Source: Rubripirellula sp. (GTDB taxonomy: Bacteria > Planctomycetota > Planctomycetia > Pirellulales > Pirellulaceae). From it: 64,000 nucleotides of DNA. Both the position numbers and the translations under genes were made by a program. The number at the start of each line of letters is the position of its first letter. Positions within the stretch are counted from its first letter, which is position 1. Location: positions 346,523-410,522 of the forward strand of contig JAAXJB010000003.1 of the NCBI GenBank assembly GCA_012270065.1, in the 5' to 3' direction. Of the stretch, positions 1-64,000 are shown piece after piece. Under the pieces are notes generated by a model, which saw only the letters and a program-made list of their open reading frames with translations, made no database searches and was not told the DNA's origin.

Positions 1-1013
1 CTGTTGAGCCCGCACCTGTTGCGCCTGCACCTGTTGCGCCTGCACCTGTTGCGCCAGGACGGGTCATTCCGGCCGGTCCGGCAATTCGTCGCTTCGCCCG
101 CGAAGTGGGCGTGGACTTGAGTCAGGTCCCAGGCAGTGGTGACGATGGCAGAATCACTCGTGAAGATGTTTTATCTGTGGTTCGCTCGGCCAGTCAATCA
201 GCTCGGGTGACATCGACCAGCCCTGCAGCTCCTTCAACACCACCAGCACCAGTTGCCTCAAAGGCGACAACAACACCGCTTCCGGGAACTGCTGATGTCG
301 ACGATTTCGGCCCCATTCGTGTCGAACGAATGAGCAAAATCCGCAAGACAATTTCCAAGCAGATGCATGCGAGCTGGTCCACAGTTCCCCGAGTGACAAA
401 CTTCGATGACGCAGACATCACCGATCTGGAACATTTACGACAATCGAGCAAAGAAGATTATGCTGCTCAGGGACTTAAGCTGACCACGATGCCATTTTTG
501 ATCAAGGCAGTTGCCACAGCCCTGCGACACAATCCTGCGATCAACGCGGTCATTGATGAAGACAATGAGCAGTTGATTTACAAGGACTACGTCAATGTGG
601 GTGTTGCGGTCGACACAGACCGCGGGCTGGTCGTCCCAGTCATGAACAATGCTGACGCAATGGGCATCCCCGAGGTCACGCGTGGATTGGCCGAAATGGC
701 AGGCAAGGTTCGCGGGGGAAATTTTGGTGTCAACGACCTCAAGGGTGGTACATTCACAATCAGCAATCTGGGAACCATTGGCGGTCAATACTCAACACCG
801 ATTGTCAACGTTCCGGAAGTTGCGATTCTGCTTGTCGGGCGGAGCCGAAAACTTCCAGTCGTCATGCCCGATGATTCGATTCAGGCCCGCTTGATGATGC
901 CACTGAGCCTGTCCTACGACCATCGGCTCGTGGATGGAGCAACGGCTGCTCGCTTCCTGAACGACGTAATCGGATACCTTGAGGCACCCAGTCGCCTGCT
1001 GTTGGCACTTTGA
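1..1013 (+). CDS. aceF: Pyruvate dehydrogenase E2 (dihydrolipoamide acetyltransferase), 5'-truncated
   Basis: This is the C-terminal part of the acetyltransferase core of a 2-oxoacid dehydrogenase complex, which moves acetyl groups from lipoyl-lysine to CoA. The frame is open from base 3, so the start and the lipoyl domain(s) lie outside the window. Visible in order are a Pro/Ala-rich hinge (A-P-V-A-P repeats), a peripheral-subunit-binding domain (PAIRRFAREVGVDL to GRITREDV), a second flexible linker, and the catalytic domain. That domain ends in the DHRLVDG active-site motif with its catalytic His and Asp. The catalytic part resembles AceF (pyruvate) more than SucB (2-oxoglutarate), a judgement from remembered sequence rather than an alignment. 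An internal GTG at 105 is not the real start, because the binding domain begins upstream of it. The stop is TGA at 1011-1013. Confidence 0.9.
   Translation, partial: VEPAPVAPAPVAPAPVAPGRVIPAGPAIRRFAREVGVDLSQVPGSGDDGRITREDVLSVVRSASQSARVTSTSPAAPSTPPAPVASKATTTPLPGTADVDDFGPIRVERMSKIRKTISKQMHASWSTVPRVTNFDDADITDLEHLRQSSKEDYAAQGLKLTTMPFLIKAVATALRHNPAINAVIDEDNEQLIYKDYVNVGVAVDTDRGLVVPVMNNADAMGIPEVTRGLAEMAGKVRGGNFGVNDLKGGTFTISNLGTIGGQYSTPIVNVPEVAILLVGRSRKLPVVMPDDSIQARLMMPLSLSYDHRLVDGATAARFLNDVIGYLEAPSRLLLAL
12..56 (+). repeat. Three tandem 15-base units in the E2 hinge
   Basis: Bases 12-26, 27-41 and 42-56 are the unit GCACCTGTTGCGCCT, the last copy differing only at its final base. In frame they encode Ala-Pro-Val-Ala-Pro repeats, the flexible hinge that lets the lipoyl domain swing between active sites. 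Near identity at DNA level suggests recent slippage expansion. The array may continue to the left of the window. Confidence 0.85.
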
Positions 1014-1224
1014 TCTGGCCGTAGCGACCATAACCGCGAGTGGCAGCTTGATTTCATTGATCTCGGCAATTCTGCCGCTTTGATGGGAACATGCCAGGCC
1101 AGTCCGTTCACCTTCCGGTTCATCTGTGCGGACTCGTTCGGCATGAAACGCGGATTCGGCCGGTTACTCCAACATGTGCTGGACTGAGTGCAATTTTACT
1201 GCGGGCAATTCCAGGAATAATCCG

Positions 1225-2709
1225 ATGGATGATCTGCACGTCATCGCTTTCCTGTCCGAACACTGGCTCGTCATCAGCAGCGCAACCACTGCCATGGTGA
1301 TGGCTCTGGTTGCCTATACCGTCTCACACGCGTTGACGAATGTCCGTACCGCACAGGCAACGGTTGCATGGACGGTAGGTCTGATTTCTCTGCCGATCAT
1401 CTCGCTGCCGCTGTATTGGGTGCTGGCCAGAAACAAATTCCATGGTTATCGCGAAGTGATTCGCGAAGTGGAGTCACGCCAACATGAATCTGCTTCGATT
1501 ATCCAGCGGGAATTACGAACCGAAAAATATGCGCGCAGTACTACCCTCAACACAGCTATTGAGCAAGTCGCAGATGTCATGGACACGCCCTTGAGCAACG
1601 CTGCCGATTGGGAACTGCTAATCAACGGTAAAGCATTTTTTGAATGTCTGTTTGCCGAAATTTCAAAAGCTACCGGTTACGTCTATCTCGAGTTCTTTAT
1701 CATCAGGGATGATGCCCTCGGTAACCAACTGGCACAATGCCTGATTGAACGGGCACAAGCAGGCGTGAAGGTCCGCATGCTCTACGATGAAGTTGGAAGC
1801 CTGCGATTGTCCAGAAATTATCTGGAACGCCTCGAGAAGTCGGGTGTCGAGGTGCTGCCATTCAACACACGTCAGGGCTGGCTCAACCGTTTCCAAATCA
1901 ATTTCCGGAACCATCGAAAGATTGTGGTGATTGATGGAACGACAGCCATCATCGGGGGATTGAACATTGGTGTCGAATACATGGGTTCCAAAGTCCCATC
2001 CAACCAATGGCGAGACACAGGTCTCAAAGTGACAGGAACGATCACTCAAAAAATACAGGCAGTGTTCGCAGGAGACTTTTTTTGGGCTGCCAGAAAAAAC
2101 CTCCCGGAAGCAAACTGGTGGCGGCCACACAAGACAGAACAAAGCCGGGATTCACATTCTGAACCGCCGATGAATGCCGTCTGTTGTGCAACAGGCCCGG
2201 CTGATCACCGCCCCCGCGCATCCATGATGTACTCAACTTTGGCCAACAGTGCAAAATCCAGGCTGTGGATTTCAACACCTTATCTGGTGCCTGATGAAGC
2301 ATCGATGGTAGCCCTGCATATGGCAAAGGCTCGCGGTGTTGACGTGCGTCTGCTGATTCCCGATAGAGCAGACCACCTGCTTGTTTACCTGGCCGGCTTT
2401 CACTACGAAAATGAATTCACGGAAGCAAACATTCCCGTTTATCGTTACCACGCAGGATTCATGCACCAGAAGTGCATTCTGGTTGATGACCAATTAGCGA
2501 TGATTGGTTCAACCAATCTGGACAACCGTTCCTTACACTTGAACTTTGAAATCATGATTGGCATCAGCGAGCCGGCATTTCTGGACCAGATCGAATCAAT
2601 GCTGACGGAGGATTTTGAATTGTCCTCCCTGCAATCCGGAAAAAAACTCCGTTGGTGGTACGAAAGACTCGGTACAGCAGTCGCACGACTCACAAGTCCC
2701 ATTCTGTAA
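1225..2709 (+). CDS. cls: Cardiolipin synthase, phospholipase D superfamily
   Basis: Makes cardiolipin by phosphatidyl transfer at the inner membrane. The N-terminus has two hydrophobic segments (about residues 5-35 and 45-65) followed by a basic stretch. Two phospholipase D HKD motifs follow: FRNHRKIVVIDG near residue 228, then the GG-N segment, and FMHQKCILVDD near residue 413, then GSTNLDNRS. Total length of about 494 residues fits bacterial Cls. I chose ATG 1225 because AGGAA at 1212-1216 is suitably spaced and the protein then starts just before the first membrane segment. An in-frame ATG at 1174 would add 17 residues unlike the family. The gene follows the E2 gene by about 210 bases and looks independently transcribed. 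Confidence 0.9.
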   Translation: MDDLHVIAFLSEHWLVISSATTAMVMALVAYTVSHALTNVRTAQATVAWTVGLISLPIISLPLYWVLARNKFHGYREVIREVESRQHESASIIQRELRTEKYARSTTLNTAIEQVADVMDTPLSNAADWELLINGKAFFECLFAEISKATGYVYLEFFIIRDDALGNQLAQCLIERAQAGVKVRMLYDEVGSLRLSRNYLERLEKSGVEVLPFNTRQGWLNRFQINFRNHRKIVVIDGTTAIIGGLNIGVEYMGSKVPSNQWRDTGLKVTGTITQKIQAVFAGDFFWAARKNLPEANWWRPHKTEQSRDSHSEPPMNAVCCATGPADHRPRASMMYSTLANSAKSRLWISTPYLVPDEASMVALHMAKARGVDVRLLIPDRADHLLVYLAGFHYENEFTEANIPVYRYHAGFMHQKCILVDDQLAMIGSTNLDNRSLHLNFEIMIGISEPAFLDQIESMLTEDFELSSLQSGKKLRWWYERLGTAVARLTSPIL

Positions 2710-2745
2710 CCTGCGGACAGCAATATGCACCAAAGTCAGTGATGA

Positions 2746-3231
2746 TCATTCCACCAATGGTTTTCTTAAAAACCAGACATCCACTTCCGGATGGTCGGGG
2801 TCACGCACAAAACCATACTTCTGGTAGGCCCGCCGCGCTGACGCGTTGTCGTCATAGACTTCCAGTGTCAAGCGGCAACAATCATGCTCGACTGCAATTT
2901 GCTCCACAGCTCCAAGTAATTCTGCAGACACGCCCCGTCCACGGTGTGATTCCGTAACAATGACATCATGGACATTTACCAGCGGTCGACTCTTGAAAGT
3001 TGAAAACCCGAAAAAACAGTTGATCAAACCAATCGGACGATCAAGCCCCTGCTCGTAAGCCAAAACACTGAATGCAGTCGAAATGCTTGCCAATCTCTCA
3101 GGCAACCGATGCAATTCCGGGGGATCGTGCCCCATCGCATGCCTTGCGTACTCACTCTGCATCGAGATCAAATCACGGCAGTCATCAGGGTTTGAATAGT
3201 CCACTCGCTTAGTCGTGATCTGCATACTCAA
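2746..3231 (-). CDS. GNAT-family N-acetyltransferase
   Basis: A 161-residue acetyl-CoA-dependent acetyltransferase; the substrate cannot be read from the sequence. Motif A is visible as the beta-strand HDVIVTESHRGRGVSAELL, where R-G-R-G-V is the pyrophosphate-binding loop. Motif B is ASARRAYQKYGFV, the usual C-terminal helix and strand. Length is normal for a single-domain GNAT. It lies tail-to-tail with the cardiolipin synthase gene (36 bases apart) and head-to-head with the beta-propeller gene. Nothing in the neighbourhood points to a partner. Confidence 0.8.
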   Translation of the reverse strand: MSMQITTKRVDYSNPDDCRDLISMQSEYARHAMGHDPPELHRLPERLASISTAFSVLAYEQGLDRPIGLINCFFGFSTFKSRPLVNVHDVIVTESHRGRGVSAELLGAVEQIAVEHDCCRLTLEVYDDNASARRAYQKYGFVRDPDHPEVDVWFLRKPLVE

Positions 3232-3373
3232 TACTCACCTGCCTTACCGAAATCGAGTTTTGTGAAGCGGAACAGCGTAAAAGAAAAGATACCGCAAGAA
3301 CAGGATGAGCGTTTATAATCTCAGCTCTTCCCTGCTAATTCGCGAGTCACCAAATCCACGATCACAGAAATCC

Positions 3374-4657
3374 ATGAGTTACAAGAACAGGACGCTTCCC
3401 ATCCTTGTACCAATCCTTGTACTGAGTGCTGCGGCGAGTCTCACTGCCGAGGAAAGCTGGGGGCGTTTCCGCGGCAGAAACGCAACCGGGATTGCTGGTC
3501 GGCAAATACCGACTCACTGGAGCGACACGGAGAATCTGGCGTGGCGAACTGCCTTGCCTGGCAGAGGATCGAGTAGTCCAGTGATTCATGGAGATCTGAT
3601 TTTCCTGACAACCTACTCCGGCTACGGTCAGTCCACTGAAGCTCCAGGAGACCGAAGCCAGTTAAAGCTTCATGTCGTCTGCCTTTCCAGCACGTCCGGG
3701 AAAATCCTATGGAATCATGAACTGCCGGCTGCAGAAGAAGAACAGCAGGTGACCAAGCGAGTGGCCGACCACGGTTATGCATCGCCGACGCCATGTGTTG
3801 ACGATAATTCTGTCTTTGCCTCATTCGGCCCGTCCGGTGTAGTGGCACTGACTCACCAGGGCGAATTCAAGTGGCGCAAAAGTGTTGGCACACGCACGGC
3901 AGGCTTTGGTGCAGCAGCGAGTCCAATTGAATTCAAAGATCTCCTCATCATGAATGCATCCATCGAAGACGGTGCTGTGTATGCACTGGACAAGAACACC
4001 GGTGAAGTACGATGGCGTACATCCGACATTGAGCGAGCCTGGACAACGCCAACGATCGTGCAACTTCCTGACGGAAACAGCGAATTGATCATCAATCAAA
4101 AAGGCTCGATCCTGGGCCTGGATCCTGCAAACGGCAAAAAGTTATGGTCATGCGAAGCCATACAGGACTATGTCGTTCCATGTGTTGTTGCACAAGGCGA
4201 TACTTTGTATTGCAGTGGTGGCCGAAGCAACATGACATTTGCTGTGCGAGCCGGCGGACGCGGAGACGTAACCGATACCCATCTGCTCTGGGATGTACCA
4301 CGTGGTGCCAATGTAACCAGCCCAATGATCGACAACGGCTACCTTTATTGGTCACATGATAAAGCGATTGCCCTGTGCTTACGCGCTTCAGATGGAGAAG
4401 AAATGTTTCGTGAACGGATGCCGACCAGAAGTCGGGTATATGCTTCCATTGTTGGTGATGGGAAGCACCTTTTTCTCACAACACGTGATGCCGGAGTGCT
4501 TGTGCTGGCAGCGAGCCCGGAATACCGGGAGATTGCGATCAACCATCTCGGTTCGCAGGAGGAAAGATTCAACGCTACCCCCGCCATTTCTGGTGATCGA
4601 CTGTTCCTCCGCAGCGACGCAGCTTTGTACTGCGTGAAAACGGAAAAGGCAGACTAA
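3374..4657 (+). CDS. Exported PQQ-like beta-propeller repeat protein
   Basis: A secreted protein of about 427 residues built from PQQ/WD-like blades. From ATG 3374 the N-terminus is a basic n-region plus a hydrophobic stretch (LPILVPILVLSAAASLTA), a classical signal peptide. It then reads EESWGRFRGRNATG, the W-x-x-F/W-R-G opening typical of planctomycete outer-membrane-assembly-like propellers. Repeated blade signatures such as GKILWNHELP, GEFKWRKSVG, GEVRWRTS and GKKLWSCEA are visible. An upstream in-frame ATG at 3305 would place 23 polar residues before the signal peptide and is less likely. No PQQ-dehydrogenase catalytic motif is evident, so a scaffold or sugar-handling role is as likely as an enzyme. 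The 274 bases that follow hold no convincing gene. Confidence 0.8.
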   Translation: MSYKNRTLPILVPILVLSAAASLTAEESWGRFRGRNATGIAGRQIPTHWSDTENLAWRTALPGRGSSSPVIHGDLIFLTTYSGYGQSTEAPGDRSQLKLHVVCLSSTSGKILWNHELPAAEEEQQVTKRVADHGYASPTPCVDDNSVFASFGPSGVVALTHQGEFKWRKSVGTRTAGFGAAASPIEFKDLLIMNASIEDGAVYALDKNTGEVRWRTSDIERAWTTPTIVQLPDGNSELIINQKGSILGLDPANGKKLWSCEAIQDYVVPCVVAQGDTLYCSGGRSNMTFAVRAGGRGDVTDTHLLWDVPRGANVTSPMIDNGYLYWSHDKAIALCLRASDGEEMFRERMPTRSRVYASIVGDGKHLFLTTRDAGVLVLAASPEYREIAINHLGSQEERFNATPAISGDRLFLRSDAALYCVKTEKAD

Positions 4658-4931
4658 CCACCACCTTCATGCCGAAAAATACAGTTTGCGGAAGACAATT
4701 TCCACGTTCTTTCCGGATTGCAAGTAACTTGCAAAGAAACTCCGGTAAAGGACAATGACGGCCGGTTCCCGGAATCAGCGAAAGACCTTCTGCGAGTCCT
4801 TCATCACTCATATGACTTTACCTCGATTCACACCTAAAATCCTGGCCGCAACCAAAATACCAAATGACTGGTCGCGTTAATGGTGTGTCTCGCCCCTGCT
4901 CCTCCTTTGCACCCCCCAACAGTAAAATCTG

Positions 4932-7610
4932 ATGAAAAGAAAATCCTTCAACGCTGCCATCCTTTTCGCCGCTGTTTTGATTTCGTCATTGGCCAATGGC
5001 GCAGATGTTGAATTGAAAAAAAATGACCACATTTGCCTGGTAGGCAATGCTCTCTGCGAACGGATGCAACACCACAACTACTGGGAGTCGCTTCTTCACC
5101 AGCGGTTCCCGGAATTGGAATTGAGCGTTCGAAATCTGGGATTCCCCGGAGATGAACCCTACGAACGTATTCGTTCCGAAAACTTCGGAAATCCTGAACA
5201 GCATTTGAGCCACAGCAAAGCATCTGTGGTCATGTATTTTTTCGGTTTCAATGAGTCATTTGATGGCGATGCAGGGCTATCCAAATTCAGCAGTGACATC
5301 AAGAAACTTGTCAATGAAACCAAAACAAGTGATTTCGGGAATGGCACACCCCAAATCATTCTTGTTTCACCCATCGCATTTGAAAACACAGGTGACCCGA
5401 ACCTGCCGGATGGCAGAGAGCACAATGCCCGGTTGAACAAATACACGGCAGCACTTGCAAGTGCCGCCAACGAAACGGGCGTGGCCTTTGTAGACGTATT
5501 CACCCCCACGCTCTCGCTTTTTGAAGAAAGTGATGAACGCCTGACCTTGAATGGGGCCCATCTGAACGACAAAGGCTACGCACAGCTCGCACCTCTTCTG
5601 GACACCGCTCTTTTCGGCAAAGGTGGCCCCGCGATCCCTGACCCCGCGGTCAAGGCAGCCGTAGATGACAAAAATTTCCACTGGTGGCACCGTTATCGTG
5701 CAGTGAATGGATTCTCCATTTATGGCTCACGCGGGAAAGCCGGAAGCGATGGCACGTACAACAATACGGATGTGATGGAGCGCGAACGTGCAATCCTTGA
5801 TCAGATGACGGCAAATCGTGATGCCCGCATCTGGGCTGTTGCAAGTGGAAAACAGACCGACAGTCCAGTAGATGATTCAAACACTCTGCCGTTCATCAAT
5901 CCAAAAACCAATGTAGGCGGCCCCGACGACCCCAATGCAAAACGAGGCAAGCTGGGATCCCTTGATTATTTGACAGCAGAAGAGCAGCTTGAGTTGTTCG
6001 AGCTGCACGACGGATTCCAGATCCAATTGGTCGCCTCAGAAGAACAGTTTCCGGAACTTGCCAACCCTGTCGCTCTGAACTTTGACAACAAAGGACGACT
6101 CTGGGTAGCGACCATGGAGTCTTACCCACACTGGAAACCGAAGTCCAAAATGGATGACAAAATCCTGATTTTTGAAGATCTTGATCAGGACGGAGACGCG
6201 GACAAGTGCATCGTCTTTGCAGGCGGACTCCACCAGCCTACCGGTTTTGAACTGGGCAACGGTGGAGCCTACATCGCTGAACAACCCGATATTCTTTTCA
6301 TGAAGGACACGAACGGCGATGACATGGCGGACACGAAGGTGCGCAAGCTATTTGGCTTTGACTCTGCAGACTCGCACCACGGGATTGCTGCATTTGAATG
6401 GGGTCCAGGTGGCAATCTGTATTTCGAAGAAGGAACCTTCAAATACTCGCAGGTAGAAAGCCCTTATGGCTTGACACGCTTGAGCGAAGCAGGAATCTGG
6501 AAGTACCACCCCAAGAGTGAAAAGTTCGGAGTATTTGTCAATTTTGCTTTTGCAAATCCATGGGGCCATGTCTTTGATCACTGGGGACAGAATTTCATCG
6601 GTGATGCTTCACCGGGCAACAGCTACTGGGCTGCACCGCTGAGTGGTCGAATTGATTACCCGCTGAAACACCCAGGGGGCAGCCAACATCGTCGAATTGC
6701 GAAAACCACTGGTGGTGATCCATCCTACAAATTCCCAACGTTTTATCCAAAACGGACACGTCCGCTCGCTGGCTGCGCGATTGTTTCAAGTCGACACTTC
6801 CCACCAGAAATGCAGGGCAACTTCCTGGTCACGAACTGTATCGGAGACCGTTCTGTCCTCAATCATAAAGTCATGGAGGATGGCGCAGGATTCAAAGGAG
6901 AGGAAGTTGCTCCTATTGTTTCCTGCAAAGACGGAAATTTCCGTCCCGTCGATTTGCAAATTGCACCAGACGGATCGTTGTACATTGTGGACTGGCACAA
7001 TGCTTTGATTGGCCATTTGCAACACAACCTGCGGGAACCTAACCGCGATCATTCACACGGAAGAATCTGGCGCGTTACACACAAGACCCGGCCGCTCATT
7101 GAGCCAGCAAAAATCGATGGTGAATCGATTCCCAAGCTGCTCGAATTGCTGAAATTGCCCGAGGATCGAACACGTTATCGTGCCAAACGCGAACTTGCTG
7201 CTCGTGATACCGCAAAAGTCATTTCTGCATTGAAAGACTGGACGAGTAAACTTGACAAAACTGATGAGAACTACACTCACCATCTGCTTGAGTCACTCTG
7301 GTTGCACCAGACTCACAACGTAATCAATCAGACGTTACTCAAGGAACTTCTCTCCGCGAAAGATCACCGCGCAAGAGCCGCAGCAACAAGAGTCCTTTCA
7401 TTTTGGCTCGATGACATTCCGGATCACAAACAACTTCTGGAAAAGTGCATCGCGGACGAACATCCAAGAGTTCGATTGGAGGGAGTTCGTGCGGTTAGCT
7501 TCCTGAGTGGAGACGAAGCCATTGAACTTGCTCTGGGTGTTCTCGAACATGACGTTGACGATTACACCCAGTTCACCCTCGACGAAACCATGCGTCGACT
7601 TGAGCAATAG
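4932..7610 (+). CDS. Secreted SGNH-like / membrane-bound dehydrogenase-domain / HEAT protein
   Basis: An 892-residue exported protein with a clear signal peptide (MKRKSFNAAILFAAVLIS, then LANGA). Residues about 25-230 form an SGNH-hydrolase-like domain: the block III Asn lies in YFFGFNES (N107) and the last block is LNGAHLNDKGY. The block I position reads GNALCERM, so the usual nucleophilic Ser is absent and the Asp of D-x-x-H is Asn. Residues about 350-720 match the planctomycete/verrucomicrobial membrane-bound dehydrogenase propeller (PELANPVALNFDNKGRLWVAT, repeated DQDGDADK-type Ca2+-like loops). The last 170 residues look like HEAT repeats. Many relatives continue into a c-type heme domain; here that domain is on the next gene, 187 bases downstream. 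An electron-transfer or polymer-degradation role is inferred. Confidence 0.78.
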   Translation: MKRKSFNAAILFAAVLISSLANGADVELKKNDHICLVGNALCERMQHHNYWESLLHQRFPELELSVRNLGFPGDEPYERIRSENFGNPEQHLSHSKASVVMYFFGFNESFDGDAGLSKFSSDIKKLVNETKTSDFGNGTPQIILVSPIAFENTGDPNLPDGREHNARLNKYTAALASAANETGVAFVDVFTPTLSLFEESDERLTLNGAHLNDKGYAQLAPLLDTALFGKGGPAIPDPAVKAAVDDKNFHWWHRYRAVNGFSIYGSRGKAGSDGTYNNTDVMERERAILDQMTANRDARIWAVASGKQTDSPVDDSNTLPFINPKTNVGGPDDPNAKRGKLGSLDYLTAEEQLELFELHDGFQIQLVASEEQFPELANPVALNFDNKGRLWVATMESYPHWKPKSKMDDKILIFEDLDQDGDADKCIVFAGGLHQPTGFELGNGGAYIAEQPDILFMKDTNGDDMADTKVRKLFGFDSADSHHGIAAFEWGPGGNLYFEEGTFKYSQVESPYGLTRLSEAGIWKYHPKSEKFGVFVNFAFANPWGHVFDHWGQNFIGDASPGNSYWAAPLSGRIDYPLKHPGGSQHRRIAKTTGGDPSYKFPTFYPKRTRPLAGCAIVSSRHFPPEMQGNFLVTNCIGDRSVLNHKVMEDGAGFKGEEVAPIVSCKDGNFRPVDLQIAPDGSLYIVDWHNALIGHLQHNLREPNRDHSHGRIWRVTHKTRPLIEPAKIDGESIPKLLELLKLPEDRTRYRAKRELAARDTAKVISALKDWTSKLDKTDENYTHHLLESLWLHQTHNVINQTLLKELLSAKDHRARAAATRVLSFWLDDIPDHKQLLEKCIADEHPRVRLEGVRAVSFLSGDEAIELALGVLEHDVDDYTQFTLDETMRRLEQ

Positions 7611-7665
7611 CCGGTCCAGAAGGTGGCTGAGTTGAGCTAAGCCACGGAATTTTGAACTTCCCTGC

Positions 7666-7710
7666 CTCATCGGCTGGGCACAATCCTGTGCCGATGAGAT
7701 CCAGATTTTT
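7666..7710 (+). terminator. Possible Rho-independent terminator
   Basis: CTCATCGGC at 7666-7674 pairs with GCCGATGAG at 7690-7698, and a run of five T residues ends at 7710. The inner loop can form an alternative stem (GGCACA with TGTGCC). The T-run sits several bases after the stem, so the call is tentative. If real, it would partly separate the dehydrogenase-domain gene from the cytochrome gene. Confidence 0.35.
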
Positions 7711-7797
7711 CCCGGAGCCATCAGTCACGACAGCCGAGAAATTCTCAGCTTTCCTGTGCGAGATGCCTCAGATCATTGTTGAGCAGATTTCAATACC

Positions 7798-9729
7798 ATG
7801 CGTCACGTCGCCCTGTGTTTTCTTCTTGCAACAGTCCATCTTTCATCAAGCATGGGCCAAGACCATGTCCACGGTGATGGCTCCACAAACAACTCAAGCA
7901 CAAAGATCGAAGCTCCCAAGGTTTTTCTTGACAAGAGTCCTCGTATTGTCGCTTATCAGCTCAAGAGGCTGGATAACCAGCGTCTGCTGATGGTTGAAAG
8001 AAGAGCAGATGATGCGAAGTACATACCTGTTTATCAGGCGATCCTGACTCGAACGGGTATGTCACCGCAATACCGGCTTGAATCAATCGGCTCGCTTGCC
8101 AACCTTCAGAAAAGCGATCCTGTCGTCGTGGTTCTCTCAGCCATCGACCAGCTTGATGCTACGAAGCGGGAACAGCAACGCACTGCCGGACAATTGACCA
8201 GAATACTGCTCGACATCAAGTCCGAACAACTCCAGTCACAGACCAGCACACTTCTGGCTGCAACTCAGTCTGAAAATGCGTTTGTGGCATCGGCAGCCAC
8301 TGCCGCTTTACTGGTTTCTGGTCAGTACGACAACAGAACTGACGAACTCACGACGAGCCAGGCTGGCAAGATTGCATTCCTGAAAGCAATCACCATGCTC
8401 CCTGACGCCAAACGGCGTGATATTTTTCGTCCGCGCGTAGTCGAGCTACTGGAATCCTCGTCAGACGCTCGCATTTCCAATGCAGCGATTCGGGCACTCG
8501 GATACATACAGTCCGAAGGCACGGACTCTTTCGCGCGACTGGCAACTCTCCTTTCTGATGACCAACTACGAATCGAGGTGATTCGCACAATGTTGAAAGT
8601 GCCGGCCAAACAACGCGATGCTGAAGCAAGCCTGAAGACGGCCAGTTTTCTTGTTGATCTTGCAGAACGCACACCGGCTGAAAAGCGGACAAGCGCAACA
8701 TTCATCGATGCGATGCAGCTTGCAGATCAGTTGATGGCAGTCGTTCCATCAGAGCAGGCAAAGAGTTTCCGGGAACGTCTCAAGGCGGTCACCGTCCGTG
8801 TCATTCGCATCAAAACAGTCGAGGAGGAAATGCGATATGACATTCCTTACTTTGCGGTGGAAGCAGGGGAGTCTGTTCAGATCGTTCTTGAAAACCATGA
8901 TTTGATGCCGCACAATCTTGTGATCACGGCTCCCGAAGCCTTGAAAGAAGTTGCTCAACTGGGCTTGCAGGTGGGGCCTAACAAGGGATGGAAGAACCTG
9001 CCCTATGTACCGGAATCCGACAAGGTGATTCAAGCGACAGGCATGGTCCCGGCAGACCAACAAACCAGCCTCACGTTCAAAGCACCGTCAACACCAGGGG
9101 AATATCCTTACGTTTGCACTTTTCCACAGCACTGGTACCGCATGTACGGTGTCATGGTTGTGGTGAACGACCTCGATGACTGGCAAAAAAATCCAACAGA
9201 ACCCGCCAATCCGGTCGGCAGCAATCGCTCCTTTGTCCAAGCATGGAAAGTCGACGACCTGAAAAACGAGCTTGCCTCGGGTGTACTGGGACGATCACCA
9301 GAAATTGGAAAACGCCTGTTTGCAGAAGCTTCCTGCGGTGGCTGCCACAAGATGCATGGAGAGGGTGGTGTGATCGGACCGGAACTGACCGATGTTTTCC
9401 CACGCTGGAAAGGTGATCGTGTTGGCATCCTCCGGGAAATACTCGAACCCTCGCACAAAGTGGATGCCAAATACGTGATGCAACGTATCCTGACCGTCGA
9501 TGGTCGCACTGTAACCGGCGTCTTGCTTGGAGAAGACGATGAAAAGGTCACACTGCTATCCAATCCCGAAGCGAAACAGCCCACGGTCATCCCCCAAGAT
9601 GATATCGAGGCCATGGTTCCATCATCAGTTTCCATGATGCCCAAAGCTCTTTTGGATCAGTACACGAAGGACGAAGTTTTTGAAGTCATGGCCTATCTGG
9701 AAAATGCGGCATCGAATCCGAAACCGTGA
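7798..9729 (+). CDS. HEAT-repeat / cupredoxin / c-type cytochrome fusion (planctomycete type)
   Basis: A 643-residue exported electron-transfer protein. It opens with a signal peptide (RHVALCFLLATVHLSSSMG) and about 300 residues of helical, HEAT-like repeats. A type I copper domain follows (about 340-460): His372 in MPHNLV, then Cys440, His445 and Met449 in PYVCTFPQHWYRM, the complete ligand set. The C-terminal domain (about 495-640) is the Pirellula/Verrucomicrobium heme-binding type, with CGGCH at 513-517 and the conserved GGVIGPELTDV. Having copper and heme on one chain suggests electron relay in the periplasm. The partner is probably the upstream dehydrogenase-domain protein; relatives are often a single fused polypeptide. 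The substrate oxidised is unknown. Confidence 0.85.
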   Translation: MRHVALCFLLATVHLSSSMGQDHVHGDGSTNNSSTKIEAPKVFLDKSPRIVAYQLKRLDNQRLLMVERRADDAKYIPVYQAILTRTGMSPQYRLESIGSLANLQKSDPVVVVLSAIDQLDATKREQQRTAGQLTRILLDIKSEQLQSQTSTLLAATQSENAFVASAATAALLVSGQYDNRTDELTTSQAGKIAFLKAITMLPDAKRRDIFRPRVVELLESSSDARISNAAIRALGYIQSEGTDSFARLATLLSDDQLRIEVIRTMLKVPAKQRDAEASLKTASFLVDLAERTPAEKRTSATFIDAMQLADQLMAVVPSEQAKSFRERLKAVTVRVIRIKTVEEEMRYDIPYFAVEAGESVQIVLENHDLMPHNLVITAPEALKEVAQLGLQVGPNKGWKNLPYVPESDKVIQATGMVPADQQTSLTFKAPSTPGEYPYVCTFPQHWYRMYGVMVVVNDLDDWQKNPTEPANPVGSNRSFVQAWKVDDLKNELASGVLGRSPEIGKRLFAEASCGGCHKMHGEGGVIGPELTDVFPRWKGDRVGILREILEPSHKVDAKYVMQRILTVDGRTVTGVLLGEDDEKVTLLSNPEAKQPTVIPQDDIEAMVPSSVSMMPKALLDQYTKDEVFEVMAYLENAASNPKP

Positions 9730-9903
9730 GCCATGTTCAAGATCGCCTGCTACTACCATCCGCGTGAACAAGGTTTGTGAAAACCAACAGACACGAAGCT
9801 TTTGTCAGCTGGTCATTGGTCCAGCTTCAGGGCTGATGCAATGCCACGGTTCAGAAAAAATCATGTGCACGGACGAACCGCGGGATGGTCGATGACCCAC
9901 TGC

Positions 9904-11601
9904 CTAAAATGCGGTTAACCAACGCACTTGAAATGGCAACAGCTGAATCCCATCTTCCGGCTGAATTCGCTCCAAGGCCAATTCATCGTGTACAAGACTC
10001 TCATCAATCAAACCGGATTGCACGACGCGCGGACTGGCGGTCAAATTGGCAACCACCGCCACCTGTTCACCGTCGTCAGCCGTCCTGACAAATCCCAGCA
10101 AGCCATCTCCTGGAAGTTGCAAGACCCTCATACTCGCCTTGGGATGGAAAGCCACTTGTTTGATCCTCACTGAGAGCAAGTGCTGGTACCCGTCAAAAAC
10201 GCAACGCTGCAACCCATCCGGCTTTGCAAGGGCCTCCTCCAGACTCTGCCTCTCGTACTTATGACGATTGATGCGACGGTTCTGCCCTGTTGCCTGCACA
10301 GCGGCTGTATCATTCGGGGAACCGACCAGACTGTGAAAATAGACAGCGGGGATACCTGGCAATGCCAACATGATTGCCTGTGTGGCAAGAAAGCACCTCG
10401 CATGCTCCTCAGGATCGACTTTTCTTGCATCTGCAACTGCCTCAAGAAATGTAATATTCAACTCATAGGGACTGTCCGTACCGTCTGACTTGCGACGCGT
10501 ACTGACTCGACCACCATGCGATCTGACAATCTCGGCCAGCTTTTCGACTCTTTGCGGTGACACGATTCCTTCCAGTGGACGAACACCGACCCCATCATGG
10601 GAAGCAGTAAAGTTGAAAAAGGTAGTCAAATCACTCGGCGGTTCTATTGTCGAAAGCCAATCCCGCAAGACAGTTGTGTCACAGTTGTGAATCGCATCCA
10701 GCAGCAGGGGTGGCAAACTGAACTGGTAGACCATGTGTGCCTCATCATCGCCATCGCCGAAATAGCTGACATTCTCTTCGTGTGGTACGTTTGTCTCCGT
10801 CAGCACCAAAGTCCCGGGAACCACCGCATCAAGCACGCGCCGCATCAACTTCACCGCCGCGTGAGTTTGCGGAAGGTGAATGCAATCGGTTCCAATTTCT
10901 TTCCAGAGAAATGCAATTGCATCAAGCCGAATGATTCGTGCACCGCGACGCGCATACTCGACAAGCGTTTCCAGCATCAGGAGCATGACCCGAGGATTCG
11001 CGTAGTTCAAATCCACCTGATCAGCACTGAATGTTGTCCAGATATGTCGTGTACCAGTCGCTGTTTCGAAGCTTGTCAATAATGGCAAGCTTCTCGGCCG
11101 CACAACCTCTGACAGATCCACATCAGGATTCTGGTCAATGAAAAAGTTATCGAACGCGGCATCACCTCGAAGGTAAGCCTGAAACCACTCATGCTTTTGT
11201 GATGCGTGGTTCAGCACCAGATCAAACATCAAATCAAAATCTCCACCCAGCTCCGCAATGTCCTCCCATGTGCCTGAGTCCGGGTCCACAGCCAGATAAT
11301 CAACGACAGAAAAACCGTCATCGCTCGTAAAAGGACAAAAAGGGAGCAGGTGGACACAGCGAATCAGATTCTCGAGTCCATGATCCAGGAGGAATCGGCG
11401 CTGTGCCTGAAGTGGAGATGATCCAGTATCACGAACTTGATCAGCATAGGTGATCAGAACAACATCACGTTCGGACCAGAGTTCACATTGTTCTTCCGAC
11501 GTATGCCCCGGCGTCATTTGTTCCAATCCCTGAATCAACTCATCAGGCAAATCGCCATAGATCTGCCGTATCAATTCAGCTGTCTTTGAATCAATCTTCA
11601 T
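9904..11601 (-). CDS. GH13_18 sugar phosphorylase, glucosylglycerate phosphorylase-like
   Basis: A 565-residue alpha-glucoside phosphorylase of the sucrose phosphorylase subfamily. It reversibly cleaves a glucoside with phosphate to glucose 1-phosphate. The (beta/alpha)8 motifs are intact: SDDGFSVVDY, nucleophile Asp227 in IIRLDAIAFLWKE, acid/base Glu269 in LTETNVPHEENV, and Asp336 in TASHDGVG. Length and segments such as GDDEAHMVYQFSLPP recall the E. coli YcjM/glucosylglycerate phosphorylase branch rather than the shorter (about 500-residue) sucrose phosphorylases. This is from memory, not an alignment. It is the last gene of a four-gene minus-strand cluster with two glycosyltransferases and a HAD protein. 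Glucosylglycerate or a related solute is therefore the most likely substrate; sucrose and glucosylglycerol remain possible. Confidence 0.8.
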   Translation of the reverse strand: MKIDSKTAELIRQIYGDLPDELIQGLEQMTPGHTSEEQCELWSERDVVLITYADQVRDTGSSPLQAQRRFLLDHGLENLIRCVHLLPFCPFTSDDGFSVVDYLAVDPDSGTWEDIAELGGDFDLMFDLVLNHASQKHEWFQAYLRGDAAFDNFFIDQNPDVDLSEVVRPRSLPLLTSFETATGTRHIWTTFSADQVDLNYANPRVMLLMLETLVEYARRGARIIRLDAIAFLWKEIGTDCIHLPQTHAAVKLMRRVLDAVVPGTLVLTETNVPHEENVSYFGDGDDEAHMVYQFSLPPLLLDAIHNCDTTVLRDWLSTIEPPSDLTTFFNFTASHDGVGVRPLEGIVSPQRVEKLAEIVRSHGGRVSTRRKSDGTDSPYELNITFLEAVADARKVDPEEHARCFLATQAIMLALPGIPAVYFHSLVGSPNDTAAVQATGQNRRINRHKYERQSLEEALAKPDGLQRCVFDGYQHLLSVRIKQVAFHPKASMRVLQLPGDGLLGFVRTADDGEQVAVVANLTASPRVVQSGLIDESLVHDELALERIQPEDGIQLLPFQVRWLTAF

Positions 11602-11772
11602 TCAACCGGGCCACACAAGGAGGAAGTTTCTGTTACTGCAGACTGACAAACACAGTCAATCCAAACAGAACGATCCACATCATCTCTGACCTACTGATGA
11701 TCCCACCACAGGATCCACATCAGACATACTGCAGATGTACTGTATCTCTACTGCATCAAGAGTTCTGGCACT

Positions 11773-13038
11773 TTACAGGTTTTCTTGCCCCGTAAAATTG
11801 GTAACGAGAGCTCTCAACTTCCGCCTTAATACGCTGTAACTGAAGAACGCTTTGCCTATTTCGTAATTAAAATCTACCATCTCTTCACGATATTCGGGAT
11901 CGTCAATGATGCGTTGGACTTTATTGACAACATCTTTTGTCAAGTAACCATCCATGGCGATTACTTTCGCACCCTTAGGTTCAATATCTGCCACAAAAAT
12001 CGAATACCGATTCACGAGTACTGGCTTGCGGAAATAAAAGGCTTCCAGGAGAGCATTGCCAAAACCCTCGTAAATACTCGGGTAGGTGATGAAGTCGGCC
12101 TGTGAATAGGCATCTGCCAACGTGTATATCCGGTTGCCATCCTCTGTCAAACCACGACGGTCACCGACCTGATGATCACAAAGTCGCAGATCAACACCGT
12201 GTGCATCAGCCAATTCACGCAACACACTCAGGTACTCATTACCTTCGTCTCCGCTGGCGTGTGAAATCACCAGTTTGCATCGATCATTGTTCAATGCGGA
12301 GACAAGAGCGATAGCGTGTTCGATCCCTTTACGTGGAACTACACGAGTTGGCTGCAAGAACAGGATATCATCGTCGTCGAGCCCGATGTCGGACCGAAAT
12401 GTTCTTGCATAGTCATCAACGGGTTCAGGTTCATTCTCGAAATCCAGTACATTGGGAACAAGAATCGATGAGACACCGCGTCGATGGGCAAGATCTTCCT
12501 GCGCAAACGAGTTGATGGTCACATTCTGGATCTGGGGCAGTGCAGGAGGAAAAGACATCCAAAGCAAATCGGTGACAGCGGAAACACTGAATCGATCACG
12601 CTCCCAGTAAAAGTCATGATGATGGGCGATCGTTGGAAATCCGGTCTCGGCGATAAAGTGGGTCAAAGCCACTCCAAGTGGAATGTTCATCGGAATGCAC
12701 AGCGCATTCTGCACGATCAACAAATCCAGGTTGTACCGCCGTGTAAACTCATATAGCGTGCCCTTCAGATAATCTGCCAGCGCATAGATCCGCTGTGTTA
12801 CGTCAGGTGTTCGGGTGCGCGTACCAAAAGCCCGGCGATTGATCCACTCGATGTCCGGATGCCCGAAGTAGGCGTGTGGAACGACCATCGACGTCTCTTC
12901 ATCGCGGTCACTCAAGCCGGAATACCAGTGACTTACATGCCGATGATCCCAGAGCACCTGAGCCCATTTCGCACTCTCAAGTGAAACACCATCTGTACCT
13001 GAAAACCGCGTACCAACAAACCCAATCTGGACACCCAT
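11773..13038 (-). CDS. GT4-type glycosyltransferase
   Basis: A 421-residue GT-B fold transferase. The N-terminal Rossmann half begins [20 protein letters not shown], the glycine-rich acceptor-side loop. The donor half carries [17 protein letters not shown] and the E-x7-E motif in [12 protein letters not shown], so a retaining NDP-sugar transferase is expected. There is no signal peptide or membrane segment, which implies a cytosolic acceptor such as a small glycoside. It sits 171 bases before the phosphorylase and 98 bases after the HAD gene on the same strand. Given the neighbours it may extend or make a glucosylglycerate-type solute, for example by mannosyl transfer as in mannosylglucosylglycerate synthesis known in Rhodopirellula. 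That assignment is inference only. Confidence 0.75.
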
Positions 13039-13136
13039 GGCGCGAATGAAACCTGTTCTGAAAAGCTATGTTGTACCTGCAAGACCTGATGATTTTTAAC
13101 GCCACAGGTCACACACGCGAATCGTCAGCAATGCTT

Positions 13137-14048
13137 TTAGCTGATGGGTAGACACTCTGGCAACTGCATCAAGCTGGTAAGTACAACATCCGGAACCAGT
13201 CCCCGGCACCTGGAATCATCTTCCCGTGGCCGACAACTCCGTGAATCCCCCGCGAACCAAGCCGTTCGCAACCCTGCCTCCGATGCAGCCCAGACGTCAT
13301 TAAGCATGTCATTTCCCACATAAACGGCCTCGTTGGGAAGAATACCTTGATTCAACAACCCCCGCCGCAGAACTTCGAACAACCTCGGCCCCGGTTTTGC
13401 CTGTCGATAGCGGTTGGAAAACACACATAAATCAAGACTGAAACCAGCGTCTTTCAGCCCATTGCAGTCCATGAGATTATTCATCAGAGGAAGAGTAAAA
13501 ATCTGGGCGTTGCTGACAATACCTAGCGTGAAACCAGACTGTTTCAAGTGTTGCAGCAGTTGCACAGATCCTGGCATCGGCCAGGTTGGATTCGCCAACG
13601 CTTCGTATCTGGCTGCCAGCCTCACAACCATTTCGATTTCTGACGGCTCATTCGTCCATCCTGACTGCGTTAACACGTCCCGCCAGACTTCAACGATGTC
13701 TACCTCTGGTTTCACACAGTCGGTTGTTACCCGATCCGCGTTGATCCTCTGAATACTACGTTGCAAGTCTGCTGCTTTAGGGGTGGAGTCCAACCGTTCA
13801 AGCAAACCAGATTCTTCCAGACTTTGACGCACCAAAGAGTCGCGCCCACCGGTATCAGCCGATCCAACATCACCGCTTCCACTGATGAGCAAGGTCCCAT
13901 AGATATCGAACACCACGGCTCTGACACCAGTTAGCTGCCGGAGTTTGGGCTTGATGGCAGTTTCTAAAGGCTGCATTTCCTCGCGATACTGCGTAACATT
14001 TTCAAGCCACGATTCGACACGCATTTTCACAGCAACTCCGTACGGCAT
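13137..14048 (-). CDS. HAD-superfamily hydrolase with DxY motif I
   Basis: A HAD hydrolase with a helical cap domain. Motif I is VVFDIYGTLL (Asp48, Tyr50), motif II lies in GIVSNAQ, the motif III Lys is in YRQAKPGPRLF, and motif IV is YVGNDMLNDVWAA. Most HAD phosphatases have Asp at the +2 position of motif I; Tyr there is typical of L-2-haloacid dehalogenase-like members. The gene starts inside the end of the upstream glycosyltransferase gene (22-base overlap). Using the in-frame ATG at 14024 instead would leave 2 bases between stop and start. Either way translation is probably coupled. The cluster would predict a phosphatase for a phosphorylated glycoside, but the motif makes that uncertain. 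Confidence 0.75.
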   Translation of the reverse strand: MPYGVAVKMRVESWLENVTQYREEMQPLETAIKPKLRQLTGVRAVVFDIYGTLLISGSGDVGSADTGGRDSLVRQSLEESGLLERLDSTPKAADLQRSIQRINADRVTTDCVKPEVDIVEVWRDVLTQSGWTNEPSEIEMVVRLAARYEALANPTWPMPGSVQLLQHLKQSGFTLGIVSNAQIFTLPLMNNLMDCNGLKDAGFSLDLCVFSNRYRQAKPGPRLFEVLRRGLLNQGILPNEAVYVGNDMLNDVWAASEAGLRTAWFAGDSRSCRPREDDSRCRGLVPDVVLTSLMQLPECLPIS

Positions 14049-15604
14049 GGAAAGAAAGTTCGAAACGCACTAATCAAGTCGATACCGCTTGGCATCGTGG
14101 TGTTCGACTCACCTGCCGCAGGATCATCGAGAACACTTTCATTTTCACAAGCAATGTTTTCCAAGCGAATCAACTTCTGGTAAGCGTGAAGCAATGATTC
14201 TCCAATCCTAGATGCACCATATACTTCTCGAACCTTTCTGGCATTGGACACCAGCACGGACTCAGAAAATCCCCGGTCCAAACGCGAGATAAGTGGTTTT
14301 GACAGTTCCATCGCGGCTCTTTCAAATCCATTGTCCGCTGCCATGCGTTTGAGCACCTCAACCTGCCGAGCAGGGGTAAGTCTGGCGAAGTCAATGGTGC
14401 CATCCCTTTCATCCAAGGATTCGGGGATTACCGGCTGAAAATCTTTCGGCAATGCCTTCCACGCTCTCTTCTGGGCAGCCAGAGTTTCCTGTTCGCATTC
14501 TGTGATCCATGCCTGATTCCCGGGAATCGGAATCGATTCATAAAAACTTTCCAAATCGAGTCCACCACACTCAAAGTCATCCGTTACCGTTGGCAAACGT
14601 CGTGCGATCACACCACGGTTCAACAACCAGGGCTCAAGGAATGCCATCCCAAATCCTTCGGCAACACTGGTGGACACTACATAATCCGCCGCCAATACAT
14701 TCTGCAAAAAGGAAAGACCAGGTTTTTCTCCCGCATCAAAGACTGTCCTCGGTGAAACCTCAACAGCCACACGCCTCCAACGCTCATACGAACGCAACTC
14801 CACCGCTGTTGCCGGCTTCAATGTCAGGCCCAGATAACGATTTTCACCTGCCCAACGTCCCAGCAACAACAACTCACCAACATTTTTCCTGCGTATCCCA
14901 CGAACCGGATAAAGCCCCCAACGCGCATCCTGAGGAAGCTTCATCACATCAATGACAGCCGCTCTGGCATCCTCACTGGAAAGAAGATCTCCTTGCGGCA
15001 CAGCAACACTGTTGGGAATACAGTGCAACTGTTCACGATGAACACCAAGCTTTTCCAACACTCCTGCATCAGCTGTCGTCAGAGTGGCATACTGGATGTT
15101 ATCGTGAATTGGATACAAATACCGGTCGATCTCTTTTCTATCTGTTGCGTTCGTTGCAGAGATCAAACGCTGGTAGTTTTCCGGGCGATTGTCCTCAGCA
15201 AAATCATGAACCTGAAGCAGAACTCGCCATCCATGAACTGCAAGTGAATGAAGCACTCCCGGAAGAGCAGTGTTCTTTCCGAGACTGTGGTTGTGGCAAT
15301 GCAACAGCACATTTTCAGCATGCAACCCGGATTCGTTGAATCGAACCTCCAACTCATGCATCATTCTTTGCTGTCGCGTAGCCAAATCGATGACGGTTGA
15401 GTCATCGTCATCATAGTCAAATCCCTCCAGACCAACCCACTCTGTGTTCTTCAGAATTTCTTCTGAAAGCCCACTGATACGTTGTCCCGATGCTAGCACG
15501 ATGCGTTCAAATTGCTGTGTCTGCAATAGTGCCCGCACATGGTTTTCGACCACTTGCGTGACCCCGCCACGTTCATAATGACAGTGAAGAATCACGACGA
15601 TCAC
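14027..15604 (-). CDS. GT-B glycosyltransferase, group 1-like
   Basis: A 525-residue predicted cytosolic glycosyltransferase and the first gene of the four-gene cluster. The N-terminus MIVVILHCHYERGGVTQVVE has the G-G-V acceptor loop of GT4 enzymes. The donor half contains LYPVRGIRRKNVGELLLLG (conserved R-x4-K) and the E-x7-E motif in AEGFGMAFLEPW. It carries about 100 residues beyond the usual GT4 C-terminus, starting around residue 400; I do not recognise this tail. The stop codon is followed directly by the HAD gene. The donor and acceptor are unknown. Sharing an operon with a glucosylglycerate phosphorylase-like enzyme points to synthesis of a small glycoside rather than of polysaccharide. 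Confidence 0.72.
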   Translation of the reverse strand: MIVVILHCHYERGGVTQVVENHVRALLQTQQFERIVLASGQRISGLSEEILKNTEWVGLEGFDYDDDDSTVIDLATRQQRMMHELEVRFNESGLHAENVLLHCHNHSLGKNTALPGVLHSLAVHGWRVLLQVHDFAEDNRPENYQRLISATNATDRKEIDRYLYPIHDNIQYATLTTADAGVLEKLGVHREQLHCIPNSVAVPQGDLLSSEDARAAVIDVMKLPQDARWGLYPVRGIRRKNVGELLLLGRWAGENRYLGLTLKPATAVELRSYERWRRVAVEVSPRTVFDAGEKPGLSFLQNVLAADYVVSTSVAEGFGMAFLEPWLLNRGVIARRLPTVTDDFECGGLDLESFYESIPIPGNQAWITECEQETLAAQKRAWKALPKDFQPVIPESLDERDGTIDFARLTPARQVEVLKRMAADNGFERAAMELSKPLISRLDRGFSESVLVSNARKVREVYGASRIGESLLHAYQKLIRLENIACENESVLDDPAAGESNTTMPSGIDLISAFRTFFPCRTELL

Positions 15605-15919
15605 AAGTACACCATTTCAAAAAGCAGCGCTAGATGGAGCGTTTGCCTGCCAAAGGCTCGCGGTCTCAAAGACTACTTGTTAATCCAATTTCGGCAACCC
15701 GTCACATTTATTTACCGACGACACACGCGACATGCAAGCCTGCGAAATATGCATGTTGACTTCAACACATCCAATTCATGCACCTTGCTATACCAATCTG
15801 CGATTACATTCGAAACGCGCACAAGGAACCGTAAGTTACCGCCATTTCGAAATTCCGCTCACCACGGTGAGACCGGGGAGTGCCAACGAATGGGCACTGG
15901 TGAACAGTGCATTTCTCGA
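15605..15919. other. Intergenic region with two short inverted repeats
   Basis: These 315 bases lie between the end of the M50 operon and the start of the glycosyltransferase cluster, both leftward. No plausible gene is present. Two hairpin-capable repeats sit just past the M50 stop: GCACTG/CAGTGC (15894-15910) and CTCACC/GGTGAG (15858-15871). They lack a following T-run, so they may be weak or factor-dependent termination signals. The rest should contain the promoter of the glycosyltransferase cluster, but I cannot point to it. Confidence 0.5.
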
Positions 15920-18076
15920 TCATGCAAAGGCATCAAGCACAAAACGAGCGATCCGATGGAAAATCGATGCGTTTTCAACACTGACCCTTGCCTTTCCCGT
16001 CAAGCGAACCGGAAGTGGAGATGCGGTGGGTTCCACAAGAACGCGAACCTCATAAAACGGCTTGGTATCAAACATGGCACCAGAGGCCTCGAGCATGCCA
16101 TTGCGTTGCAACGCTGGAGGGATGTCCTTTGTGGGCGAAACAGAGATTTCCGAGACTCTTCCACGCACCTCTCCCTCGGCATGATCATCCAGCAGCAGGT
16201 GTACCCGCTGACCTTGCCTGATCAACTCGACATCCTGTTGCGGAACAAAGAGAACAGCCTCCCGTCCAATTGGATCACCCACCAGACACACGGCCGTCCC
16301 TTCCTCAAACCATGCACCTACATTGCCATCATCCAGTGGAGTCCCGAACCAGTACTCCGGCTCACGTTCATCCTCGACAGGCTTCATCCGCTTGTCGGCA
16401 GCAAAAACTTTCCCATCACGAGGTGCGTTCAACACGAGTTGACCGGCCAACAATTCCCTCAATTGTTTTTCTTTCCTTGCTTCTTTCAAAGAACGTTCAA
16501 TGACTGGAATCTGCAATCCAGCCTCACGATTCGCAAGGCGTCTCCGCTTCAATCCACTCAACTGGACTTCGAGTAAATCAACATGTCCACGAGCCTGTGC
16601 AAGCTCCAGCTCAACAGATTCATTCACGAGGGTCGCTATCATCTGCCCTGCTTCTACGACACTTCCATTATCTACCGATTTCACCAATCTTCCTCCATTG
16701 GTGACAAAAACCGTTTTCGCATCTGCCGGTTGAATCATCATGTGTGCCGTTGTTGTCCTGGGCAAGGGCACCAAACCAACGAGGATGACACCTGCAGTCA
16801 GCAAACTCATAAAGATCACTGGTCTGCGAATGCTGTAATGGCGATACCCGGCGTGACTTTTTGGTGGCATCATCACGGTTCGAACAACAGAAAGAAAGAA
16901 ACAACCCATGGCCAACAGAACCAACACTCCAACGAGATCACCCATCTCATGCAGCTCGGCATATTGATAGAAGATCAACATGATCAACGCGAAGATTACT
17001 ATCCGGTAGGTGCCACTCAAAATGCCATATCCCGCCAACAGCACATTCCGGATTGAAAAACCCGAATCCATGATCGTTGGCTTTGACCAGAGAAAACACT
17101 GAAACCACTCTCTCAAAATCCCTTTCGCCTCAGCCGAAAGGTTGGGGATTCCCGTCAGGTCAGAGAGCATGTAATACCCATCGTAACGCAATAACGGATT
17201 GCCATTGAACAAGATGGTGGTTACGGAACATACCAGCATGACGGTAACGCAAATGTCCCGGATTGGACCATCAAGCGTGAACGCCCAGATCAAAGTGGCA
17301 ACGGAGGCCAATGTCAATTCCGCCAACATCCCCGCAGCCGAAATCAGAATCCGCTGCCAACGCCGCGGCAGCATCCAGGCGTCAGAAACATCGCAATAGA
17401 GGCACGGCACGCCGACGAGAAACATCAGACCGATTTCGCGGCACTCACCACCAAACCGTATGCAAGCGATCGCATGTGCCAATTCATGCATCACCTTCGT
17501 GATGGACAATACCCCAACCAAAATCAACAATCCTGTTCCTGCTTGCATCCCTGCCGCGGCACCGGCGAGATGGATGCTCAAGTTCCCAAAATTGACAACC
17601 ACGACCACCAAGGCAACAAGCATCAGAAAAACCGCCAGCAGGAATGCTATTGGCGACAAGATAAAACCGAGATGATGGGATATTGAATTGAGGACCCGGT
17701 CGGGATTCACACCGGGAACCCGAATGGCGAGAGGATTCTTCCACCAGGGACGATGTGTGTCTGAACGGTTCATTGCGTTGGGTACACCACACCCATCCAC
17801 GAGCAACAGACCTTTACGCCGTGCGTCAGCGAGGAAGCGGATGATTGAATCAACCGACAGGAACTGCGGGGCAAATCGCCTGTTACACTCCAAGGCAATC
17901 TGGGCCACAGTGCGTTTCCCATCCGCCAGAACAAGAATCTCTCTTTCCTGGTCATTGAAATACGAAAACGCGCGTGAAAGTGGGTCTTTGAAAACCCAAA
18001 CGCGTTCACTGCCCATCCAAACCATTTTCTGGATCAGATCAGGCCGCAACATCAATCCGGAATTCTTGCTGTTCAC
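15920..18076 (-). CDS. PqqD-like / M50 zinc metallopeptidase / HlyD fusion protein
   Basis: A 718-residue polytopic membrane protein. Residues about 8-95 resemble a PqqD-like winged-helix domain (FSYFNDQEREILVLADGKRTVAQIA), the fold used as a RiPP recognition element. Membrane segments follow at about 130-165, with HELAH at 197-201 (zinc ligands H197 and H201, catalytic E198). The third ligand is expected at Asp299 in NPLLRYDGYYML, as in M50 site-2 proteases. Further membrane segments reach about 435, then a HlyD/biotinyl-lipoyl barrel with coiled coil completes the protein. The start is GTG 18076-18074 overlapping the upstream TGA, so it is translationally coupled to the adaptor gene. The likely role is peptide processing or export through an adaptor/TolC conduit; the substrate is unknown. 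Confidence 0.82.
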   Translation of the reverse strand: MNSKNSGLMLRPDLIQKMVWMGSERVWVFKDPLSRAFSYFNDQEREILVLADGKRTVAQIALECNRRFAPQFLSVDSIIRFLADARRKGLLLVDGCGVPNAMNRSDTHRPWWKNPLAIRVPGVNPDRVLNSISHHLGFILSPIAFLLAVFLMLVALVVVVVNFGNLSIHLAGAAAGMQAGTGLLILVGVLSITKVMHELAHAIACIRFGGECREIGLMFLVGVPCLYCDVSDAWMLPRRWQRILISAAGMLAELTLASVATLIWAFTLDGPIRDICVTVMLVCSVTTILFNGNPLLRYDGYYMLSDLTGIPNLSAEAKGILREWFQCFLWSKPTIMDSGFSIRNVLLAGYGILSGTYRIVIFALIMLIFYQYAELHEMGDLVGVLVLLAMGCFFLSVVRTVMMPPKSHAGYRHYSIRRPVIFMSLLTAGVILVGLVPLPRTTTAHMMIQPADAKTVFVTNGGRLVKSVDNGSVVEAGQMIATLVNESVELELAQARGHVDLLEVQLSGLKRRRLANREAGLQIPVIERSLKEARKEKQLRELLAGQLVLNAPRDGKVFAADKRMKPVEDEREPEYWFGTPLDDGNVGAWFEEGTAVCLVGDPIGREAVLFVPQQDVELIRQGQRVHLLLDDHAEGEVRGRVSEISVSPTKDIPPALQRNGMLEASGAMFDTKPFYEVRVLVEPTASPLPVRLTGKARVSVENASIFHRIARFVLDAFA

Positions 18077-19176
18077 TCGCTCACGCTTAAACTTGATCGC
18101 ATCCCAGGCAAGACATCGAGACTTGAATTGTCAAACTCGACCCAAAAACGTATTTCGCCACTGACTGGCTCCAACTCGCGGCTGATGAATTTCACAATGC
18201 CATCACGTTCAACAGTACTATCCTGCGTACGCTGAATTTCCAACTGGACCTTTTGCCCTACACTTAGGCTGTCCAGTTGATCGGCTGAGATGAATCCCTC
18301 TGCCCTCAGGCGATTCAAACGGATCACCCGGATCACTGGCTCACCAGCTTTCACCCAGTCTCCCAACTTCCGGTATCGTTCCACCACCACACCATCAATG
18401 GGTGACCGGATGACCTGCAAGGATGACGCCAATTCGGCAAGCTTCAATTGGTGTTGCTGCAATTCTGCCTGCAACTCCTGTACACGCTGCTCAACTTTTG
18501 CTTGAGCCAATTCAAGGGTATACCGCTCAACTCCGAGCCGGTGACTGTTCGCAGCTTCCGCTTCAGCCTCTGCCTGCAACCCACTGATCACACGCTCGAA
18601 TTCGGCTTGTTTGGTTTCGAGTACAGTGCGTTCAAAACTCAATCGCAGATTATCAATTTCGGATTCTGACACACTGTCAACAAACTGCCGACGCGCCTCC
18701 GTAGCACGCTTGAGTTCATTTTCGGCAACCAATTCCGCTTTCTTTGACGCCTGCACGCTGACATCATTCTCAGCCTTACGATCTGCGATCCGTTTTTTGA
18801 ATTGATGTTCTTTGGCAAGCTGTTCTTCCTGCGCGAGTTTTTTTTCTGCAAGTTCTGCTGCCAAACCGCTTCTTGCACTCTCATTCGCTATTTCAAGGCG
18901 AGTGCGAGCCAGATTTTCTTCCAGCTTCAGCTTCCGATCATCCAATCTTGCAAGTTCATCACCTGCACTTACCGACTTTCCTTCACTCACCGCAATTGCC
19001 GCCAACGCTCCGTCTTGTGATGCGGGGACATCAACCGAATCAATCAAGACAACTTGCATGTCATCTACACGAACAATTTCAACAGCAAATGCATTCCTTG
19101 CTGTCCATGGCATGCACAGCAGCATCAGCAGCATCAGTCGAAACTTGACAACATTGTCCAACATTGACTTTCTCAT
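18073..19176 (-). CDS. HlyD/RND-type periplasmic adaptor
   Basis: A 367-residue membrane-fusion-protein-type adaptor. A signal sequence or anchor (LMLLMLLCMPWTARNAFA) comes first, then half of a lipoyl-like domain (GALAAIAVSEGKSVSAGDEL). A long alpha-helical hairpin of about 170 residues, rich in Lys, Glu and Ala, follows. The second lipoyl half is VIRSPIDGVVVERYRKLGDWVKAGEPV, and a beta-barrel ends the protein. It lacks its own inner-membrane pump; no ABC or RND transporter gene is adjacent. It lies 18 bases after the 671-codon adaptor gene and overlaps the M50 gene by 4 bases, so the three form one operon feeding the divergent TolC. Confidence 0.82.
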   Translation of the reverse strand: MRKSMLDNVVKFRLMLLMLLCMPWTARNAFAVEIVRVDDMQVVLIDSVDVPASQDGALAAIAVSEGKSVSAGDELARLDDRKLKLEENLARTRLEIANESARSGLAAELAEKKLAQEEQLAKEHQFKKRIADRKAENDVSVQASKKAELVAENELKRATEARRQFVDSVSESEIDNLRLSFERTVLETKQAEFERVISGLQAEAEAEAANSHRLGVERYTLELAQAKVEQRVQELQAELQQHQLKLAELASSLQVIRSPIDGVVVERYRKLGDWVKAGEPVIRVIRLNRLRAEGFISADQLDSLSVGQKVQLEIQRTQDSTVERDGIVKFISRELEPVSGEIRFWVEFDNSSLDVLPGMRSSLSVSE

Positions 19177-19194
19177 GAAAAATTCTTCATTGCA

Positions 19195-21135
19195 TCAAAA
19201 CCACGGATTACTTCGATACCATTGAATCAAGCCCCGAAACAGCACAAAACCGAGTGGATACTTTCCACATTCAACCTGAGCGACAACAGTAGCTCCATTC
19301 CGCAATTCAACAGCCCGACTGACATTGACAGGGAATGTAGCCGTGACGATCGATTGACCATCCAAGCCCAGATTCGCAACACCAGCGATTTCAGCAATCT
19401 CTCCGTAATAGTCCTGAGTAGGATCAGAACGCAAGCGAAAAGAACAGCGGCATGGTGACTGCCGCTGCTGCTTCATCACGTAGTTGATGTTCTCCTCTGG
19501 AAGATCCAATTCAATCGTCCATCCAGCTGATTCAGAAATCACATCAAGCAGATACTGACCATGGCTAACCGGCCTGGATTCAAGTGACTGTCTCAAATCC
19601 CAACGGTCAACGATTCCATTCATGGGACTCTCGATGGTCAGGCCTGACTGTTGCTTGTCGAGTATCCGCAACTGTTCATGGAGGCCTTCGATTTCTTTCC
19701 GCAGGACCAACTCTTCGGATGCAATTTCTGCTTCACGCTGGCGGTTAGAAACTGCACTACTGCTTGAACGCATGGCAGCAAGGGAAACCAAACGAGTTTC
19801 AGCTGTCGCGAGTTCTCCTTCGACCGTTCGACGCTGCAAATCCAACGTCGGGCTACGCATCTGAACCAGCAAACTACCTGCCTTCACCGCATCTCCGTTT
19901 GACACAGAGATATCTGATACGATTCCTTCTGACGGTGCAAAAAGCCGGTGCTGCTCGGCGGCAACCACACGCCCCGATACAGACAAACGCAATTCCATTG
20001 GCACAAATAGCAGTGCAGCGGCCAAAATGAACAAGGCTGCAACTGACAACAGGAGTTTTTTCCGATTCTCAGGACTGAATAGCAGCGACGCAAGAAATCC
20101 CCAACCTGCATCGGTTCGTTTCAGAGCGTTAACAACAGCATCCTCAAGAGGCGAAAACAGCGTTTGCAGCTTTCGCGGAATCTGTTCATCCTCGCTACCG
20201 GGAGCCTGAAAGCTCTCCACCACAATCGCCGCTGCAGGCTGTTGGCCGTGCCGCGAACCCATCAACCGAATGTGGATCTCGCGAAACCCTGAATGATCAC
20301 AATAACGGGACAATTGACTTGAAATACCCTCGTCAAGCTCCGCAGCACCACCGACCTGGTAATGAAAGGCATCCGATTCCGATAGCACGGTCTCAACCAA
20401 TTGCTCCATCAATCGAACCTGCCTCGCACGACGGACGACTTTTTGGCAGGCAGAAGTTGTCACGACTCGAAAACGATTCCCTCGAGACTGCAACAAACTA
20501 ACACGATCAAGTTGACATGCACTGGCAAGACAGGTCGCTATTGATGAAAACGAATCGCTCAAACCGATACCCTGGTTCAAGTCGCGAATCAACTCATCCC
20601 GGTCAGTCCGCTTGCTCACCCGTTTCTGCAGATTCCCGAGTTCCTCCCGCAATACGACAGGCATGGCAAGATCAAGCAGAACCTCTGCCAACTCGCTGAT
20701 CGGTGCACGCAAACCGAATTCCGGGGCTTCCTCGAAAGAGAAATCAAGCTGCAAATGATGTCCTGGCTGCAGACTCTGACTGGCATTCAAACGCGAGCCA
20801 AATTCACCATCTGACCATTTGCAACGGGATGCAAAATCAATGGGATCATCATTGCCTTGTTCACCAGGATCGCCCGGATTGGAATCACCACCCGCTTCGC
20901 CATTATCCACTGATCCATGCAACAGGATTCCGCTTCGGGCCAACAGAACGAATTCATCACCCTGAACAATCGAGAGTGTGACAGCTGCGGCGCCTGTCGT
21001 CAGTCTTAAGCCCTCAACCAGATCATCGAAGAAGGATGGCGCATCTGGCCGGTTACGAGCGGCTGATTCCACTCGCTCGATCAGGGCTTCCGCATCTCTC
21101 CAGATGCCTTCGTTACGTGGCGTCGGCGTTGGCAT
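19195..21135 (-). CDS. HlyD-family adaptor with large N-terminal sensor-like region
   Basis: About 646 residues from ATG 21135; an upstream in-frame start at 21210 would add 25 residues, so the start is uncertain. The first 350 residues are soluble and resemble two degenerate GAF-like domains, with alternating strands and helices (AVTLSIVQGDEFVLLARSG; CQLDRVSLLQSRGNRFRVV). One membrane segment follows (KLLLSVAALFILAAALLFV). The rest is a lipoyl/HlyD domain split by a coiled coil (HRLFAPSEGIVSDISVSNGD to LTIESPMNGIVDRW) and a beta domain. The topology puts the sensor-like part in the cytosol and the adaptor in the periplasm. This suggests export or envelope assembly gated by a cytosolic signal. 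It is the first gene of the operon, facing the TolC gene across about 200 bases. Confidence 0.75.
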   Translation of the reverse strand: MPTPTPRNEGIWRDAEALIERVESAARNRPDAPSFFDDLVEGLRLTTGAAAVTLSIVQGDEFVLLARSGILLHGSVDNGEAGGDSNPGDPGEQGNDDPIDFASRCKWSDGEFGSRLNASQSLQPGHHLQLDFSFEEAPEFGLRAPISELAEVLLDLAMPVVLREELGNLQKRVSKRTDRDELIRDLNQGIGLSDSFSSIATCLASACQLDRVSLLQSRGNRFRVVTTSACQKVVRRARQVRLMEQLVETVLSESDAFHYQVGGAAELDEGISSQLSRYCDHSGFREIHIRLMGSRHGQQPAAAIVVESFQAPGSEDEQIPRKLQTLFSPLEDAVVNALKRTDAGWGFLASLLFSPENRKKLLLSVAALFILAAALLFVPMELRLSVSGRVVAAEQHRLFAPSEGIVSDISVSNGDAVKAGSLLVQMRSPTLDLQRRTVEGELATAETRLVSLAAMRSSSSAVSNRQREAEIASEELVLRKEIEGLHEQLRILDKQQSGLTIESPMNGIVDRWDLRQSLESRPVSHGQYLLDVISESAGWTIELDLPEENINYVMKQQRQSPCRCSFRLRSDPTQDYYGEIAEIAGVANLGLDGQSIVTATFPVNVSRAVELRNGATVVAQVECGKYPLGFVLFRGLIQWYRSNPWF

Positions 21136-21344
21136 GAAAAACTGGTGACAAATTTGCAAGTGGAAAGGCAACCATCGGGAAAATGATCCACTGGTTGCGA
21201 GCTGCTTCAACGTGGAACACGGCCTGTTTCACAAGGTTGTTAAGAAGTTACCGCATTTCCATCTGTTTTGATTGGACTGTCTGCAACGATTGGTACGAAA
21301 AAATCGATTAGTGGCGTCCCTACGGGCTGCGACAGCAAACACCG

Positions 21345-23225
21345 ATGCGCACCTCTCATAGCAAAGCATGGCTTGAAATCTCGGTGAACCAAATCCCAAC
21401 CCTCCTGAAACTGCGAAAAAAGTGGCAAACCTCCTTTGCCTTACTTGTGGCTTCAGTTGCGCTCTCATCTTTCCCCGGCTGCCGCAGCTACCGCAGCTTA
21501 CCGGAAACGATCGGGAATCGGACGGATCAAATCGACCAATTGATGCGTTGTGTGGATGCCGGTGCCCCGGCTGAGCAGATCACCGAACTTCCCGAGGCCC
21601 CCTACAGCCTCAAGCGGCCAGAGGAGCTCGATGCAGCGACCTACCGGGACATGACGCTTGATGAAGCCATTCGCCTTGCCATTGAAAATGGCGAAGTTCT
21701 GAGGAAACTTGGCGGAATGATTCTGACTGACCCGGAGCGGATCTACACGGAACAGACTTTGCCTCTGCAAGTGACGGATCCTCAGACCGGGATGGAGGCG
21801 GCTCTGTCTGCTTTTGATGCGAATCTCTACGCCTTTGGGAAATGGCAAAACAACGACCGCAGATACAACAACCAGTTCATCAGTGGCGGTGCCAACGCAT
21901 TCAAGCAGGACACCCATGATTACGTTCTGCAACTGTCCAAATATACGGCTACTGGTGCACAACTCGCACTTCGCAGCGTGACCGACTATGACGCCAATAA
22001 CGCCACTGGCAACATAACGGCCAGTGCATGGCAAACCCAGTTCCAGGCCGAGATGCGACAACCTTTGATGCAAGGCGGCGGATTGACCTTCAACCGAATC
22101 GCCGGACCGGGTGCAGTTCCCGGCAATTACAACGGTGTGTTAATTGCCAAAGTCAATAACGATCTGACTGCTGCCGAATTTCGCCAACAATTACGTGACT
22201 ACATCAGTGATGTTATCACCGCCTACTGGGATCTTTACTTTGCCTATCGCTCGCTGGACTCCAAACGTGATGCGTTGAAGCGCAGCCAAGCGACATGGCA
22301 GAGTTTCGATGCTCTCAAAAACAACAATCGCCGAACTGGCACCGACGAGGCAATGGCCAGAGAGCAGTACTACAGATTCAAGTCCGAAGTCAACGACGCC
22401 ATATCCGGCCCCCTCGGTGTTCAGACAATGGAACGGAATCTTCGGTTACTGATCGGCATTCAAATCACAGATGGCATCCTTCTCCGCCCAGCAGACGAAC
22501 CGAATGAAGCCCCACTACTGTTTGACTGGGATTCGATCGCAATTGAAGCCGTGCAACTGCGAAGCGAACTCCAGCAGACGCGTCTTAAAATCAAGAGAAG
22601 CCAGATGGAAGTTCTGGCAGCAAAGAACTTCCTGATGCCAGAGCTTGACCTGGTCTCGACTTATCGAATCCGTGGACTGGGAAAACAACTTGCCGGAGAA
22701 AACAGTGCTTTCCGCGAACTGGGTTCAGGTAACTACCAGGAATACGAAGCCAGTGTCGAATTGCGTATGCCGGTAGGATTCCGACAAGCTCATGCTGCCG
22801 TCCGCAACGCCCAGTTGCAGGTACAACGACAAAGAACACTGCTGCGTGAGCAGGAAAGAAGAATTCTCCGAGACCTGACCAACGACGTGGTGGAGTGTGA
22901 TCGATCCTACGTGCAGATGCAAACAAACATGAATCGTTACTTGGCGGCGACTGATGCACTCAAGGGTATGGAAACTAATCGTGGCAATGGGTTGCCTATC
23001 AGTCTGGAACAGTTGCTTGACGCACAACGCCGTGCGAGTGAAGCACAAACCAAGTATTACCTCTCACTGTCACAGTATGCGATTTCGACAAAGAACGTAC
23101 AGTACCAGCAGGGTACTCTACTCAATGCGATCCGCCTGATGGTGATTGACGAGCAACCCGAACCTGTGTCGCTAAAAGACATCATGACAGACGCCGATTC
23201 ATCCATGACGGCTTCGAATCCATGA
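21345..23225 (+). CDS. TolC-family outer-membrane efflux lipoprotein
   Basis: A 626-residue outer-membrane factor. A hydrophobic stretch ends in a lipobox-like SFPGC, so it is probably lipidated. The N-terminal region before it is long (about 45 residues), and a GTG at 21384 could be the true start. Two TolC halves are seen: TLDEAIRLAIENGEVLRKL through DVITAYWDLYFAYRSLDSK, and the second from residue about 390 (IAIEAVQLRSELQQTRLKIKR) ending in a long helix with SLEQLLDAQRRASEAQTKYY. It is divergently transcribed from the HlyD/M50 operon, so it very likely supplies the outer-membrane channel of that system. Confidence 0.85.
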   Translation: MRTSHSKAWLEISVNQIPTLLKLRKKWQTSFALLVASVALSSFPGCRSYRSLPETIGNRTDQIDQLMRCVDAGAPAEQITELPEAPYSLKRPEELDAATYRDMTLDEAIRLAIENGEVLRKLGGMILTDPERIYTEQTLPLQVTDPQTGMEAALSAFDANLYAFGKWQNNDRRYNNQFISGGANAFKQDTHDYVLQLSKYTATGAQLALRSVTDYDANNATGNITASAWQTQFQAEMRQPLMQGGGLTFNRIAGPGAVPGNYNGVLIAKVNNDLTAAEFRQQLRDYISDVITAYWDLYFAYRSLDSKRDALKRSQATWQSFDALKNNNRRTGTDEAMAREQYYRFKSEVNDAISGPLGVQTMERNLRLLIGIQITDGILLRPADEPNEAPLLFDWDSIAIEAVQLRSELQQTRLKIKRSQMEVLAAKNFLMPELDLVSTYRIRGLGKQLAGENSAFRELGSGNYQEYEASVELRMPVGFRQAHAAVRNAQLQVQRQRTLLREQERRILRDLTNDVVECDRSYVQMQTNMNRYLAATDALKGMETNRGNGLPISLEQLLDAQRRASEAQTKYYLSLSQYAISTKNVQYQQGTLLNAIRLMVIDEQPEPVSLKDIMTDADSSMTASNP

Positions 23226-23450
23226 GGTGACTTTAACGAAAGAGTGACTGCCAGTGGAGTTCGCTGATTGAATGCATTGGAACGCCACGGGTTCTCGGGG
23301 GAACACCAGAAACTGACAAGCAGGAGAGTGTTTCACCCGACCATTCTTCGGCTAGATTCATCGTTTTCTGATGCCATGATCAAGTCACTTGCCTGGCGTC
23401 TAAACTGAACCATTCCAATCGCTCGCAATCACGGTCATTTTGAGAAGTCC

Positions 23451-24152
23451 ATGACACCCGAAATCCTCTTCCAGCGATGTCAGGATCTTATCGGTTCAGA
23501 AGCTGAAGAAGTTGAACAGTTGGACGGCGACTCGCTGATTGGTTTTTTTCAGTCATTCCGGCCGGACGGGGCGGCGGTGAACGGCCTTTTTGACGGCATC
23601 TCCTGCGCCACAGACTTACACCATCGCTTGCAGAACCTTTACACGGCCGCAGGTGATGATCGTCGCCCCCAAGGTGGTCGTGATGCCTACTTTGTCATCC
23701 GCAAACCTGAACCACTTGATCCCGCTTTGGCAGAGGAACTGGCTTGTCGTTGGCTGGAAGGAATCTGTGAACTTGCTGAGTCGGTGAGCGAGCCACTGCT
23801 TGGCCAGATATTGCAGCCGACACCCAAGGTGCGAGTTCTTGAAGGCATACCGCCGAAGCACCCGAAGAACGAGTCAGAAAAATCTCAGCTGCTGATTGCA
23901 ATCCAGAAAAACTCGGCTGAACTTGTTGAGAAGATCGATGCAGGACCCTTGGTTCCTCTATTACGGCCTGCATACTATTTCATCGCTTGCGATGCCATGC
24001 TCCGAGACTACCTGATGTGGCCGTTTTATGCTGAGGAGACTGGGCTTACTGACCCGCTGGAGGCCTACTTCGAGTTATGGCGGCACGGTGTGAAATACCG
24101 GATCTTCGGGGAAACTCAAATTGATTTGTACCTTCCCTGGCAATTGGACTGA
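23451..24152 (+). CDS. Conserved-looking protein of unknown function
   Basis: A 233-residue soluble acidic protein that I do not recognise. It has no signal peptide, membrane segment or cofactor motif. Composition and base usage match the neighbours and the reading frame is clean, so it is very probably a real gene. Residues 160-233 are rich in aromatic residues (PLLRPAYYFIACDAMLRDYLMWPFY), suggesting a folded helical domain. It sits alone between the TolC and sulfatase genes, 62 bases before the latter, with no evident partner. Confidence 0.65.
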   Translation: MTPEILFQRCQDLIGSEAEEVEQLDGDSLIGFFQSFRPDGAAVNGLFDGISCATDLHHRLQNLYTAAGDDRRPQGGRDAYFVIRKPEPLDPALAEELACRWLEGICELAESVSEPLLGQILQPTPKVRVLEGIPPKHPKNESEKSQLLIAIQKNSAELVEKIDAGPLVPLLRPAYYFIACDAMLRDYLMWPFYAEETGLTDPLEAYFELWRHGVKYRIFGETQIDLYLPWQLD

Positions 24153-24213
24153 TCGGTGATGCTAAACTTGGGAGTTCACATCCATCGGTCTTCTTTACAA
24201 TCCAGAGCATTCG

Positions 24214-25638
24214 ATGTCGCGAATCTTTGTTCTCCTGAACCTTGCCATTTGTTCCCTCTTCCTTGCCGATCCCTGCAAGGCCGAGAACGAGCGTCCCAAT
24301 ATTGTTTTCATTTTTGCTGACGATCAGTGTTTCGAAACAATTCACGCGTTGGGAAACCCAGAGATACAGACGCCAAATCTGGACGAACTGGCGCGAACAG
24401 GCACCACTTTTTCACACGCTTTCAACATGGGATCGTGGAGTGGAGCTGTCTGCGTAGCAAGTCGCACCATGTTGAACACGGGCAGATTTGTCTGGAATGC
24501 AAATGCTGTCCACTCAAAATCCGAACAGGAGCGGCAAGCAGGACGTTGGTGGAGTGAGTACATGAAGAGTGCCGGATACCGGACTTACATGACTGGTAAA
24601 TGGCACTGTAAGGCGAACGCTGAAAAAGCGTTTGATGTTGTCCGTGACATCCGTCCCGGAATGCCGAAAGCGAGTCCGGCCGGCTACAACCGACCCGCAG
24701 CCGATGGTACTGACCCGTGGTCACCATCTGACCCACGCTTCGGTGGATTCTGGGAAGGTGGCACACACTGGAGCGAAGTGATAGCCAATCATGCGGAAGA
24801 CTTCATGTCGGAGGCAGCAAAAGACGATGATCCGTTCTTCATGTATCTCGCTTTCAACGCCCCACACGATCCGCGACAGTCCCCGGCCGAATATGTTGCC
24901 CGATATCCCGCCGATTCCATTCTCATTCCGGACAACTTCCAACAGCGATACCCTTATGCAAATGACATTGGATGTGGACCAAACTTGCGTGATGAACGCA
25001 TCGCTGCATTCCCCAGAAACCATGAATCCATTCAGGTCCATCGGCAGGAATACTACGCGATCATCACACACATGGACGAGATGATCGGTCGAATCCTGAA
25101 AGCATTGAAAGCGACCGGCAAAGCAGACAACACATGGATTTTCTTCACCGCTGATCATGGACTGGCTGTTGGACAACATGGCCTGCTCGGGAAGCAGAAC
25201 ATGTACGATCACAGTGTCCGTGTTCCTTTCATTGTTGTCGGACCGAAGGTTGCCAAGAATCACGTCATCCAGGAAGCAATCTACCTGCAGGATGTGATGC
25301 CTACCGCACTCGAATTGGCTGGCGTAAGCAAACCAAAGCATGTTGAATTCAGCAGCCTTATCCCTCTTCTCAAGGGTGAGCCAAGCCGTTACCAAAGCAT
25401 CTACGGCTGTTATCTTAAAAAACAACGAAGCATCCGGACGACAAACTACAAACTGATTGCTTATCCGGATGCAAATGTATTGCGGCTATACGATATGCAG
25501 AAAGATCCCTCTGAAAAGCATGATCTTGCTGGGGATGCCAGCATGAAATCCATCGTCAGCGAATTGTTCAGCCGCCTCATTGCCTTACAAGAAAAAATGA
25601 ACGACGATTTGGACCTGCGGGCGATGGCACCCCAATGA
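24214..25638 (+). CDS. Secreted formylglycine-dependent sulfatase
   Basis: A 474-residue exported arylsulfatase-type enzyme that hydrolyses sulfate esters, in planctomycetes often from algal polysaccharides. A signal peptide (RIFVLLNLAICSLFLADP) precedes RPNIVFIFADDQ, where D-D are calcium ligands. The maturation motif is VCVASRTMLNTGR: the Cys is converted to formylglycine, and the motif is C-x-A-x-R instead of the usual C-x-P-x-R. Later landmarks are TGKWHCK, FFTADHGLAVGQHGLLGKQNMYD and SVRVPFIVVGP, all family hallmarks. No sulfatase-maturating enzyme is in the window. The specific substrate cannot be told from sequence. Confidence 0.9.
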   Translation: MSRIFVLLNLAICSLFLADPCKAENERPNIVFIFADDQCFETIHALGNPEIQTPNLDELARTGTTFSHAFNMGSWSGAVCVASRTMLNTGRFVWNANAVHSKSEQERQAGRWWSEYMKSAGYRTYMTGKWHCKANAEKAFDVVRDIRPGMPKASPAGYNRPAADGTDPWSPSDPRFGGFWEGGTHWSEVIANHAEDFMSEAAKDDDPFFMYLAFNAPHDPRQSPAEYVARYPADSILIPDNFQQRYPYANDIGCGPNLRDERIAAFPRNHESIQVHRQEYYAIITHMDEMIGRILKALKATGKADNTWIFFTADHGLAVGQHGLLGKQNMYDHSVRVPFIVVGPKVAKNHVIQEAIYLQDVMPTALELAGVSKPKHVEFSSLIPLLKGEPSRYQSIYGCYLKKQRSIRTTNYKLIAYPDANVLRLYDMQKDPSEKHDLAGDASMKSIVSELFSRLIALQEKMNDDLDLRAMAPQ

Positions 25639-25783
25639 CATGCACTCCGCCAGGATCGACGGACATTGCATTTGCAACCGGCGCTGACTGGCCAGATCTG
25701 CAAGTTGTTTGGGAACGTACCGGCCGATATCAGAAATGTCTCGTCCAAGACGTGATCAGAGTTACTACCATTGATGACCCTCC

Positions 25784-26944
25784 ATGCAGCCATTTGATAT
25801 CCAAAGTCGGACCCGTTTCATTTTTGGCGAAGGTTCGATTTCCATGCTCGGCGAACTCGCCTCTCAATACAATCCCCGCTGTGTGCTGGTTGTGAGTGAT
25901 CGTGGAATCATGGAAGCCGGACACGATGCAGCTGCGCTTGATTCGCTACGGAAAGCAGGGCTGGAAGTAGCATCTTTTCACGACTTCACTGAAAATCCCA
26001 CGTCAGCGATGGTCGACGCCGGAGTCCGCAAGGCACGCGAAGTCAAACCTGACCTGTTGGTAGGCCTTGGGGGCGGTAGCAGTATGGACTGCTGCAAGGG
26101 CATCAACTTTGTCTATTCGTGCGGTGGAACCATTCACGACTATCACGGTGTTGGCAAAGCAACATGTGAAATGCTCCCGATGATTGCGATTCCCACCACC
26201 GCCGGCACTGGCAGTGAGGCGCAGTCCTTTGCCCTGATCAGCGATGCCGAAACACACACAAAAATGGCTTGCGGAGATCCACGTGCAGCCTGCCGCGTGG
26301 CGATTCTTGATCCCAATCTGACACTGACACAACCGCCGGCAGTATCAGCGCTCACCGGCATCGACGCCATCTCACACGCAGTCGAAACTTATGTCACCAA
26401 ACGACGGAATGTGATTTCAACCACCTACAGCAGGCGCGCGTTTGGAATGCTGGCGAAAGGGTTCTCACGGGTCCTTGAACACCCGGAAGATCTGGAAGCC
26501 CGAAGTTGCATGCAGATTGGCTCCTGCCTTGCGGGCATGGCGATCGAAACCTCCATGCTGGGCGCGGCACACGCAACCGCCAATCCATTGACCGCACACC
26601 ACGGTATCACCCATGGTCAGGCTGTCGGATTGATGCTTCCCGCGGTCGTTCGGATGAACGGGGAACAGCACGCCCCTTGGTATGCCGAACTTTTACGGGA
26701 AGTCGATCCACTCGTACCCACCGAGGAAGCACCAATGCGCCTCGCCGAATTGCTCACAAAGTGGCTTCAGGAAGCCAATTTAGCCACCTCTCTGGCTGAA
26801 CTATCAATACCACCAGAGGGGATCGATCAGTTCACCGAGGATGCACTGAAACAATGGACTGGTACTTTCAACCCGATTCCACTCGATCGACAACGCATCA
26901 AGGCTCTTTATCGTTCAGTTGCCGGAGCAGAAACTGGGGTCTGA
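25784..26944 (+). CDS. Iron-containing alcohol dehydrogenase
   Basis: A 386-residue cytosolic group III dehydrogenase that interconverts alcohols and aldehydes using NAD(P)H. The nucleotide-binding GLGGGSSMDCCKGINF and IAIPTTAGTGSE are intact. The metal ligands fit the family: Asp and His in GIDAISHAVETYV, and two further His in the segment from ANPLTAHHGITHGQAVG. Length is typical. It begins 146 bases after the sulfatase gene on the same strand, but a functional link is not obvious. The specificity (butanol, 1,3-propanediol, lactaldehyde or other) is not determinable here. Confidence 0.9.
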   Translation: MQPFDIQSRTRFIFGEGSISMLGELASQYNPRCVLVVSDRGIMEAGHDAAALDSLRKAGLEVASFHDFTENPTSAMVDAGVRKAREVKPDLLVGLGGGSSMDCCKGINFVYSCGGTIHDYHGVGKATCEMLPMIAIPTTAGTGSEAQSFALISDAETHTKMACGDPRAACRVAILDPNLTLTQPPAVSALTGIDAISHAVETYVTKRRNVISTTYSRRAFGMLAKGFSRVLEHPEDLEARSCMQIGSCLAGMAIETSMLGAAHATANPLTAHHGITHGQAVGLMLPAVVRMNGEQHAPWYAELLREVDPLVPTEEAPMRLAELLTKWLQEANLATSLAELSIPPEGIDQFTEDALKQWTGTFNPIPLDRQRIKALYRSVAGAETGV

Positions 26945-27059
26945 TTTTGAGGTCTGCCAGACAAATTTGCGATTCTGGCCAGCCTCAGCAACAATAGGGG
27001 GGGGCAGGAGGTCCCAAGCTTTTCTTTATTTTTCCTCTCGAATCAGGTGTAGGTGCATC

Positions 27060-27947
27060 ATGTCTTCTGCCACCGAAGGGACCTCACAGCCTGTCGACCC
27101 GACAACACAACCCGTCCATGGTGAGGGTGGCCGTTGGCGACAGGTTCGTTTTGAGGAACTCAGCAATACGCCGCTTACCGAACCAGTCGCGAAACCCCAA
27201 GCGGAATCGCAAGTTTCTTCCGAACACATTGAAAGCAAGCCACCCAAACTTCGTCTCGAACGTCGACAGCATCTGGAGCATCATTTAAAGAAGAGCCCCA
27301 CTGATCTTGATGGCTACATGGAACTGGGGCGTATTTATCGTGCTGATGATCGACCGCTGGAAGCGAAACGTATTTTCGAACAGGCGAGACAGATCTTCCC
27401 AGACGACCAGGAATTGCTTTGGGAGTACGAAGAAGCCGTCTTGGCCCGCTCCTTGCAACAATACCGTGAAGTCAACGAACTTGCTTCACGACTGGATACT
27501 CTTGAAACAGACCGCGAACTCAAACGAAGTCAGAGTGATTGGGCTCGACGTCGCATTGAGGTATGCAGGGCAAGGCTGTCACGTGACCCGAGCCTTCACC
27601 AGTTGCATGTAGTAATGGCAGAGGCCATGTATGATGCAGAGATGTACGAAGATGCGATCAACACGCTTGACATGATCATCAATCGAGATGAGCTTTCGGC
27701 AGTAGCATTCCTGATCAAGGGACGGTGTCTGATTGCATCAGGAAATCAGCTTCAGGCGATGGTTGCCCTGCGTGCAGTAGCTTTTCGAAGAGCTGTTGTT
27801 GCGCCCTTGAAAACACGCATCATTGCATTGCAACTCCTGTGTGAAACGGCGGAAAAAATTGGCGTTGGCCTTACTCTTGCAAAATACAGGCAGCACCTTT
27901 CAGAAGCGGAACAGGAACTGGCGAATCTTGCGACCGCCCAGAAGTAA
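27060..27947 (+). CDS. TPR-containing protein of unknown function
   Basis: About 295 residues from ATG 27060. A longer frame opens at 26919 inside the dehydrogenase gene but adds 47 residues of unlikely composition. The first 70 residues are low-complexity and probably disordered. Tetratricopeptide-like helix pairs follow (DGYMELGRIYRADDRPLEAKRI; LHVVMAEAMYDAEMYEDAINTLD; AVAFLIKGRCLIASGNQLQAMVAL). No signal peptide is seen. It is 41 bases upstream of the WXG100-like gene on the same strand, so it may act as a chaperone or scaffold for it. That role is inferred. Confidence 0.7.
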   Translation: MSSATEGTSQPVDPTTQPVHGEGGRWRQVRFEELSNTPLTEPVAKPQAESQVSSEHIESKPPKLRLERRQHLEHHLKKSPTDLDGYMELGRIYRADDRPLEAKRIFEQARQIFPDDQELLWEYEEAVLARSLQQYREVNELASRLDTLETDRELKRSQSDWARRRIEVCRARLSRDPSLHQLHVVMAEAMYDAEMYEDAINTLDMIINRDELSAVAFLIKGRCLIASGNQLQAMVALRAVAFRRAVVAPLKTRIIALQLLCETAEKIGVGLTLAKYRQHLSEAEQELANLATAQK

Positions 27948-27988
27948 TTCCGCAATCACTTCCAATCCAACCATTCAGCAGACAAGCC

Positions 27989-28258
27989 ATGAACCAAGCC
28001 ATCGTCGACCCGGAACAATTGCGGCAATTTGCAGCACATCTCCATCGCTTCTCAGAAGAGATCAAGAATCTGTCCAGCAATTTGTCTGGACACATGAATC
28101 AGTTGGAACAGACCTGGCGTGACGAACAACAGCGGAAGTTCACGGATGAATTCAACTCACAAATGCAACAGATGGGGCGTCTGATAAAAGCGAGCGAAGA
28201 ACACGTTCCCTACCTACTTCGCAAAGCCGAACAAATCGACGCTTATCTGGGACGCTGA
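27989..28258 (+). CDS. WXG100-like small helical protein
   Basis: An 89-residue protein with the size and helix-turn-helix pattern of WXG100/ESAT-6-type proteins. It has an N-terminal helix DPEQLRQFAAHLHRFSEEI, a central turn holding the single Trp in EQTWRDEQQRKF, then a second long helix ending in LRKAEQIDAYLGR. The third position of W-x-G is Asp rather than Gly. The following D-E-x2-R-K-F pattern matches WXG100 relatives in which an aromatic follows the turn. WXG100 proteins are usually substrates of type VII secretion, but no FtsK/EccC-type ATPase gene is present in the window. The next gene starts 4 bases downstream. Confidence 0.7.
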   Translation: MNQAIVDPEQLRQFAAHLHRFSEEIKNLSSNLSGHMNQLEQTWRDEQQRKFTDEFNSQMQQMGRLIKASEEHVPYLLRKAEQIDAYLGR

Positions 28259-28262
28259 CCCC

Positions 28263-28754
28263 GTGGCACAGAGTAACGTCAAAAGTATCGAATCGCTTGA
28301 GGCTTTTCATGCTGGGCTAACCCGCCTTTCAAGCGGCTGGGAAGATTCAGTTCAGGAAATACGCATGCTCATTCAACGAGCAGAAGCTTACTTTTCGGAA
28401 GATAGACCACGTTACTGGAGGGATCAGACACGCATTGCTGAACGAGAGCTGAATGAAGCGAAAGATAGTCTTGCCCAAAAACGTGCCGCAGCTCGTCCCG
28501 GAGACCGCCCGCCGGCGACCGAAGCTTCACGCAAAGTTCAGATGATTGAGAGAAGACTCAGAGACTGCGAATTGAAACAAAGGCAGGCAAAAGCGTGGTC
28601 AATCGAAATCTCACACCAATGCAATCAGCTTCTGGGGCCACTCGCGGATTTAGCAGAACACTGCGAACACACCCTTCCCGCCGCAGCGAGGGAGCTTCGC
28701 CAGTTGATCAACGAACTGGAGAAATACTCGGAACATGGAAACCGGGCCCCCTGA
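28263..28754 (+). CDS. Helical protein partnered with the WXG100-like gene
   Basis: A 163-residue highly helical, charged protein that I do not recognise. The start is GTG at 28263, only 4 bases after the WXG100-like stop, so the two are almost certainly co-translated. The pattern is several amphipathic helices (LTRLSSGWEDSVQEIRMLIQ; TRIAERELNEAKDSLAQKRA; LPAAARELRQLINELEKYS) consistent with a coiled coil. A Gly-Trp early in the first helical pair is reminiscent of LXG/WXG-type proteins, so it could be a second secreted helical partner. There is no signal peptide. Confidence 0.62.
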   Translation: MAQSNVKSIESLEAFHAGLTRLSSGWEDSVQEIRMLIQRAEAYFSEDRPRYWRDQTRIAERELNEAKDSLAQKRAAARPGDRPPATEASRKVQMIERRLRDCELKQRQAKAWSIEISHQCNQLLGPLADLAEHCEHTLPAAARELRQLINELEKYSEHGNRAP

Positions 28755-28912
28755 TCGGGTTTTGACTTGTCATACGCTATCCAGCGGTTCAAAAATGGTT
28801 CAAAATCCACTCCGGCTGGTGCAATCACTGAAAAAGTGCTTTGCCCGACCAATCAACCTGTCCCCGATTCGTACCCAAATTCGAACCCTTCACCACGCTG
28901 AATCCTCCATTC

Positions 28913-30094
28913 ATGACCACGCAAAATTCCAACATCTTCGATCGCTTGACTGAACACCGTGGAGCACCGGCAGAAATGCTGGATGAGATGGTCTCGCATT
29001 TTCGCGACACACGAAGTCCGATGGAGCTTTTCGAAGCCCTGAAAATGCGGATACGGGACAAATTGGGGCTACCTCTTGTGTCGAATGACAATGAACCGTC
29101 GCGCCCTGAAGATGTTGAACGTCAATTGGAAGTAGGACTCCTGGATGCGTGTCGGGAAACGGGCACGATGCTGTTGGAAGATGGCAGGATCGGCGAAGGC
29201 TGGATGTACCTGAGACCAACAGGCGATTTGCAGCTCGCAAAAGACTTGATTTCCAGAATTGATGTCACGGAAGACAACTACGATGACATGATTCAAGTCC
29301 TGCTGCACGAAGGGATTGATGTTGCTCGGGGGTACCAGACCGTGCTTGATCAACAGGGCACATGCAACAGCATCACCCTTTATGAGCAGGCTCTTTCCAA
29401 TCGCAGCAAGACTGATCAACAGGCCGCGGCAAAATGCCTGCTGAACCACCTTTACAGCGAACTTTGCGAACTGGTGCGGGGTGACATTTCAAGACGGGAA
29501 GCTCCCGCGGGCGACGATGAAAGCCTTGCGGAAATGATTGAGAAACGACGCTGGATCCTATCAGACGGCGGCTACCATCTGGATACCACCCATCTTTCAT
29601 CGACCGTCAGAATTGCTACAGTTCTGGAGGATGAAGACAGTCTTCGCAAAGCATGGGAACTCACGCAATACGGCCGTCGGCTTCATCACCAGTTCCAGTA
29701 TCCCGGCGACGAACCGTTTGTTGATTTTTACCCTGCTTACACTGCATTTTACGCGGTATTGCTCGGTGAGAATGTCGATGCCGGCCTCAAATTATTCGAA
29801 CGCAAAGCCCGTTCTGTTGATACCGCCGAACATGGTACGGCAGCTGTTGAGACTTACGTTGATCTGTTAGATCGAATCGGTCGCCATGAGCAAGCGATCG
29901 AAGTTGCCATCGAACTAGCCCCCAAGGATCTGCCGCCGCAAAGAATTGTACCTATGCTGATTGAGATCGCTCAGCGCATCCCCGCAAGCGATGATGAAAA
30001 TGGCTGGAGTTCAATCCTTGAATATTGCCAGAATCACAATGATGTTCTCGGCTACGCAGCAGTCCTACACGCGTCAGGGGCAAGCAGCGATTGA
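28913..30094 (+). CDS. TPR-like protein of unknown function
   Basis: About 393 residues from ATG 28913, chosen because the 24 residues added by ATG 28841 are unlike the rest. The protein is soluble, acidic and mainly helical. The N-terminal third has SPMELFEALKMRIRDKLGLP and the C-terminal third resembles tetratricopeptide repeats (AVETYVDLLDRIGRHEQAIEV). I recognise no catalytic motif. It follows the WXG100-like pair on the same strand with a 158-base gap and is convergent with the next gene (9 bases between stop codons). Confidence 0.65.
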   Translation: MTTQNSNIFDRLTEHRGAPAEMLDEMVSHFRDTRSPMELFEALKMRIRDKLGLPLVSNDNEPSRPEDVERQLEVGLLDACRETGTMLLEDGRIGEGWMYLRPTGDLQLAKDLISRIDVTEDNYDDMIQVLLHEGIDVARGYQTVLDQQGTCNSITLYEQALSNRSKTDQQAAAKCLLNHLYSELCELVRGDISRREAPAGDDESLAEMIEKRRWILSDGGYHLDTTHLSSTVRIATVLEDEDSLRKAWELTQYGRRLHHQFQYPGDEPFVDFYPAYTAFYAVLLGENVDAGLKLFERKARSVDTAEHGTAAVETYVDLLDRIGRHEQAIEVAIELAPKDLPPQRIVPMLIEIAQRIPASDDENGWSSILEYCQNHNDVLGYAAVLHASGASSD

Positions 30095-30103
30095 AGCAGT
30101 CAG

Positions 30104-30610
30104 TCACAGGTACATGCCGACAAAACCGTCAGCTGAATCACTCTGCGCCTGAATTGCCTGAATACGCGCCTCTGTCTGAGCCAAATCCCCAGCGTCAATG
30201 TAACGGTCAAATTCTACCAGCACCGCATGTTGTACGCTTTCAGAAAGAAAACCGACAACCGGTGCATTCAGCCATCCACAAGTCTCATCATCAAGTTTCA
30301 CGCTGATATCAACAGCTTTGGTTTTTCGGTCATTCTCACCGGTCATCACCGTGCCCTCGAACGAAAAGCTGACTCGTCCAGATCCCGGATCATTTGTCAG
30401 GTGGTAGCTACACCGACCACGATGAAGATAGTAGGTGTTATGTGAACCATGTTTTGCCATTGCCTCTTTGACGCGCAAAACGAACTGCTCATAGACCGGT
30501 GACGCATCCACCGGAACATCCAAACGCGTTACGCTACGCAGTGGCAGACAATCAAATTCTATCTCAACCCATTGACCGGACATTTTCGCACTCTGGCTAG
30601 AAAGTTTCAT
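30104..30610 (-). CDS. Unrecognised protein, about 168 residues
   Basis: A small soluble protein of mixed alpha/beta composition. Its core alternates strands (GQWVEIEFDCLPLRSVTRLDV; HNTYYLHRGRCSYHLTND; GRVSFSFEGTVMTGEND). It ends in a helix. The start is ambiguous: a TTG at 30640 and ATGs at 30610 and 30583 are all in frame. The conserved-looking part begins at the last of these. No signal peptide is seen. I do not recognise the family. Confidence 0.6.
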   Translation of the reverse strand: MKLSSQSAKMSGQWVEIEFDCLPLRSVTRLDVPVDASPVYEQFVLRVKEAMAKHGSHNTYYLHRGRCSYHLTNDPGSGRVSFSFEGTVMTGENDRKTKAVDISVKLDDETCGWLNAPVVGFLSESVQHAVLVEFDRYIDAGDLAQTEARIQAIQAQSDSADGFVGMYL

Positions 30611-30640
30611 TCCTGAGCCGGTTTTCGATCCCATGCGCAA

Positions 30641-30942
30641 AGGACTTCATGAACAAGTCCTCACAACGGCTCAGGACTCATGTTACCGAAATTCGCAAGT
30701 CCTCGCGATGGATCTCCACATTGGAACAGCATGCTTGAGACACAGTAACTGGGCACAGCCAAACGCATGAGAGGCTAGAGAGTGGCCCCGGATGAACTCA
30801 CGTTGCAATCACAAAGACCGGGGAAAGGGCCAATACCGAAAGAAGCCGGAAACAGAAACAGCGATCCCGGGTCGGTGGTCCTACCGGACAGGTCAGGCAC
30901 AGAAACGGCGGAGAAGTCCCGACCGCTTTGCCAGAAGCATCA
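30641..30942. other. Intergenic region without a recognisable gene
   Basis: These 302 bases separate two minus-strand genes. A short inverted repeat (AGGACT with AGTCCT, about 30642-30662) lies just upstream of the 168-residue gene. The remainder is purine-rich. I found no open frame with convincing composition, no tRNA and no clear terminator. Confidence 0.4.
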
Positions 30943-32412
30943 CTAGGGTGTCCCAGTCAATGCATCAAGTTCACGTTCAATCTTCAGGTGTTTCTGCTCG
31001 ATCTGTTGTTCCAGTTCGGCGTTTTCCTGTTCCAACCGGTTCATTTCAGCGTACATTGCTTCCGCCTGCACCGCGAGCTTTTCTGAATACTCACGAATTG
31101 AATTGTGTTCCAGCTCGAACTGTTTCAGGTCCTGCTCAAGCTTGTTTTTGACATCCTGGTTGTTCACCAGCATTTTCTGGGTTTTCTCAAACATCTCAGT
31201 GAGTACCGCCTTTTCAGCGGTAAGTTCCACCTTCTTGTCCGCGAGAGTGACCAGATTGAGACGAATTCGTCGGAAAAGGAAACCATAGTCATTGAGTGGC
31301 CGCAGGTAGTAATCTCCAAGTTTTTTTGCCACACCCAATTCAAGCAGTTCATCTGCGCCCTCTTTCTTCATCAGGACAGGCTCACTGTCCTTTGAGAAAG
31401 TGATGTAACCATCATTCTCAGCATATTGCAGGGCAGCATCCAAGGCCCTCCCATTGCCGTCGAAGAATCCCCCATCCTCCAAGGCACGTTGCTGATCAGG
31501 ACTGTCCACCTGGATTTTGTGAGTCTTGGTGAATTCCAACTGAACCCAATGTGTCTCTGGTGGATCATCCGTTTTCTTTGCCCGTCCATCCTCCAGATAA
31601 GCAAGCTTTGTACTTTCGGGAGCATTGGGCAGCAGGCTTTCTACCAGCTCTTTGTCAACGCTACCCAAGCAGTTCCCCGTCTCCGGAACATCCGAAGCGA
31701 GAAAAGGTCGATGACCGTCAGGAGGAAGAAGTTCGCATAACAGCCAACTGCTTGCTGCACCCTGTTCGATATATGCGATTTGTTCCGCATCCAGCTTTCC
31801 TGCTGGTACCAGAGTCGCCTCGTCCGCGTTACTGGCCTGCACAATGAACTCGCCAAGGTAGAACGTCGGAACATTGATTTGATCGTCATTCGGTGTCTCG
31901 GCAAACCCGTACACCAAGGTTTGGTCGGGCACCAATGACTCCGCATTTGCATTTTCAGGAGGCTCACCCGGTTGACCGGCGAGATTGTCGACGGGTGGCG
32001 GTCCCAGCAGAATGGTCTTCGGGTTGCCATTCAGATTGCTGCTTTTGTACTGCAAGTTGCGCCATCGACGTCCGGCCTCCAACGCCAAGCCAGCCAGCTC
32101 ACTCTGAAGCTCAAGCAGACCACCGCTGGGTTCCGAGTCGGCACCAACAGCAACGCCACGCTCGATTTCCTGTGTTCGCGCACGTAGTTCAACCACTCGC
32201 TTTTCTAGATCTTCCTGCACTTTGTGCCAGGCGGAGCGGCTTTTGAGCACGACAGCCGTCGGAAACAGGAAAGCAATTGACAGCAGCATTGTGAACACAA
32301 CGGCCACAATGTTGAACCATCGCCAATTCGAGGCGGCTTTCCAAACGACGACAGCAAAGCCGACCAACAGAAGGAACAGCACACTTGCGAGAATTATGTC
32401 AGGAAGACTCAT
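30943..32412 (-). CDS. Membrane-anchored coiled-coil protein of unknown function
   Basis: A 489-residue protein with two N-terminal membrane helices (DIILASVLFLLLVGFAVVVW and FNIVAVVFTMLLSIAFLF). A coiled coil of about 60 residues follows (AWHKVQEDLEKRVVELRART), then a mixed domain of about 280 residues. The C-terminus is a second long coiled coil rich in Glu, Leu and Gln (NRLEQENAELEQQIEQKHL). The central part contains ILLGPPPVDNLAGQPGEPPE and YGFAETPNDDQINVPTFYLG, the latter recalling a module repeated in planctomycete proteins. The gene is divergent from the large TolC-like gene 425 bases away. The function is unknown; a cell-envelope scaffold is a guess. Confidence 0.68.
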   Translation of the reverse strand: MSLPDIILASVLFLLLVGFAVVVWKAASNWRWFNIVAVVFTMLLSIAFLFPTAVVLKSRSAWHKVQEDLEKRVVELRARTQEIERGVAVGADSEPSGGLLELQSELAGLALEAGRRWRNLQYKSSNLNGNPKTILLGPPPVDNLAGQPGEPPENANAESLVPDQTLVYGFAETPNDDQINVPTFYLGEFIVQASNADEATLVPAGKLDAEQIAYIEQGAASSWLLCELLPPDGHRPFLASDVPETGNCLGSVDKELVESLLPNAPESTKLAYLEDGRAKKTDDPPETHWVQLEFTKTHKIQVDSPDQQRALEDGGFFDGNGRALDAALQYAENDGYITFSKDSEPVLMKKEGADELLELGVAKKLGDYYLRPLNDYGFLFRRIRLNLVTLADKKVELTAEKAVLTEMFEKTQKMLVNNQDVKNKLEQDLKQFELEHNSIREYSEKLAVQAEAMYAEMNRLEQENAELEQQIEQKHLKIERELDALTGTP

Positions 32413-32837
32413 GTTCGCTTTGCAATCATCACGGCAAGAGGTGGAGATACTTCTTCTGAATCGGCATCAGCACACCGGTATCAACGCACTGTTTCTCAGA
32501 GGAGAGGCAAAAAGCCTATAAGAGATAGTAAGTTGGGCTATTTGTAACGTCAAGGATTTCTCGGTAAGCACACGGAAAGGAGGACTTATTTCCCGGAGTG
32601 ACTCACCCCCCGATCAATGGGTTTCACAGAATTGAAGTCTCCCAGTCGGAACAATCGTCAGTCTTGACCTAGATGGCGCTTGCAGAACGTCCAAACACAG
32701 GTGGAGTGTATCGCACAAGGCATATTGTTGGATTAATCCGTCGAACCGGCCGAACTGATTAAAGCGGGGATAGCCGAATTCTGAAGGCAAACCGCTTTTA
32801 CCCGACGAATCGCAACTGTTCAGCGGTCATCCAACTC
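32413..32837. other. Divergent intergenic region with a short palindrome
   Basis: These 425 bases lie between two divergently transcribed envelope genes and must hold both promoters. GGATTAATCC at 32730-32739 is a perfect 10-base palindrome about 100 bases before the TolC-like start, and GCCGGTTC-type G+C runs follow. I see no gene and no confident -35/-10 pair. Confidence 0.4.
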
Positions 32838-35800
32838 ATGCAACGACCTCATAGAATCCGTCTCAAAACATCACTCCTGATAGTACTGATCACATGTACG
32901 GTAACTGGATGCCACAGGCAGTATTACCGTAAGCAGGCCGATATGGAGGCCTATCAGTTGATGGACGAGAAGGCCACTGCCGTTGCCAGACCGCCCAACG
33001 TGCCACTGAGAATCGATGTCGATCGCCGAAGTCGAATGTTCAATCCTTTTGACCTCGATTTCCAGCCGATGCCTTTGGATGATCCTGCTTCCTATCGATA
33101 CATGCAGTGTGTTGATGGGCGCCGTGGTTACCCACTATGGGAAGCTGCGGGACTGACCAACATCGCCGAAAGCCCTGACTGGTGGCAATTTCTGCCACTG
33201 AACGAAGACGGGGTGCTTGTGCTCAATTCCGAAAATGCAACCCAGATTGCTCTGCTGCAGTCACCCCAATATCAGGAGCAGCTCGAGCAACTTTATTTTA
33301 CAGCTCTTGATGTCAGTGGTGAACGATTCCAGTTTGACACACAATTTTTTGGCGGTGCCCAGAGCAGACTCGGCACGGATCGTGGCGGTCCAACAGAACT
33401 GACATTGGCAGATCGAAACATGAGGATGCGTCGCAATTTTGCGACTGGGGGAAATCTCCTCGTTGGTCTTGCCAACGAAATTGTCTGGAATCTGGGTGAC
33501 TCAAGCGCGAATACGACCGCCAACGTACTGGACTTCACTCTTTTGATGCCACTCCTGCGCAACGCCGGCCGTGACAAGGTGATGGAAGGCCTGACGCAAT
33601 CTGAACGCGACCTGTTGGCAAGCGTTCGAGCATTCGAAAGATTTCGAAGAAGTTTTTACCTCAACATTACAATTGGAAGTCGACTTTCAGCCAATGTTCA
33701 AAGTGCAGCAGGAAGCCTCTCATTGAGTCCCTCGGGCTTTGCATCCGCGGGCGGATTCATTGGCCTTCTGCAAAGCAAGCTTCAGATTCGCAACACGGAA
33801 GAGAACATCACGCGTCAACGCGAACTCCTGCTGATTTTCGAAGACAGCCTGATTGAGTTGTTGACGACTATCCCCGAATCATCGCGCATCGTTAATCAAC
33901 GCTTGCAGGTTGCACAAACCCGCCAACAACTGACCAACTCTCTGGACAGCCTGGTTTCACAGCAAGCCAGTTTCCAATTGAGTGTTGATCAATTCCTTCG
34001 AACGCTGGGCCTGCCACCTTACATCTGTGTCGAACTTGATGATCCGATTCTGAGTCAATTTGAACTGATTGATCAACGATTGCTCAGGCGGCGAGAAGAA
34101 CTGAGCATTCTGCGCAACAATGTTGGCGAACTGAACATATCAATCCTTGAGCAGAGCGAATTCAAAATCGACGAAGATACAGGACTGCCTGTCTCCCAAA
34201 TCGAATGGACTCCACAGCTCGCTGAGTCACTTGAAAAGCTCGAAGCTGAACTCGAACCGCTTGAACAATTCCTTCGGGACATCATCAAAATCGATTTACC
34301 GAAGGTCGCGCAGGACATTGTCGAACTGGAGGAAGCAATTCCAGTACGGAAAAACCAGGCCGAAAGTCTGAAAGCACTTTACAAAGCAGAGCAGGGTAGC
34401 ATCTGCGGTCTGTTGAATGTGGCCGACATTGATGAATCCATTTTCGATACCTCGAAACTCGAGAGCGTGCTGGCAGATTTGATCGATGACCGTCAGCAAC
34501 TGGAAGACCGGCTGGTTAAATATCTCAAGAAGCTAAATGAGTTACAGAAGTCCTTCAAAGCCATTCAAGATTCAGCACCAGGCAGCGTCGATCCACAGGA
34601 ACTTGCACGTCAACTGAGGGATACGGTGATTCTTGCATCGCAGGATCTGGTGGCAGATCTTGGGAATGACGTACTTGTTCTCCAACTGCTACAGGCACAA
34701 GCCAGAACCGAGAGCGTCGTGCTGCCCGAAGTCAACATTACACCGGAAATTGCCTTTGAAATTGCGAGAAGAAACCGGAGAGATTACGCAAACGCACGTG
34801 CCGCTTTGGTTGATTCATGGCGTCAGATTGAAGTGGTTGCAGATGATCTGGAAAGCGAATTGAACGTTGACATACGCGGCGGCATCGGGACGACCGATGT
34901 CAACGCTCTGGGAGTCAGCAAGACTGGGAATCTGGACGTAGCATTGCAGTGGGATGCCCCGATCACAAGGTTGGTAGAAAGAAACAATTACCGCCGAATT
35001 CTGATCAGTTACGAACAGAGAAAGCGGGACTACTATCAGTTCGAAGATGCCATTTGGCAGACGCTACGCGCGGAGATACGACAACTGATGCGTGACCGCC
35101 TGCAATTTGAATACGGTCGCAAACAGGTTTCTATCGCTGCTGACCAGATCGAACTCAACGCAGACTTGAGGGACTTGCGGGAAGCCTCGGGTCAAGCCGG
35201 GACAGGTGCCTCTGTCGCTCGCGATACGATTCAGGCTCTTAATGCTCTGCTGTCCTCGCAAAACCGTCTGCTCAGCATCTATGTGAACTACGAAACCGTA
35301 AGGCGAAATCTTGACTTCGATTTGGGGACCATGGAATTGACGCCAGAAGGCCTCTGGATTGACCCGGGTAAGATCTCGCCTGAAACAATGCTGCAATATG
35401 CAGGGACAACACTCGACGGTCTGATTGACTGTGGTTGCAACGATTGCGGTTTGCAATACAACCCCCTTCCTCGTGAACCTGAATTCAGTGCCCCTGTATA
35501 CAAAATCAGCCACGATCAACCCATCACTGTCGATGGCATGCCGATCGAGGAAACACCGCCACTGCCTGGAAACGGCGAGGATTCACCCACCGAAGCCATG
35601 CCATTGCAAACATTGGAACCCGCAGACATGCCGATTCCAGCTGAGATGCCCCCACCAGATTCACTGAAACCAAGACTTCCTGAAAGATCAGCAGATGAAG
35701 GTAATGGCACCATTGGGCGGAAAAACCAGACACTCAGTCATGGCCAGAAGCCGGAAAACGCCACACCCGACGAAGCAACGTCTGATCCTGATCCTGTGCA

Positions 35801-35870
35801 GTCACCAGATAAATCCAGCCTGAACTCCCCGAGCCTGCCTGAGTTACCGGGGACTGACGAAGACCAGTAG
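32838..35870 (+). CDS. Very long TolC-like outer-membrane lipoprotein
   Basis: A 1010-residue relative of outer-membrane efflux factors, twice the usual length. The signal peptide ends in lipobox TVTGC. The first TolC half starts near ATQIALLQSPQYQEQLEQLY (residue about 137). The second begins at TPEIAFEIARRNRRDYANA (about 635). Between them, residues about 410-630 form an inserted coiled-coil segment (LRRREELSILRNNVGELNI; ESLEKLEAELEPLEQFLRDI). After the second half comes a Cys-containing segment (CGCNDCG) and a Pro/Glu-rich tail of about 120 residues. Export of a large or surface product is likely, but no adaptor gene is adjacent except the unknown coiled-coil membrane protein across the divergent promoter. 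Confidence 0.78.
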   Translation: MQRPHRIRLKTSLLIVLITCTVTGCHRQYYRKQADMEAYQLMDEKATAVARPPNVPLRIDVDRRSRMFNPFDLDFQPMPLDDPASYRYMQCVDGRRGYPLWEAAGLTNIAESPDWWQFLPLNEDGVLVLNSENATQIALLQSPQYQEQLEQLYFTALDVSGERFQFDTQFFGGAQSRLGTDRGGPTELTLADRNMRMRRNFATGGNLLVGLANEIVWNLGDSSANTTANVLDFTLLMPLLRNAGRDKVMEGLTQSERDLLASVRAFERFRRSFYLNITIGSRLSANVQSAAGSLSLSPSGFASAGGFIGLLQSKLQIRNTEENITRQRELLLIFEDSLIELLTTIPESSRIVNQRLQVAQTRQQLTNSLDSLVSQQASFQLSVDQFLRTLGLPPYICVELDDPILSQFELIDQRLLRRREELSILRNNVGELNISILEQSEFKIDEDTGLPVSQIEWTPQLAESLEKLEAELEPLEQFLRDIIKIDLPKVAQDIVELEEAIPVRKNQAESLKALYKAEQGSICGLLNVADIDESIFDTSKLESVLADLIDDRQQLEDRLVKYLKKLNELQKSFKAIQDSAPGSVDPQELARQLRDTVILASQDLVADLGNDVLVLQLLQAQARTESVVLPEVNITPEIAFEIARRNRRDYANARAALVDSWRQIEVVADDLESELNVDIRGGIGTTDVNALGVSKTGNLDVALQWDAPITRLVERNNYRRILISYEQRKRDYYQFEDAIWQTLRAEIRQLMRDRLQFEYGRKQVSIAADQIELNADLRDLREASGQAGTGASVARDTIQALNALLSSQNRLLSIYVNYETVRRNLDFDLGTMELTPEGLWIDPGKISPETMLQYAGTTLDGLIDCGCNDCGLQYNPLPREPEFSAPVYKISHDQPITVDGMPIEETPPLPGNGEDSPTEAMPLQTLEPADMPIPAEMPPPDSLKPRLPERSADEGNGTIGRKNQTLSHGQKPENATPDEATSDPDPVQSPDKSSLNSPSLPELPGTDEDQ

Positions 35871-36207
35871 CGGATGTAGAAAACCAAACCGCTCATGCTG
35901 CAGGCCAGCCTCAACGCTCAAGTCGTTAAAAATGACCTGAAAAACTTCTTTTGGGTGGCATACGATCGCATCCCAATTGCGATCGAACTGGCATCTGACA
36001 GTGACAATTAGTTTGCTGATACCGTCGTGATCTCGGGCAGTTCGACACGGCCCAGATCGCAACTCCGGATCCTGTGCTGCTTACGGCAAAATCAATTGAG
36101 GTGGGTGTTACAAAGATGTTACCCCAAGCTCATATGATGGCGCCTAAGATTTCCTGTGAGGGCAAAACAGTTAGCCACAATCTCACATATGAAACAGGAA
36201 GTCCAAA
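35871..36207. other. Intergenic region before the thioredoxin-like gene
   Basis: These 337 bases contain no convincing gene. They hold the inverted repeat listed separately and the ribosome-binding site AGGAAG (36196-36201) for the next gene. The promoter must lie here, probably in the A+T-richer stretch after 36080, but I cannot place it confidently. Confidence 0.45.
35963..35985. repeat. Perfect 8-7-8 inverted repeat
   Basis: CGATCGCA (35963-35970) and TGCGATCG (35978-35985) are exact reverse complements around a 7-base spacer. The repeat lies 93 bases past the stop of the TolC-like gene and 220 bases before the next start. No T-run follows, so it may be an operator or part of a factor-dependent terminator rather than an intrinsic one. 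Confidence 0.6.
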
Positions 36208-37512
36208 ATGCAAAAACAAATCTGGCTGTGTTCGTTGATCATCTTTGCGTCATTGCTTCAGTCCAAGACGGAAGTATTGGCATGCGGGGACTACGGAACA
36301 ACTTCCGCGGAATTTGAAGCACAACTCATGAAGCATTTGACAGATCGCATGCTGTCTCTTACTGCGATCCGAAATCCAATGCATGATCAGTGGCAGGAAA
36401 TCACACGGATAACTGAGCAACTCAGAACGCTTGGTCAACCCGGCTTGAACGCCATCATCAAGTCTCGCAAGTTTCACGCTGATCAAGGATCAGAGACGTT
36501 TCAATTAGACCGTCTGGACAAACAAATTGACATCATTGCCGGTCAGAAAAATGCGCTGGCATGTCAGTTGTTCTGGCACAAATCTCTGGCAGATGCAAAA
36601 GCTCAGGCAATCACACTCGGCCGCCCGATTCTCAGCCTCCGGATGCTTGGACATCTGGATGAGGACCTGAGCTGTGCCAATAGTCGTTTCTTTCGGGAGA
36701 TTCTCTATGCAGATGATGCCATTGCCGAATGCCTTCGTGAGAACTTCGTCTTGCATTGGAAGCCTGTCTGTGACGTTCCCGTAGCGACCATTGACTTCGG
36801 AAATGGCAGAAAACTTCGGCAGCCCATCATCGGAAATAGTGTCCATCTTGTGCTCACAGGAAAAGGTCGGGTCGTGGATGGATTACCGGGGCTGGTGACT
36901 CAAGTAGAATTCATGAGTTGGCTGGATTCCGTCTTCAATCTGCACGGTTCAATTGATCAACTACCTGATTCAGAGCAGAACACACACCTGCAGGCTTGGC
37001 ACAGAAATCGGGCACAACTACGTCGTCAGAGATCCGAACTCGCGATCCACCCTGATGAGAGTGTTGCTGACTTGAATCCACTTGATCCAAAATGGCATGA
37101 TGCGGCAGGCAGAAACACGCGTACAGCGGATTCACTCAAAACGATCCGACTATCAGAGAGCACATCCCTTGCCTCGGCAGCCATGCGTATTGCACCGCTC
37201 AAAATGGCTGCGGAATTACCTGTTTTCCGAATGGTTGATTCGGCAGGCCCGCGAGTTGAGCAGGACTCACTCTTCAACCTTTATGGGCTTCAAACGAAGC
37301 TAGATGACTGGTACATCCAGAATGGTACTCCCGGCAACTATGAACAAATCACCAACAGAATCTACAAAGAACTCTTTCTGATGCCCCTCGACGATCCATG
37401 GCTTGGGCTCTCACCTGAGGACAGTTATATGGCTCTCGACAACAAAGGGCGACATCTCCCTGAGCATCCGGATATTTCAGCAATTCAAGCCTTGAACCCG
37501 CAAGCCAACTAG
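36208..37512 (+). CDS. Exported thioredoxin-fold-like protein
   Basis: A 434-residue protein with a signal peptide (KQIWLCSLIIFASLLQSKT, ending LACG; the Cys suggests possible lipidation). Residues about 130-240 look like a thioredoxin-like fold used in planctomycete proteins: RPILSLRMLGHLDEDLSC, then NSRFFREILYADDAIAECL, then ENFVLHWKPV and a strand HLVLTGKGRVVDGLPG. There is no C-x-x-C, so a redox role is doubtful. The good ribosome-binding site AGGAAG supports the start. The response-regulator gene starts 42 bases downstream, so the three genes may be co-transcribed and the protein could be part of the sensed process. Confidence 0.68.
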   Translation: MQKQIWLCSLIIFASLLQSKTEVLACGDYGTTSAEFEAQLMKHLTDRMLSLTAIRNPMHDQWQEITRITEQLRTLGQPGLNAIIKSRKFHADQGSETFQLDRLDKQIDIIAGQKNALACQLFWHKSLADAKAQAITLGRPILSLRMLGHLDEDLSCANSRFFREILYADDAIAECLRENFVLHWKPVCDVPVATIDFGNGRKLRQPIIGNSVHLVLTGKGRVVDGLPGLVTQVEFMSWLDSVFNLHGSIDQLPDSEQNTHLQAWHRNRAQLRRQRSELAIHPDESVADLNPLDPKWHDAAGRNTRTADSLKTIRLSESTSLASAAMRIAPLKMAAELPVFRMVDSAGPRVEQDSLFNLYGLQTKLDDWYIQNGTPGNYEQITNRIYKELFLMPLDDPWLGLSPEDSYMALDNKGRHLPEHPDISAIQALNPQAN

Positions 37513-37554
37513 AAAAAGATGTGATTCAGACATTCCTTTCAATCGGTACCCATC

Positions 37555-38265
37555 ATGTCAGCTCCGTGCATTCTGACCATCGAAGACGATCCTGCAATCA
37601 GACGTGGAATCGTTGATTCACTCAAAGCGACAGGGCATGTTGTATGGCAAGCTGACCGGGCCGATACCGGAATTGAAAAAGCACTCAGCAAGCCTTGTGA
37701 CCTCGTGTTGCTCGACCTGGTTCTGCCTGGTGGTCATGGCCTTGACGTGCTTGCTGAGATACGAAAGCAAAAACCCACGCTTCCGGTCATTGTTCTGACG
37801 GCGAAAGGCGAGGAACAGGATCGCGTCAAGGGACTTCGTCTTGGGGCGGAGGACTCCGTGGGCACGCCATTCTGTGTTGTTGAACTTCTCGCGAGGGTCG
37901 AAGCTGTACTCCTCCGGTCCCCGGCGCGTTCTGCACAACACCCCTCCATCACTTTTCCTCTCGGAAAAATCAACTGGGACAGTCGGGAAATCACATCGAC
38001 AACCGGCTCGACTCATGTGCTATCCGAACGGGAATGTGCACTTCTCGATTACCTCAGCAGAAACGCAGGCAGGACGATCGACCGCAATGAACTCCTGCAA
38101 GGTGTATGGCAAATCGAAGCAAAGGGTGTAACCACTCGCACCGTTGACATGCACATCGCCAGACTGCGAGAAAAACTGGCACCTGCATGCGGCGCCGCCG
38201 AGGCCATCAAAACCGTCCGCGGCAAGGGCTACATGCTTGACTCTGACCTTGTCGAATCCACATGA
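37555..38265 (+). CDS. OmpR/PhoB-type response regulator lacking the conserved receiver Lys
   Basis: A 236-residue two-component regulator. Its receiver domain has the acidic pair IEDD (D11, D12), phospho-acceptor Asp54 in LVLLDLVLPGG, and switch Thr82 in IVLTAKG. Where nearly all receivers have Lys-Pro-Phe, it reads GAEDSVGTPF, so Thr104 replaces the invariant Lys (codon ACG at 37864-37866, one base from AAG). The C-terminal winged helix is intact (VLSERECALLDYLSRNAGRT; GVTTRTVDMHIARLREKL; VRGKGYML). Its stop overlaps the kinase start by 4 bases. DNA binding is expected. The Lys substitution may alter phosphorylation-driven switching. Confidence 0.9.
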   Translation: MSAPCILTIEDDPAIRRGIVDSLKATGHVVWQADRADTGIEKALSKPCDLVLLDLVLPGGHGLDVLAEIRKQKPTLPVIVLTAKGEEQDRVKGLRLGAEDSVGTPFCVVELLARVEAVLLRSPARSAQHPSITFPLGKINWDSREITSTTGSTHVLSERECALLDYLSRNAGRTIDRNELLQGVWQIEAKGVTTRTVDMHIARLREKLAPACGAAEAIKTVRGKGYMLDSDLVEST

Positions 38266-40040
38266 CGATCAAACAAACTGCCGTTCAAAAGCTGACACGT
38301 CCGAATTCAATCTGGACCTCATTCACACTGATACTGGCTTGCATCATGCTGGGACTGATCAGTCTTTCCGGTCATGCCCTGCGTTTGAGTCATGCATCAG
38401 CAGAAAGCCAACAACGCGAAAAGATGCAGCAGGAAATCGCTCTCGCCTTGTGGCGTCTCGATTCCGGGCTACCCAACTACATCGCAACGCTGATCGATCC
38501 ACCAAAAAGTCAACCCAATGAAAATTCGTACCGGCTTTTAATCAAGAAAAGATTCAGTATCCGGGAATTGAAAGACGCAACAAAAGCAGAAAACAAGCCT
38601 GTCTTCGTTCTGCCACGGAACAAAGAGAGTGAAGAAAAACTGGAAACCACCCTGGTGGCTCTCGACCACGTTTCAGCCAGTGCCGTGATCAATGTAGTGG
38701 ATCAAGTGCTGGCTGACGGCAGCCAGGATATCGAACAGGAAGTCGCCCAGAGCACCTACACGAATGAAGTCAATGTATATGCCACCAACCTGCAACAAAG
38801 TGTTGATCCAGACCTTGATTTTGAATCGCAATTACCCACGAGTGACCTGGAATTGTTGAACCGGAACATGCTGGTTCAACAACAGGTCGCTTTCAATTTC
38901 CAGGAACAGATGGCGCCCGAACAAACGGGTATCGAACGTGCTGAAGCGGATAGCGGGCAATCCCCGGAAAGCCGATGGAGCAGATCTGGCAAACGTCTCA
39001 TGACTGTCTGGGTTGACGATCAGCTGTTCATCGTGCGTCCCAAACAAGGCAATACCGATGTACTTGACGGCGTATGGGTTGATTGGCAGGAACTGAAATC
39101 TTCCATGGCCGAGAACATTGCCGATCTGCTTCCAGACGCCGATTTTCTTCCGGTTACCGGAGACGACAATCTTGATCCCTCTGTTACGCTTGCCTCGCTG
39201 CCAGCCCGACTTGTGAGACCGACAGTGCGCCCGCTTACAAGCGTGTGGTCACCGACTCACAACGCTTTACTGATTGCGTGGATAACACTGATTGCCGCTG
39301 CTGCAATCGCAGCAATCTTCCTCAAAAAGATGATCGCATTGAGTGAGCGGCGTGCAACTTTCGTTTCGGCAGTAACCCATGAACTGCGAACTCCCCTCAC
39401 GACGTTCCGGCTCTATACAGACCTGCTTGCACGTGACATGGTCACTGATCCCAAGGATCGCAAAGAATACCTGCAAACCCTCAGGCAGGAATCGGACCGT
39501 CTTACACACTTGATTGACAATGTACTTCGCTATTCCAAACTTGAGCGAAGCTCCGCTGTTCCTGCAACTGAAATCATCACACTGGCTGATTGGATCGACC
39601 GCATAGCACCGCGATTGAGCGACCGGCTTCGACAGTGTGATTTGACACTGGACATCAGTTCTCGATCCTCTGGGCAGTGGAAAACTGACCCGCCCGCGAT
39701 GGAACAGGTTCTATTCAATCTCATTGACAACGCTGCCAAATATGCAAAACCAACCAGTGATCCAAGAGTCCACCTGACTGCAGCAATCACTGATGGCAAC
39801 GTTGTAATTACGGTATCGGATCACGGTCCGGGCGTTCCGGAAACCATGCGTGCCAAGATTTTTCAACCGTTCAGTAAATCTGCAGAGCAAGCTGCGGAAA
39901 CGGCAGCCGGAGTAGGTCTTGGGCTGGCGTTGGCAAGGCAAACGGCACATGCCCATGGAGGCACCATCAGCTATGAATCGACCTCCAACGGAGGTGCCAC
40001 CTTCATTCTTCGTACACCCACCGGACTATCAACCACATGA
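38262..40040 (+). CDS. Membrane sensor histidine kinase
   Basis: A 592-residue kinase and the cognate partner of the overlapping response regulator. TM1 is at about 20-45 and TM2 at about 328-350, enclosing a periplasmic sensor of roughly 280 residues that I do not recognise and that is rich in Gln, Glu and Asp. There is no obvious HAMP domain. The DHp helix follows TM2 directly, with H373 in SAVTHELRTPLTTFRLYTD. The ATPase domain has the N box (VLFNLIDNAAKYA), the G1 box (DHGPGVPE), the F-box-like IFQPF and the G2 box (GVGLGLALARQ). All phosphotransfer residues are present, unlike its partner's receiver. Confidence 0.92.
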   Translation: MTIKQTAVQKLTRPNSIWTSFTLILACIMLGLISLSGHALRLSHASAESQQREKMQQEIALALWRLDSGLPNYIATLIDPPKSQPNENSYRLLIKKRFSIRELKDATKAENKPVFVLPRNKESEEKLETTLVALDHVSASAVINVVDQVLADGSQDIEQEVAQSTYTNEVNVYATNLQQSVDPDLDFESQLPTSDLELLNRNMLVQQQVAFNFQEQMAPEQTGIERAEADSGQSPESRWSRSGKRLMTVWVDDQLFIVRPKQGNTDVLDGVWVDWQELKSSMAENIADLLPDADFLPVTGDDNLDPSVTLASLPARLVRPTVRPLTSVWSPTHNALLIAWITLIAAAAIAAIFLKKMIALSERRATFVSAVTHELRTPLTTFRLYTDLLARDMVTDPKDRKEYLQTLRQESDRLTHLIDNVLRYSKLERSSAVPATEIITLADWIDRIAPRLSDRLRQCDLTLDISSRSSGQWKTDPPAMEQVLFNLIDNAAKYAKPTSDPRVHLTAAITDGNVVITVSDHGPGVPETMRAKIFQPFSKSAEQAAETAAGVGLGLALARQTAHAHGGTISYESTSNGGATFILRTPTGLSTT

Positions 40041-40114
40041 GTTCGCTCATCCACTTGGCCATGCTGAAACACAAATGTAGAAGACAGTAACGGCTTGCCC
40101 CCGAACATGCTGCA

Positions 40115-40987
40115 TTAGCCCAGCACTTGGGCACGCAAGTTGGTCAGCAATTCAATTGCTTGACCGATTTCAGCCAGTTGTCGTTCAGGGTCCTGTGGAA
40201 TTTCGCGTTCGATCGTCAGTGGTCCGTCGTATCCGATTTCCTTGAGAGTCTGAAGGTACTTCTCCATCCCGACGTCACCCTTGCCCAAGGCTACCTCTGC
40301 TCCCCAGGTCTCTCCCGGCTGGTCACTCCAAGTCCCGTCCTTGCAATGGATACTTCGAACATGGGCACCAACAGAACGTAAAGCCTCAATCGGTTCCCCC
40401 GTCCCGTAAAGAATCATGTTGGCTGGATCAAAATTGATTTTCAAATTCTCACGGTCAACTTGTTTGATGAATTCCAGTAGCCCTTCGGCAGTTTCCTGGC
40501 CAGTTTCCAGGTGCAGAAACTGCTGATGCCCGGCACAGTGATCACAGAGCTGCCGGGTCACATCAACAATATCTGCGTATCCATCAGCCTCCGGATCATG
40601 CGGAATAAAACCAAGATGCAAAGCAACCGTGTCACAACCCAGCCAATGGGCAAAGTCTGAAATTTCCAGCATCTCCTGCAAACGCGATTGCCTCGTATCA
40701 GCAGGTACCAAACCCACAGTCTGCACGACGGTAGGGATATCGGCGTAGCTCTCACCTTCAAATCCGCCAAAAACGGCTGTGCATCGAACCCCCATCTGAT
40801 TCAGCTGCTCACGAAAGGCTTCAGCCGATTCCTGATTCCTTTTTTCAGGACTCGGTGCATGTAGCTGAATGGTGGGAACCTTCAATTGAGCAATCACATC
40901 CCAAGCAACTCCCAAGCCCGCATCAACGGAAGCGAAAACACCAATCGGCCAAGAATCCATATTCATACTCTGCTCTACAAGTTTCAT
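40115..40987 (-). CDS. Sugar phosphate isomerase/epimerase-like TIM barrel
   Basis: A 290-residue protein of the AP-endonuclease-2/xylose-isomerase-like superfamily. Candidate divalent-metal ligands are in HLETGQET (Glu), INFDPANMI (Asp), VRSIHCKDG (His) and LTIEREIP (Glu). This is the usual metal centre for ketose/aldose isomerases and epimerases. No signal peptide is evident, so it is probably cytosolic. In-frame ATGs at 40966 and 40960 are alternative starts. It converges on the histidine kinase gene. The substrate is unknown; planctomycetes carry many paralogues. Confidence 0.85.
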   Translation of the reverse strand: MKLVEQSMNMDSWPIGVFASVDAGLGVAWDVIAQLKVPTIQLHAPSPEKRNQESAEAFREQLNQMGVRCTAVFGGFEGESYADIPTVVQTVGLVPADTRQSRLQEMLEISDFAHWLGCDTVALHLGFIPHDPEADGYADIVDVTRQLCDHCAGHQQFLHLETGQETAEGLLEFIKQVDRENLKINFDPANMILYGTGEPIEALRSVGAHVRSIHCKDGTWSDQPGETWGAEVALGKGDVGMEKYLQTLKEIGYDGPLTIEREIPQDPERQLAEIGQAIELLTNLRAQVLG

Positions 40988-41176
40988 CGAAAGTCAACGA
41001 ATGCTCAGGGTAATGGATTGGAAACCCCGCAATCAATCACGGGCAGCCACCAAAACGGGTTGCGGGAGAGATTTACCCGTAAAACGGCCAAAATCAGACA
41101 ATTCAACTGTCGCCGAACCAGATTGTCTGTTCGCCCAGCCAACCGGTCTCAGACCGACAGTGACAGCCGCTCCACC

Positions 41177-42370
41177 TCAGTTCGTTTCCCAACGCACCGC
41201 CAGAAATCTGGCAGCGAGTAAAAACGCAACTCCACTGACCAATAGCACTGCCAGCTGCGGTGCAAGCGCCTCGACAGGCAGTTCCCGCCAAAAAACCTTG
41301 GTGTAACCATCTAACGCCCAGGCATTGAACGTCCAGAGTCCGTATTGCCTCAACTCATCACTCATCAGATACCGTGGCACCATGGATCCCCCCAATGCGC
41401 TCATGGTCAGAATCAGAATGACAGAGAGTCCATTCAACTGACCTCGAGACTTGCAAAGAGTTGCAAGAAACAGCCCGAATGCGGAGGCAGCCAGTGCAGT
41501 CACCACTGTCATCATCAGAAAACCATCCAGATGCCCGGTCATGTCTACGTTGAAAATGACCTGCGCCCACAGGAACATTACGCCAATCTGAAGCACACCG
41601 ATCACACTCATGTAAAACCACTTACCAAGCAACAGCTGATCCATCGACATTTGTGTTGACAATAATCGGTCAAGCGTCTGATTTTCCCTTTCTTCGAGCA
41701 ATACACCACCGCCGCCGGTAGCGCCAAACAGCAAAAACATGACAGCAATACCGGACGCATACATACTGACAACCGGGTTGGCTTTTCCCTCACCCATCAC
41801 ATCAATGATTTCGACTTGCGGCTGAAGTGACTCTTCAATGCCGAAGGATTCGCCTGCCGCTTCACCACTGACCATGGCAACGCCAGATCCGTCTTCACTG
41901 TTCTGGTCATCTTCGGTGAGCTGCGAGACTTGATTCTCAGCTTCCGACAGCATGATTGCCCGATTGACCACCGCCGAAACAACTTGCGAGGCAACCTGAT
42001 CCGAAGCATCAGCCATCAGTTCAGCCGCCAACATGGAACTGTCCGTGCGCAGGATAATGGCCATCGTGGCATTCCCCGATCTCACCAAGTCCATTGCCTC
42101 ATTCCGGGTCAACTCGGCCTGAGTACCTTCTCGGATGAAACGCAAACTGTTCTGTTCTCTGAGCGCTGTCATCGCCTGGCGACTCACTGCAGACTGAGCT
42201 TCGTCAACGGCGACGACTTTGATTCTTGGGGTTGTCCCCCGTCCTAAACCACCACCAAAAATCAAAGCAAAAATACTGAAAAAAGCGATTGGCACGACGA
42301 AGGTCAACAACAACTCCACTCGATTGTGAAGCAGTCGACGAAAACTGATTTGAATCACAGTCAGGATCAT
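41177..42370 (-). CDS. ABC-2 type transporter permease
   Basis: A 397-residue inner-membrane permease. One membrane helix near the N-terminus (VELLLTFVVPIAFFSIFALI) is followed by an extracytoplasmic domain of about 180 residues. Five or so helices then occupy residues 200-390 (VVSMYASGIAVMFLLFGATG; LLLGKWFYMSVIGVLQIGVM). EERENQTLDRLLSTQMS is the conserved coupling segment of ABC-2/YhgE-like permeases. It lies 27 bases downstream of its ATPase gene. The direction is likely export; the substrate is unknown (drug, lipid or polysaccharide). Confidence 0.88.
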   Translation of the reverse strand: MILTVIQISFRRLLHNRVELLLTFVVPIAFFSIFALIFGGGLGRGTTPRIKVVAVDEAQSAVSRQAMTALREQNSLRFIREGTQAELTRNEAMDLVRSGNATMAIILRTDSSMLAAELMADASDQVASQVVSAVVNRAIMLSEAENQVSQLTEDDQNSEDGSGVAMVSGEAAGESFGIEESLQPQVEIIDVMGEGKANPVVSMYASGIAVMFLLFGATGGGGVLLEERENQTLDRLLSTQMSMDQLLLGKWFYMSVIGVLQIGVMFLWAQVIFNVDMTGHLDGFLMMTVVTALAASAFGLFLATLCKSRGQLNGLSVILILTMSALGGSMVPRYLMSDELRQYGLWTFNAWALDGYTKVFWRELPVEALAPQLAVLLVSGVAFLLAARFLAVRWETN

Positions 42371-42397
42371 TGGAGTTTCTCTCCGAATAACAAGGTT

Positions 42398-43348
42398 CTA
42401 GTCTCGCAATTCATAACCAGTCAGATGCAGGAACACATGGTGCAAAGATGGAGACTCCACCTGCACATCAGAAATTCCGTATCCTCTTCGGCGGACAAGT
42501 TCAATCAGTGAAGGCAGGTGTTTTGAAACATCGTCGATGCGAGTCGAGATCTCATGTTCACCAGGATTTCCATAGGATGCCGTACCAGCAGCAACCCCCG
42601 CACGGATCGGTGACGAAAGTGGACGATCAATCCTCAATCGAACAAGACGCTGTGTACCAACAGACTGTTTAACCAACTCATCAATGGGACCATCGGCGAC
42701 TACTTTGCCCTGATCAATGATCACGATGCGATCACTGCGTTCTTCCGCCTCATCCAAGTGATGAGTTGTCAACAAAATCGATGTTCCAGCAGCACTGAGT
42801 TCATCCAACATCGCAAAGATGCGTTGCCGACTCTGTGGATCGACGCCCACGGTCGGTTCATCCAGCAGCAGGATTCGTGGTTCATGCATGACGCCACAAG
42901 CAAGGTTCACACGACGCTGCATCCCACCAGAAAACGTCCCTACCAGATCATTGGCTCGATCTTCCAACCCGGTCCATTGCAACGCCCAACCCAGTCGTTC
43001 ACGAAGTTCCCGACGTCTCAAACCATGAAACTTGCCAAAAGCCTCCAAGTTCTGGCGAGTCGTCAGATCACCGTACAACGCTATCTCCTGCGGAACAAAA
43101 CCGATTTGTTGCCTGGCTTCGATACTCTTCAGAGGTTGCCCCGCGAGAAATATTTCACCGTGGTCAGCTTTCGCCAATCCGGCAAGACACCGAATCAAAG
43201 TTGTCTTGCCCGCTCCATTGGGGCCGAGAAAGGCCAAACGCTCGCCTCGCATAAGGCTGAATGTTACGCCTTTCAATGCTTGCAAATCACCAAATGCTTT
43301 TTTCAGATCATGAATTGCCAGTGCTGGAGTCGAACAAGCGTGATTCAC
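42398..43348 (-). CDS. ABC transporter ATP-binding protein (exporter type)
   Basis: A 316-residue ATPase. It has Walker A GPNGAGKTTLIR, Q-loop FVPQEIALYG, signature FSGGMQRRVNLA, Walker B RILLLDEPTVGVDPQS and H-loop TTHHLDEAEERSD. The C-terminal 80 residues after the nucleotide-binding domain are the extension typical of CcmA/DrrA-type ATPases. It drives the ABC-2 permease encoded just downstream. The 284 bases upstream, shared with the divergent kinase gene, should hold its promoter. Confidence 0.92.
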   Translation of the reverse strand: MNHACSTPALAIHDLKKAFGDLQALKGVTFSLMRGERLAFLGPNGAGKTTLIRCLAGLAKADHGEIFLAGQPLKSIEARQQIGFVPQEIALYGDLTTRQNLEAFGKFHGLRRRELRERLGWALQWTGLEDRANDLVGTFSGGMQRRVNLACGVMHEPRILLLDEPTVGVDPQSRQRIFAMLDELSAAGTSILLTTHHLDEAEERSDRIVIIDQGKVVADGPIDELVKQSVGTQRLVRLRIDRPLSSPIRAGVAAGTASYGNPGEHEISTRIDDVSKHLPSLIELVRRRGYGISDVQVESPSLHHVFLHLTGYELRD

Positions 43349-43632
43349 GTATCAAATCTCCATGACCGGACGGTGGTCTGCACAGCGCATGTACAGGAAC
43401 GCAGGCTGTAGGTTCGTCTTTTTTGACCTTTGACCGCTACCCCGAAAATCACTCACTGGAGACAGCGACGGACTTCCGAAATCGCGTCCGTAATCGTGAT
43501 CCACACTGAAAACAGAAGAAATCTGTCATTCGAAGGCAAATGAAATCCCAGTTCGAAGCCAAAAACGTCGATTTATCTGCAAGACGGTGAGTGCAGCACT
43601 CACCCAAAAACGACTGCTGAGGGCTCCCCACC

Positions 43633-44484
43633 GTGACCGATGTTCCTTCCGATCCAAGCCAAGAGAAATGCAAGCAACCGGCTATCCTGGGAATCTGGCG
43701 ACTTGGAGACATCCTGCATGAAAGCTCAACAACGCAATTGCTACTCGCTCAACCAGCCGATGCAGTGGGCAGCCCCCGCTGGGATTATGTGATCAAGCGG
43801 GCCGTGGAAGGCCCTGACCATCTTGAGGGCAGCCGACAGATCATGCAATCAATTGCTGCCGGAGCAGTTGCAAGCCACCCGAATTTGATTGCTCTTCTGG
43901 ATGCATCGACAACATCCAATCAGCCCTATCTGGTCATGCCCAGATTGGAGGGAGAATCAATGCAACATCACCTCGAATCGGAGATTCGCAAGCCGCTGCC
44001 GGTGGCGCTCTGGCTGATCCGACAGATTGCCCAAGCTTTGGACAGCCTTCACAGTACGGGCTGGGTTCACGGAGATGTGAAGCCAGACAATTGTGTCGTT
44101 GGCCCACGCGGACATGTCACCCTGGTAGATCTCGGGTTTGCTTCACGAATTCACACGGTGTGCGGCCACCACTACCGGGGCACGCCAAAGTATGCTTCGC
44201 CGGAGTCTCTGGCAGGCAACCTGGCCGCCATCCCTGCCATGGACATATTTTCGCTTGGTCGAGTACTGTGGCACTGTCTGACACGCACCGAACCCGTCAG
44301 TCAGTTTCTGCTTGAACCGGTAGCCGACCTGGTTCAGCAAATGGTTGCCAAGGATCCAGATGAACGTCCAGCGGCAGCGGATGTGGTGCAGCAACTTCTT
44401 CAGCTTGAGATTGAAACCCTCGGTCGACACATCGGCCCTGCAACATCAAACAATGACACAGTCACTCGGCACAGAGCAGCCTAG
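43633..44484 (+). CDS. Small Ser/Thr protein kinase, kinase domain only
   Basis: A 283-residue Hanks-type kinase without a membrane segment or extra domain. The catalytic loop is WVHGDVKPDNCVV, the magnesium loop is LVDLG instead of D-F-G, and the activation segment is RGTPKYASPESL. The ATP-anchoring Lys is in YVIKRAVEG. The glycine-rich loop is poorly conserved (LGDILHESSTTQLLLA) with only one Gly. The start is GTG 43633 and no better upstream start is seen. Activity is likely, but nucleotide affinity may be unusual. No target is adjacent. It runs convergently to the ABC importer genes. Confidence 0.85.
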   Translation: MTDVPSDPSQEKCKQPAILGIWRLGDILHESSTTQLLLAQPADAVGSPRWDYVIKRAVEGPDHLEGSRQIMQSIAAGAVASHPNLIALLDASTTSNQPYLVMPRLEGESMQHHLESEIRKPLPVALWLIRQIAQALDSLHSTGWVHGDVKPDNCVVGPRGHVTLVDLGFASRIHTVCGHHYRGTPKYASPESLAGNLAAIPAMDIFSLGRVLWHCLTRTEPVSQFLLEPVADLVQQMVAKDPDERPAAADVVQQLLQLEIETLGRHIGPATSNNDTVTRHRAA

Positions 44485-44544
44485 TGTGGGTACCCGCAGC
44501 AAGCTATCCAAAGCCAGACGGGCTGCGTGTTGAGCAGGTTTCAA

Positions 44545-45555
44545 CTAGTTCAAGAACTGATCGGTAAAACAGTCCTCTGGTTTCACCTGATTTGCCTGCG
44601 TCGAATCGAGCGCATCCATCTGGTTCACCAACATCGTCCATCGTTCCAGCGACATGGTTCCCAAAACCTCGGGTCCAACTCCTGACGGTATGGCAAGGCT
44701 GCGCATTTGCTCACTGCCATACTTCAGGACATTTGCCGTCATGCCATGATCGTTGGCCTCAAGGATATCTGCATTAGCCTTTGTGGGATCCTTCAAATAG
44801 GATTCCCAGCCGATTTTGGTTGCCTGTACAAAATCCCGGACCACCTCAGGCTGCTTGCGAATCATGTCACCGGTCGTGATCAACACGCTGGAATACGGGT
44901 TCCACCCTAATTCGCTGACCATCAGGACATTGACATCGACCCCTTCCTGCTCTGCCAGCAATGGCTCGGCACAGGAGTATCCCTGAATCGCTATTTTTGG
45001 ATCAGCGACAAGTGGTGCTACCGAGCCGAAATACGGAACCTCCTTGACTTTGTCCAGCAACCCCTTGGACCGCATGAACTCCAGATAGGGTCTTCCAGCC
45101 TGACACTGCAGTGTCAAACCAGCAAGATCACTCAGCGACTCAACGCCACTCTGTTTCTGCACAAGAATGCATCTGGGATTGTCTTGCATGGCAGCCAACA
45201 CAGCAACGACATCCACGCCCTGCCGGCGGTAAACCACGACATCATCTGCATTAGCGAATCCAAACTGGACTCTTCCCAGAGCCAATTCCTGCGCAACAGG
45301 GGCCGACCGCCCACCGGGCCGGATTTCAACATTCAATCCCACCCCGCTATAAGTTCCATCAGCTTCTGCCTGAAATACCCCACCATGCTCAGACTCGGGA
45401 TACCAATTCAGCTGAATGGCAACAGATTTCTGTGCCGCCGAACTACCGGCGGCGTCTTGCCCGGAGTCATCAGAAGGCGAGGACGACGACTCACAACCAA
45501 CCAAGACCAGAAGCAAAAGGGCGGCAGAGACAGACAATGAAATATCACGGAACAT
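44545..45555 (-). CDS. NMT1/THI5-like ABC importer substrate-binding lipoprotein
   Basis: A 336-residue periplasmic solute-binding protein. A hydrophobic signal ends in lipobox VLVGC followed by Ser/Asp-rich linker, so it is a lipoprotein. The body starts VAIQLNWYPESEHGGVFQAE, typical of the NMT1/THI5 (SsuA/TauA/ThiY-like) family, and has RVQFGFANADDVV and GYSCAEPLLAEQEGV. Ligands of this family include pyrimidine thiamin precursors, alkanesulfonates, nitrate and riboflavin. Nothing here decides. It is the last gene of the ATPase, permease, binding-protein cluster, 148 bases after the permease. Confidence 0.85.
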   Translation of the reverse strand: MFRDISLSVSAALLLLVLVGCESSSSPSDDSGQDAAGSSAAQKSVAIQLNWYPESEHGGVFQAEADGTYSGVGLNVEIRPGGRSAPVAQELALGRVQFGFANADDVVVYRRQGVDVVAVLAAMQDNPRCILVQKQSGVESLSDLAGLTLQCQAGRPYLEFMRSKGLLDKVKEVPYFGSVAPLVADPKIAIQGYSCAEPLLAEQEGVDVNVLMVSELGWNPYSSVLITTGDMIRKQPEVVRDFVQATKIGWESYLKDPTKANADILEANDHGMTANVLKYGSEQMRSLAIPSGVGPEVLGTMSLERWTMLVNQMDALDSTQANQVKPEDCFTDQFLN

Positions 45556-45703
45556 GGAACGAAAGCCTCGAGGTGATGGAAAGTTTCCATAGTATCGCCC
45601 GCACCGATTGTTTCATGGAACCCCTGTTCATCGGGAAGTTGAAAAATGCGTCACGCCTTCGTGTGCAAGACTCAGCAGAGACAAACTGTTCACGGCAAAA
45701 AAC

Positions 45704-46510
45704 TCATCCACTGACATTCGCAAACTGTGTCCACCTTTTCAACAAAAAAGCTGAAATCAGGTGAACTGACCCAAACATCAATACGCCAAGCAAGGCAGAA
45801 GCAAAAACAGCCGACACAAGCGCGTCGGTCTTTACCAAAGCTGTCCACCCCGTCATCAATGTTCCCAGCCCGTCATAATTTGTGCCATTTCCAACGAAGA
45901 ATTCCGCCACGATTGCACCGATGACAGATAAGCCACTGCTCGTCTTGATACCGAGCATCAAATGACTGACTGAAGATGGGACCTGCAAATGCAGCAGGCG
46001 TTTCCAACGTCCTGCACCATAAAGCCGAAAAAGATCGCTCGTGTCTTTTTGCGTGCTTAAAAGTCCACCAGTAACGCTATTGACAATCGGAAACAGACAG
46101 ACGATTGCGGTAACGATCACTACGGTACGGAATGTGTACCCGCTCCAAATGATCAACAAGGGTGCGATAGCAACGATTGGAACAGTCTGCAGAAGGATCA
46201 CATAAGGAAAAAGTGCCAAGCGTAAACCGCGAGACTGACTAAAAACGACCGCCAAAAAATAGCCCACCCCAATGGCGACAAGCAAGCCAGCGATCGCAGC
46301 ATAACCTGTCGCGAGAGTAGCTCGAAAAAGTGCCAGCCTCTCCAGAACTGCGGCATCCCAGCATTGCTTCGGCGTTGGCAGAAGAGCCTTGGGCAGGTCG
46401 AACTTCCAGACCACGAATTCCCACACACCTAGCACGAGACCGGCAACAATGGCTACCAACGCAACGCTTACAAGTATTTCACGAAAACGATTTGCTGCCT
46501 TTGAGGTCAT
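45704..46510 (-). CDS. ABC importer permease (SsuC/TauC-like)
   Basis: A 268-residue permease with about six membrane helices (LVSVALVAIVAGLVLGVWEF at the start). The EAA-type coupling loop is near DLFRLYGAGRWKRLLHLQVPS, with the expected Gly. It fits the nitrate/sulfonate/bicarbonate permease family that pairs with NMT1/THI5-like binding proteins. It lies 3 bases after the ATPase gene. Confidence 0.9.
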   Translation of the reverse strand: MTSKAANRFREILVSVALVAIVAGLVLGVWEFVVWKFDLPKALLPTPKQCWDAAVLERLALFRATLATGYAAIAGLLVAIGVGYFLAVVFSQSRGLRLALFPYVILLQTVPIVAIAPLLIIWSGYTFRTVVIVTAIVCLFPIVNSVTGGLLSTQKDTSDLFRLYGAGRWKRLLHLQVPSSVSHLMLGIKTSSGLSVIGAIVAEFFVGNGTNYDGLGTLMTGWTALVKTDALVSAVFASALLGVLMFGSVHLISAFLLKRWTQFANVSG

Positions 46511-46513
46511 CTG

Positions 46514-47272
46514 TCAATCTCCACGCAACGCATCGCTGACGTTTCCATAGAATTCACCAAAGCTGACGGTTGTCCGGAGTTGCTCGTTACGTGGCTGAGG
46601 AAGTGGATTGTCCAGAACAGTGACCAAACGGCCTTCGCGCATCACGGCAATACGCTGGGACAAGAGCACTGACTCGGCAATATTGTGAGTTACCATCACT
46701 ACAGTAAAACGCCGTTTTTCCCAAAGTTCCAGGAGCAACTGGCCGAGCTGATTACGCAACATGTCATCCAGAGCAGCAAAAGGCTCGTCCAGCAAAAGCA
46801 CGTGTGGATCGGTGACGAGTGCTCTGGCGATGGACACCCGCATTTTCATGCCCCCTGACAAATCAGATGGAAACCGCTCTGCTGCATGTTCCAACCCCAC
46901 AGCACTCAGCATCTTCAAAGCATCTTGCCTTCGCGATTGCTTTGATCCTCTGCCGATCAACTCGAGAGGCAACACTACATTCTCGAGCGTATTCCTCCAC
47001 GGCAACAAAGACGGTTGCTGAAACACGAAGGCAATTCCGCCTTCGCTTCCAACCACCGGTGGCTCAAGTGCAACCTCACCCTCGGTCGGTGCCTCTAATC
47101 CAGCCATGAGGCGCAACAGCGTCGTTTTCCCGCAACCACTCGGACCGATCAAAGAAACAATCTCGCCAGCCTTAACTGAGAGATCCAACTGATCAACAGC
47201 CCGAATGTCGCCGGGAAAATCGATAGCGACCGATTTGCAATGAATCGCAGAAACGCGTTCAGATTGGCTCAA
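46514..47272 (-). CDS. ABC importer ATP-binding protein (SsuB/TauB-like)
   Basis: A 252-residue ATPase with Walker A GPSGCGKTTLLR, Q-loop FVFQQPSLLPWRN, signature LSGGMKMRVSIARAL, Walker B HVLLLDEPFAALDD and H-loop VTHNIAESVLLS. The Q-loop and length match nitrate/sulfonate-type importers. It is the first gene of the importer cluster, starting 60 bases past the end of the type II secretion operon, and could be read through from it. I looked for a thiamin-pyrophosphate riboswitch upstream and saw none. Confidence 0.92.
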   Translation of the reverse strand: MSQSERVSAIHCKSVAIDFPGDIRAVDQLDLSVKAGEIVSLIGPSGCGKTTLLRLMAGLEAPTEGEVALEPPVVGSEGGIAFVFQQPSLLPWRNTLENVVLPLELIGRGSKQSRRQDALKMLSAVGLEHAAERFPSDLSGGMKMRVSIARALVTDPHVLLLDEPFAALDDMLRNQLGQLLLELWEKRRFTVVMVTHNIAESVLLSQRIAVMREGRLVTVLDNPLPQPRNEQLRTTVSFGEFYGNVSDALRGD

Positions 47273-47332
47273 CAGGTTCCTTCGCTCAACAGGTGACCAG
47301 CGTATTCAGGTGGCGTGATGACTTCACGACAG

Positions 47333-48514
47333 TCAATCGACTTCCGAGCGTTTCGCGGCAACTCCGAGATTTCCCGAAGGCCGCAATTCGAAACGACGAC
47401 CATCGATTTCCAAAGTGGCATAACGAGGATTCACGTCGTAGACGGTACCTTTGAGAGTACCGATTTCAAACGCATCACCGATTTTCAGTTTCAAAGTCTC
47501 GTCACGGGTCCTGACATGCATCCATGCTGTCCATTCTCCTCCTGCCTGCAATAAAGCGGTCAGCACTGTCTGGGAGGCATCATCAAACGATGGCTTGGGC
47601 GGAGGTTCTACCGGCGGTGGTGGTGGATCCACAACTCGAACAGTAATTGTCTGCTCAGTCGTCTTCTGGGGGTAGCCACTATCAATGGCCCTTACGAGCA
47701 GTTCGAATTCCTGAGTGACATCGGAATTTACCCGCAAGGTCCCGCTTCTGGAATCGAGACGCACAAATTCCTGCGGTCCTTCAGCCAATTCGAATCTGAC
47801 ATCATGTCCCTCTGGATCTTTGAATGTAAGTGGAGTTGGTGACTCGCGTCCAACAATCGCTTCAATCGAGCGACCGCCACTGTAACGCGGTGGCTGATTC
47901 GGTGGCTCATAAAAATTGCGATTCATGATTGCAGCAACATAGGATTCGGCATCAGCATCAACACGGTAGGATGGCTCCTTGCGTTCTGGCAAGTCGTCGG
48001 GTGCATTGACCAGGCTGATCACATCCACATTCATCACCACGGAAAAGCCACCCGTCTTGACCGGTTGAATTGACAATTCACGGATACGGTGAAGGTAGTC
48101 CTTTGCATAAAAATCATGCATCATTCCGATCAGCTCTGGTAATTCCGTTGCTCCAGTGATGCGAAAATCGATCTTCTGGTAGATGCCACCCATGCGTCGT
48201 GAATTCGTAAAGTCGACCTGTACATCGTCCATGCCCTTGTCGTGAACGAGTTCAAGTAACCACTGCTGGTACTGACTGCGAGCTGTCTCAAGATTGCCCG
48301 GCAAGGATCGCGCCTGATATTCACCGAACGTCCCATCCGCGATCGCTCCCATGAATATTTTCTCTTTCAGCTGCTTTTCCTTACCTCGCAACTTCTCGAT
48401 CTCGCTTGTGCGTTGGGACACAGCAGACTGATACCGTCCATACCCGGACCAAAGCAGGTACATGATCAGGATTGTTCCAATGATCTTGACCAGATTTTTT
48501 TCTCTTTCGTTCAT
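47333..48514 (-). CDS. gspM: Type II secretion GspM/PilO-like protein with cadherin-like and PilP/GspC-like parts
   Basis: A 393-residue protein with one N-terminal membrane helix (LVKIIGTILIMYLLWSGYGRY), then a coiled coil and a ferredoxin-like periplasmic domain to about residue 170, as in GspM/PilO. Unusual additions follow. Residues about 226-296 look like a cadherin/Ig-type strand module (FELAEGPQEFVRLDSRSGTL; TVRVVD). A Pro-rich linker (PPPPPVEPPPKP) leads to residues 311-383, a small beta domain (KIGDAFEIGTLKGTVYDV; YATLEIDGRRFEL) reminiscent of PilP/GspC homology regions. The start overlaps the gspL stop by 4 bases (ATGA). The M call comes mainly from position and topology; the C-terminal reading is inference. 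Confidence 0.7.
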   Translation of the reverse strand: MNEREKNLVKIIGTILIMYLLWSGYGRYQSAVSQRTSEIEKLRGKEKQLKEKIFMGAIADGTFGEYQARSLPGNLETARSQYQQWLLELVHDKGMDDVQVDFTNSRRMGGIYQKIDFRITGATELPELIGMMHDFYAKDYLHRIRELSIQPVKTGGFSVVMNVDVISLVNAPDDLPERKEPSYRVDADAESYVAAIMNRNFYEPPNQPPRYSGGRSIEAIVGRESPTPLTFKDPEGHDVRFELAEGPQEFVRLDSRSGTLRVNSDVTQEFELLVRAIDSGYPQKTTEQTITVRVVDPPPPPVEPPPKPSFDDASQTVLTALLQAGGEWTAWMHVRTRDETLKLKIGDAFEIGTLKGTVYDVNPRYATLEIDGRRFELRPSGNLGVAAKRSEVD

Positions 48515-50298
48515 GACTTCACCTCCGTTCGGACTTCAGCGACGATTTCGTCATCTGACTTCTCGGACGACTCGGTTTCGGGTTTTGTTTCCGGTGTATT
48601 TTCGAGGCCTTCTCCGGCAGGGCTGTCAGGGGACTCATCTGTTTCTGAAGCCTCAACTTGTTCAGATTTATCCTCAACCGGCTTCGTAGCATCCTGATCT
48701 TCTTCATCTCCTCCAGAATCAGGCTCCTGACCAGCATCGGCGTCCTCGTCATCCGCACTTCGAGCCTCAGGATTGGCAACTTCGTTCTCTTCCGATTCCC
48801 CGCCAGATGATGAATCTGCGGGATTACCGTCCTCTTCCGAGACGACAGCATCGCCATCAACAACTCCATTCATTCCGATATAGCGTTGCTCACGCACATA
48901 TTCAGGTGAGATCTCGATCGTCTCAGTAAAACTCCAACGGTATTTGTCCGGAGACCTCACTTCGCTCGCACCATCACCTTGAACGTTCCTATTCGGATCT
49001 CGCACCGCAGCCTCAAACTCTTCAATCACGGAAGGCTTCGTTACCGCACCCTCGACGGTCATTATGCCACCCCCACTACGAGGGTCATTTTTCATCGATA
49101 TCGAACGTAGAATGAGTTTTTCCGATTCTGGAGCACGGCGGGCGAGTCGACGGATTTCATTGAGCCAGTTGACATCGCCATCCAGATATTGATCGACCAT
49201 TTCCGTACGTGCCAGGCTTTGGTCGGCATTTTTGACCTTCTTTTCTTTCTGTTGATTGGCCGCTTTCAAAGATTCGATCTGGTCATCCATGCTTCCCAAT
49301 TGACGAAAAATCAGAAATCCAAACAAAGCAGCGACCGCGAGAGGTATCGCTGCGATGATGTACCGTCGGTACGGGTTTTCTACCTGTTCGATCCGTTTAC
49401 GCGGATTCAAAAAGTCCAAAAGACGATCCGCACCACCTTCATCGGCTACCAGCAAGCCAACCAACGGCGCCAGGCGACCCACGTGATCTGGCATGTTCGA
49501 CTTTGCATTGCGGCCAACATCAACCAGAGAAAACGGATCCAACACCTCCACTTTGCTGTCGGTCGCCTCCACCAGCATCTTGACATCCTCTGAGTGCACC
49601 GCTGCAGACCCCCAGAGCACGACCCGCTCCAAAGTTCCACTGGACCCACAGGCAACCAGACTGCGTTTGAGTTCCCCCGCTAATGCACGCCCTCGTGCTG
49701 CCTCATCTGCTGGCATTCGAACGGTACGAACGAAGATTACCCTACCTTCGCGTGCTACAACAAACTCCGCCTCATCTGACAACAGATCAATCAGAACTGT
49801 GTCGTTCCCGCTGGAACGCTCCTGATTAACCAAATAAAGTGCGGCGGCGGCCAATGGTCGTATGGAAATCCGCTTTGACACCAGGGAATTTGACTCACAT
49901 AAGTCTCGGAGTTCATGGAGTTCCTGCTCACCCAAAGCCGCAGCAATGATTTCTACACCGGACTCACTCTGACTGGTGACCAGATAATCCACGATGGCAT
50001 TATCACCCGCCGTAGCAAAACTCTTGCCCGCCTGAAAACGAACCATGTCGGGAAGTTCTTCTTCCGGCACAGGCGGCAATTGCAACTCACGAAGCTCAGC
50101 CTTACCTCGTCCAATTGCGACCAATGTCTCGGAGTTTTCCAAGCCCTTGCCGTCCAACGCCGCCTTCAACGTCTCCAGAACATTGTCTTCAATTGGAAGT
50201 ACCTGGGCATCAGTGACTTTGACATTGCTGCCGCTGCATTGCGCGGCAACCAACCTCAACTCACGTTCATCCCAATCGATCGCTAGTCGTTTCACCAT
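48511..50298 (-). CDS. gspL: Type II secretion GspL (PilM/PilN-like) with long acidic tail
   Basis: A 595-residue protein. Residues 1-300 form an actin-like PilM/GspL cytosolic domain (KRLAIDWDERELRLVAAQ; IDLLSDEAEFVVAREGRVIF). A membrane helix lies at 312-332 and a PilN-like periplasmic domain at about 335-475. Residues 480-595 are almost entirely Glu, Asp, Ser, Pro and Gly, and are predicted disordered. The protein recruits the assembly ATPase to the inner-membrane platform. It pairs with the overlapping gspM and lies 206 bases after gspK. The acidic tail is not part of standard GspL and would be periplasmic. Confidence 0.82.
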   Translation of the reverse strand: MVKRLAIDWDERELRLVAAQCSGSNVKVTDAQVLPIEDNVLETLKAALDGKGLENSETLVAIGRGKAELRELQLPPVPEEELPDMVRFQAGKSFATAGDNAIVDYLVTSQSESGVEIIAAALGEQELHELRDLCESNSLVSKRISIRPLAAAALYLVNQERSSGNDTVLIDLLSDEAEFVVAREGRVIFVRTVRMPADEAARGRALAGELKRSLVACGSSGTLERVVLWGSAAVHSEDVKMLVEATDSKVEVLDPFSLVDVGRNAKSNMPDHVGRLAPLVGLLVADEGGADRLLDFLNPRKRIEQVENPYRRYIIAAIPLAVAALFGFLIFRQLGSMDDQIESLKAANQQKEKKVKNADQSLARTEMVDQYLDGDVNWLNEIRRLARRAPESEKLILRSISMKNDPRSGGGIMTVEGAVTKPSVIEEFEAAVRDPNRNVQGDGASEVRSPDKYRWSFTETIEISPEYVREQRYIGMNGVVDGDAVVSEEDGNPADSSSGGESEENEVANPEARSADDEDADAGQEPDSGGDEEDQDATKPVEDKSEQVEASETDESPDSPAGEGLENTPETKPETESSEKSDDEIVAEVRTEVKS

Positions 50299-50504
50299 TT
50301 GTTTCTCAATTCATTCCGCGAAGTGTTTCTGCCACCAGAGATCAACCCGTGACAAGCAACCTGCTTACAAAATCAAATTCCGCTTATTCTGTTTCTGTCC
50401 GATAATTCATACGACGCAAAACGCCCATGTGTGCCGCTGACCCGAAGATTTGACATGCATATCTGAACCGGTCGTCGGTTTCCCTGTCTTGACTTTCTCT
50501 GTGG

Positions 50505-52190
50505 TCAGTTCCCCTGTTCACCGTTGAAATCATCGGATTGCCCCTCGAGGCCTGTGAAGGACCGCGTACCGAGCACAGAGAGGTCGAATCCCCTCCCAAG
50601 GTGACTCAGATCCCGCCACAACACAATTTTCGGGTTCACCGTTGTGGCATCAATGATCACTTCTGCTCGACTCGAAACGCCACTCTGCTCGTAATAACCG
50701 ACGATTTGAGCCCGATAAATATCACCACCGCATGTAATCAACGGTGTCAGTTGTCGCATCTCGTCCAGCGTGACCAATCCCTCAACCAGCGGCCAGGTTT
50801 CAAACTGCCGATTTGGATCATCGGAGTTCATGTCTCGTGATTCGATAATTCCTTCGACAGCTTCCTCTGGCAGCATTGGGATCCCGTACAAGAGCTCCGC
50901 AGGACACTCATTTATGTTAATCCGTCCCGGCATGACTTCGACCTCTTGAGTGGTCAAAGCATCCATTAAAAGCGGCATGTAGAGTCCCATGGAAATGAGA
51001 TCCTCAGCAAAAGGTGAAGTGTAGGTGCGTGCGTTATCACCATTTCCTACCGTTACCGTCGCTCCAACCAGATCCAATATCTGCGTCAGGGACGTTCCCC
51101 CTCCTCCACTGAGGTCAAATTCACTGATCAAGTCCGCGGTCCAACGCCCAGCGACTTCCGCCTGTTGCCCTCCACCGATATTTCCGCTCAACAAGGACAT
51201 CGCCGAGTTCGACTGGCCCGCGATGCGATACGCAGCGATGAATGTTGCGTAGTCATCATTTTCGAGTGCCTCGGCCAATTCCTCATACAGGATCTCCAAA
51301 TCATCCTGATTCACGTTGACCCTGAAAGTGCCATCTCTTCGCTTGCTACCCTCGGCGCCATGCACGGTCAGGTAAGCAGCCCAACCTAGCGAACCAGCAG
51401 TTTCAACAGTGACTCCAAAACGCTGTTGTTCATCAGCATCCAAAACGCCATTCCGATTGGCATCTGCCCCGAACAACAAAGTGGGCGTAACGCCTCGAAC
51501 CAGCAGAAGCTCCTCAACGCTGAGTACGGGTCCGTTTTTGGGTACATAGGGAGTCGGCAGGGTGGAATAATACTCCGCCTCAGCACCAAATGCGCGAGCC
51601 TCCTCATCCTCGTCCAACCAATCAAGAATGGCGTCGGCAATGTCTTCAGTCATCCCGGGCAGCGTGAGCAGCAGTGATACTGCAATATTATCGCTTGTGG
51701 CCTCATCACCAGTTGATTCGTCCGCTTCGTCGATCCCGGATACTGCGGACACCAACATGCCAGCCGGACTATTCTCGAGCACGGTGAGGGCATTCAGATT
51801 CAATTTCGCTGATTCATTCTGCAAACCAAAGCGAAGACCTGCCAATCGTCCTTCGTCGTTCAAACCCGGGGCCAAGATCGAAAAATTCGAGGGGGTAGAG
51901 TTATCATCTCCAACAGAAACATTGACTGCCTGGAACATCTGGGGATTGTTGTAAACACCACCATAATCAACCCGCAACTCAGGTGGTTCTGCAAGCAACA
52001 ACCGGACTGCCTCAGCACCCGACTCTACATTGACTCGGGTCTGTACAAGGTCACCCGACAGATAGGCCGAATCGTCATAAGCCAACATCAAATCGGTGAA
52101 GGAATAAACCGCCATTGTCGCAATGGCAATCACGATCAATACAAGAACAAGAAAAAATCCATTGCGTGCAGCCGAGTTTGGTAATTTCAT
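50505..52190 (-). CDS. gspK: Type II secretion minor pseudopilin GspK
   Basis: A 561-residue pseudopilin-like protein. The N-terminus is short and basic, then RNG/FFLVLVLIVIAIATM, a prepilin cleavage site after Gly without the Glu at mature position 5, as is normal for GspK. The large globular part has the helical domain (LLLTLPGMTEDIADAILDWL with DEDEEARAFGAEAEYYSTL) typical of GspK and a second HhH-like region (INECPAELLYGIPMLPEEAV). An EF-hand-like loop lies at residues 242-253. It is longer than the roughly 330-residue E. coli GspK. Its start overlaps gspJ by 4 bases. It caps the pseudopilus tip with GspI and GspJ. Confidence 0.88.
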   Translation of the reverse strand: MKLPNSAARNGFFLVLVLIVIAIATMAVYSFTDLMLAYDDSAYLSGDLVQTRVNVESGAEAVRLLLAEPPELRVDYGGVYNNPQMFQAVNVSVGDDNSTPSNFSILAPGLNDEGRLAGLRFGLQNESAKLNLNALTVLENSPAGMLVSAVSGIDEADESTGDEATSDNIAVSLLLTLPGMTEDIADAILDWLDEDEEARAFGAEAEYYSTLPTPYVPKNGPVLSVEELLLVRGVTPTLLFGADANRNGVLDADEQQRFGVTVETAGSLGWAAYLTVHGAEGSKRRDGTFRVNVNQDDLEILYEELAEALENDDYATFIAAYRIAGQSNSAMSLLSGNIGGGQQAEVAGRWTADLISEFDLSGGGGTSLTQILDLVGATVTVGNGDNARTYTSPFAEDLISMGLYMPLLMDALTTQEVEVMPGRININECPAELLYGIPMLPEEAVEGIIESRDMNSDDPNRQFETWPLVEGLVTLDEMRQLTPLITCGGDIYRAQIVGYYEQSGVSSRAEVIIDATTVNPKIVLWRDLSHLGRGFDLSVLGTRSFTGLEGQSDDFNGEQGN

Positions 52191-53179
52191 AGCCCCGCCT
52201 CCGACAAGTCATCTTCTTCCGCAGTCTCAATCGGTACAGCCATTGGCAATCTGACGATATGCGTAAAAGATCTCATGGATTCGGGTCCCAACGAGGAGAG
52301 GGTATCCTCATCTTCCGTGGCGGCCAACGCTGGATCAACCATGTAAATGGTCACCTGAACTGCAAGCGGCAGTTCACCAAACTCATCGCTACTCCACTCC
52401 AATTGCCAGGTCAGCCCATCCCAATACGAAAACTCAATTGCTTTGACCTCTGGCGCCAACAAGTCGCCTGTCTGGTTCAGCGTACTGATATTACCCATCG
52501 TTGCCGCTTCCAAAGTTGCGGCACGGTCAAGCGATCTGCGAACAAGGCCACCTGATGTCAGATCGGTAGCATCAGGGTCGAGTTCGGCGAGGGAATCCAG
52601 TACACCCGCGGTGGAATCATCTGACTGCACATAATACGCCACCGTTTTCAGATCACTTGGAACATCCTGTAACGTGGCAGTCGTTTGATCCATCATTTGA
52701 ACGTACTCTTCCAATCTTGGCAGCCGACTCAAATCAAGTTGGATCTGATACTGATTACCAATCAAGCCTGGCGTCTGTAAAACAGCAACACCACTGGTAA
52801 GGTTAAGCGGTACGGCATCCATTTCTTCAACGATGTCTTCTTCCATACTGATGCCGGCGGCGGACAAATCCTCCTCTTCGCCACCTCCACTCTTATCACC
52901 TTCTTCTTCGCCTCCAAGGCTGGAAGAAAGAAGTTCTTCCAAGCCAGACATGTCTGCTGGCTCACTGTGCAAGGTTGCCCGCAGATCATCCTCGATCATC
53001 TGCATCACAGCGGCAGCCATCTGGGTTTGCTGGATATCCATGTTGCGCACATTCATATCAACCGCGTAAAACTGGAAGGCCGTTCCGATGAGACCCATCA
53101 GAACTACGGACATCGCCAGAGTCAGCAGTACTTCCAGCAACGTGAATGCGCGGTTCAACCCAGCTCTGACTCTGATCAC
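52187..53179 (-). CDS. gspJ: Type II secretion pseudopilin GspJ
   Basis: A 330-residue pseudopilin with N-terminus RVRAGLNRA/FTLLEVLLTLAMS. The mature residue 1 is Phe and Glu5 is present, but the residue before the cleavage site is Ala, not Gly. A globular domain follows with an acidic insertion (about residues 90-120, EEEGDKSGGGEEEDLSAA). Position between gspI and gspK, each overlapped by 4 bases, and length above that of GspI and GspH support GspJ. It forms the pseudopilus tip complex. Confidence 0.85.
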   Translation of the reverse strand: MIRVRAGLNRAFTLLEVLLTLAMSVVLMGLIGTAFQFYAVDMNVRNMDIQQTQMAAAVMQMIEDDLRATLHSEPADMSGLEELLSSSLGGEEEGDKSGGGEEEDLSAAGISMEEDIVEEMDAVPLNLTSGVAVLQTPGLIGNQYQIQLDLSRLPRLEEYVQMMDQTTATLQDVPSDLKTVAYYVQSDDSTAGVLDSLAELDPDATDLTSGGLVRRSLDRAATLEAATMGNISTLNQTGDLLAPEVKAIEFSYWDGLTWQLEWSSDEFGELPLAVQVTIYMVDPALAATEDEDTLSSLGPESMRSFTHIVRLPMAVPIETAEEDDLSEAGL

Positions 53180-53712
53180 GACGTTTCCCCCAGAGCTTCG
53201 GTTCCTTCACGTGCTGCTTCTTCTTCCGCCTCCAATTCCTCAAGTCCAAGAGCAGGATCAATCATCCAGCGGACAAGTGAATATCGTGCAATAGGCTCTC
53301 CCCCATCAGGATCCTCCGCTTCAACAAGCACGCGGATAAGCAAAATCCCACCCAGCTGTCCTGGCTGCACTTCGACGGAAAACGAAAACGGGGTAGTGGA
53401 CTGTGAGTCGAAGGAATCAACAGGAGTCATGGGTTGAGTCTGTGGAGAAAACCCTGAAGTGCTGTTGAGCAGTACTTCCGAAAGTTTCGCCTGGCAAATC
53501 ATCCTTGCGATCGACAAATCACGTGCCTCTCGAGCTGCCGAGATACCTGTATCAACGATCCGACTCAGAATCGCTAACGAGCCACCCAGAATTGCCAGAG
53601 CAAGCAGGATTTCCAACAGAGAGAAACCTCTCCGCACGCATCGCCGAACCCGTTTCCGCCGTTGCCTGTGGCAGTCAGCAGGCAGCCTGGAACTATCGCT
53701 TCCCACGATCAT
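53176..53712 (-). CDS. gspI: Type II secretion pseudopilin GspI
   Basis: A 178-residue pseudopilin. A long basic leader (about 28 residues, rich in Arg) precedes CVRRG/FSLLEILLALAILGG, a canonical cleavage site with Gly at -1 and Glu at +5. The globular part is short and ends near ALGLEELEAEEEAAREG. It overlaps gspH and gspJ by 4 bases on each side. Size and order identify it as GspI. Confidence 0.85.
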   Translation of the reverse strand: MIVGSDSSRLPADCHRQRRKRVRRCVRRGFSLLEILLALAILGGSLAILSRIVDTGISAAREARDLSIARMICQAKLSEVLLNSTSGFSPQTQPMTPVDSFDSQSTTPFSFSVEVQPGQLGGILLIRVLVEAEDPDGGEPIARYSLVRWMIDPALGLEELEAEEEAAREGTEALGETS

Positions 53713-54314
53713 GGCGCCAGCACCTCGCTCACAGTGGTTTCACCTGTGATTCCGCGAATCTTGACAACAACCCGTCCCATCGTGGGATGGCTCAGGCCAA
53801 TCAATGCGGTACTGGTTGTTCCATCAGGATAGAACAGCACGGGACGACTCCAACCCTGACCCTGATCGGACGCCGTGAGCTCTTCAATTTCCATGGCCCG
53901 CACCGCCGAGACGACATTCACAGCAGCAACTGTGATCTCATCAGGTAACTCAATGGTCTCGATGGCCGACTCGTCTTCCTCGATGATGAAAGCCGCAGCC
54001 TGATCTGCTCCAGTCAACAGAGCAGCACCGGTTCCGGTTTGATCAATCGCTTCTGTCGCATCCATGGCCGAGTAGTACGGCTTAGCCCGCAGGGTGTCTC
54101 CTTCGAGCATCCCTTCGAGCATGATGACACGACCGGAACGCATTGCCTCAACCCGCAACCTTGCAACGCTGCTGCGGACTTGATCCCCCGCACGCATCAA
54201 GCGACGATCATTCAAAAGCATCCCCCACTTGGGCATCGTCATCGAAGCCAGAGCGGCCAGAATTGCGATCACCAGCAAGAGCTCAAGTAGCGTGAAGGCT
54301 GAACGGCGTGACAA
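53709..54314 (-). CDS. gspH: Type II secretion pseudopilin GspH
   Basis: A 201-residue pseudopilin. The N-terminus is MSRRSA/FTLLELLLVIAILAAL, with Glu5 present and Ala at -1. The body has KWGMLLNDRRLMRAGDQVRSSVARLRVEAMRSG, typical of GspH/FimT-like minor pseudopilins that follow the N-terminal helix with a second amphipathic stretch. It is 102 bases after gspG and overlaps gspI by 4 bases. Confidence 0.85.
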   Translation of the reverse strand: MSRRSAFTLLELLLVIAILAALASMTMPKWGMLLNDRRLMRAGDQVRSSVARLRVEAMRSGRVIMLEGMLEGDTLRAKPYYSAMDATEAIDQTGTGAALLTGADQAAAFIIEEDESAIETIELPDEITVAAVNVVSAVRAMEIEELTASDQGQGWSRPVLFYPDGTTSTALIGLSHPTMGRVVVKIRGITGETTVSEVLAP

Positions 54315-54416
54315 TGGAGCGTTCCTGCGGTGGGCCGACTGAAGTTACAAAACCAATCCTATGGGCAATCAACGTCTGGAGCAGTCCCGCCCGCAGTGCA
54401 TCGGGAAACCGTCAGA

Positions 54417-54851
54417 TCAGCTCCCCTCAACAGTGATGTCATCATCAGTGTTCATTTGTTGATCAAGACCTGAGCTTCGCAGCTCGAATGTCCCTCCGTT
54501 GACACTGTATTCTAGGTCGTTATCCCAGGAATCCTTGGGAATTTCGTCAATGATCGGTGAAACCCACTTCGCCTTCTTGGCAGCGTCGGAAGGACCGTCC
54601 CGAAGCATTTCAAGACTCTCGGGGAGTCCATTCATGCGGATTTTGTACATTTTGACGTTATCTTTGAGCCCGTTCAGGATGACTTCCGTAGCCGACTGGT
54701 TGGCTCCATCCTGCACGCCACTGAAATTGGTAACGCCAATTCCAATGATCATGACCAGAATTGCCAGTACAAGGAGCAACTCGAGCAGAGTAAAACCGCT
54801 CCGTGATGAGTGGGATGATCGGTGCGATCGAATGTGATTGCGATGGTGCAT
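54417..54851 (-). CDS. gspG: Type II secretion major pseudopilin GspG
   Basis: About 144 residues from ATG 54851. The open frame reaches back to 55094, but the 81 extra residues look non-coding. The leader is rich in His, Arg and Ser, then SRSG/FTLLELLLVLAILVMI, a canonical prepilin site. The C-terminal domain has the GspG pattern ILNGLKDNVKMYKIRMNGLP, DGPSDAAKKAKWVSPI, PKDSWDNDLEYSV and the terminal strand/calcium loop QQMNTDDDITVEG. It is the first gene of the operon and the building block of the pseudopilus. Confidence 0.9.
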   Translation of the reverse strand: MHHRNHIRSHRSSHSSRSGFTLLELLLVLAILVMIIGIGVTNFSGVQDGANQSATEVILNGLKDNVKMYKIRMNGLPESLEMLRDGPSDAAKKAKWVSPIIDEIPKDSWDNDLEYSVNGGTFELRSSGLDQQMNTDDDITVEGS

Positions 54852-55226
54852 TGCCTTTGCCGGACGTTTTGTTGAAGTAAGTAGGTGTTCGAATGACGAT
54901 GATTTCACCGTCCCAACAACTATAATAACCACGGTGTCTAGGGATAGTTCCGATTTCATTCCGCCTTCGGGCTTAGTTCCAAATACGTGGCAGGATCGTA
55001 CAAACTGACACAATTCGCCAAAATTTGGCGATGCGGTGAACTCGACACGAAACGGACAATCGGCAAAAGTCCCAGAAACCTTCGACTTCGCCAAGATTTC
55101 TCCGTATTCCGCGGTAGAATAGGCTTAGAAAGCGAATAATGTTAGAGAGGGTCGGTCAGCGACCCCCGGCGCCCCTCGCTCGGGCGTTTCATCCCATTCC
55201 GGTTCCCTCATCTCCAAAGAACAAAA
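54852..55226. other. Divergent intergenic region between gspG and the coiled-coil gene
   Basis: These 375 bases contain the promoters of two divergent units. Besides the palindrome listed separately, TAGAAT at 55115-55120 is a fair -10-like hexamer for the rightward gene. GGGTCG/CGACCC (55149-55165) can form a hairpin in its leader. No gene was found. Confidence 0.45.
55015..55031. promoter_or_regulatory. 17-base operator-like palindrome
   Basis: TCGCCAAA (55015-55022) and TTTGGCGA (55024-55031) are perfect arms around a single central base. It lies 164 bases upstream of gspG and 196 bases upstream of the divergent gene. Such symmetry without a loop is more like a dimeric regulator site than an RNA hairpin. 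No bound regulator is identified. Confidence 0.5.
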
Positions 55227-56717
55227 ATGGTAGCTCGCGACGATTCCGTCATCCGCGGCTCTTTGATTGCCTGCTTGATCTTCCTCGTACTTTCGCTGGC
55301 GGCGAACTTTTTTCTGTGGCGACACAGTGACACCGTTGCAGCAAAGGAGCGGAATACAAGCTCCTCGCTGGACAATATGAGAGCGGAAGTCCAAAGACTG
55401 ACCGAACAGTCAACACGGCTAAAAATCATGCTTGGCGTCGGCTCCTTCAATGAGGCAGAAATCGCCCAGATGAAAGAGAACGTATCGGATGACGCTGACA
55501 TGCAAACGATCGAAAAGCAGTTTGTTCAGGACATGTCGTACTTCGGAAAGGATGTTGAGGCTTCCCAACGAAACTATCCACAATTGCCCGTGTATCTGGC
55601 CAAGGCCATCCGCGGCAGAAACTCCGAGTTATCGAACGCTCTTGCCAGAGAAGACACCATCCGCGCAGAAAGGGACTCCAAGGTCGCTGATGCTCAGGCG
55701 CTGACACAAGCTGCGGTCGACGCCCGCAAGAAGGCCGAGAGTGAAAAAGAAAAACTGGATCGCGACTACGCTCAAGATCGAGAAAAGATGATCATTGAAA
55801 ACGAGAAAGTCGTCGACTCCCGAAACAAGATTGAAAGGCAATACCAACAACTCACGACGACCTCTCGGAATGAGAAAAACCAGCTGATTAACGAAAAGAA
55901 AACCCTTCAAGGTACAATTACCACCCAAAAGTCTGAACTCAATCGCCTGAGAAGCGACCAGTTCGAGACCACTCAGGGCGAAGTTCGATACGTCGCTCGC
56001 GGTGGAAATATCACAACCATCAACCTCGGTTCGGCCGACGCACTGAGACCAGGAGTTACCTTTGGTGTGATCGACGGCGATGAAACCCGCTTGAGAGATG
56101 CAAAGGTTAAGGCAACCATTCAAGTAACCCAGATCCAAGGACCGCACCTCGCTCAGGCGCGAGTCGTCGCGTTTCCCGAAATCAAAGATCCAATCATCCC
56201 CGGCGACAAGATATTTTCTCCGTTCTGGGCACCAGGCCGAGTCGTGAAAATCGCTCTGGCGGGCAACATCGACATCAATGGCGACGGTCGTCCAGACAAT
56301 GAAGCCCTGAAAGGTCAGATTCGTGCTGCCGGCGCAATCGTTGCAGCTGAATTGAATCCCTCGGGTGCCGTGAGTTCGGGCAAGCTTGATGCAACCATCC
56401 GATTCATGGTGATCGGAGAAGAGGAGGATGCTGGAGGGGATGGAAACGAGGATGCACTGCAAGCCATCGCCGCAATGAGCCGAGTCAAGACTCAAGCGAA
56501 AGAACTTGGACTCACTGTGATCCCGGCGTGGAAACTGCAGAATTACCTGAAAACACTTAACGACACGGTCACCACTCCGCTGGGTTCCGCTACACGCGGC
56601 GAAGATTTTCCGCCGGAGCCATATGTCAGTGGCAATCGTTTGCAAAACACCGGTGCGGAAATCTACAACGCACCCGCCAAGCGGATGCAGAACGGTAACA
56701 AAGTACTCCCACCGTGA
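55227..56717 (+). CDS. Membrane-anchored coiled-coil protein of unknown function
   Basis: A 496-residue protein with a single N-terminal membrane helix (GSLIACLIFLVLSLAANFFLW). A long coiled coil follows, from about residue 45 to 255, rich in Glu, Lys and Arg (KKAESEKEKLDRDYAQDREK; NEKKTLQGTITTQKSELNRL). The C-terminal 240 residues form a beta-rich domain beginning VRYVARGGNITTINLGSADA. It contains DINGDGRPDNEA, which looks like a calcium-binding loop. Topology suggests the rest is periplasmic. It ends 33 bases before a strong terminator. I do not recognise a function. A type II secretion link is suggested only by adjacency, and the genes are divergent. Confidence 0.72.
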   Translation: MVARDDSVIRGSLIACLIFLVLSLAANFFLWRHSDTVAAKERNTSSSLDNMRAEVQRLTEQSTRLKIMLGVGSFNEAEIAQMKENVSDDADMQTIEKQFVQDMSYFGKDVEASQRNYPQLPVYLAKAIRGRNSELSNALAREDTIRAERDSKVADAQALTQAAVDARKKAESEKEKLDRDYAQDREKMIIENEKVVDSRNKIERQYQQLTTTSRNEKNQLINEKKTLQGTITTQKSELNRLRSDQFETTQGEVRYVARGGNITTINLGSADALRPGVTFGVIDGDETRLRDAKVKATIQVTQIQGPHLAQARVVAFPEIKDPIIPGDKIFSPFWAPGRVVKIALAGNIDINGDGRPDNEALKGQIRAAGAIVAAELNPSGAVSSGKLDATIRFMVIGEEEDAGGDGNEDALQAIAAMSRVKTQAKELGLTVIPAWKLQNYLKTLNDTVTTPLGSATRGEDFPPEPYVSGNRLQNTGAEIYNAPAKRMQNGNKVLPP

Positions 56718-56749
56718 CGTGCAAACTGCATGATTTGACTCATCGATGG

Positions 56750-56781
56750 CGTCGTGAGCACACTGCTCACGACGTTTTTTT
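56750..56781 (+). terminator. Rho-independent terminator
   Basis: An 11-base stem (CGTCGTGAGCA at 56750-56760 with TGCTCACGACG at 56764-56774) closes a 3-base loop and is followed directly by seven T residues (56775-56781). It is 33 bases past the stop of the coiled-coil gene. This is the clearest intrinsic terminator in the window. Confidence 0.93.
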
Positions 56782-57010
56782 GTCTTAGGACTGGGCTTTC
56801 GGGAAATCACGCGTTAGATGACTGTTTGATTCGAAGAGTCATCAGTTCAGTGAAGGTGGTGAACCGCACCGAGTCTTTTCGCTCTAGCCCATACTGACGC
56901 ACGGCAGACCGGGAGACATTTATCCTGACCCCGAACGCAGAAAAGTGGATAGCATTGCGTTGGGTGCTCCATGTCGACCATTGCATGGACTGGGATGGGT
57001 AGGAGACCGC

Positions 57011-58492
57011 CTAGCTTCCATGAGCTTCGGGGGACAATTTTTGGGCCTGCTTTGCCAGCACACGAGCTTCCACACCAAACCTGTAGCTCAAGCGTTTCAT
57101 CTCTTTATCAAGCCTGCTAGCAGCGACCTCTGAAAAACCAAGGGGCAGCGTTCCAAGACGAACCTCATCCTGATCATTGAAACTCGCAAGGCTCGAAGCG
57201 ACCAAAGTCGAACGAACCAGCAGATCACTGAGACGTGAATGTGTGACCCGATCACAGAGCGGAATCATTTGGGGTGCGGACCAGTTCATTCTGGCATCAG
57301 GCATGAGTGTCATTGCCTCGTCAGTGACCGCCTCAATACGACCTTGAATGGAATCGGCATCGAGATCAAAAGCCCACACCCATTTTCTGGCTTCGACACG
57401 ATAGACAAGATCAAACATGCGTTGTTGCCGCTGAAGCAGATGATCAAGTCGGTCAGCTGTAGCTCTCGAAACAGCTGCTCCCAGCGATACCACACCGGTC
57501 GCGACACCCTGATCACATTTGGGACGGGTTGCATTGTGTGACAGCGTTGCCGACGTGATCGGTAACGCGATTCTCTTTTCTTCGAGCCCCTTGTCATTGA
57601 CATGATTTGCCTGGTCCACACGATGCAACTTTCCGTCACTAAATCGGGGTTGTTGAATCGCGTTGCGTTTTCGCAAACGCCAATTCGACCAGGCTTCAGC
57701 CAAACCTCGGGGGCCACCGGAGACAGTATTGAAGGACACCTCGGTCCCTTGTCCGACTCTCGAACAGACTTGCAACTCAGAGAAATGCAATGCTGCCAAC
57801 TGACGCGAGATCAACAACCCCAGTCCTTCGCCAGCAAAGTTCAATTCAGCATCCACTGGAAGTGTATCCGCACCAGACTGCTCGCCGGTCATCCGCTCCA
57901 GCACGCTCCGCTTTATCCCGTTTCCGCGATCGATTACCGCCCACCGCACTCCATTACTGCCGCGTGGTGAATGCACCTGCACCAGTACCACTCCGTTTTC
58001 CCGCGTGGCTCGAATCGCGTTTGTCGCCAAATTCACGACAAGCCTGCGGATCAGAGCAATATCCGCATAGACTCTCGTCTGAACATCGACCATGACGTCC
58101 CAAAGCACATCGATTTTTCGGGGAATCACCCACGGCCGAAGCGTCTCCTCGATTGACTTTCGAATTTCTGCTATTGAAACCCACTGCCGATCAACACGTG
58201 GAATGCCAGTCCGCAAACGCTCCAACTGAACCATCTCCTCGATCATCTGGAACATGCAGTCGCACTGATCCATTGCCGAATCGAGAAAAAGAAGCTGTTC
58301 TTCCGTCACATCTCCGGCAGCTCCATCGCGAACCAGACGCATCGATTCCCGAACGGTTGTCAGAGGAGAACGCAGGTCATGCGCAGTCTCACTCATCAAG
58401 TGTGAAGCTGCATTGAGCCATGCCCGATCAGTTGGCCGACGCACAGGCCTTGCTCGATGTCCGCTGGTTGTTTTTAGCAGAGGTTTGGACAC
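57011..58492 (-). CDS. Soluble histidine kinase with uncharacterised C-terminal region
   Basis: A 493-residue kinase without membrane helices. DHp helix 1 is at the N-terminus, with His38 in SETAHDLRSPLTTVRESMR. The ATPase domain (about 125-255) has the N box LVVNLATNAIRATREN, G1 AVIDRGNGIK and G2 GEGLGLLISRQLAAL. The 230 residues after it are not a receiver, PAS or HPt domain that I recognise. They include a helical stretch (ATADRLDHLLQRQQRMFDLV) and an Arg/Leu-rich end. Kinases normally end at the ATPase domain. No response regulator is adjacent. The signal is probably cytosolic. Confidence 0.82.
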   Translation of the reverse strand: MSKPLLKTTSGHRARPVRRPTDRAWLNAASHLMSETAHDLRSPLTTVRESMRLVRDGAAGDVTEEQLLFLDSAMDQCDCMFQMIEEMVQLERLRTGIPRVDRQWVSIAEIRKSIEETLRPWVIPRKIDVLWDVMVDVQTRVYADIALIRRLVVNLATNAIRATRENGVVLVQVHSPRGSNGVRWAVIDRGNGIKRSVLERMTGEQSGADTLPVDAELNFAGEGLGLLISRQLAALHFSELQVCSRVGQGTEVSFNTVSGGPRGLAEAWSNWRLRKRNAIQQPRFSDGKLHRVDQANHVNDKGLEEKRIALPITSATLSHNATRPKCDQGVATGVVSLGAAVSRATADRLDHLLQRQQRMFDLVYRVEARKWVWAFDLDADSIQGRIEAVTDEAMTLMPDARMNWSAPQMIPLCDRVTHSRLSDLLVRSTLVASSLASFNDQDEVRLGTLPLGFSEVAASRLDKEMKRLSYRFGVEARVLAKQAQKLSPEAHGS

Positions 58493-58951
58493 GATTGGAT
58501 TCCGTCGAAAGTCTGAGCCCCCGCGTTTATGTTTGCAACGGGGAGCGGCCTATCCTTGAAATTCGACAGCCAGCGCACTTACCACCAACAAATGAACCGG
58601 GACTTCACTCCGGTATCTCCCGCTGCCTGTCCCTCATGCCACATTTGAGGATCGTAGGAATATCGAACGCCAGCGGCAACGGTCAAACAAAGCGCAATGT
58701 GCACATCCGGCGCAGAAGGCAGACTCGATGAAAACATCACACTTTGACAACTTCCGACAGCATCAACGCCTGACAAGATGTCCGAATAAAGCCGGTTGCG
58801 AACGCCTTCAATCTACGCAGCAGATTCCATGCACCAATTGAACGCTTTCAACGTCTCAACCCTGCGAGCATGCTCTTGCTGTATTGAATGGATCCAATGC
58901 TGCGATGCGTCAGCCCCGAATCACTTTCAACGCACCTCGAAGTCCTGAAAA
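58493..58951. other. Intergenic region without a recognisable gene
   Basis: These 459 bases lie between the permease stop and the kinase start, both leftward genes. A 65-codon minus-strand frame (58579-58776) exists but has no family resemblance or start signal, so I do not call it. There is no strong hairpin with a T-run. The kinase promoter must be here, together with the end of the sugar-transport transcript. Confidence 0.4.
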
Positions 58952-60487
58952 CTAGTTCGAGGCGGACTTCATTGCCCGCCGGCGTGCCGCAATACGCCGC
59001 ACAGTTTCATCCAGAGTGACCCCCACCAGAATGACGAGCCCGATGATCGTGAATTCGAGGCGATCAGGAATTTTCAACAGCAGGATCAAATTGTTCAACA
59101 ACATCATCACCGCTGTACCCGCGATCACTCCAAAAATGGAACCTTCACCTCCTCGAAGACTGCAACCACCAAGAACAGCAGCGGCAATCGCATAAAGTTC
59201 ATAGAAATTGCCAAAACTCGAAGGTGAAATCGAGCCTGAATCAAGGGCAAAGAGAATCCCGCCAGTGGCTGCACAAACGGTGCAAATCACATAGGCAAGG
59301 ATCGTAACCCGGCCGGTCCGAATGCCGCTGTACCGAGCGGCTTCCTCATTGCTTCCCAAGGCCATTAAATAGCGTCCCCAGATTGTCAGATTGAGGAAGA
59401 CTGCAGCAACGACCGCGGCACAAAGAAAGACAAAAAGAGGGTAGGGGATTCCGAACGTATTTGCGCCGTCTCCCCACTCAAACAGGGTAAGTTTCCCCGA
59501 TCCAAGTGGACTCAGCGTTTCCTTGTACTCGATACCAAACCCGACCGGATTGTCGTCCACCAACCACCGGGAGATCCCACGATAGATCAGCAAACCGCAC
59601 AAGGTGACAACAAACGGCTGGAGGTGTACCCGAGTCACCAGTAGGCCATGTATCAAACCCAGGAGACCTGCGATTCCCAGTACCGAAAGGATTGCCAGCG
59701 GGATCGCCATGCGTTGCTGTCGCTCCGTGGGTACAGCCATCCACTCTTTGGAAAATCGCTCACCAAGTGTTTGTTCAAACTCGATTCGCGACACGCTACC
59801 GTCCTGCGTTGCCGCACTGACAACCAGATCTTTCAACCCCAGAGTTGGGTGGAAGAAAGTAACGCGATCACGTGCTGTCAAATCAAAAGGCACATCACGC
59901 AGGCTGACCCATGCGGGTTGATCCTTCTCAGCAGGCCCGAAGTCCGCAATTTCAAAAGCCATCGCAACCTGGCCGGAATCCTCATCCCGCGACAGGCCCT
60001 CAACTTTCAAAACAGTGCCAACCCCGATCGATTTGTTGTCCGAATTAGCTAACTGAACAGGCTCCACATCGAGTACGGTCAATAAAGCAGGGCGTCTGCC
60101 ACGATACATCCGCAGTTTGTCTCCCGCTTTGTAAGTGCCGTCCGCATTTCCATAAACGACGACGCTCTGTTGCTGCGAGTTAGCACTGCGAACATCAAAA
60201 ACGGATGCTGGCTCATAATCGACCTGCAGAAAAATCCCCAACAGACATCCTGCCAGACATACGATTGAACCGACCGAAAGGTCAATTCCGCCCGTGATTA
60301 TGACAAATGCCACACCGATCCCAAGCAAACCATACATCGATACCCGACGTAGCAGGTTTTCAAGATTATTGGACTGCAAAAAGGTGCTACTAAAAATGTC
60401 AGTCCACGGGTCTGAGGTCATCAGCACCATGAAAACAAAAAGCATTACCAACAAGCCAAAAATACCGAGCGATTTTGCATTCATCAA
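58952..60487 (-). CDS. Ribose-type ABC permease with a large inserted domain
   Basis: A 511-residue relative of RbsC (about 320 residues). The first helices read SLGIFGLLVMLFVFMVLMTS and YGLLGIGVAFVIITGGIDLSVGS, where G-G-I-D-L-S-V-G is the family hallmark. The later helices continue as normal (IHGLLVTRVHLQPFVVTLCG; SRWLVDDNPVG; LGGCSLRGGEGSIFGV). Between helices, residues about 90-258 (bases 59714-60220) form a soluble, beta-rich insertion absent from RbsC. It contains KAGDKLRMYRGRRPALLTVL and GVGTVLKVEGLSRDEDSG. It overlaps the ATPase gene by 4 bases. The importer probably takes up a monosaccharide or polyol. Confidence 0.85.
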   Translation of the reverse strand: MMNAKSLGIFGLLVMLFVFMVLMTSDPWTDIFSSTFLQSNNLENLLRRVSMYGLLGIGVAFVIITGGIDLSVGSIVCLAGCLLGIFLQVDYEPASVFDVRSANSQQQSVVVYGNADGTYKAGDKLRMYRGRRPALLTVLDVEPVQLANSDNKSIGVGTVLKVEGLSRDEDSGQVAMAFEIADFGPAEKDQPAWVSLRDVPFDLTARDRVTFFHPTLGLKDLVVSAATQDGSVSRIEFEQTLGERFSKEWMAVPTERQQRMAIPLAILSVLGIAGLLGLIHGLLVTRVHLQPFVVTLCGLLIYRGISRWLVDDNPVGFGIEYKETLSPLGSGKLTLFEWGDGANTFGIPYPLFVFLCAAVVAAVFLNLTIWGRYLMALGSNEEAARYSGIRTGRVTILAYVICTVCAATGGILFALDSGSISPSSFGNFYELYAIAAAVLGGCSLRGGEGSIFGVIAGTAVMMLLNNLILLLKIPDRLEFTIIGLVILVGVTLDETVRRIAARRRAMKSASN

Positions 60488-62010
60488 TCTATTACCGTTG
60501 CCCCTTCATTAGCCTTTCCTGTAGCCAGTTGCATAATGGCTTCTTCCGACAATTCAGACCGCTGAAGCTCTCCAGTGATGCGTCCTTCATGCATCACAAT
60601 GGTCCGGTCACTCATGCCCATGATTTCTTCCATCTCACTTGAAACAAACAGAACAGCAAGACCTTCCTTCGCGAGCTTTTCCATCAATTGATAGATTTCC
60701 TGTTTCGCCCCAACATCAATTCCCCGCGTCGGTTCATCAAGCAACAAAATCTTTGGCAGCATGGAAAGCCATTTACCAAGAACGACCTTCTGCTGATTGC
60801 CACCGGAAAGGAATCGGGCAATCTGGTTATCATTCGGGGTCTTGATACGCAGGTCATTGATCATTTGAGAAGTATCACGACGTTCAACTCGATGATTCAA
60901 GAACCCACCTAGCAGACGATTACGAGACAAAGCCGCGAGGCCGATGTTGTGACGGACACTCATATCGATCACAAGACCATTGAGTTTCCGATCTTCGGGC
61001 ACCAAGGCAATTCCAGCGTTGATTGCCGTGAGCGGGGAAGACAAGTCCACGGGTGTTCCTTCAACAACAACCTTGCCAGCGATTGGATAATCAACGCCAA
61101 AGAGCGTGCGGAGCATCTCAGTTCGCCCGGCGCCAACGAGCCCCGAAATCCCAACGATCTCACCTTGGCGAATGGTGAAATCCAGTTCATGTTCGGGCCA
61201 GGTTGGTGTTCGCAAACCCTCCACCGACAGAACGACATCTCCCGTGGCCAGCGTTTCTCTTGAATAGAACTGGGAAATGTCCCTCCCGACCATCATCCGA
61301 ACCATACTGTCATGGCTGATTTCATTTCTTTTCAGGAGACCGGCATTTTCACCATCGCGTAAAACGACAACGCGATCTGCCAGTGCTTTCACCTCACCAA
61401 GTCGGTGAGAAATGTAGATGATACTGACGCCACTCCGTCGCAAATCATGCACGACCTCAAACAATCTCTCTGCCTCAGCACTGGACAGACTTGAAGTGGG
61501 CTCGTCCATGATCAGCACTCTTGCGCCCACTGACATGGCCTTGGCAATTTCGACCATCTGTCGCTGCCCAATCGATAGTTCACTCAGAGGCTTGGTGGGT
61601 GACACATCCAAACCGATCTGCTTGAGCACCTTGGCAGCATCCTGATTGATCTGCTTTCGATCAATGAATCCGCACCGATTGGGCTCACGTCCCAGATAGA
61701 TGTTTTCCCCTACCTGCAAGTTCTCTGCGAGGTTCAATTCCTGGTGAATCAGGGCTACACCGCTATCCAGCGAGGCCTTGACGGAATCCAGAATCACGGG
61801 TTTTCCATCAATCAGAACCTGACCACTGTCCGGCAGTTGAACACCGGCAAGGATCTTCATCAAAGTGCTTTTGCCAGCGCCATTCTCACCGATAACAGCA
61901 AGCACTTCTGCGTGCTGCACCAACAGATCTACATCATGCAATGCCCTGACACCAGGAAACTGCTTTCCGACCTGACGAACCTCAAGAAGTGGCGTCTCAA
62001 CCTCGGACAT
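60484..62010 (-). CDS. Ribose-type ABC importer ATPase (RbsA-like, two ATP-binding domains)
   Basis: A 508-residue tandem ATPase. Domain 1 has Walker A GENGAGKSTLMK, signature LSIGQRQMVEIAKAMS and Walker B RVLIMDEPTSSLSSAEA. Domain 2 has a degenerate Walker A (GLVGAGRTEMLR), signature FLSGGNQQKVVLGKWLS and Walker B KILLLDEPTRGIDVGAK. This asymmetric pair is the RbsA/MglA/XylG signature. It begins 41 bases after the binding-protein gene and overlaps the permease gene. Confidence 0.93.
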   Translation of the reverse strand: MSEVETPLLEVRQVGKQFPGVRALHDVDLLVQHAEVLAVIGENGAGKSTLMKILAGVQLPDSGQVLIDGKPVILDSVKASLDSGVALIHQELNLAENLQVGENIYLGREPNRCGFIDRKQINQDAAKVLKQIGLDVSPTKPLSELSIGQRQMVEIAKAMSVGARVLIMDEPTSSLSSAEAERLFEVVHDLRRSGVSIIYISHRLGEVKALADRVVVLRDGENAGLLKRNEISHDSMVRMMVGRDISQFYSRETLATGDVVLSVEGLRTPTWPEHELDFTIRQGEIVGISGLVGAGRTEMLRTLFGVDYPIAGKVVVEGTPVDLSSPLTAINAGIALVPEDRKLNGLVIDMSVRHNIGLAALSRNRLLGGFLNHRVERRDTSQMINDLRIKTPNDNQIARFLSGGNQQKVVLGKWLSMLPKILLLDEPTRGIDVGAKQEIYQLMEKLAKEGLAVLFVSSEMEEIMGMSDRTIVMHEGRITGELQRSELSEEAIMQLATGKANEGATVID

Positions 62011-62051
62011 CGGTACGCCATGTTTTGCGAGAATAGAACAAAAGCAAGACT

Positions 62052-63155
62052 CTACTGTCCTTTCTTGGCTCTCAAATCAGCCCAGAACTCATCGACATTT
62101 TCCTTGGTGATGGTTCGAGGTGGGATGTCGAGATACTTGCTTTCCGGAATCGCATCAGCCTTGCCATCCAGAATACCTGTCAAAACACGCACCGATTCAT
62201 ATCCGTACGCGTAAGGGTTCTGAACTACCGTGCCCCCGCAAGTCCCATCTTTGATCGCCTGCAACGTGATATCGTTTTCATCGAAGCCAATCAGTTTGAC
62301 GGTGCCGAGTTTATCCGCCTTCTCAAGTGCTTTGTAACAAGCGGGTGGATTGTATTCGAATAGTCCGACCATGGCATTGATATCGGGGTATGTATTCAAC
62401 GCATCCTCGGCCTTGGACTGTGCAATCTCTGGCTTCCCCTGATCGGTGATGGTTCCCAGAATTGTGTACTTGTCACCCACAATTTCACCATCGACTGGAT
62501 CCCACGAGTCAGCCTGGTTGCGGTAATACTGCATATCCCGGTCGCGTCCCAGCAAGGCATCAATGACACCCTGCCGTCGGAACTTGCTGTTGTCCTGTTC
62601 CAATCGACCGATGAACAACATGACTTTACCGCCATCGGGCAGTGACTGTTTGATCAACTCTCCACAAGCAAGACCAGCTGCGTAGTTGTCGATTCCGATG
62701 TACATCAGACGGTCTGAGGCTGGTGCATCAGAATCATGCGTGATGAGCGGAACTTTCTGGGCAATGCTGTTGAGCCAATCCACTTGATTGTCAGCATCGA
62801 TTGGACTGATCGCAATTGCTTCGACTCCCGAAGTCAACAGATCTTCTACGATCCTTTTCTGCTCAACGGCAGTCGCCTGTGATGGCATCCGCACCTGGAC
62901 CTCTACATCGAAATCTTTTTCAGCATCCGAGCAGCCAGCTTCAGAAATTTTCCAGAAGTCAGCGATCTGGTTTGTTACGAAAGCGACACTCTTTTTCTTG
63001 CTTTCCCCGTCAGCATCAGCAGTGCTTTGTGTCACGGAAGCATCGCCGGCTTCCCCATCAGAAAGCACACGCAACTCGTCATTGGATGAATCGCTGCACC
63101 CCACGGAGACCGAAAAAAGCAGCAGAGTTAACAATAAGAAGCGTTGCATATTCAA
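62052..63155 (-). CDS. Ribose-type sugar-binding lipoprotein (RbsB-like)
   Basis: A 367-residue periplasmic binding protein. The signal ends in lipobox SVSVGC, with a Ser/Asp linker, so it is a lipoprotein rather than a free periplasmic protein. The binding fold begins KSVAFVTNQIADFWKISEAG and contains VEAIAISPIDADNQVDWLNS, LITHDSDAP and GLFEYNPPACYKALEKA, typical of the RbsB/peripla_BP_4 family. It is the first gene of the rbs-type operon (binding protein, ATPase, permease). The sugar specificity is not readable. Confidence 0.9.
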   Translation of the reverse strand: MNMQRFLLLTLLLFSVSVGCSDSSNDELRVLSDGEAGDASVTQSTADADGESKKKSVAFVTNQIADFWKISEAGCSDAEKDFDVEVQVRMPSQATAVEQKRIVEDLLTSGVEAIAISPIDADNQVDWLNSIAQKVPLITHDSDAPASDRLMYIGIDNYAAGLACGELIKQSLPDGGKVMLFIGRLEQDNSKFRRQGVIDALLGRDRDMQYYRNQADSWDPVDGEIVGDKYTILGTITDQGKPEIAQSKAEDALNTYPDINAMVGLFEYNPPACYKALEKADKLGTVKLIGFDENDITLQAIKDGTCGGTVVQNPYAYGYESVRVLTGILDGKADAIPESKYLDIPPRTITKENVDEFWADLRAKKGQ

Positions 63156-63593
63156 TACCCAGTGGCAGGCAAATTGGTTGGGAAAAAGGAGCGATTTGAC
63201 TCCGAATCAAGAGTTTAGCCTGCCCAATTTCGTCAAACAACAGCCGAACGTATGTAGAAAAGAGGAAGGGGAGCTCAATTCGCGTTCCCCAGTGGTCCGA
63301 AAATCGGCTCTCGCCGACCTGCCGCGAGCAGACTACTGACGCGTTGAGTGCCAAGAACATCTGTTTGCCGACAGTGTCCCTTCGATACAGCGATCCCGCA
63401 AATATCAGGTGTGATACCCCACACCGGGCTGCCTCTATTCGGCTTACGCCTCAACATTTGACGTCACACATCACTGTTAAATTGGGTTTTCAGGATTTCC
63501 TGTTTCGCTTCCTGAAGCGTCCATCCCGCAATTCTGGAATGCCCAAGTCTATTCCGCGTAGTGCAAATCACAGCAGAACGCTACACTGCCTGC
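63156..63593. other. Divergent intergenic region between sugar importer and helicase
   Basis: These 438 bases hold the promoters of the leftward sugar-import operon and the rightward helicase gene. A short inverted repeat (GGTGTG with CACACC, about 63408-63425) is visible. Overlapping frames here have atypical composition and are not called. I see no riboswitch, tRNA or regulator gene. Confidence 0.4.
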
Positions 63594-64000
63594 ATGAATC
63601 AAATAGCTGAAAACACGGTTGACTCGGAAAACACGGTCAACTCGTTCGACGATCTCGACCTGTCACCTGTGATGCGGCGGGCATTGAAAAAAGCCGGTTT
63701 TACGACTCCGTCGCCCATTCAGGCCCAGTTGATCCCGCTTGCGATGGAAGGCGAGGACGTGATCGGTCAAGCGAGGACAGGTACAGGCAAAACTGCTGCC
63801 TTCGCGATTCCCATCCTTGAGCAGCTTGATTCTCTGGAGGATTGCAGGGATCCCCAAGTCATTGTTGTGGTTCCCACACGCGAATTGGCTGACCAGGTGG
63901 GCAAGGAAACCGCACGGCTTGCCTGGGGTGTCGAAACAGAAGTCGCCGTTCTTGCCGGCGGAAAGAATATCAACCGTCAACTGCGTCAACTCGAGAACGG
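63594..64000 (+). CDS. DEAD-box ATP-dependent RNA helicase, 3'-truncated
   Basis: The first 135 codons of a DEAD-box helicase; the rest is beyond the window. The Q motif region is GFTTPSPIQAQLIP with the upstream Phe (NSFDDLDLS), motif I is ARTGTGKTAAF and motif Ia is VPTRELADQV. Motif II (DEAD) is not yet reached. It is probably a RhlE/DeaD-type helicase acting in RNA turnover or ribosome assembly. The start ATG 63594 lacks a strong ribosome-binding site but begins in a typical acidic leader. Confidence 0.92.
   Translation, partial: MNQIAENTVDSENTVNSFDDLDLSPVMRRALKKAGFTTPSPIQAQLIPLAMEGEDVIGQARTGTGKTAAFAIPILEQLDSLEDCRDPQVIVVVPTRELADQVGKETARLAWGVETEVAVLAGGKNINRQLRQLEN

What the first reader, a model, noticed from the sequence alone, without database searches (positions are those of the whole stretch)
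15920..23225. PqqD-like/M50/HlyD fusion with two HlyD adaptors and divergent TolC: a possible peptide-processing export machine
Seen: one polypeptide combines a PqqD-like N-terminal domain, an intramembrane zinc protease core (HELAH at 197-201, Asp299) and a HlyD adaptor. Its GTG start overlaps the preceding HlyD gene, a third adaptor with a sensor-like cytosolic part heads the operon, and TolC is divergent. Known: PqqD-like domains bind leader peptides (RiPP recognition elements), M50 proteases cut in the membrane, and HlyD/TolC span the envelope. Inference: a leader-recognising protease/exporter without an ABC or RND pump. No precursor-peptide gene was found next to it.
Basis: partly seen in the sequence, partly recalled or inferred. 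Interest (0 to 1): 0.65.

Follow-up and report, generated by a model that had tools for sequence, protein, structure and literature searches.

The report
Leader-reading export machine for giant proteins
A set of bacterial envelope genes with no ordinary pump looks like the missing machine that recognises a short N-terminal tag on giant surface proteins, trims it and passes the proteins out of the cell.

Summary
The anatomy is real. Window 15920-18076(-) encodes an RRE (PqqD-like) domain, an M50 zinc protease and a MacA/HlyD-type adaptor in one chain, after an HlyD gene and a tandem-GAF-HlyD gene, with TolC divergent and no ABC or RND partner. Kamneva et al. 2015 already described this locus type, with a SecA-like ATPase, role unknown. 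I find no RiPP precursor. Instead the family tracks giant proteins with the N-terminal LExRxLL motif (LEPR-XLL/Planc_extracel), a suspected export signal without a machine. Of 148 genomes of the window's phylum, 25 have LEPR-XLL over cut-off and 24 of these carry the fusion; of 105 without the fusion, 1 has the motif. DUF4347 giants lie within ~10 kb of a fusion in 6 of 8 genomes. In 7 of 12 annotated proteobacterial plasmid loci opened, the operon follows a giant gene that starts with the motif. Zinc ligands are complete in 140 of 140 homologues. Best reading: an ABC-less tripartite exporter whose RRE-protease subunit binds and removes an N-terminal leader of giant proteins. The window copy has neither a substrate nor a SecA gene in its 64 kb; candidates lie elsewhere in its genome. 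All functional steps are inferred.

The parts
15920..18076 (-). RRE-M50-HlyD fusion protein, 718 aa, GTG start
17792..18061 (-). RRE/PqqD-like domain, residues 6-95
   Evidence: VIA-align Z 11.0 to 6jx3_B, 10.8 to 5v1v_A; NCBIfam PqqD E 1.3e-4 on residues 40-91, below cut-off
17474..17488 (-). zinc-binding HELAH, residues 197-201
   Evidence: H, E and H invariant in 140 of 140 homologues
17180..17182 (-). Asp299, presumed third zinc ligand
   Evidence: invariant in 140 of 140; 74 of these come from loci, fetched with a pattern containing this Asp
15935..16834 (-). MacA/HlyD-type periplasmic adaptor part, residues 415-714
   Evidence: Z 15.7, rmsd 8.5 to MacA 9qgy_G
18073..19176 (-). second adaptor, HlyD family, 367 aa, overlaps the fusion gene by 4 bases
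19195..21210 (-). third adaptor: cytosolic tandem GAF part plus HlyD part, 671 aa (TTG start as called; a later ATG start is possible)
20098..21114 (-). tandem GAF part, residues 33-371
   Evidence: PDE5A and PDE2A tandem GAF, Z 13-14, rmsd 6.5-9.5; single GAF domains Z about 12, rmsd about 3
21345..23225 (+). TolC-family outer-membrane channel, 626 aa, divergent
   Evidence: OEP E 3.1e-15

Best explanation
The operon is one copy of a tripartite envelope machine (inner-membrane RRE-M50-HlyD fusion, a second HlyD, a GAF-HlyD, TolC) that exports giant surface proteins carrying an N-terminal LExRxLL(S/D)A leader (LEPR-XLL / Planc_extracel). Proposed steps: (1) the cytosolic RRE domain binds the leader, as RREs bind RiPP leaders [inferred from fold]; (2) the M50 core cuts the leader in or at the membrane [inferred from the complete zinc site and from similarity to daptide and epipeptide leader proteases]; (3) the polypeptide enters the periplasmic conduit made by the adaptors and leaves through TolC [inferred from domains]; (4) energy comes from a short SecA-like ATPase where present, otherwise from the housekeeping Sec system or folding outside [inferred, least certain]; (5) the GAF-HlyD subunit gates it by a cytosolic signal [inferred]. 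The window copy has no substrate or SecA-like gene in its 64 kb; it would work in trans on LExRxLL proteins encoded elsewhere in the genome.
For: Phyletic profile over the same 148 genomes: LEPR-XLL over cut-off in 25, fusion in 43, both in 24; 1 of 105 genomes without the fusion has the motif; Fisher p 6e-15; outside the window's class 16 of 17 motif genomes have the fusion versus 11 of 115 others, p 1.3e-12; by family, 12 of 12 motif families lie among the 20 fusion families of 55, p 3e-7. DUF4347 giants: 8 genomes, 7 with the fusion, 6 with it within about 10 kb. Other phylum: annotated LEPR-XLL giants of 38.8 and 31.8 kb directly precede the operon in Pseudosulfitobacter and Pontibrevibacter, also one in Thalassospira and DUF4347 giants in A. 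brasilense and an E. coli plasmid; the motif is at the annotated start of 7 of the 8 giants that directly precede the operon. RRE fold. Zinc site 140 of 140. RRE profile in 138 of 140. Short SecA-like genes in 31 of 43 fusion genomes and, by hand reading, 0 of 105 others with one contig-edge frame left out. Own genome: 29 PF07595 matches at E up to 0.1 (12 over cut-off), one LEPR-XLL match over cut-off, 3 DUF4347 matches, three further fusion paralogues.
Against: No LExRxLL gene and no SecA-like gene in the 64-kb window, nor a LExRxLL gene beside the window's three nearest relatives in the tree. In planctomycete loci a motif ORF lies nearby in a minority: 5 of 30, 6 of 20 and 12 of 74, together 23 of 124, against 1 of 20 control stretches. 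That exceeds the shuffle expectation (about 3.6) but is not significant against the small control (Fisher p 0.11), and some hits look like chance. 11 of 43 fusion genomes show none of the three substrate models over cut-off; G087 has LEPR-XLL, G094 Planc_extracel and G029 DUF4347 without the fusion. The motif model goes over cut-off in 1 of 14 control genomes. T. immobilis has 52 proteins with a related motif LxLExLExRxxP (PMC8567305); whether it has the fusion was not tested. Annotated starts of giants in Alisedimentitalea and A. thermophilum show no motif. Nothing is shown biochemically; co-occurrence could reflect a shared lifestyle.
Confidence: 0.67

Rival explanations
1. RiPP or small-peptide processing exporter: the RRE binds a short precursor, M50 removes its leader, the adaptors and TolC export the peptide.
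For: RRE fold close to leader-bound lasso B1 proteins; similarity to daptide and epipeptide proteases over RRE plus M50.
Against: Below the NCBIfam equivalog cut-offs (155.6 of 300 bits; 47.5 of 225). No convincing precursor in the two flanking gaps. Homologues travel with giant multi-domain proteins.
Confidence: 0.08
2. The LExRxLL giants cross the inner membrane through SecYEG; the RRE-M50-HlyD complex is only a maturation protease and periplasmic shuttle to TolC, not the inner-membrane conduit.
For: The DUF4347 operons of the E. coli plasmid and A. brasilense have no SecA-like gene among the annotated neighbours; the C8 SecA-like protein aligns only with residues 41-599 of a 765-residue SecA chain. 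The leader regions are not clearly less hydrophobic than real signal regions: best 15-mer 0.6-1.9 in 25 of 27 motif giants, above 3 in L058 and L060, against 1.8-1.9 for the window's own TolC and HlyD.
Against: Dedicated short SecA genes track the fusion; the leader is a conserved motif, not a plain hydrophobic core.
Confidence: 0.3
3. Small-molecule or glycan efflux, or a regulatory site-2 protease, with the association to giant genes being a by-product of a surface-attached lifestyle.
For: The window copy is followed by a 525-aa protein, a HAD hydrolase, a glycosyltransferase and a sucrose-phosphorylase-like gene, also in L106; adaptors and TolC often serve efflux.
Against: L106 is syntenic over the whole region, so the order is weak evidence. 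Direct adjacency to motif-bearing giants recurs in a second phylum.
Confidence: 0.13

Closest known systems
Secondary SecA_DEAD locus of Kamneva, Poudel and Ward 2015 (PMC4452313; abstract, outline, passages and sections 16-17 seen)
   Same: Same gene set: M50/HlyD, HlyD, GAF-HlyD, sometimes OEP, with SecA_DEAD; no ABC transporter; in Planctomycetes, Verrucomicrobia, Proteobacteria and others. They proposed SecA as the ATPase and the M50 protein as the pore.
   Different: They call the M50 similarity rather weak and the broader biological role completely unknown. A word search of their main text found no 'PqqD', 'DUF4347', 'LEPR' or 'cadherin'. The RRE domain, the complete zinc site and the substrate class are added here. 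The window copy lacks an adjacent SecA gene.
Type I secretion system (HlyB-HlyD-TolC)
   Same: HlyD-type adaptors and a TolC channel
   Different: No ABC exporter; the proposed signal is N-terminal; a protease is fused to the adaptor
Daptide and epipeptide (YydH/LiaK) intramembrane proteases
   Same: RRE plus HExxH membrane protease over residues 40-400
   Different: Scores far below equivalog cut-offs; extra HlyD adaptor; partners are giant proteins
LEPR-XLL (NF012209) / Planc_extracel (PF07595) motif
   Same: Proposed N-terminal export signal (Studholme 2004, not seen; as cited in PMC8567305, section 19 read)
   Different: No machine had been assigned in the texts I saw; this fusion family is proposed as the machine

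Membership tests
Kamneva 2015 SecA_DEAD/T1SS-like locus | M50/HlyD protein, HlyD protein, GAF-HlyD protein, OEP protein together | tested here: met
   for the window
Kamneva 2015 SecA_DEAD/T1SS-like locus | secondary SecA_DEAD gene in the neighbourhood | tested here: not met
   none in the 64-kb window; short SecA-like frames lie elsewhere in the genome on C8, C37 and C52, and the paper itself notes unlinked cases
Type I secretion system | ABC exporter | tested here: not met
   no ABC-motif ORF found in the window; 5 of 127 loci (window included) have any
Type I secretion system | HlyD adaptor and TolC channel | tested here: met
Type I secretion system | C-terminal secretion signal on the cargo | not tested
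   C-termini of the giants were not examined
Daptide/epipeptide (RiPP) protease | RRE-like domain | tested here: met
Daptide/epipeptide (RiPP) protease | score over the NCBIfam equivalog cut-off | tested here: not met
   155.6 of 300 and 47.5 of 225 bits
Daptide/epipeptide (RiPP) protease | adjacent precursor peptide | tested here: inconclusive
   only chance-like short ORFs in the two flanking gaps; no exhaustive search
M50 site-2 protease | HExxH and conserved Asp | tested here: met
   140 of 140; Pfam M50 over cut-off
M50 site-2 protease | proteolytic activity | not testable with these tools
   needs an assay
LEPR-XLL leader export pathway (proposed here) | genome encodes LExRxLL giants | tested here: met
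LEPR-XLL leader export pathway (proposed here) | LExRxLL giant next to the operon | tested here: not met
   not in the window; met in rows of its 19-row clade such as L054, L057, L108, L114, L118, L157

The most novel reading that the evidence does not exclude
A secretion system in its own right, spread across at least Planctomycetota and Pseudomonadota: an ABC-less tripartite exporter in which an RRE domain, known from peptide biosynthesis, reads an N-terminal LExRxLL leader of giant proteins (up to about 13,000 aa by gene length), a fused M50 protease removes it, and a shortened SecA motor drives many of the variants. It would be the missing machine for the planctomycete export signal proposed in 2004.
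Probability: 0.55. Interest if true: 0.88.

Novelty: new variant of a known kind. Interest (0 to 1): 0.74.

Why it matters
Some of the longest bacterial proteins carry this motif, and how they leave the cell is not known. Joining a motif proposed as an export signal in 2004 to a locus described in 2015 with unknown role makes both testable with gene deletions. It would also show an RRE, known from small-peptide biosynthesis, working as a secretion receptor, and a site-2 protease as part of an export conduit. Compact versions exist in tractable bacteria: Azospirillum brasilense Sp7 and E. coli plasmids (operon matched in 24 of 5426 complete E. coli genomes).

Tried and rejected
RiPP precursor idea: short ORFs in the two flanking gaps look like chance. 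ABC or RND partner: ABC-motif ORFs in 5 of 127 loci, ORFs of 750-1400 aa with at least 8 hydrophobic segments in 7 of 127; upper bounds, not classified further. Glycan link from the flanking genes: L106 is syntenic throughout, so not informative. Rfam: no match in 15000-24200. Promoter and terminator scans: near chance level. Foldseek and VIA rows shown for the fusion model are HlyD, biotinyl and RRE matches; the M50 part is not among them, so its identity rests on sequence. Paper searches, none showing LEPR-XLL or DUF4347 joined to this locus: (open-licence PMC papers only, no bioRxiv; one search found the 2015 paper).

Hand choices: the genome lists for one search were typed from the listings. 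The profile search gave 62 genomes at E up to 1e-20; the 19 beyond the 43 were not counted as fusions: for 9 of them the listed row covers the adaptor part only (about positions 447-655), for the other 10 no row was listed and best E-values are 4e-22 to 6e-21. 'Short SecA' means an open frame up to 740 aa, plus G003, whose 880-aa frame lies beside its fusion; G097 (695 aa, contig edge) was left out. The listing was cut at its end, so weaker copies could be missed. In one search the fusion ORFs themselves were dropped before counting. Of the 75 plasmid records, 15 hits were opened (H1, H2, H4-H8, H10, H11, H13-H16, H18, H25); three have no gene table (H6, H8, H14). The control stretches are 20, from 11 genomes of the window's class.
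Full report
WHAT IS THERE. The window holds four genes: a 671-aa protein (19195-21210, -), a 367-aa HlyD protein (18073-19176, -), a 718-aa fusion (15920-18076, -, GTG start, 4-base overlap) and a divergent 626-aa TolC (21345-23225, +). Pfam finds M50 and HlyD_3 in the fusion, HlyD domains in the other two adaptors and OEP in TolC. NCBIfam's daptide protease model covers residues 40-400 of the fusion at E 2e-45 and the PqqD model residues 40-91 at E 1.3e-4, both below cut-off.

STRUCTURE. The AlphaFold2 model of the fusion (36-row alignment, mean pLDDT 86.7) gives an N-terminal domain (residues 6-95) that matches lasso-peptide B1 proteins solved with their leader peptides: 6jx3_B Z 11.0, rmsd 2.7, 84 aligned; 5v1v_A Z 10.8; 5v1u_A Z 10.5. 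Residues 415-714 match MacA and other adaptors, Z up to 15.7. The 671-aa protein is modelled less well (pLDDT 75, pTM 0.39); its cytosolic part matches tandem GAF proteins (PDE5A, PDE2A, Z 13-14) and its rest MacA (Z 17). Zinc ligands H197, E198, H201 and D299 are complete in 140 of 140 fusion homologues; 74 of those come from loci fetched with a pattern holding the Asp, so D299 is partly selected, the histidines and glutamate are not. An RRE profile made from the alignment finds 138 of 140; the misses, L172 and L179, are ORFs truncated at their start as called.

PRIOR ART. Kamneva et al. 2015 (PMC4452313; [quoted passage not shown] The motif RRLxxExLExRxLLA was proposed as an N-terminal export signal by Studholme et al. 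2004 (not seen; cited in PMC8567305, passages and section 19 seen). That paper reports the related motif LxLExLExRxxP in 52 Tuwongella genes and says that 8 of the 10 longest proteins have the signal motif. A Vibrio paper mentions an ~8000-aa LEPR-XLL protein (PMC10868602, one passage). None of my nine paper searches (listed in Tried and rejected) showed motif and locus joined.

THE LINK. In the window's own genome (contig C8) a DUF4347 giant starting with LEDRILYSA is divergent from TolC, which is followed by a SecA-like gene, HlyD, a HlyD gene with an N-terminal extension like the GAF-HlyD, and RRE-M50-HlyD; a second GAF-HlyD, HlyD, RRE-M50-HlyD set follows. A second DUF4347 giant (C37) is divergent from a 320-aa ORF and another SecA-like gene; no fusion gene lies in the 12 kb seen there. 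A third (C63) stands alone. Of 148 genomes of the phylum, 43 have the fusion, 8 have DUF4347 and 25 have LEPR-XLL over cut-off. Of the 25, 24 have the fusion; of the 105 without the fusion, 1 (G087) has the motif; p 6e-15, and 1.3e-12 outside the window's class; at family level 12 of 12 motif families fall among 20 fusion families of 55, p 3e-7. The motif model is short: at E up to 1 it rings in 7 of 14 control genomes, over cut-off in 1, so only over-cut-off matches were counted. Of the 8 DUF4347 genomes 7 have the fusion, and in 6 (G000, G144, G004, G027, G069, G092) it lies within about 10 kb of the giant; G042 has it elsewhere and G029 not. PF07595 is over cut-off in 5 genomes, 4 with the fusion (G094 not). 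11 of 43 fusion genomes show none of the three models over cut-off.

ADJACENCY IN PLANCTOMYCETES. In 20 control 20-kb stretches from genomes of the same class, 1 holds an ORF of at least 300 aa with the motif in its first 130 residues (0.58 expected over 169 shuffled ORFs). Around fusions the counts are 5 of 30 (class-level), 6 of 20 (phylum-level) and 12 of 74 (loci); distances of 0.7-2.4 kb occur in L054, L057, L058, L060, L093, L108, L114, L118, L144 and L157. Together 23 of 124 exceeds the shuffle expectation of about 3.6 but not, significantly, the small control (p 0.11), and a few of the 23 look like chance. So in most planctomycete loci the operon stands alone and any such substrate is encoded elsewhere; the case there rests on co-occurrence and on DUF4347.

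A SECOND PHYLUM. tblastn of a fusion paralogue against plasmids hit 75 records, of which 15 were opened and 12 have gene tables. In 8 of the 12 a gene of 12 kb or more directly precedes the operon, and 7 of these 8 show the motif at the annotated start: Pseudosulfitobacter (38.8 kb, annotated LEPR-XLL; MEALEPRFLLSADP), Pontibrevibacter (31.8 kb, LEPR-XLL; LDPMEPRVLLSADP), Thalassospira (12.1 kb, LEPR-XLL; VEPIEPRILLSADP), Methylosinus (26.5 kb; FDTLEPRVLLNADV), Mesorhizobium (31.6 kb; FEALEPRLLLSADF), A. brasilense (12.6 kb, DUF4347; MALEPRFMFDAAG) and an E. coli plasmid (13.4 kb, DUF4347 at E 5.9e-47; RFALESRQLFDGAA). The eighth, Alisedimentitalea (24.4 kb), shows none. Of the other four: in A. 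thermophilum a 6.2-kb VCBS gene precedes the adaptors, no motif; the B510 fusion has a giant starting MFDAAG only 10 kb away; the Pseudohalocynthiibacter giant could not be read from its start; the R. johnstonii stretch, which begins at the record start, shows no giant. An unannotated Tistrella stretch has ...QALEPRMMFDAAG in a 1893-aa frame. All 12 proteobacterial fusions tested carry HExxH and match the RRE profile. Six of six candidate genes there ('prepilin peptidase', 'DEAD/DEAH', 'SecA', 'hypothetical') are SecA-like by my profile. Thalassospira, A. brasilense and the E. coli plasmid show no SecA-like gene among the annotated neighbours.

THE MOTOR. The SecA-like protein of C8 aligns with residues 41-599 of a 765-residue SecA chain and has the DEAD, preprotein-binding and P-loop domains by Pfam; from recalled SecA anatomy it lacks the wing and two-helix finger. 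Short SecA-like genes occur in 31 of 43 fusion genomes and, by my hand reading, in 0 of 105 others with one contig-edge frame left out. The motor is therefore common but not universal.

WHERE THE WINDOW COPY FITS. In a 65-row tree it falls in a 19-row clade (SH-aLRT 99) that includes L054, L057, L108, L114, L118 and L157, which have LExRxLL genes next door; its nearest three rows (L106, L053, L056) do not. L106 is syntenic with the window; adaptors, fusion and the 525-aa neighbour (41-53% identity) have diverged more than the other flanking genes (58-91%) and TolC (64%).

READING. Shown by sequence or computation: domains, RRE fold (predicted), intact zinc ligands, no regular ABC/RND partner, co-occurrence with LExRxLL giants in one phylum and direct adjacency to them in another. 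Inferred: leader binding, cleavage, export, energy source, gating. The leader region is mostly basic before the motif. Its best hydrophobic 15-mer scores 0.6-1.9 (Kyte-Doolittle) in 25 of 27 motif giants and above 3 in L058 and L060; the window's TolC and HlyD signal regions score 1.8-1.9, so this does not exclude a Sec-type signal. I therefore commit to a leader-reading exporter of giant proteins at 0.67 (lowered by 0.01 after the adjacency control was tested), with SecYEG-plus-maturation as the main rival for the inner-membrane step.

Noticed in passing
window 14027-21210 versus L106:6898-13807: The adaptors, the fusion and the 525-aa neighbour are 41-53% identical to their counterparts in a related Rhodopirellula, while the other flanking genes are 58-91% and TolC 64%: the machine evolves faster than its surroundings.
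   Followed up: partly
L189 and L208 (NZ_CP081687.1): An E. coli plasmid carries a DUF4347 giant, TolC, HlyD, HlyD and RRE-M50-HlyD; the operon matches in 24 of 5426 complete E. coli genomes (22 over at least 80% of the query), 4 places on chromosomes and 21 on plasmids.
   Followed up: partly
L187:12821-13102, L188:12699-13019, L193:8715-9020, L194:7641-7985, L198:9648-9944: A small DUF3467 protein lies directly upstream of the adaptor genes in 5 of the 12 annotated plasmid loci, in four of them just after a giant gene and in the fifth after an unannotated long open frame; a possible accessory factor.
   Followed up: no
window 9904-15604: Downstream on the same strand: a 525-aa protein without a Pfam match, a HAD hydrolase, a group-1 glycosyltransferase and a sucrose-phosphorylase-like protein, conserved in order in L106; perhaps a compatible-solute set.
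   Followed up: no
window 23451-24152: A 233-aa ORF beside TolC has no Pfam match at E up to 1 and no NCBIfam match at E up to 0.1; its only relative in the loci compared is in L106 (59%).
   Followed up: no
L012:5217-6827: Near the second DUF4347/SecA-like pair lies a 536-aa protein of repeated YTV-like motifs; it resembles the YTV cell-wall proteins of planctomycetes (resemblance recalled).
   Followed up: no
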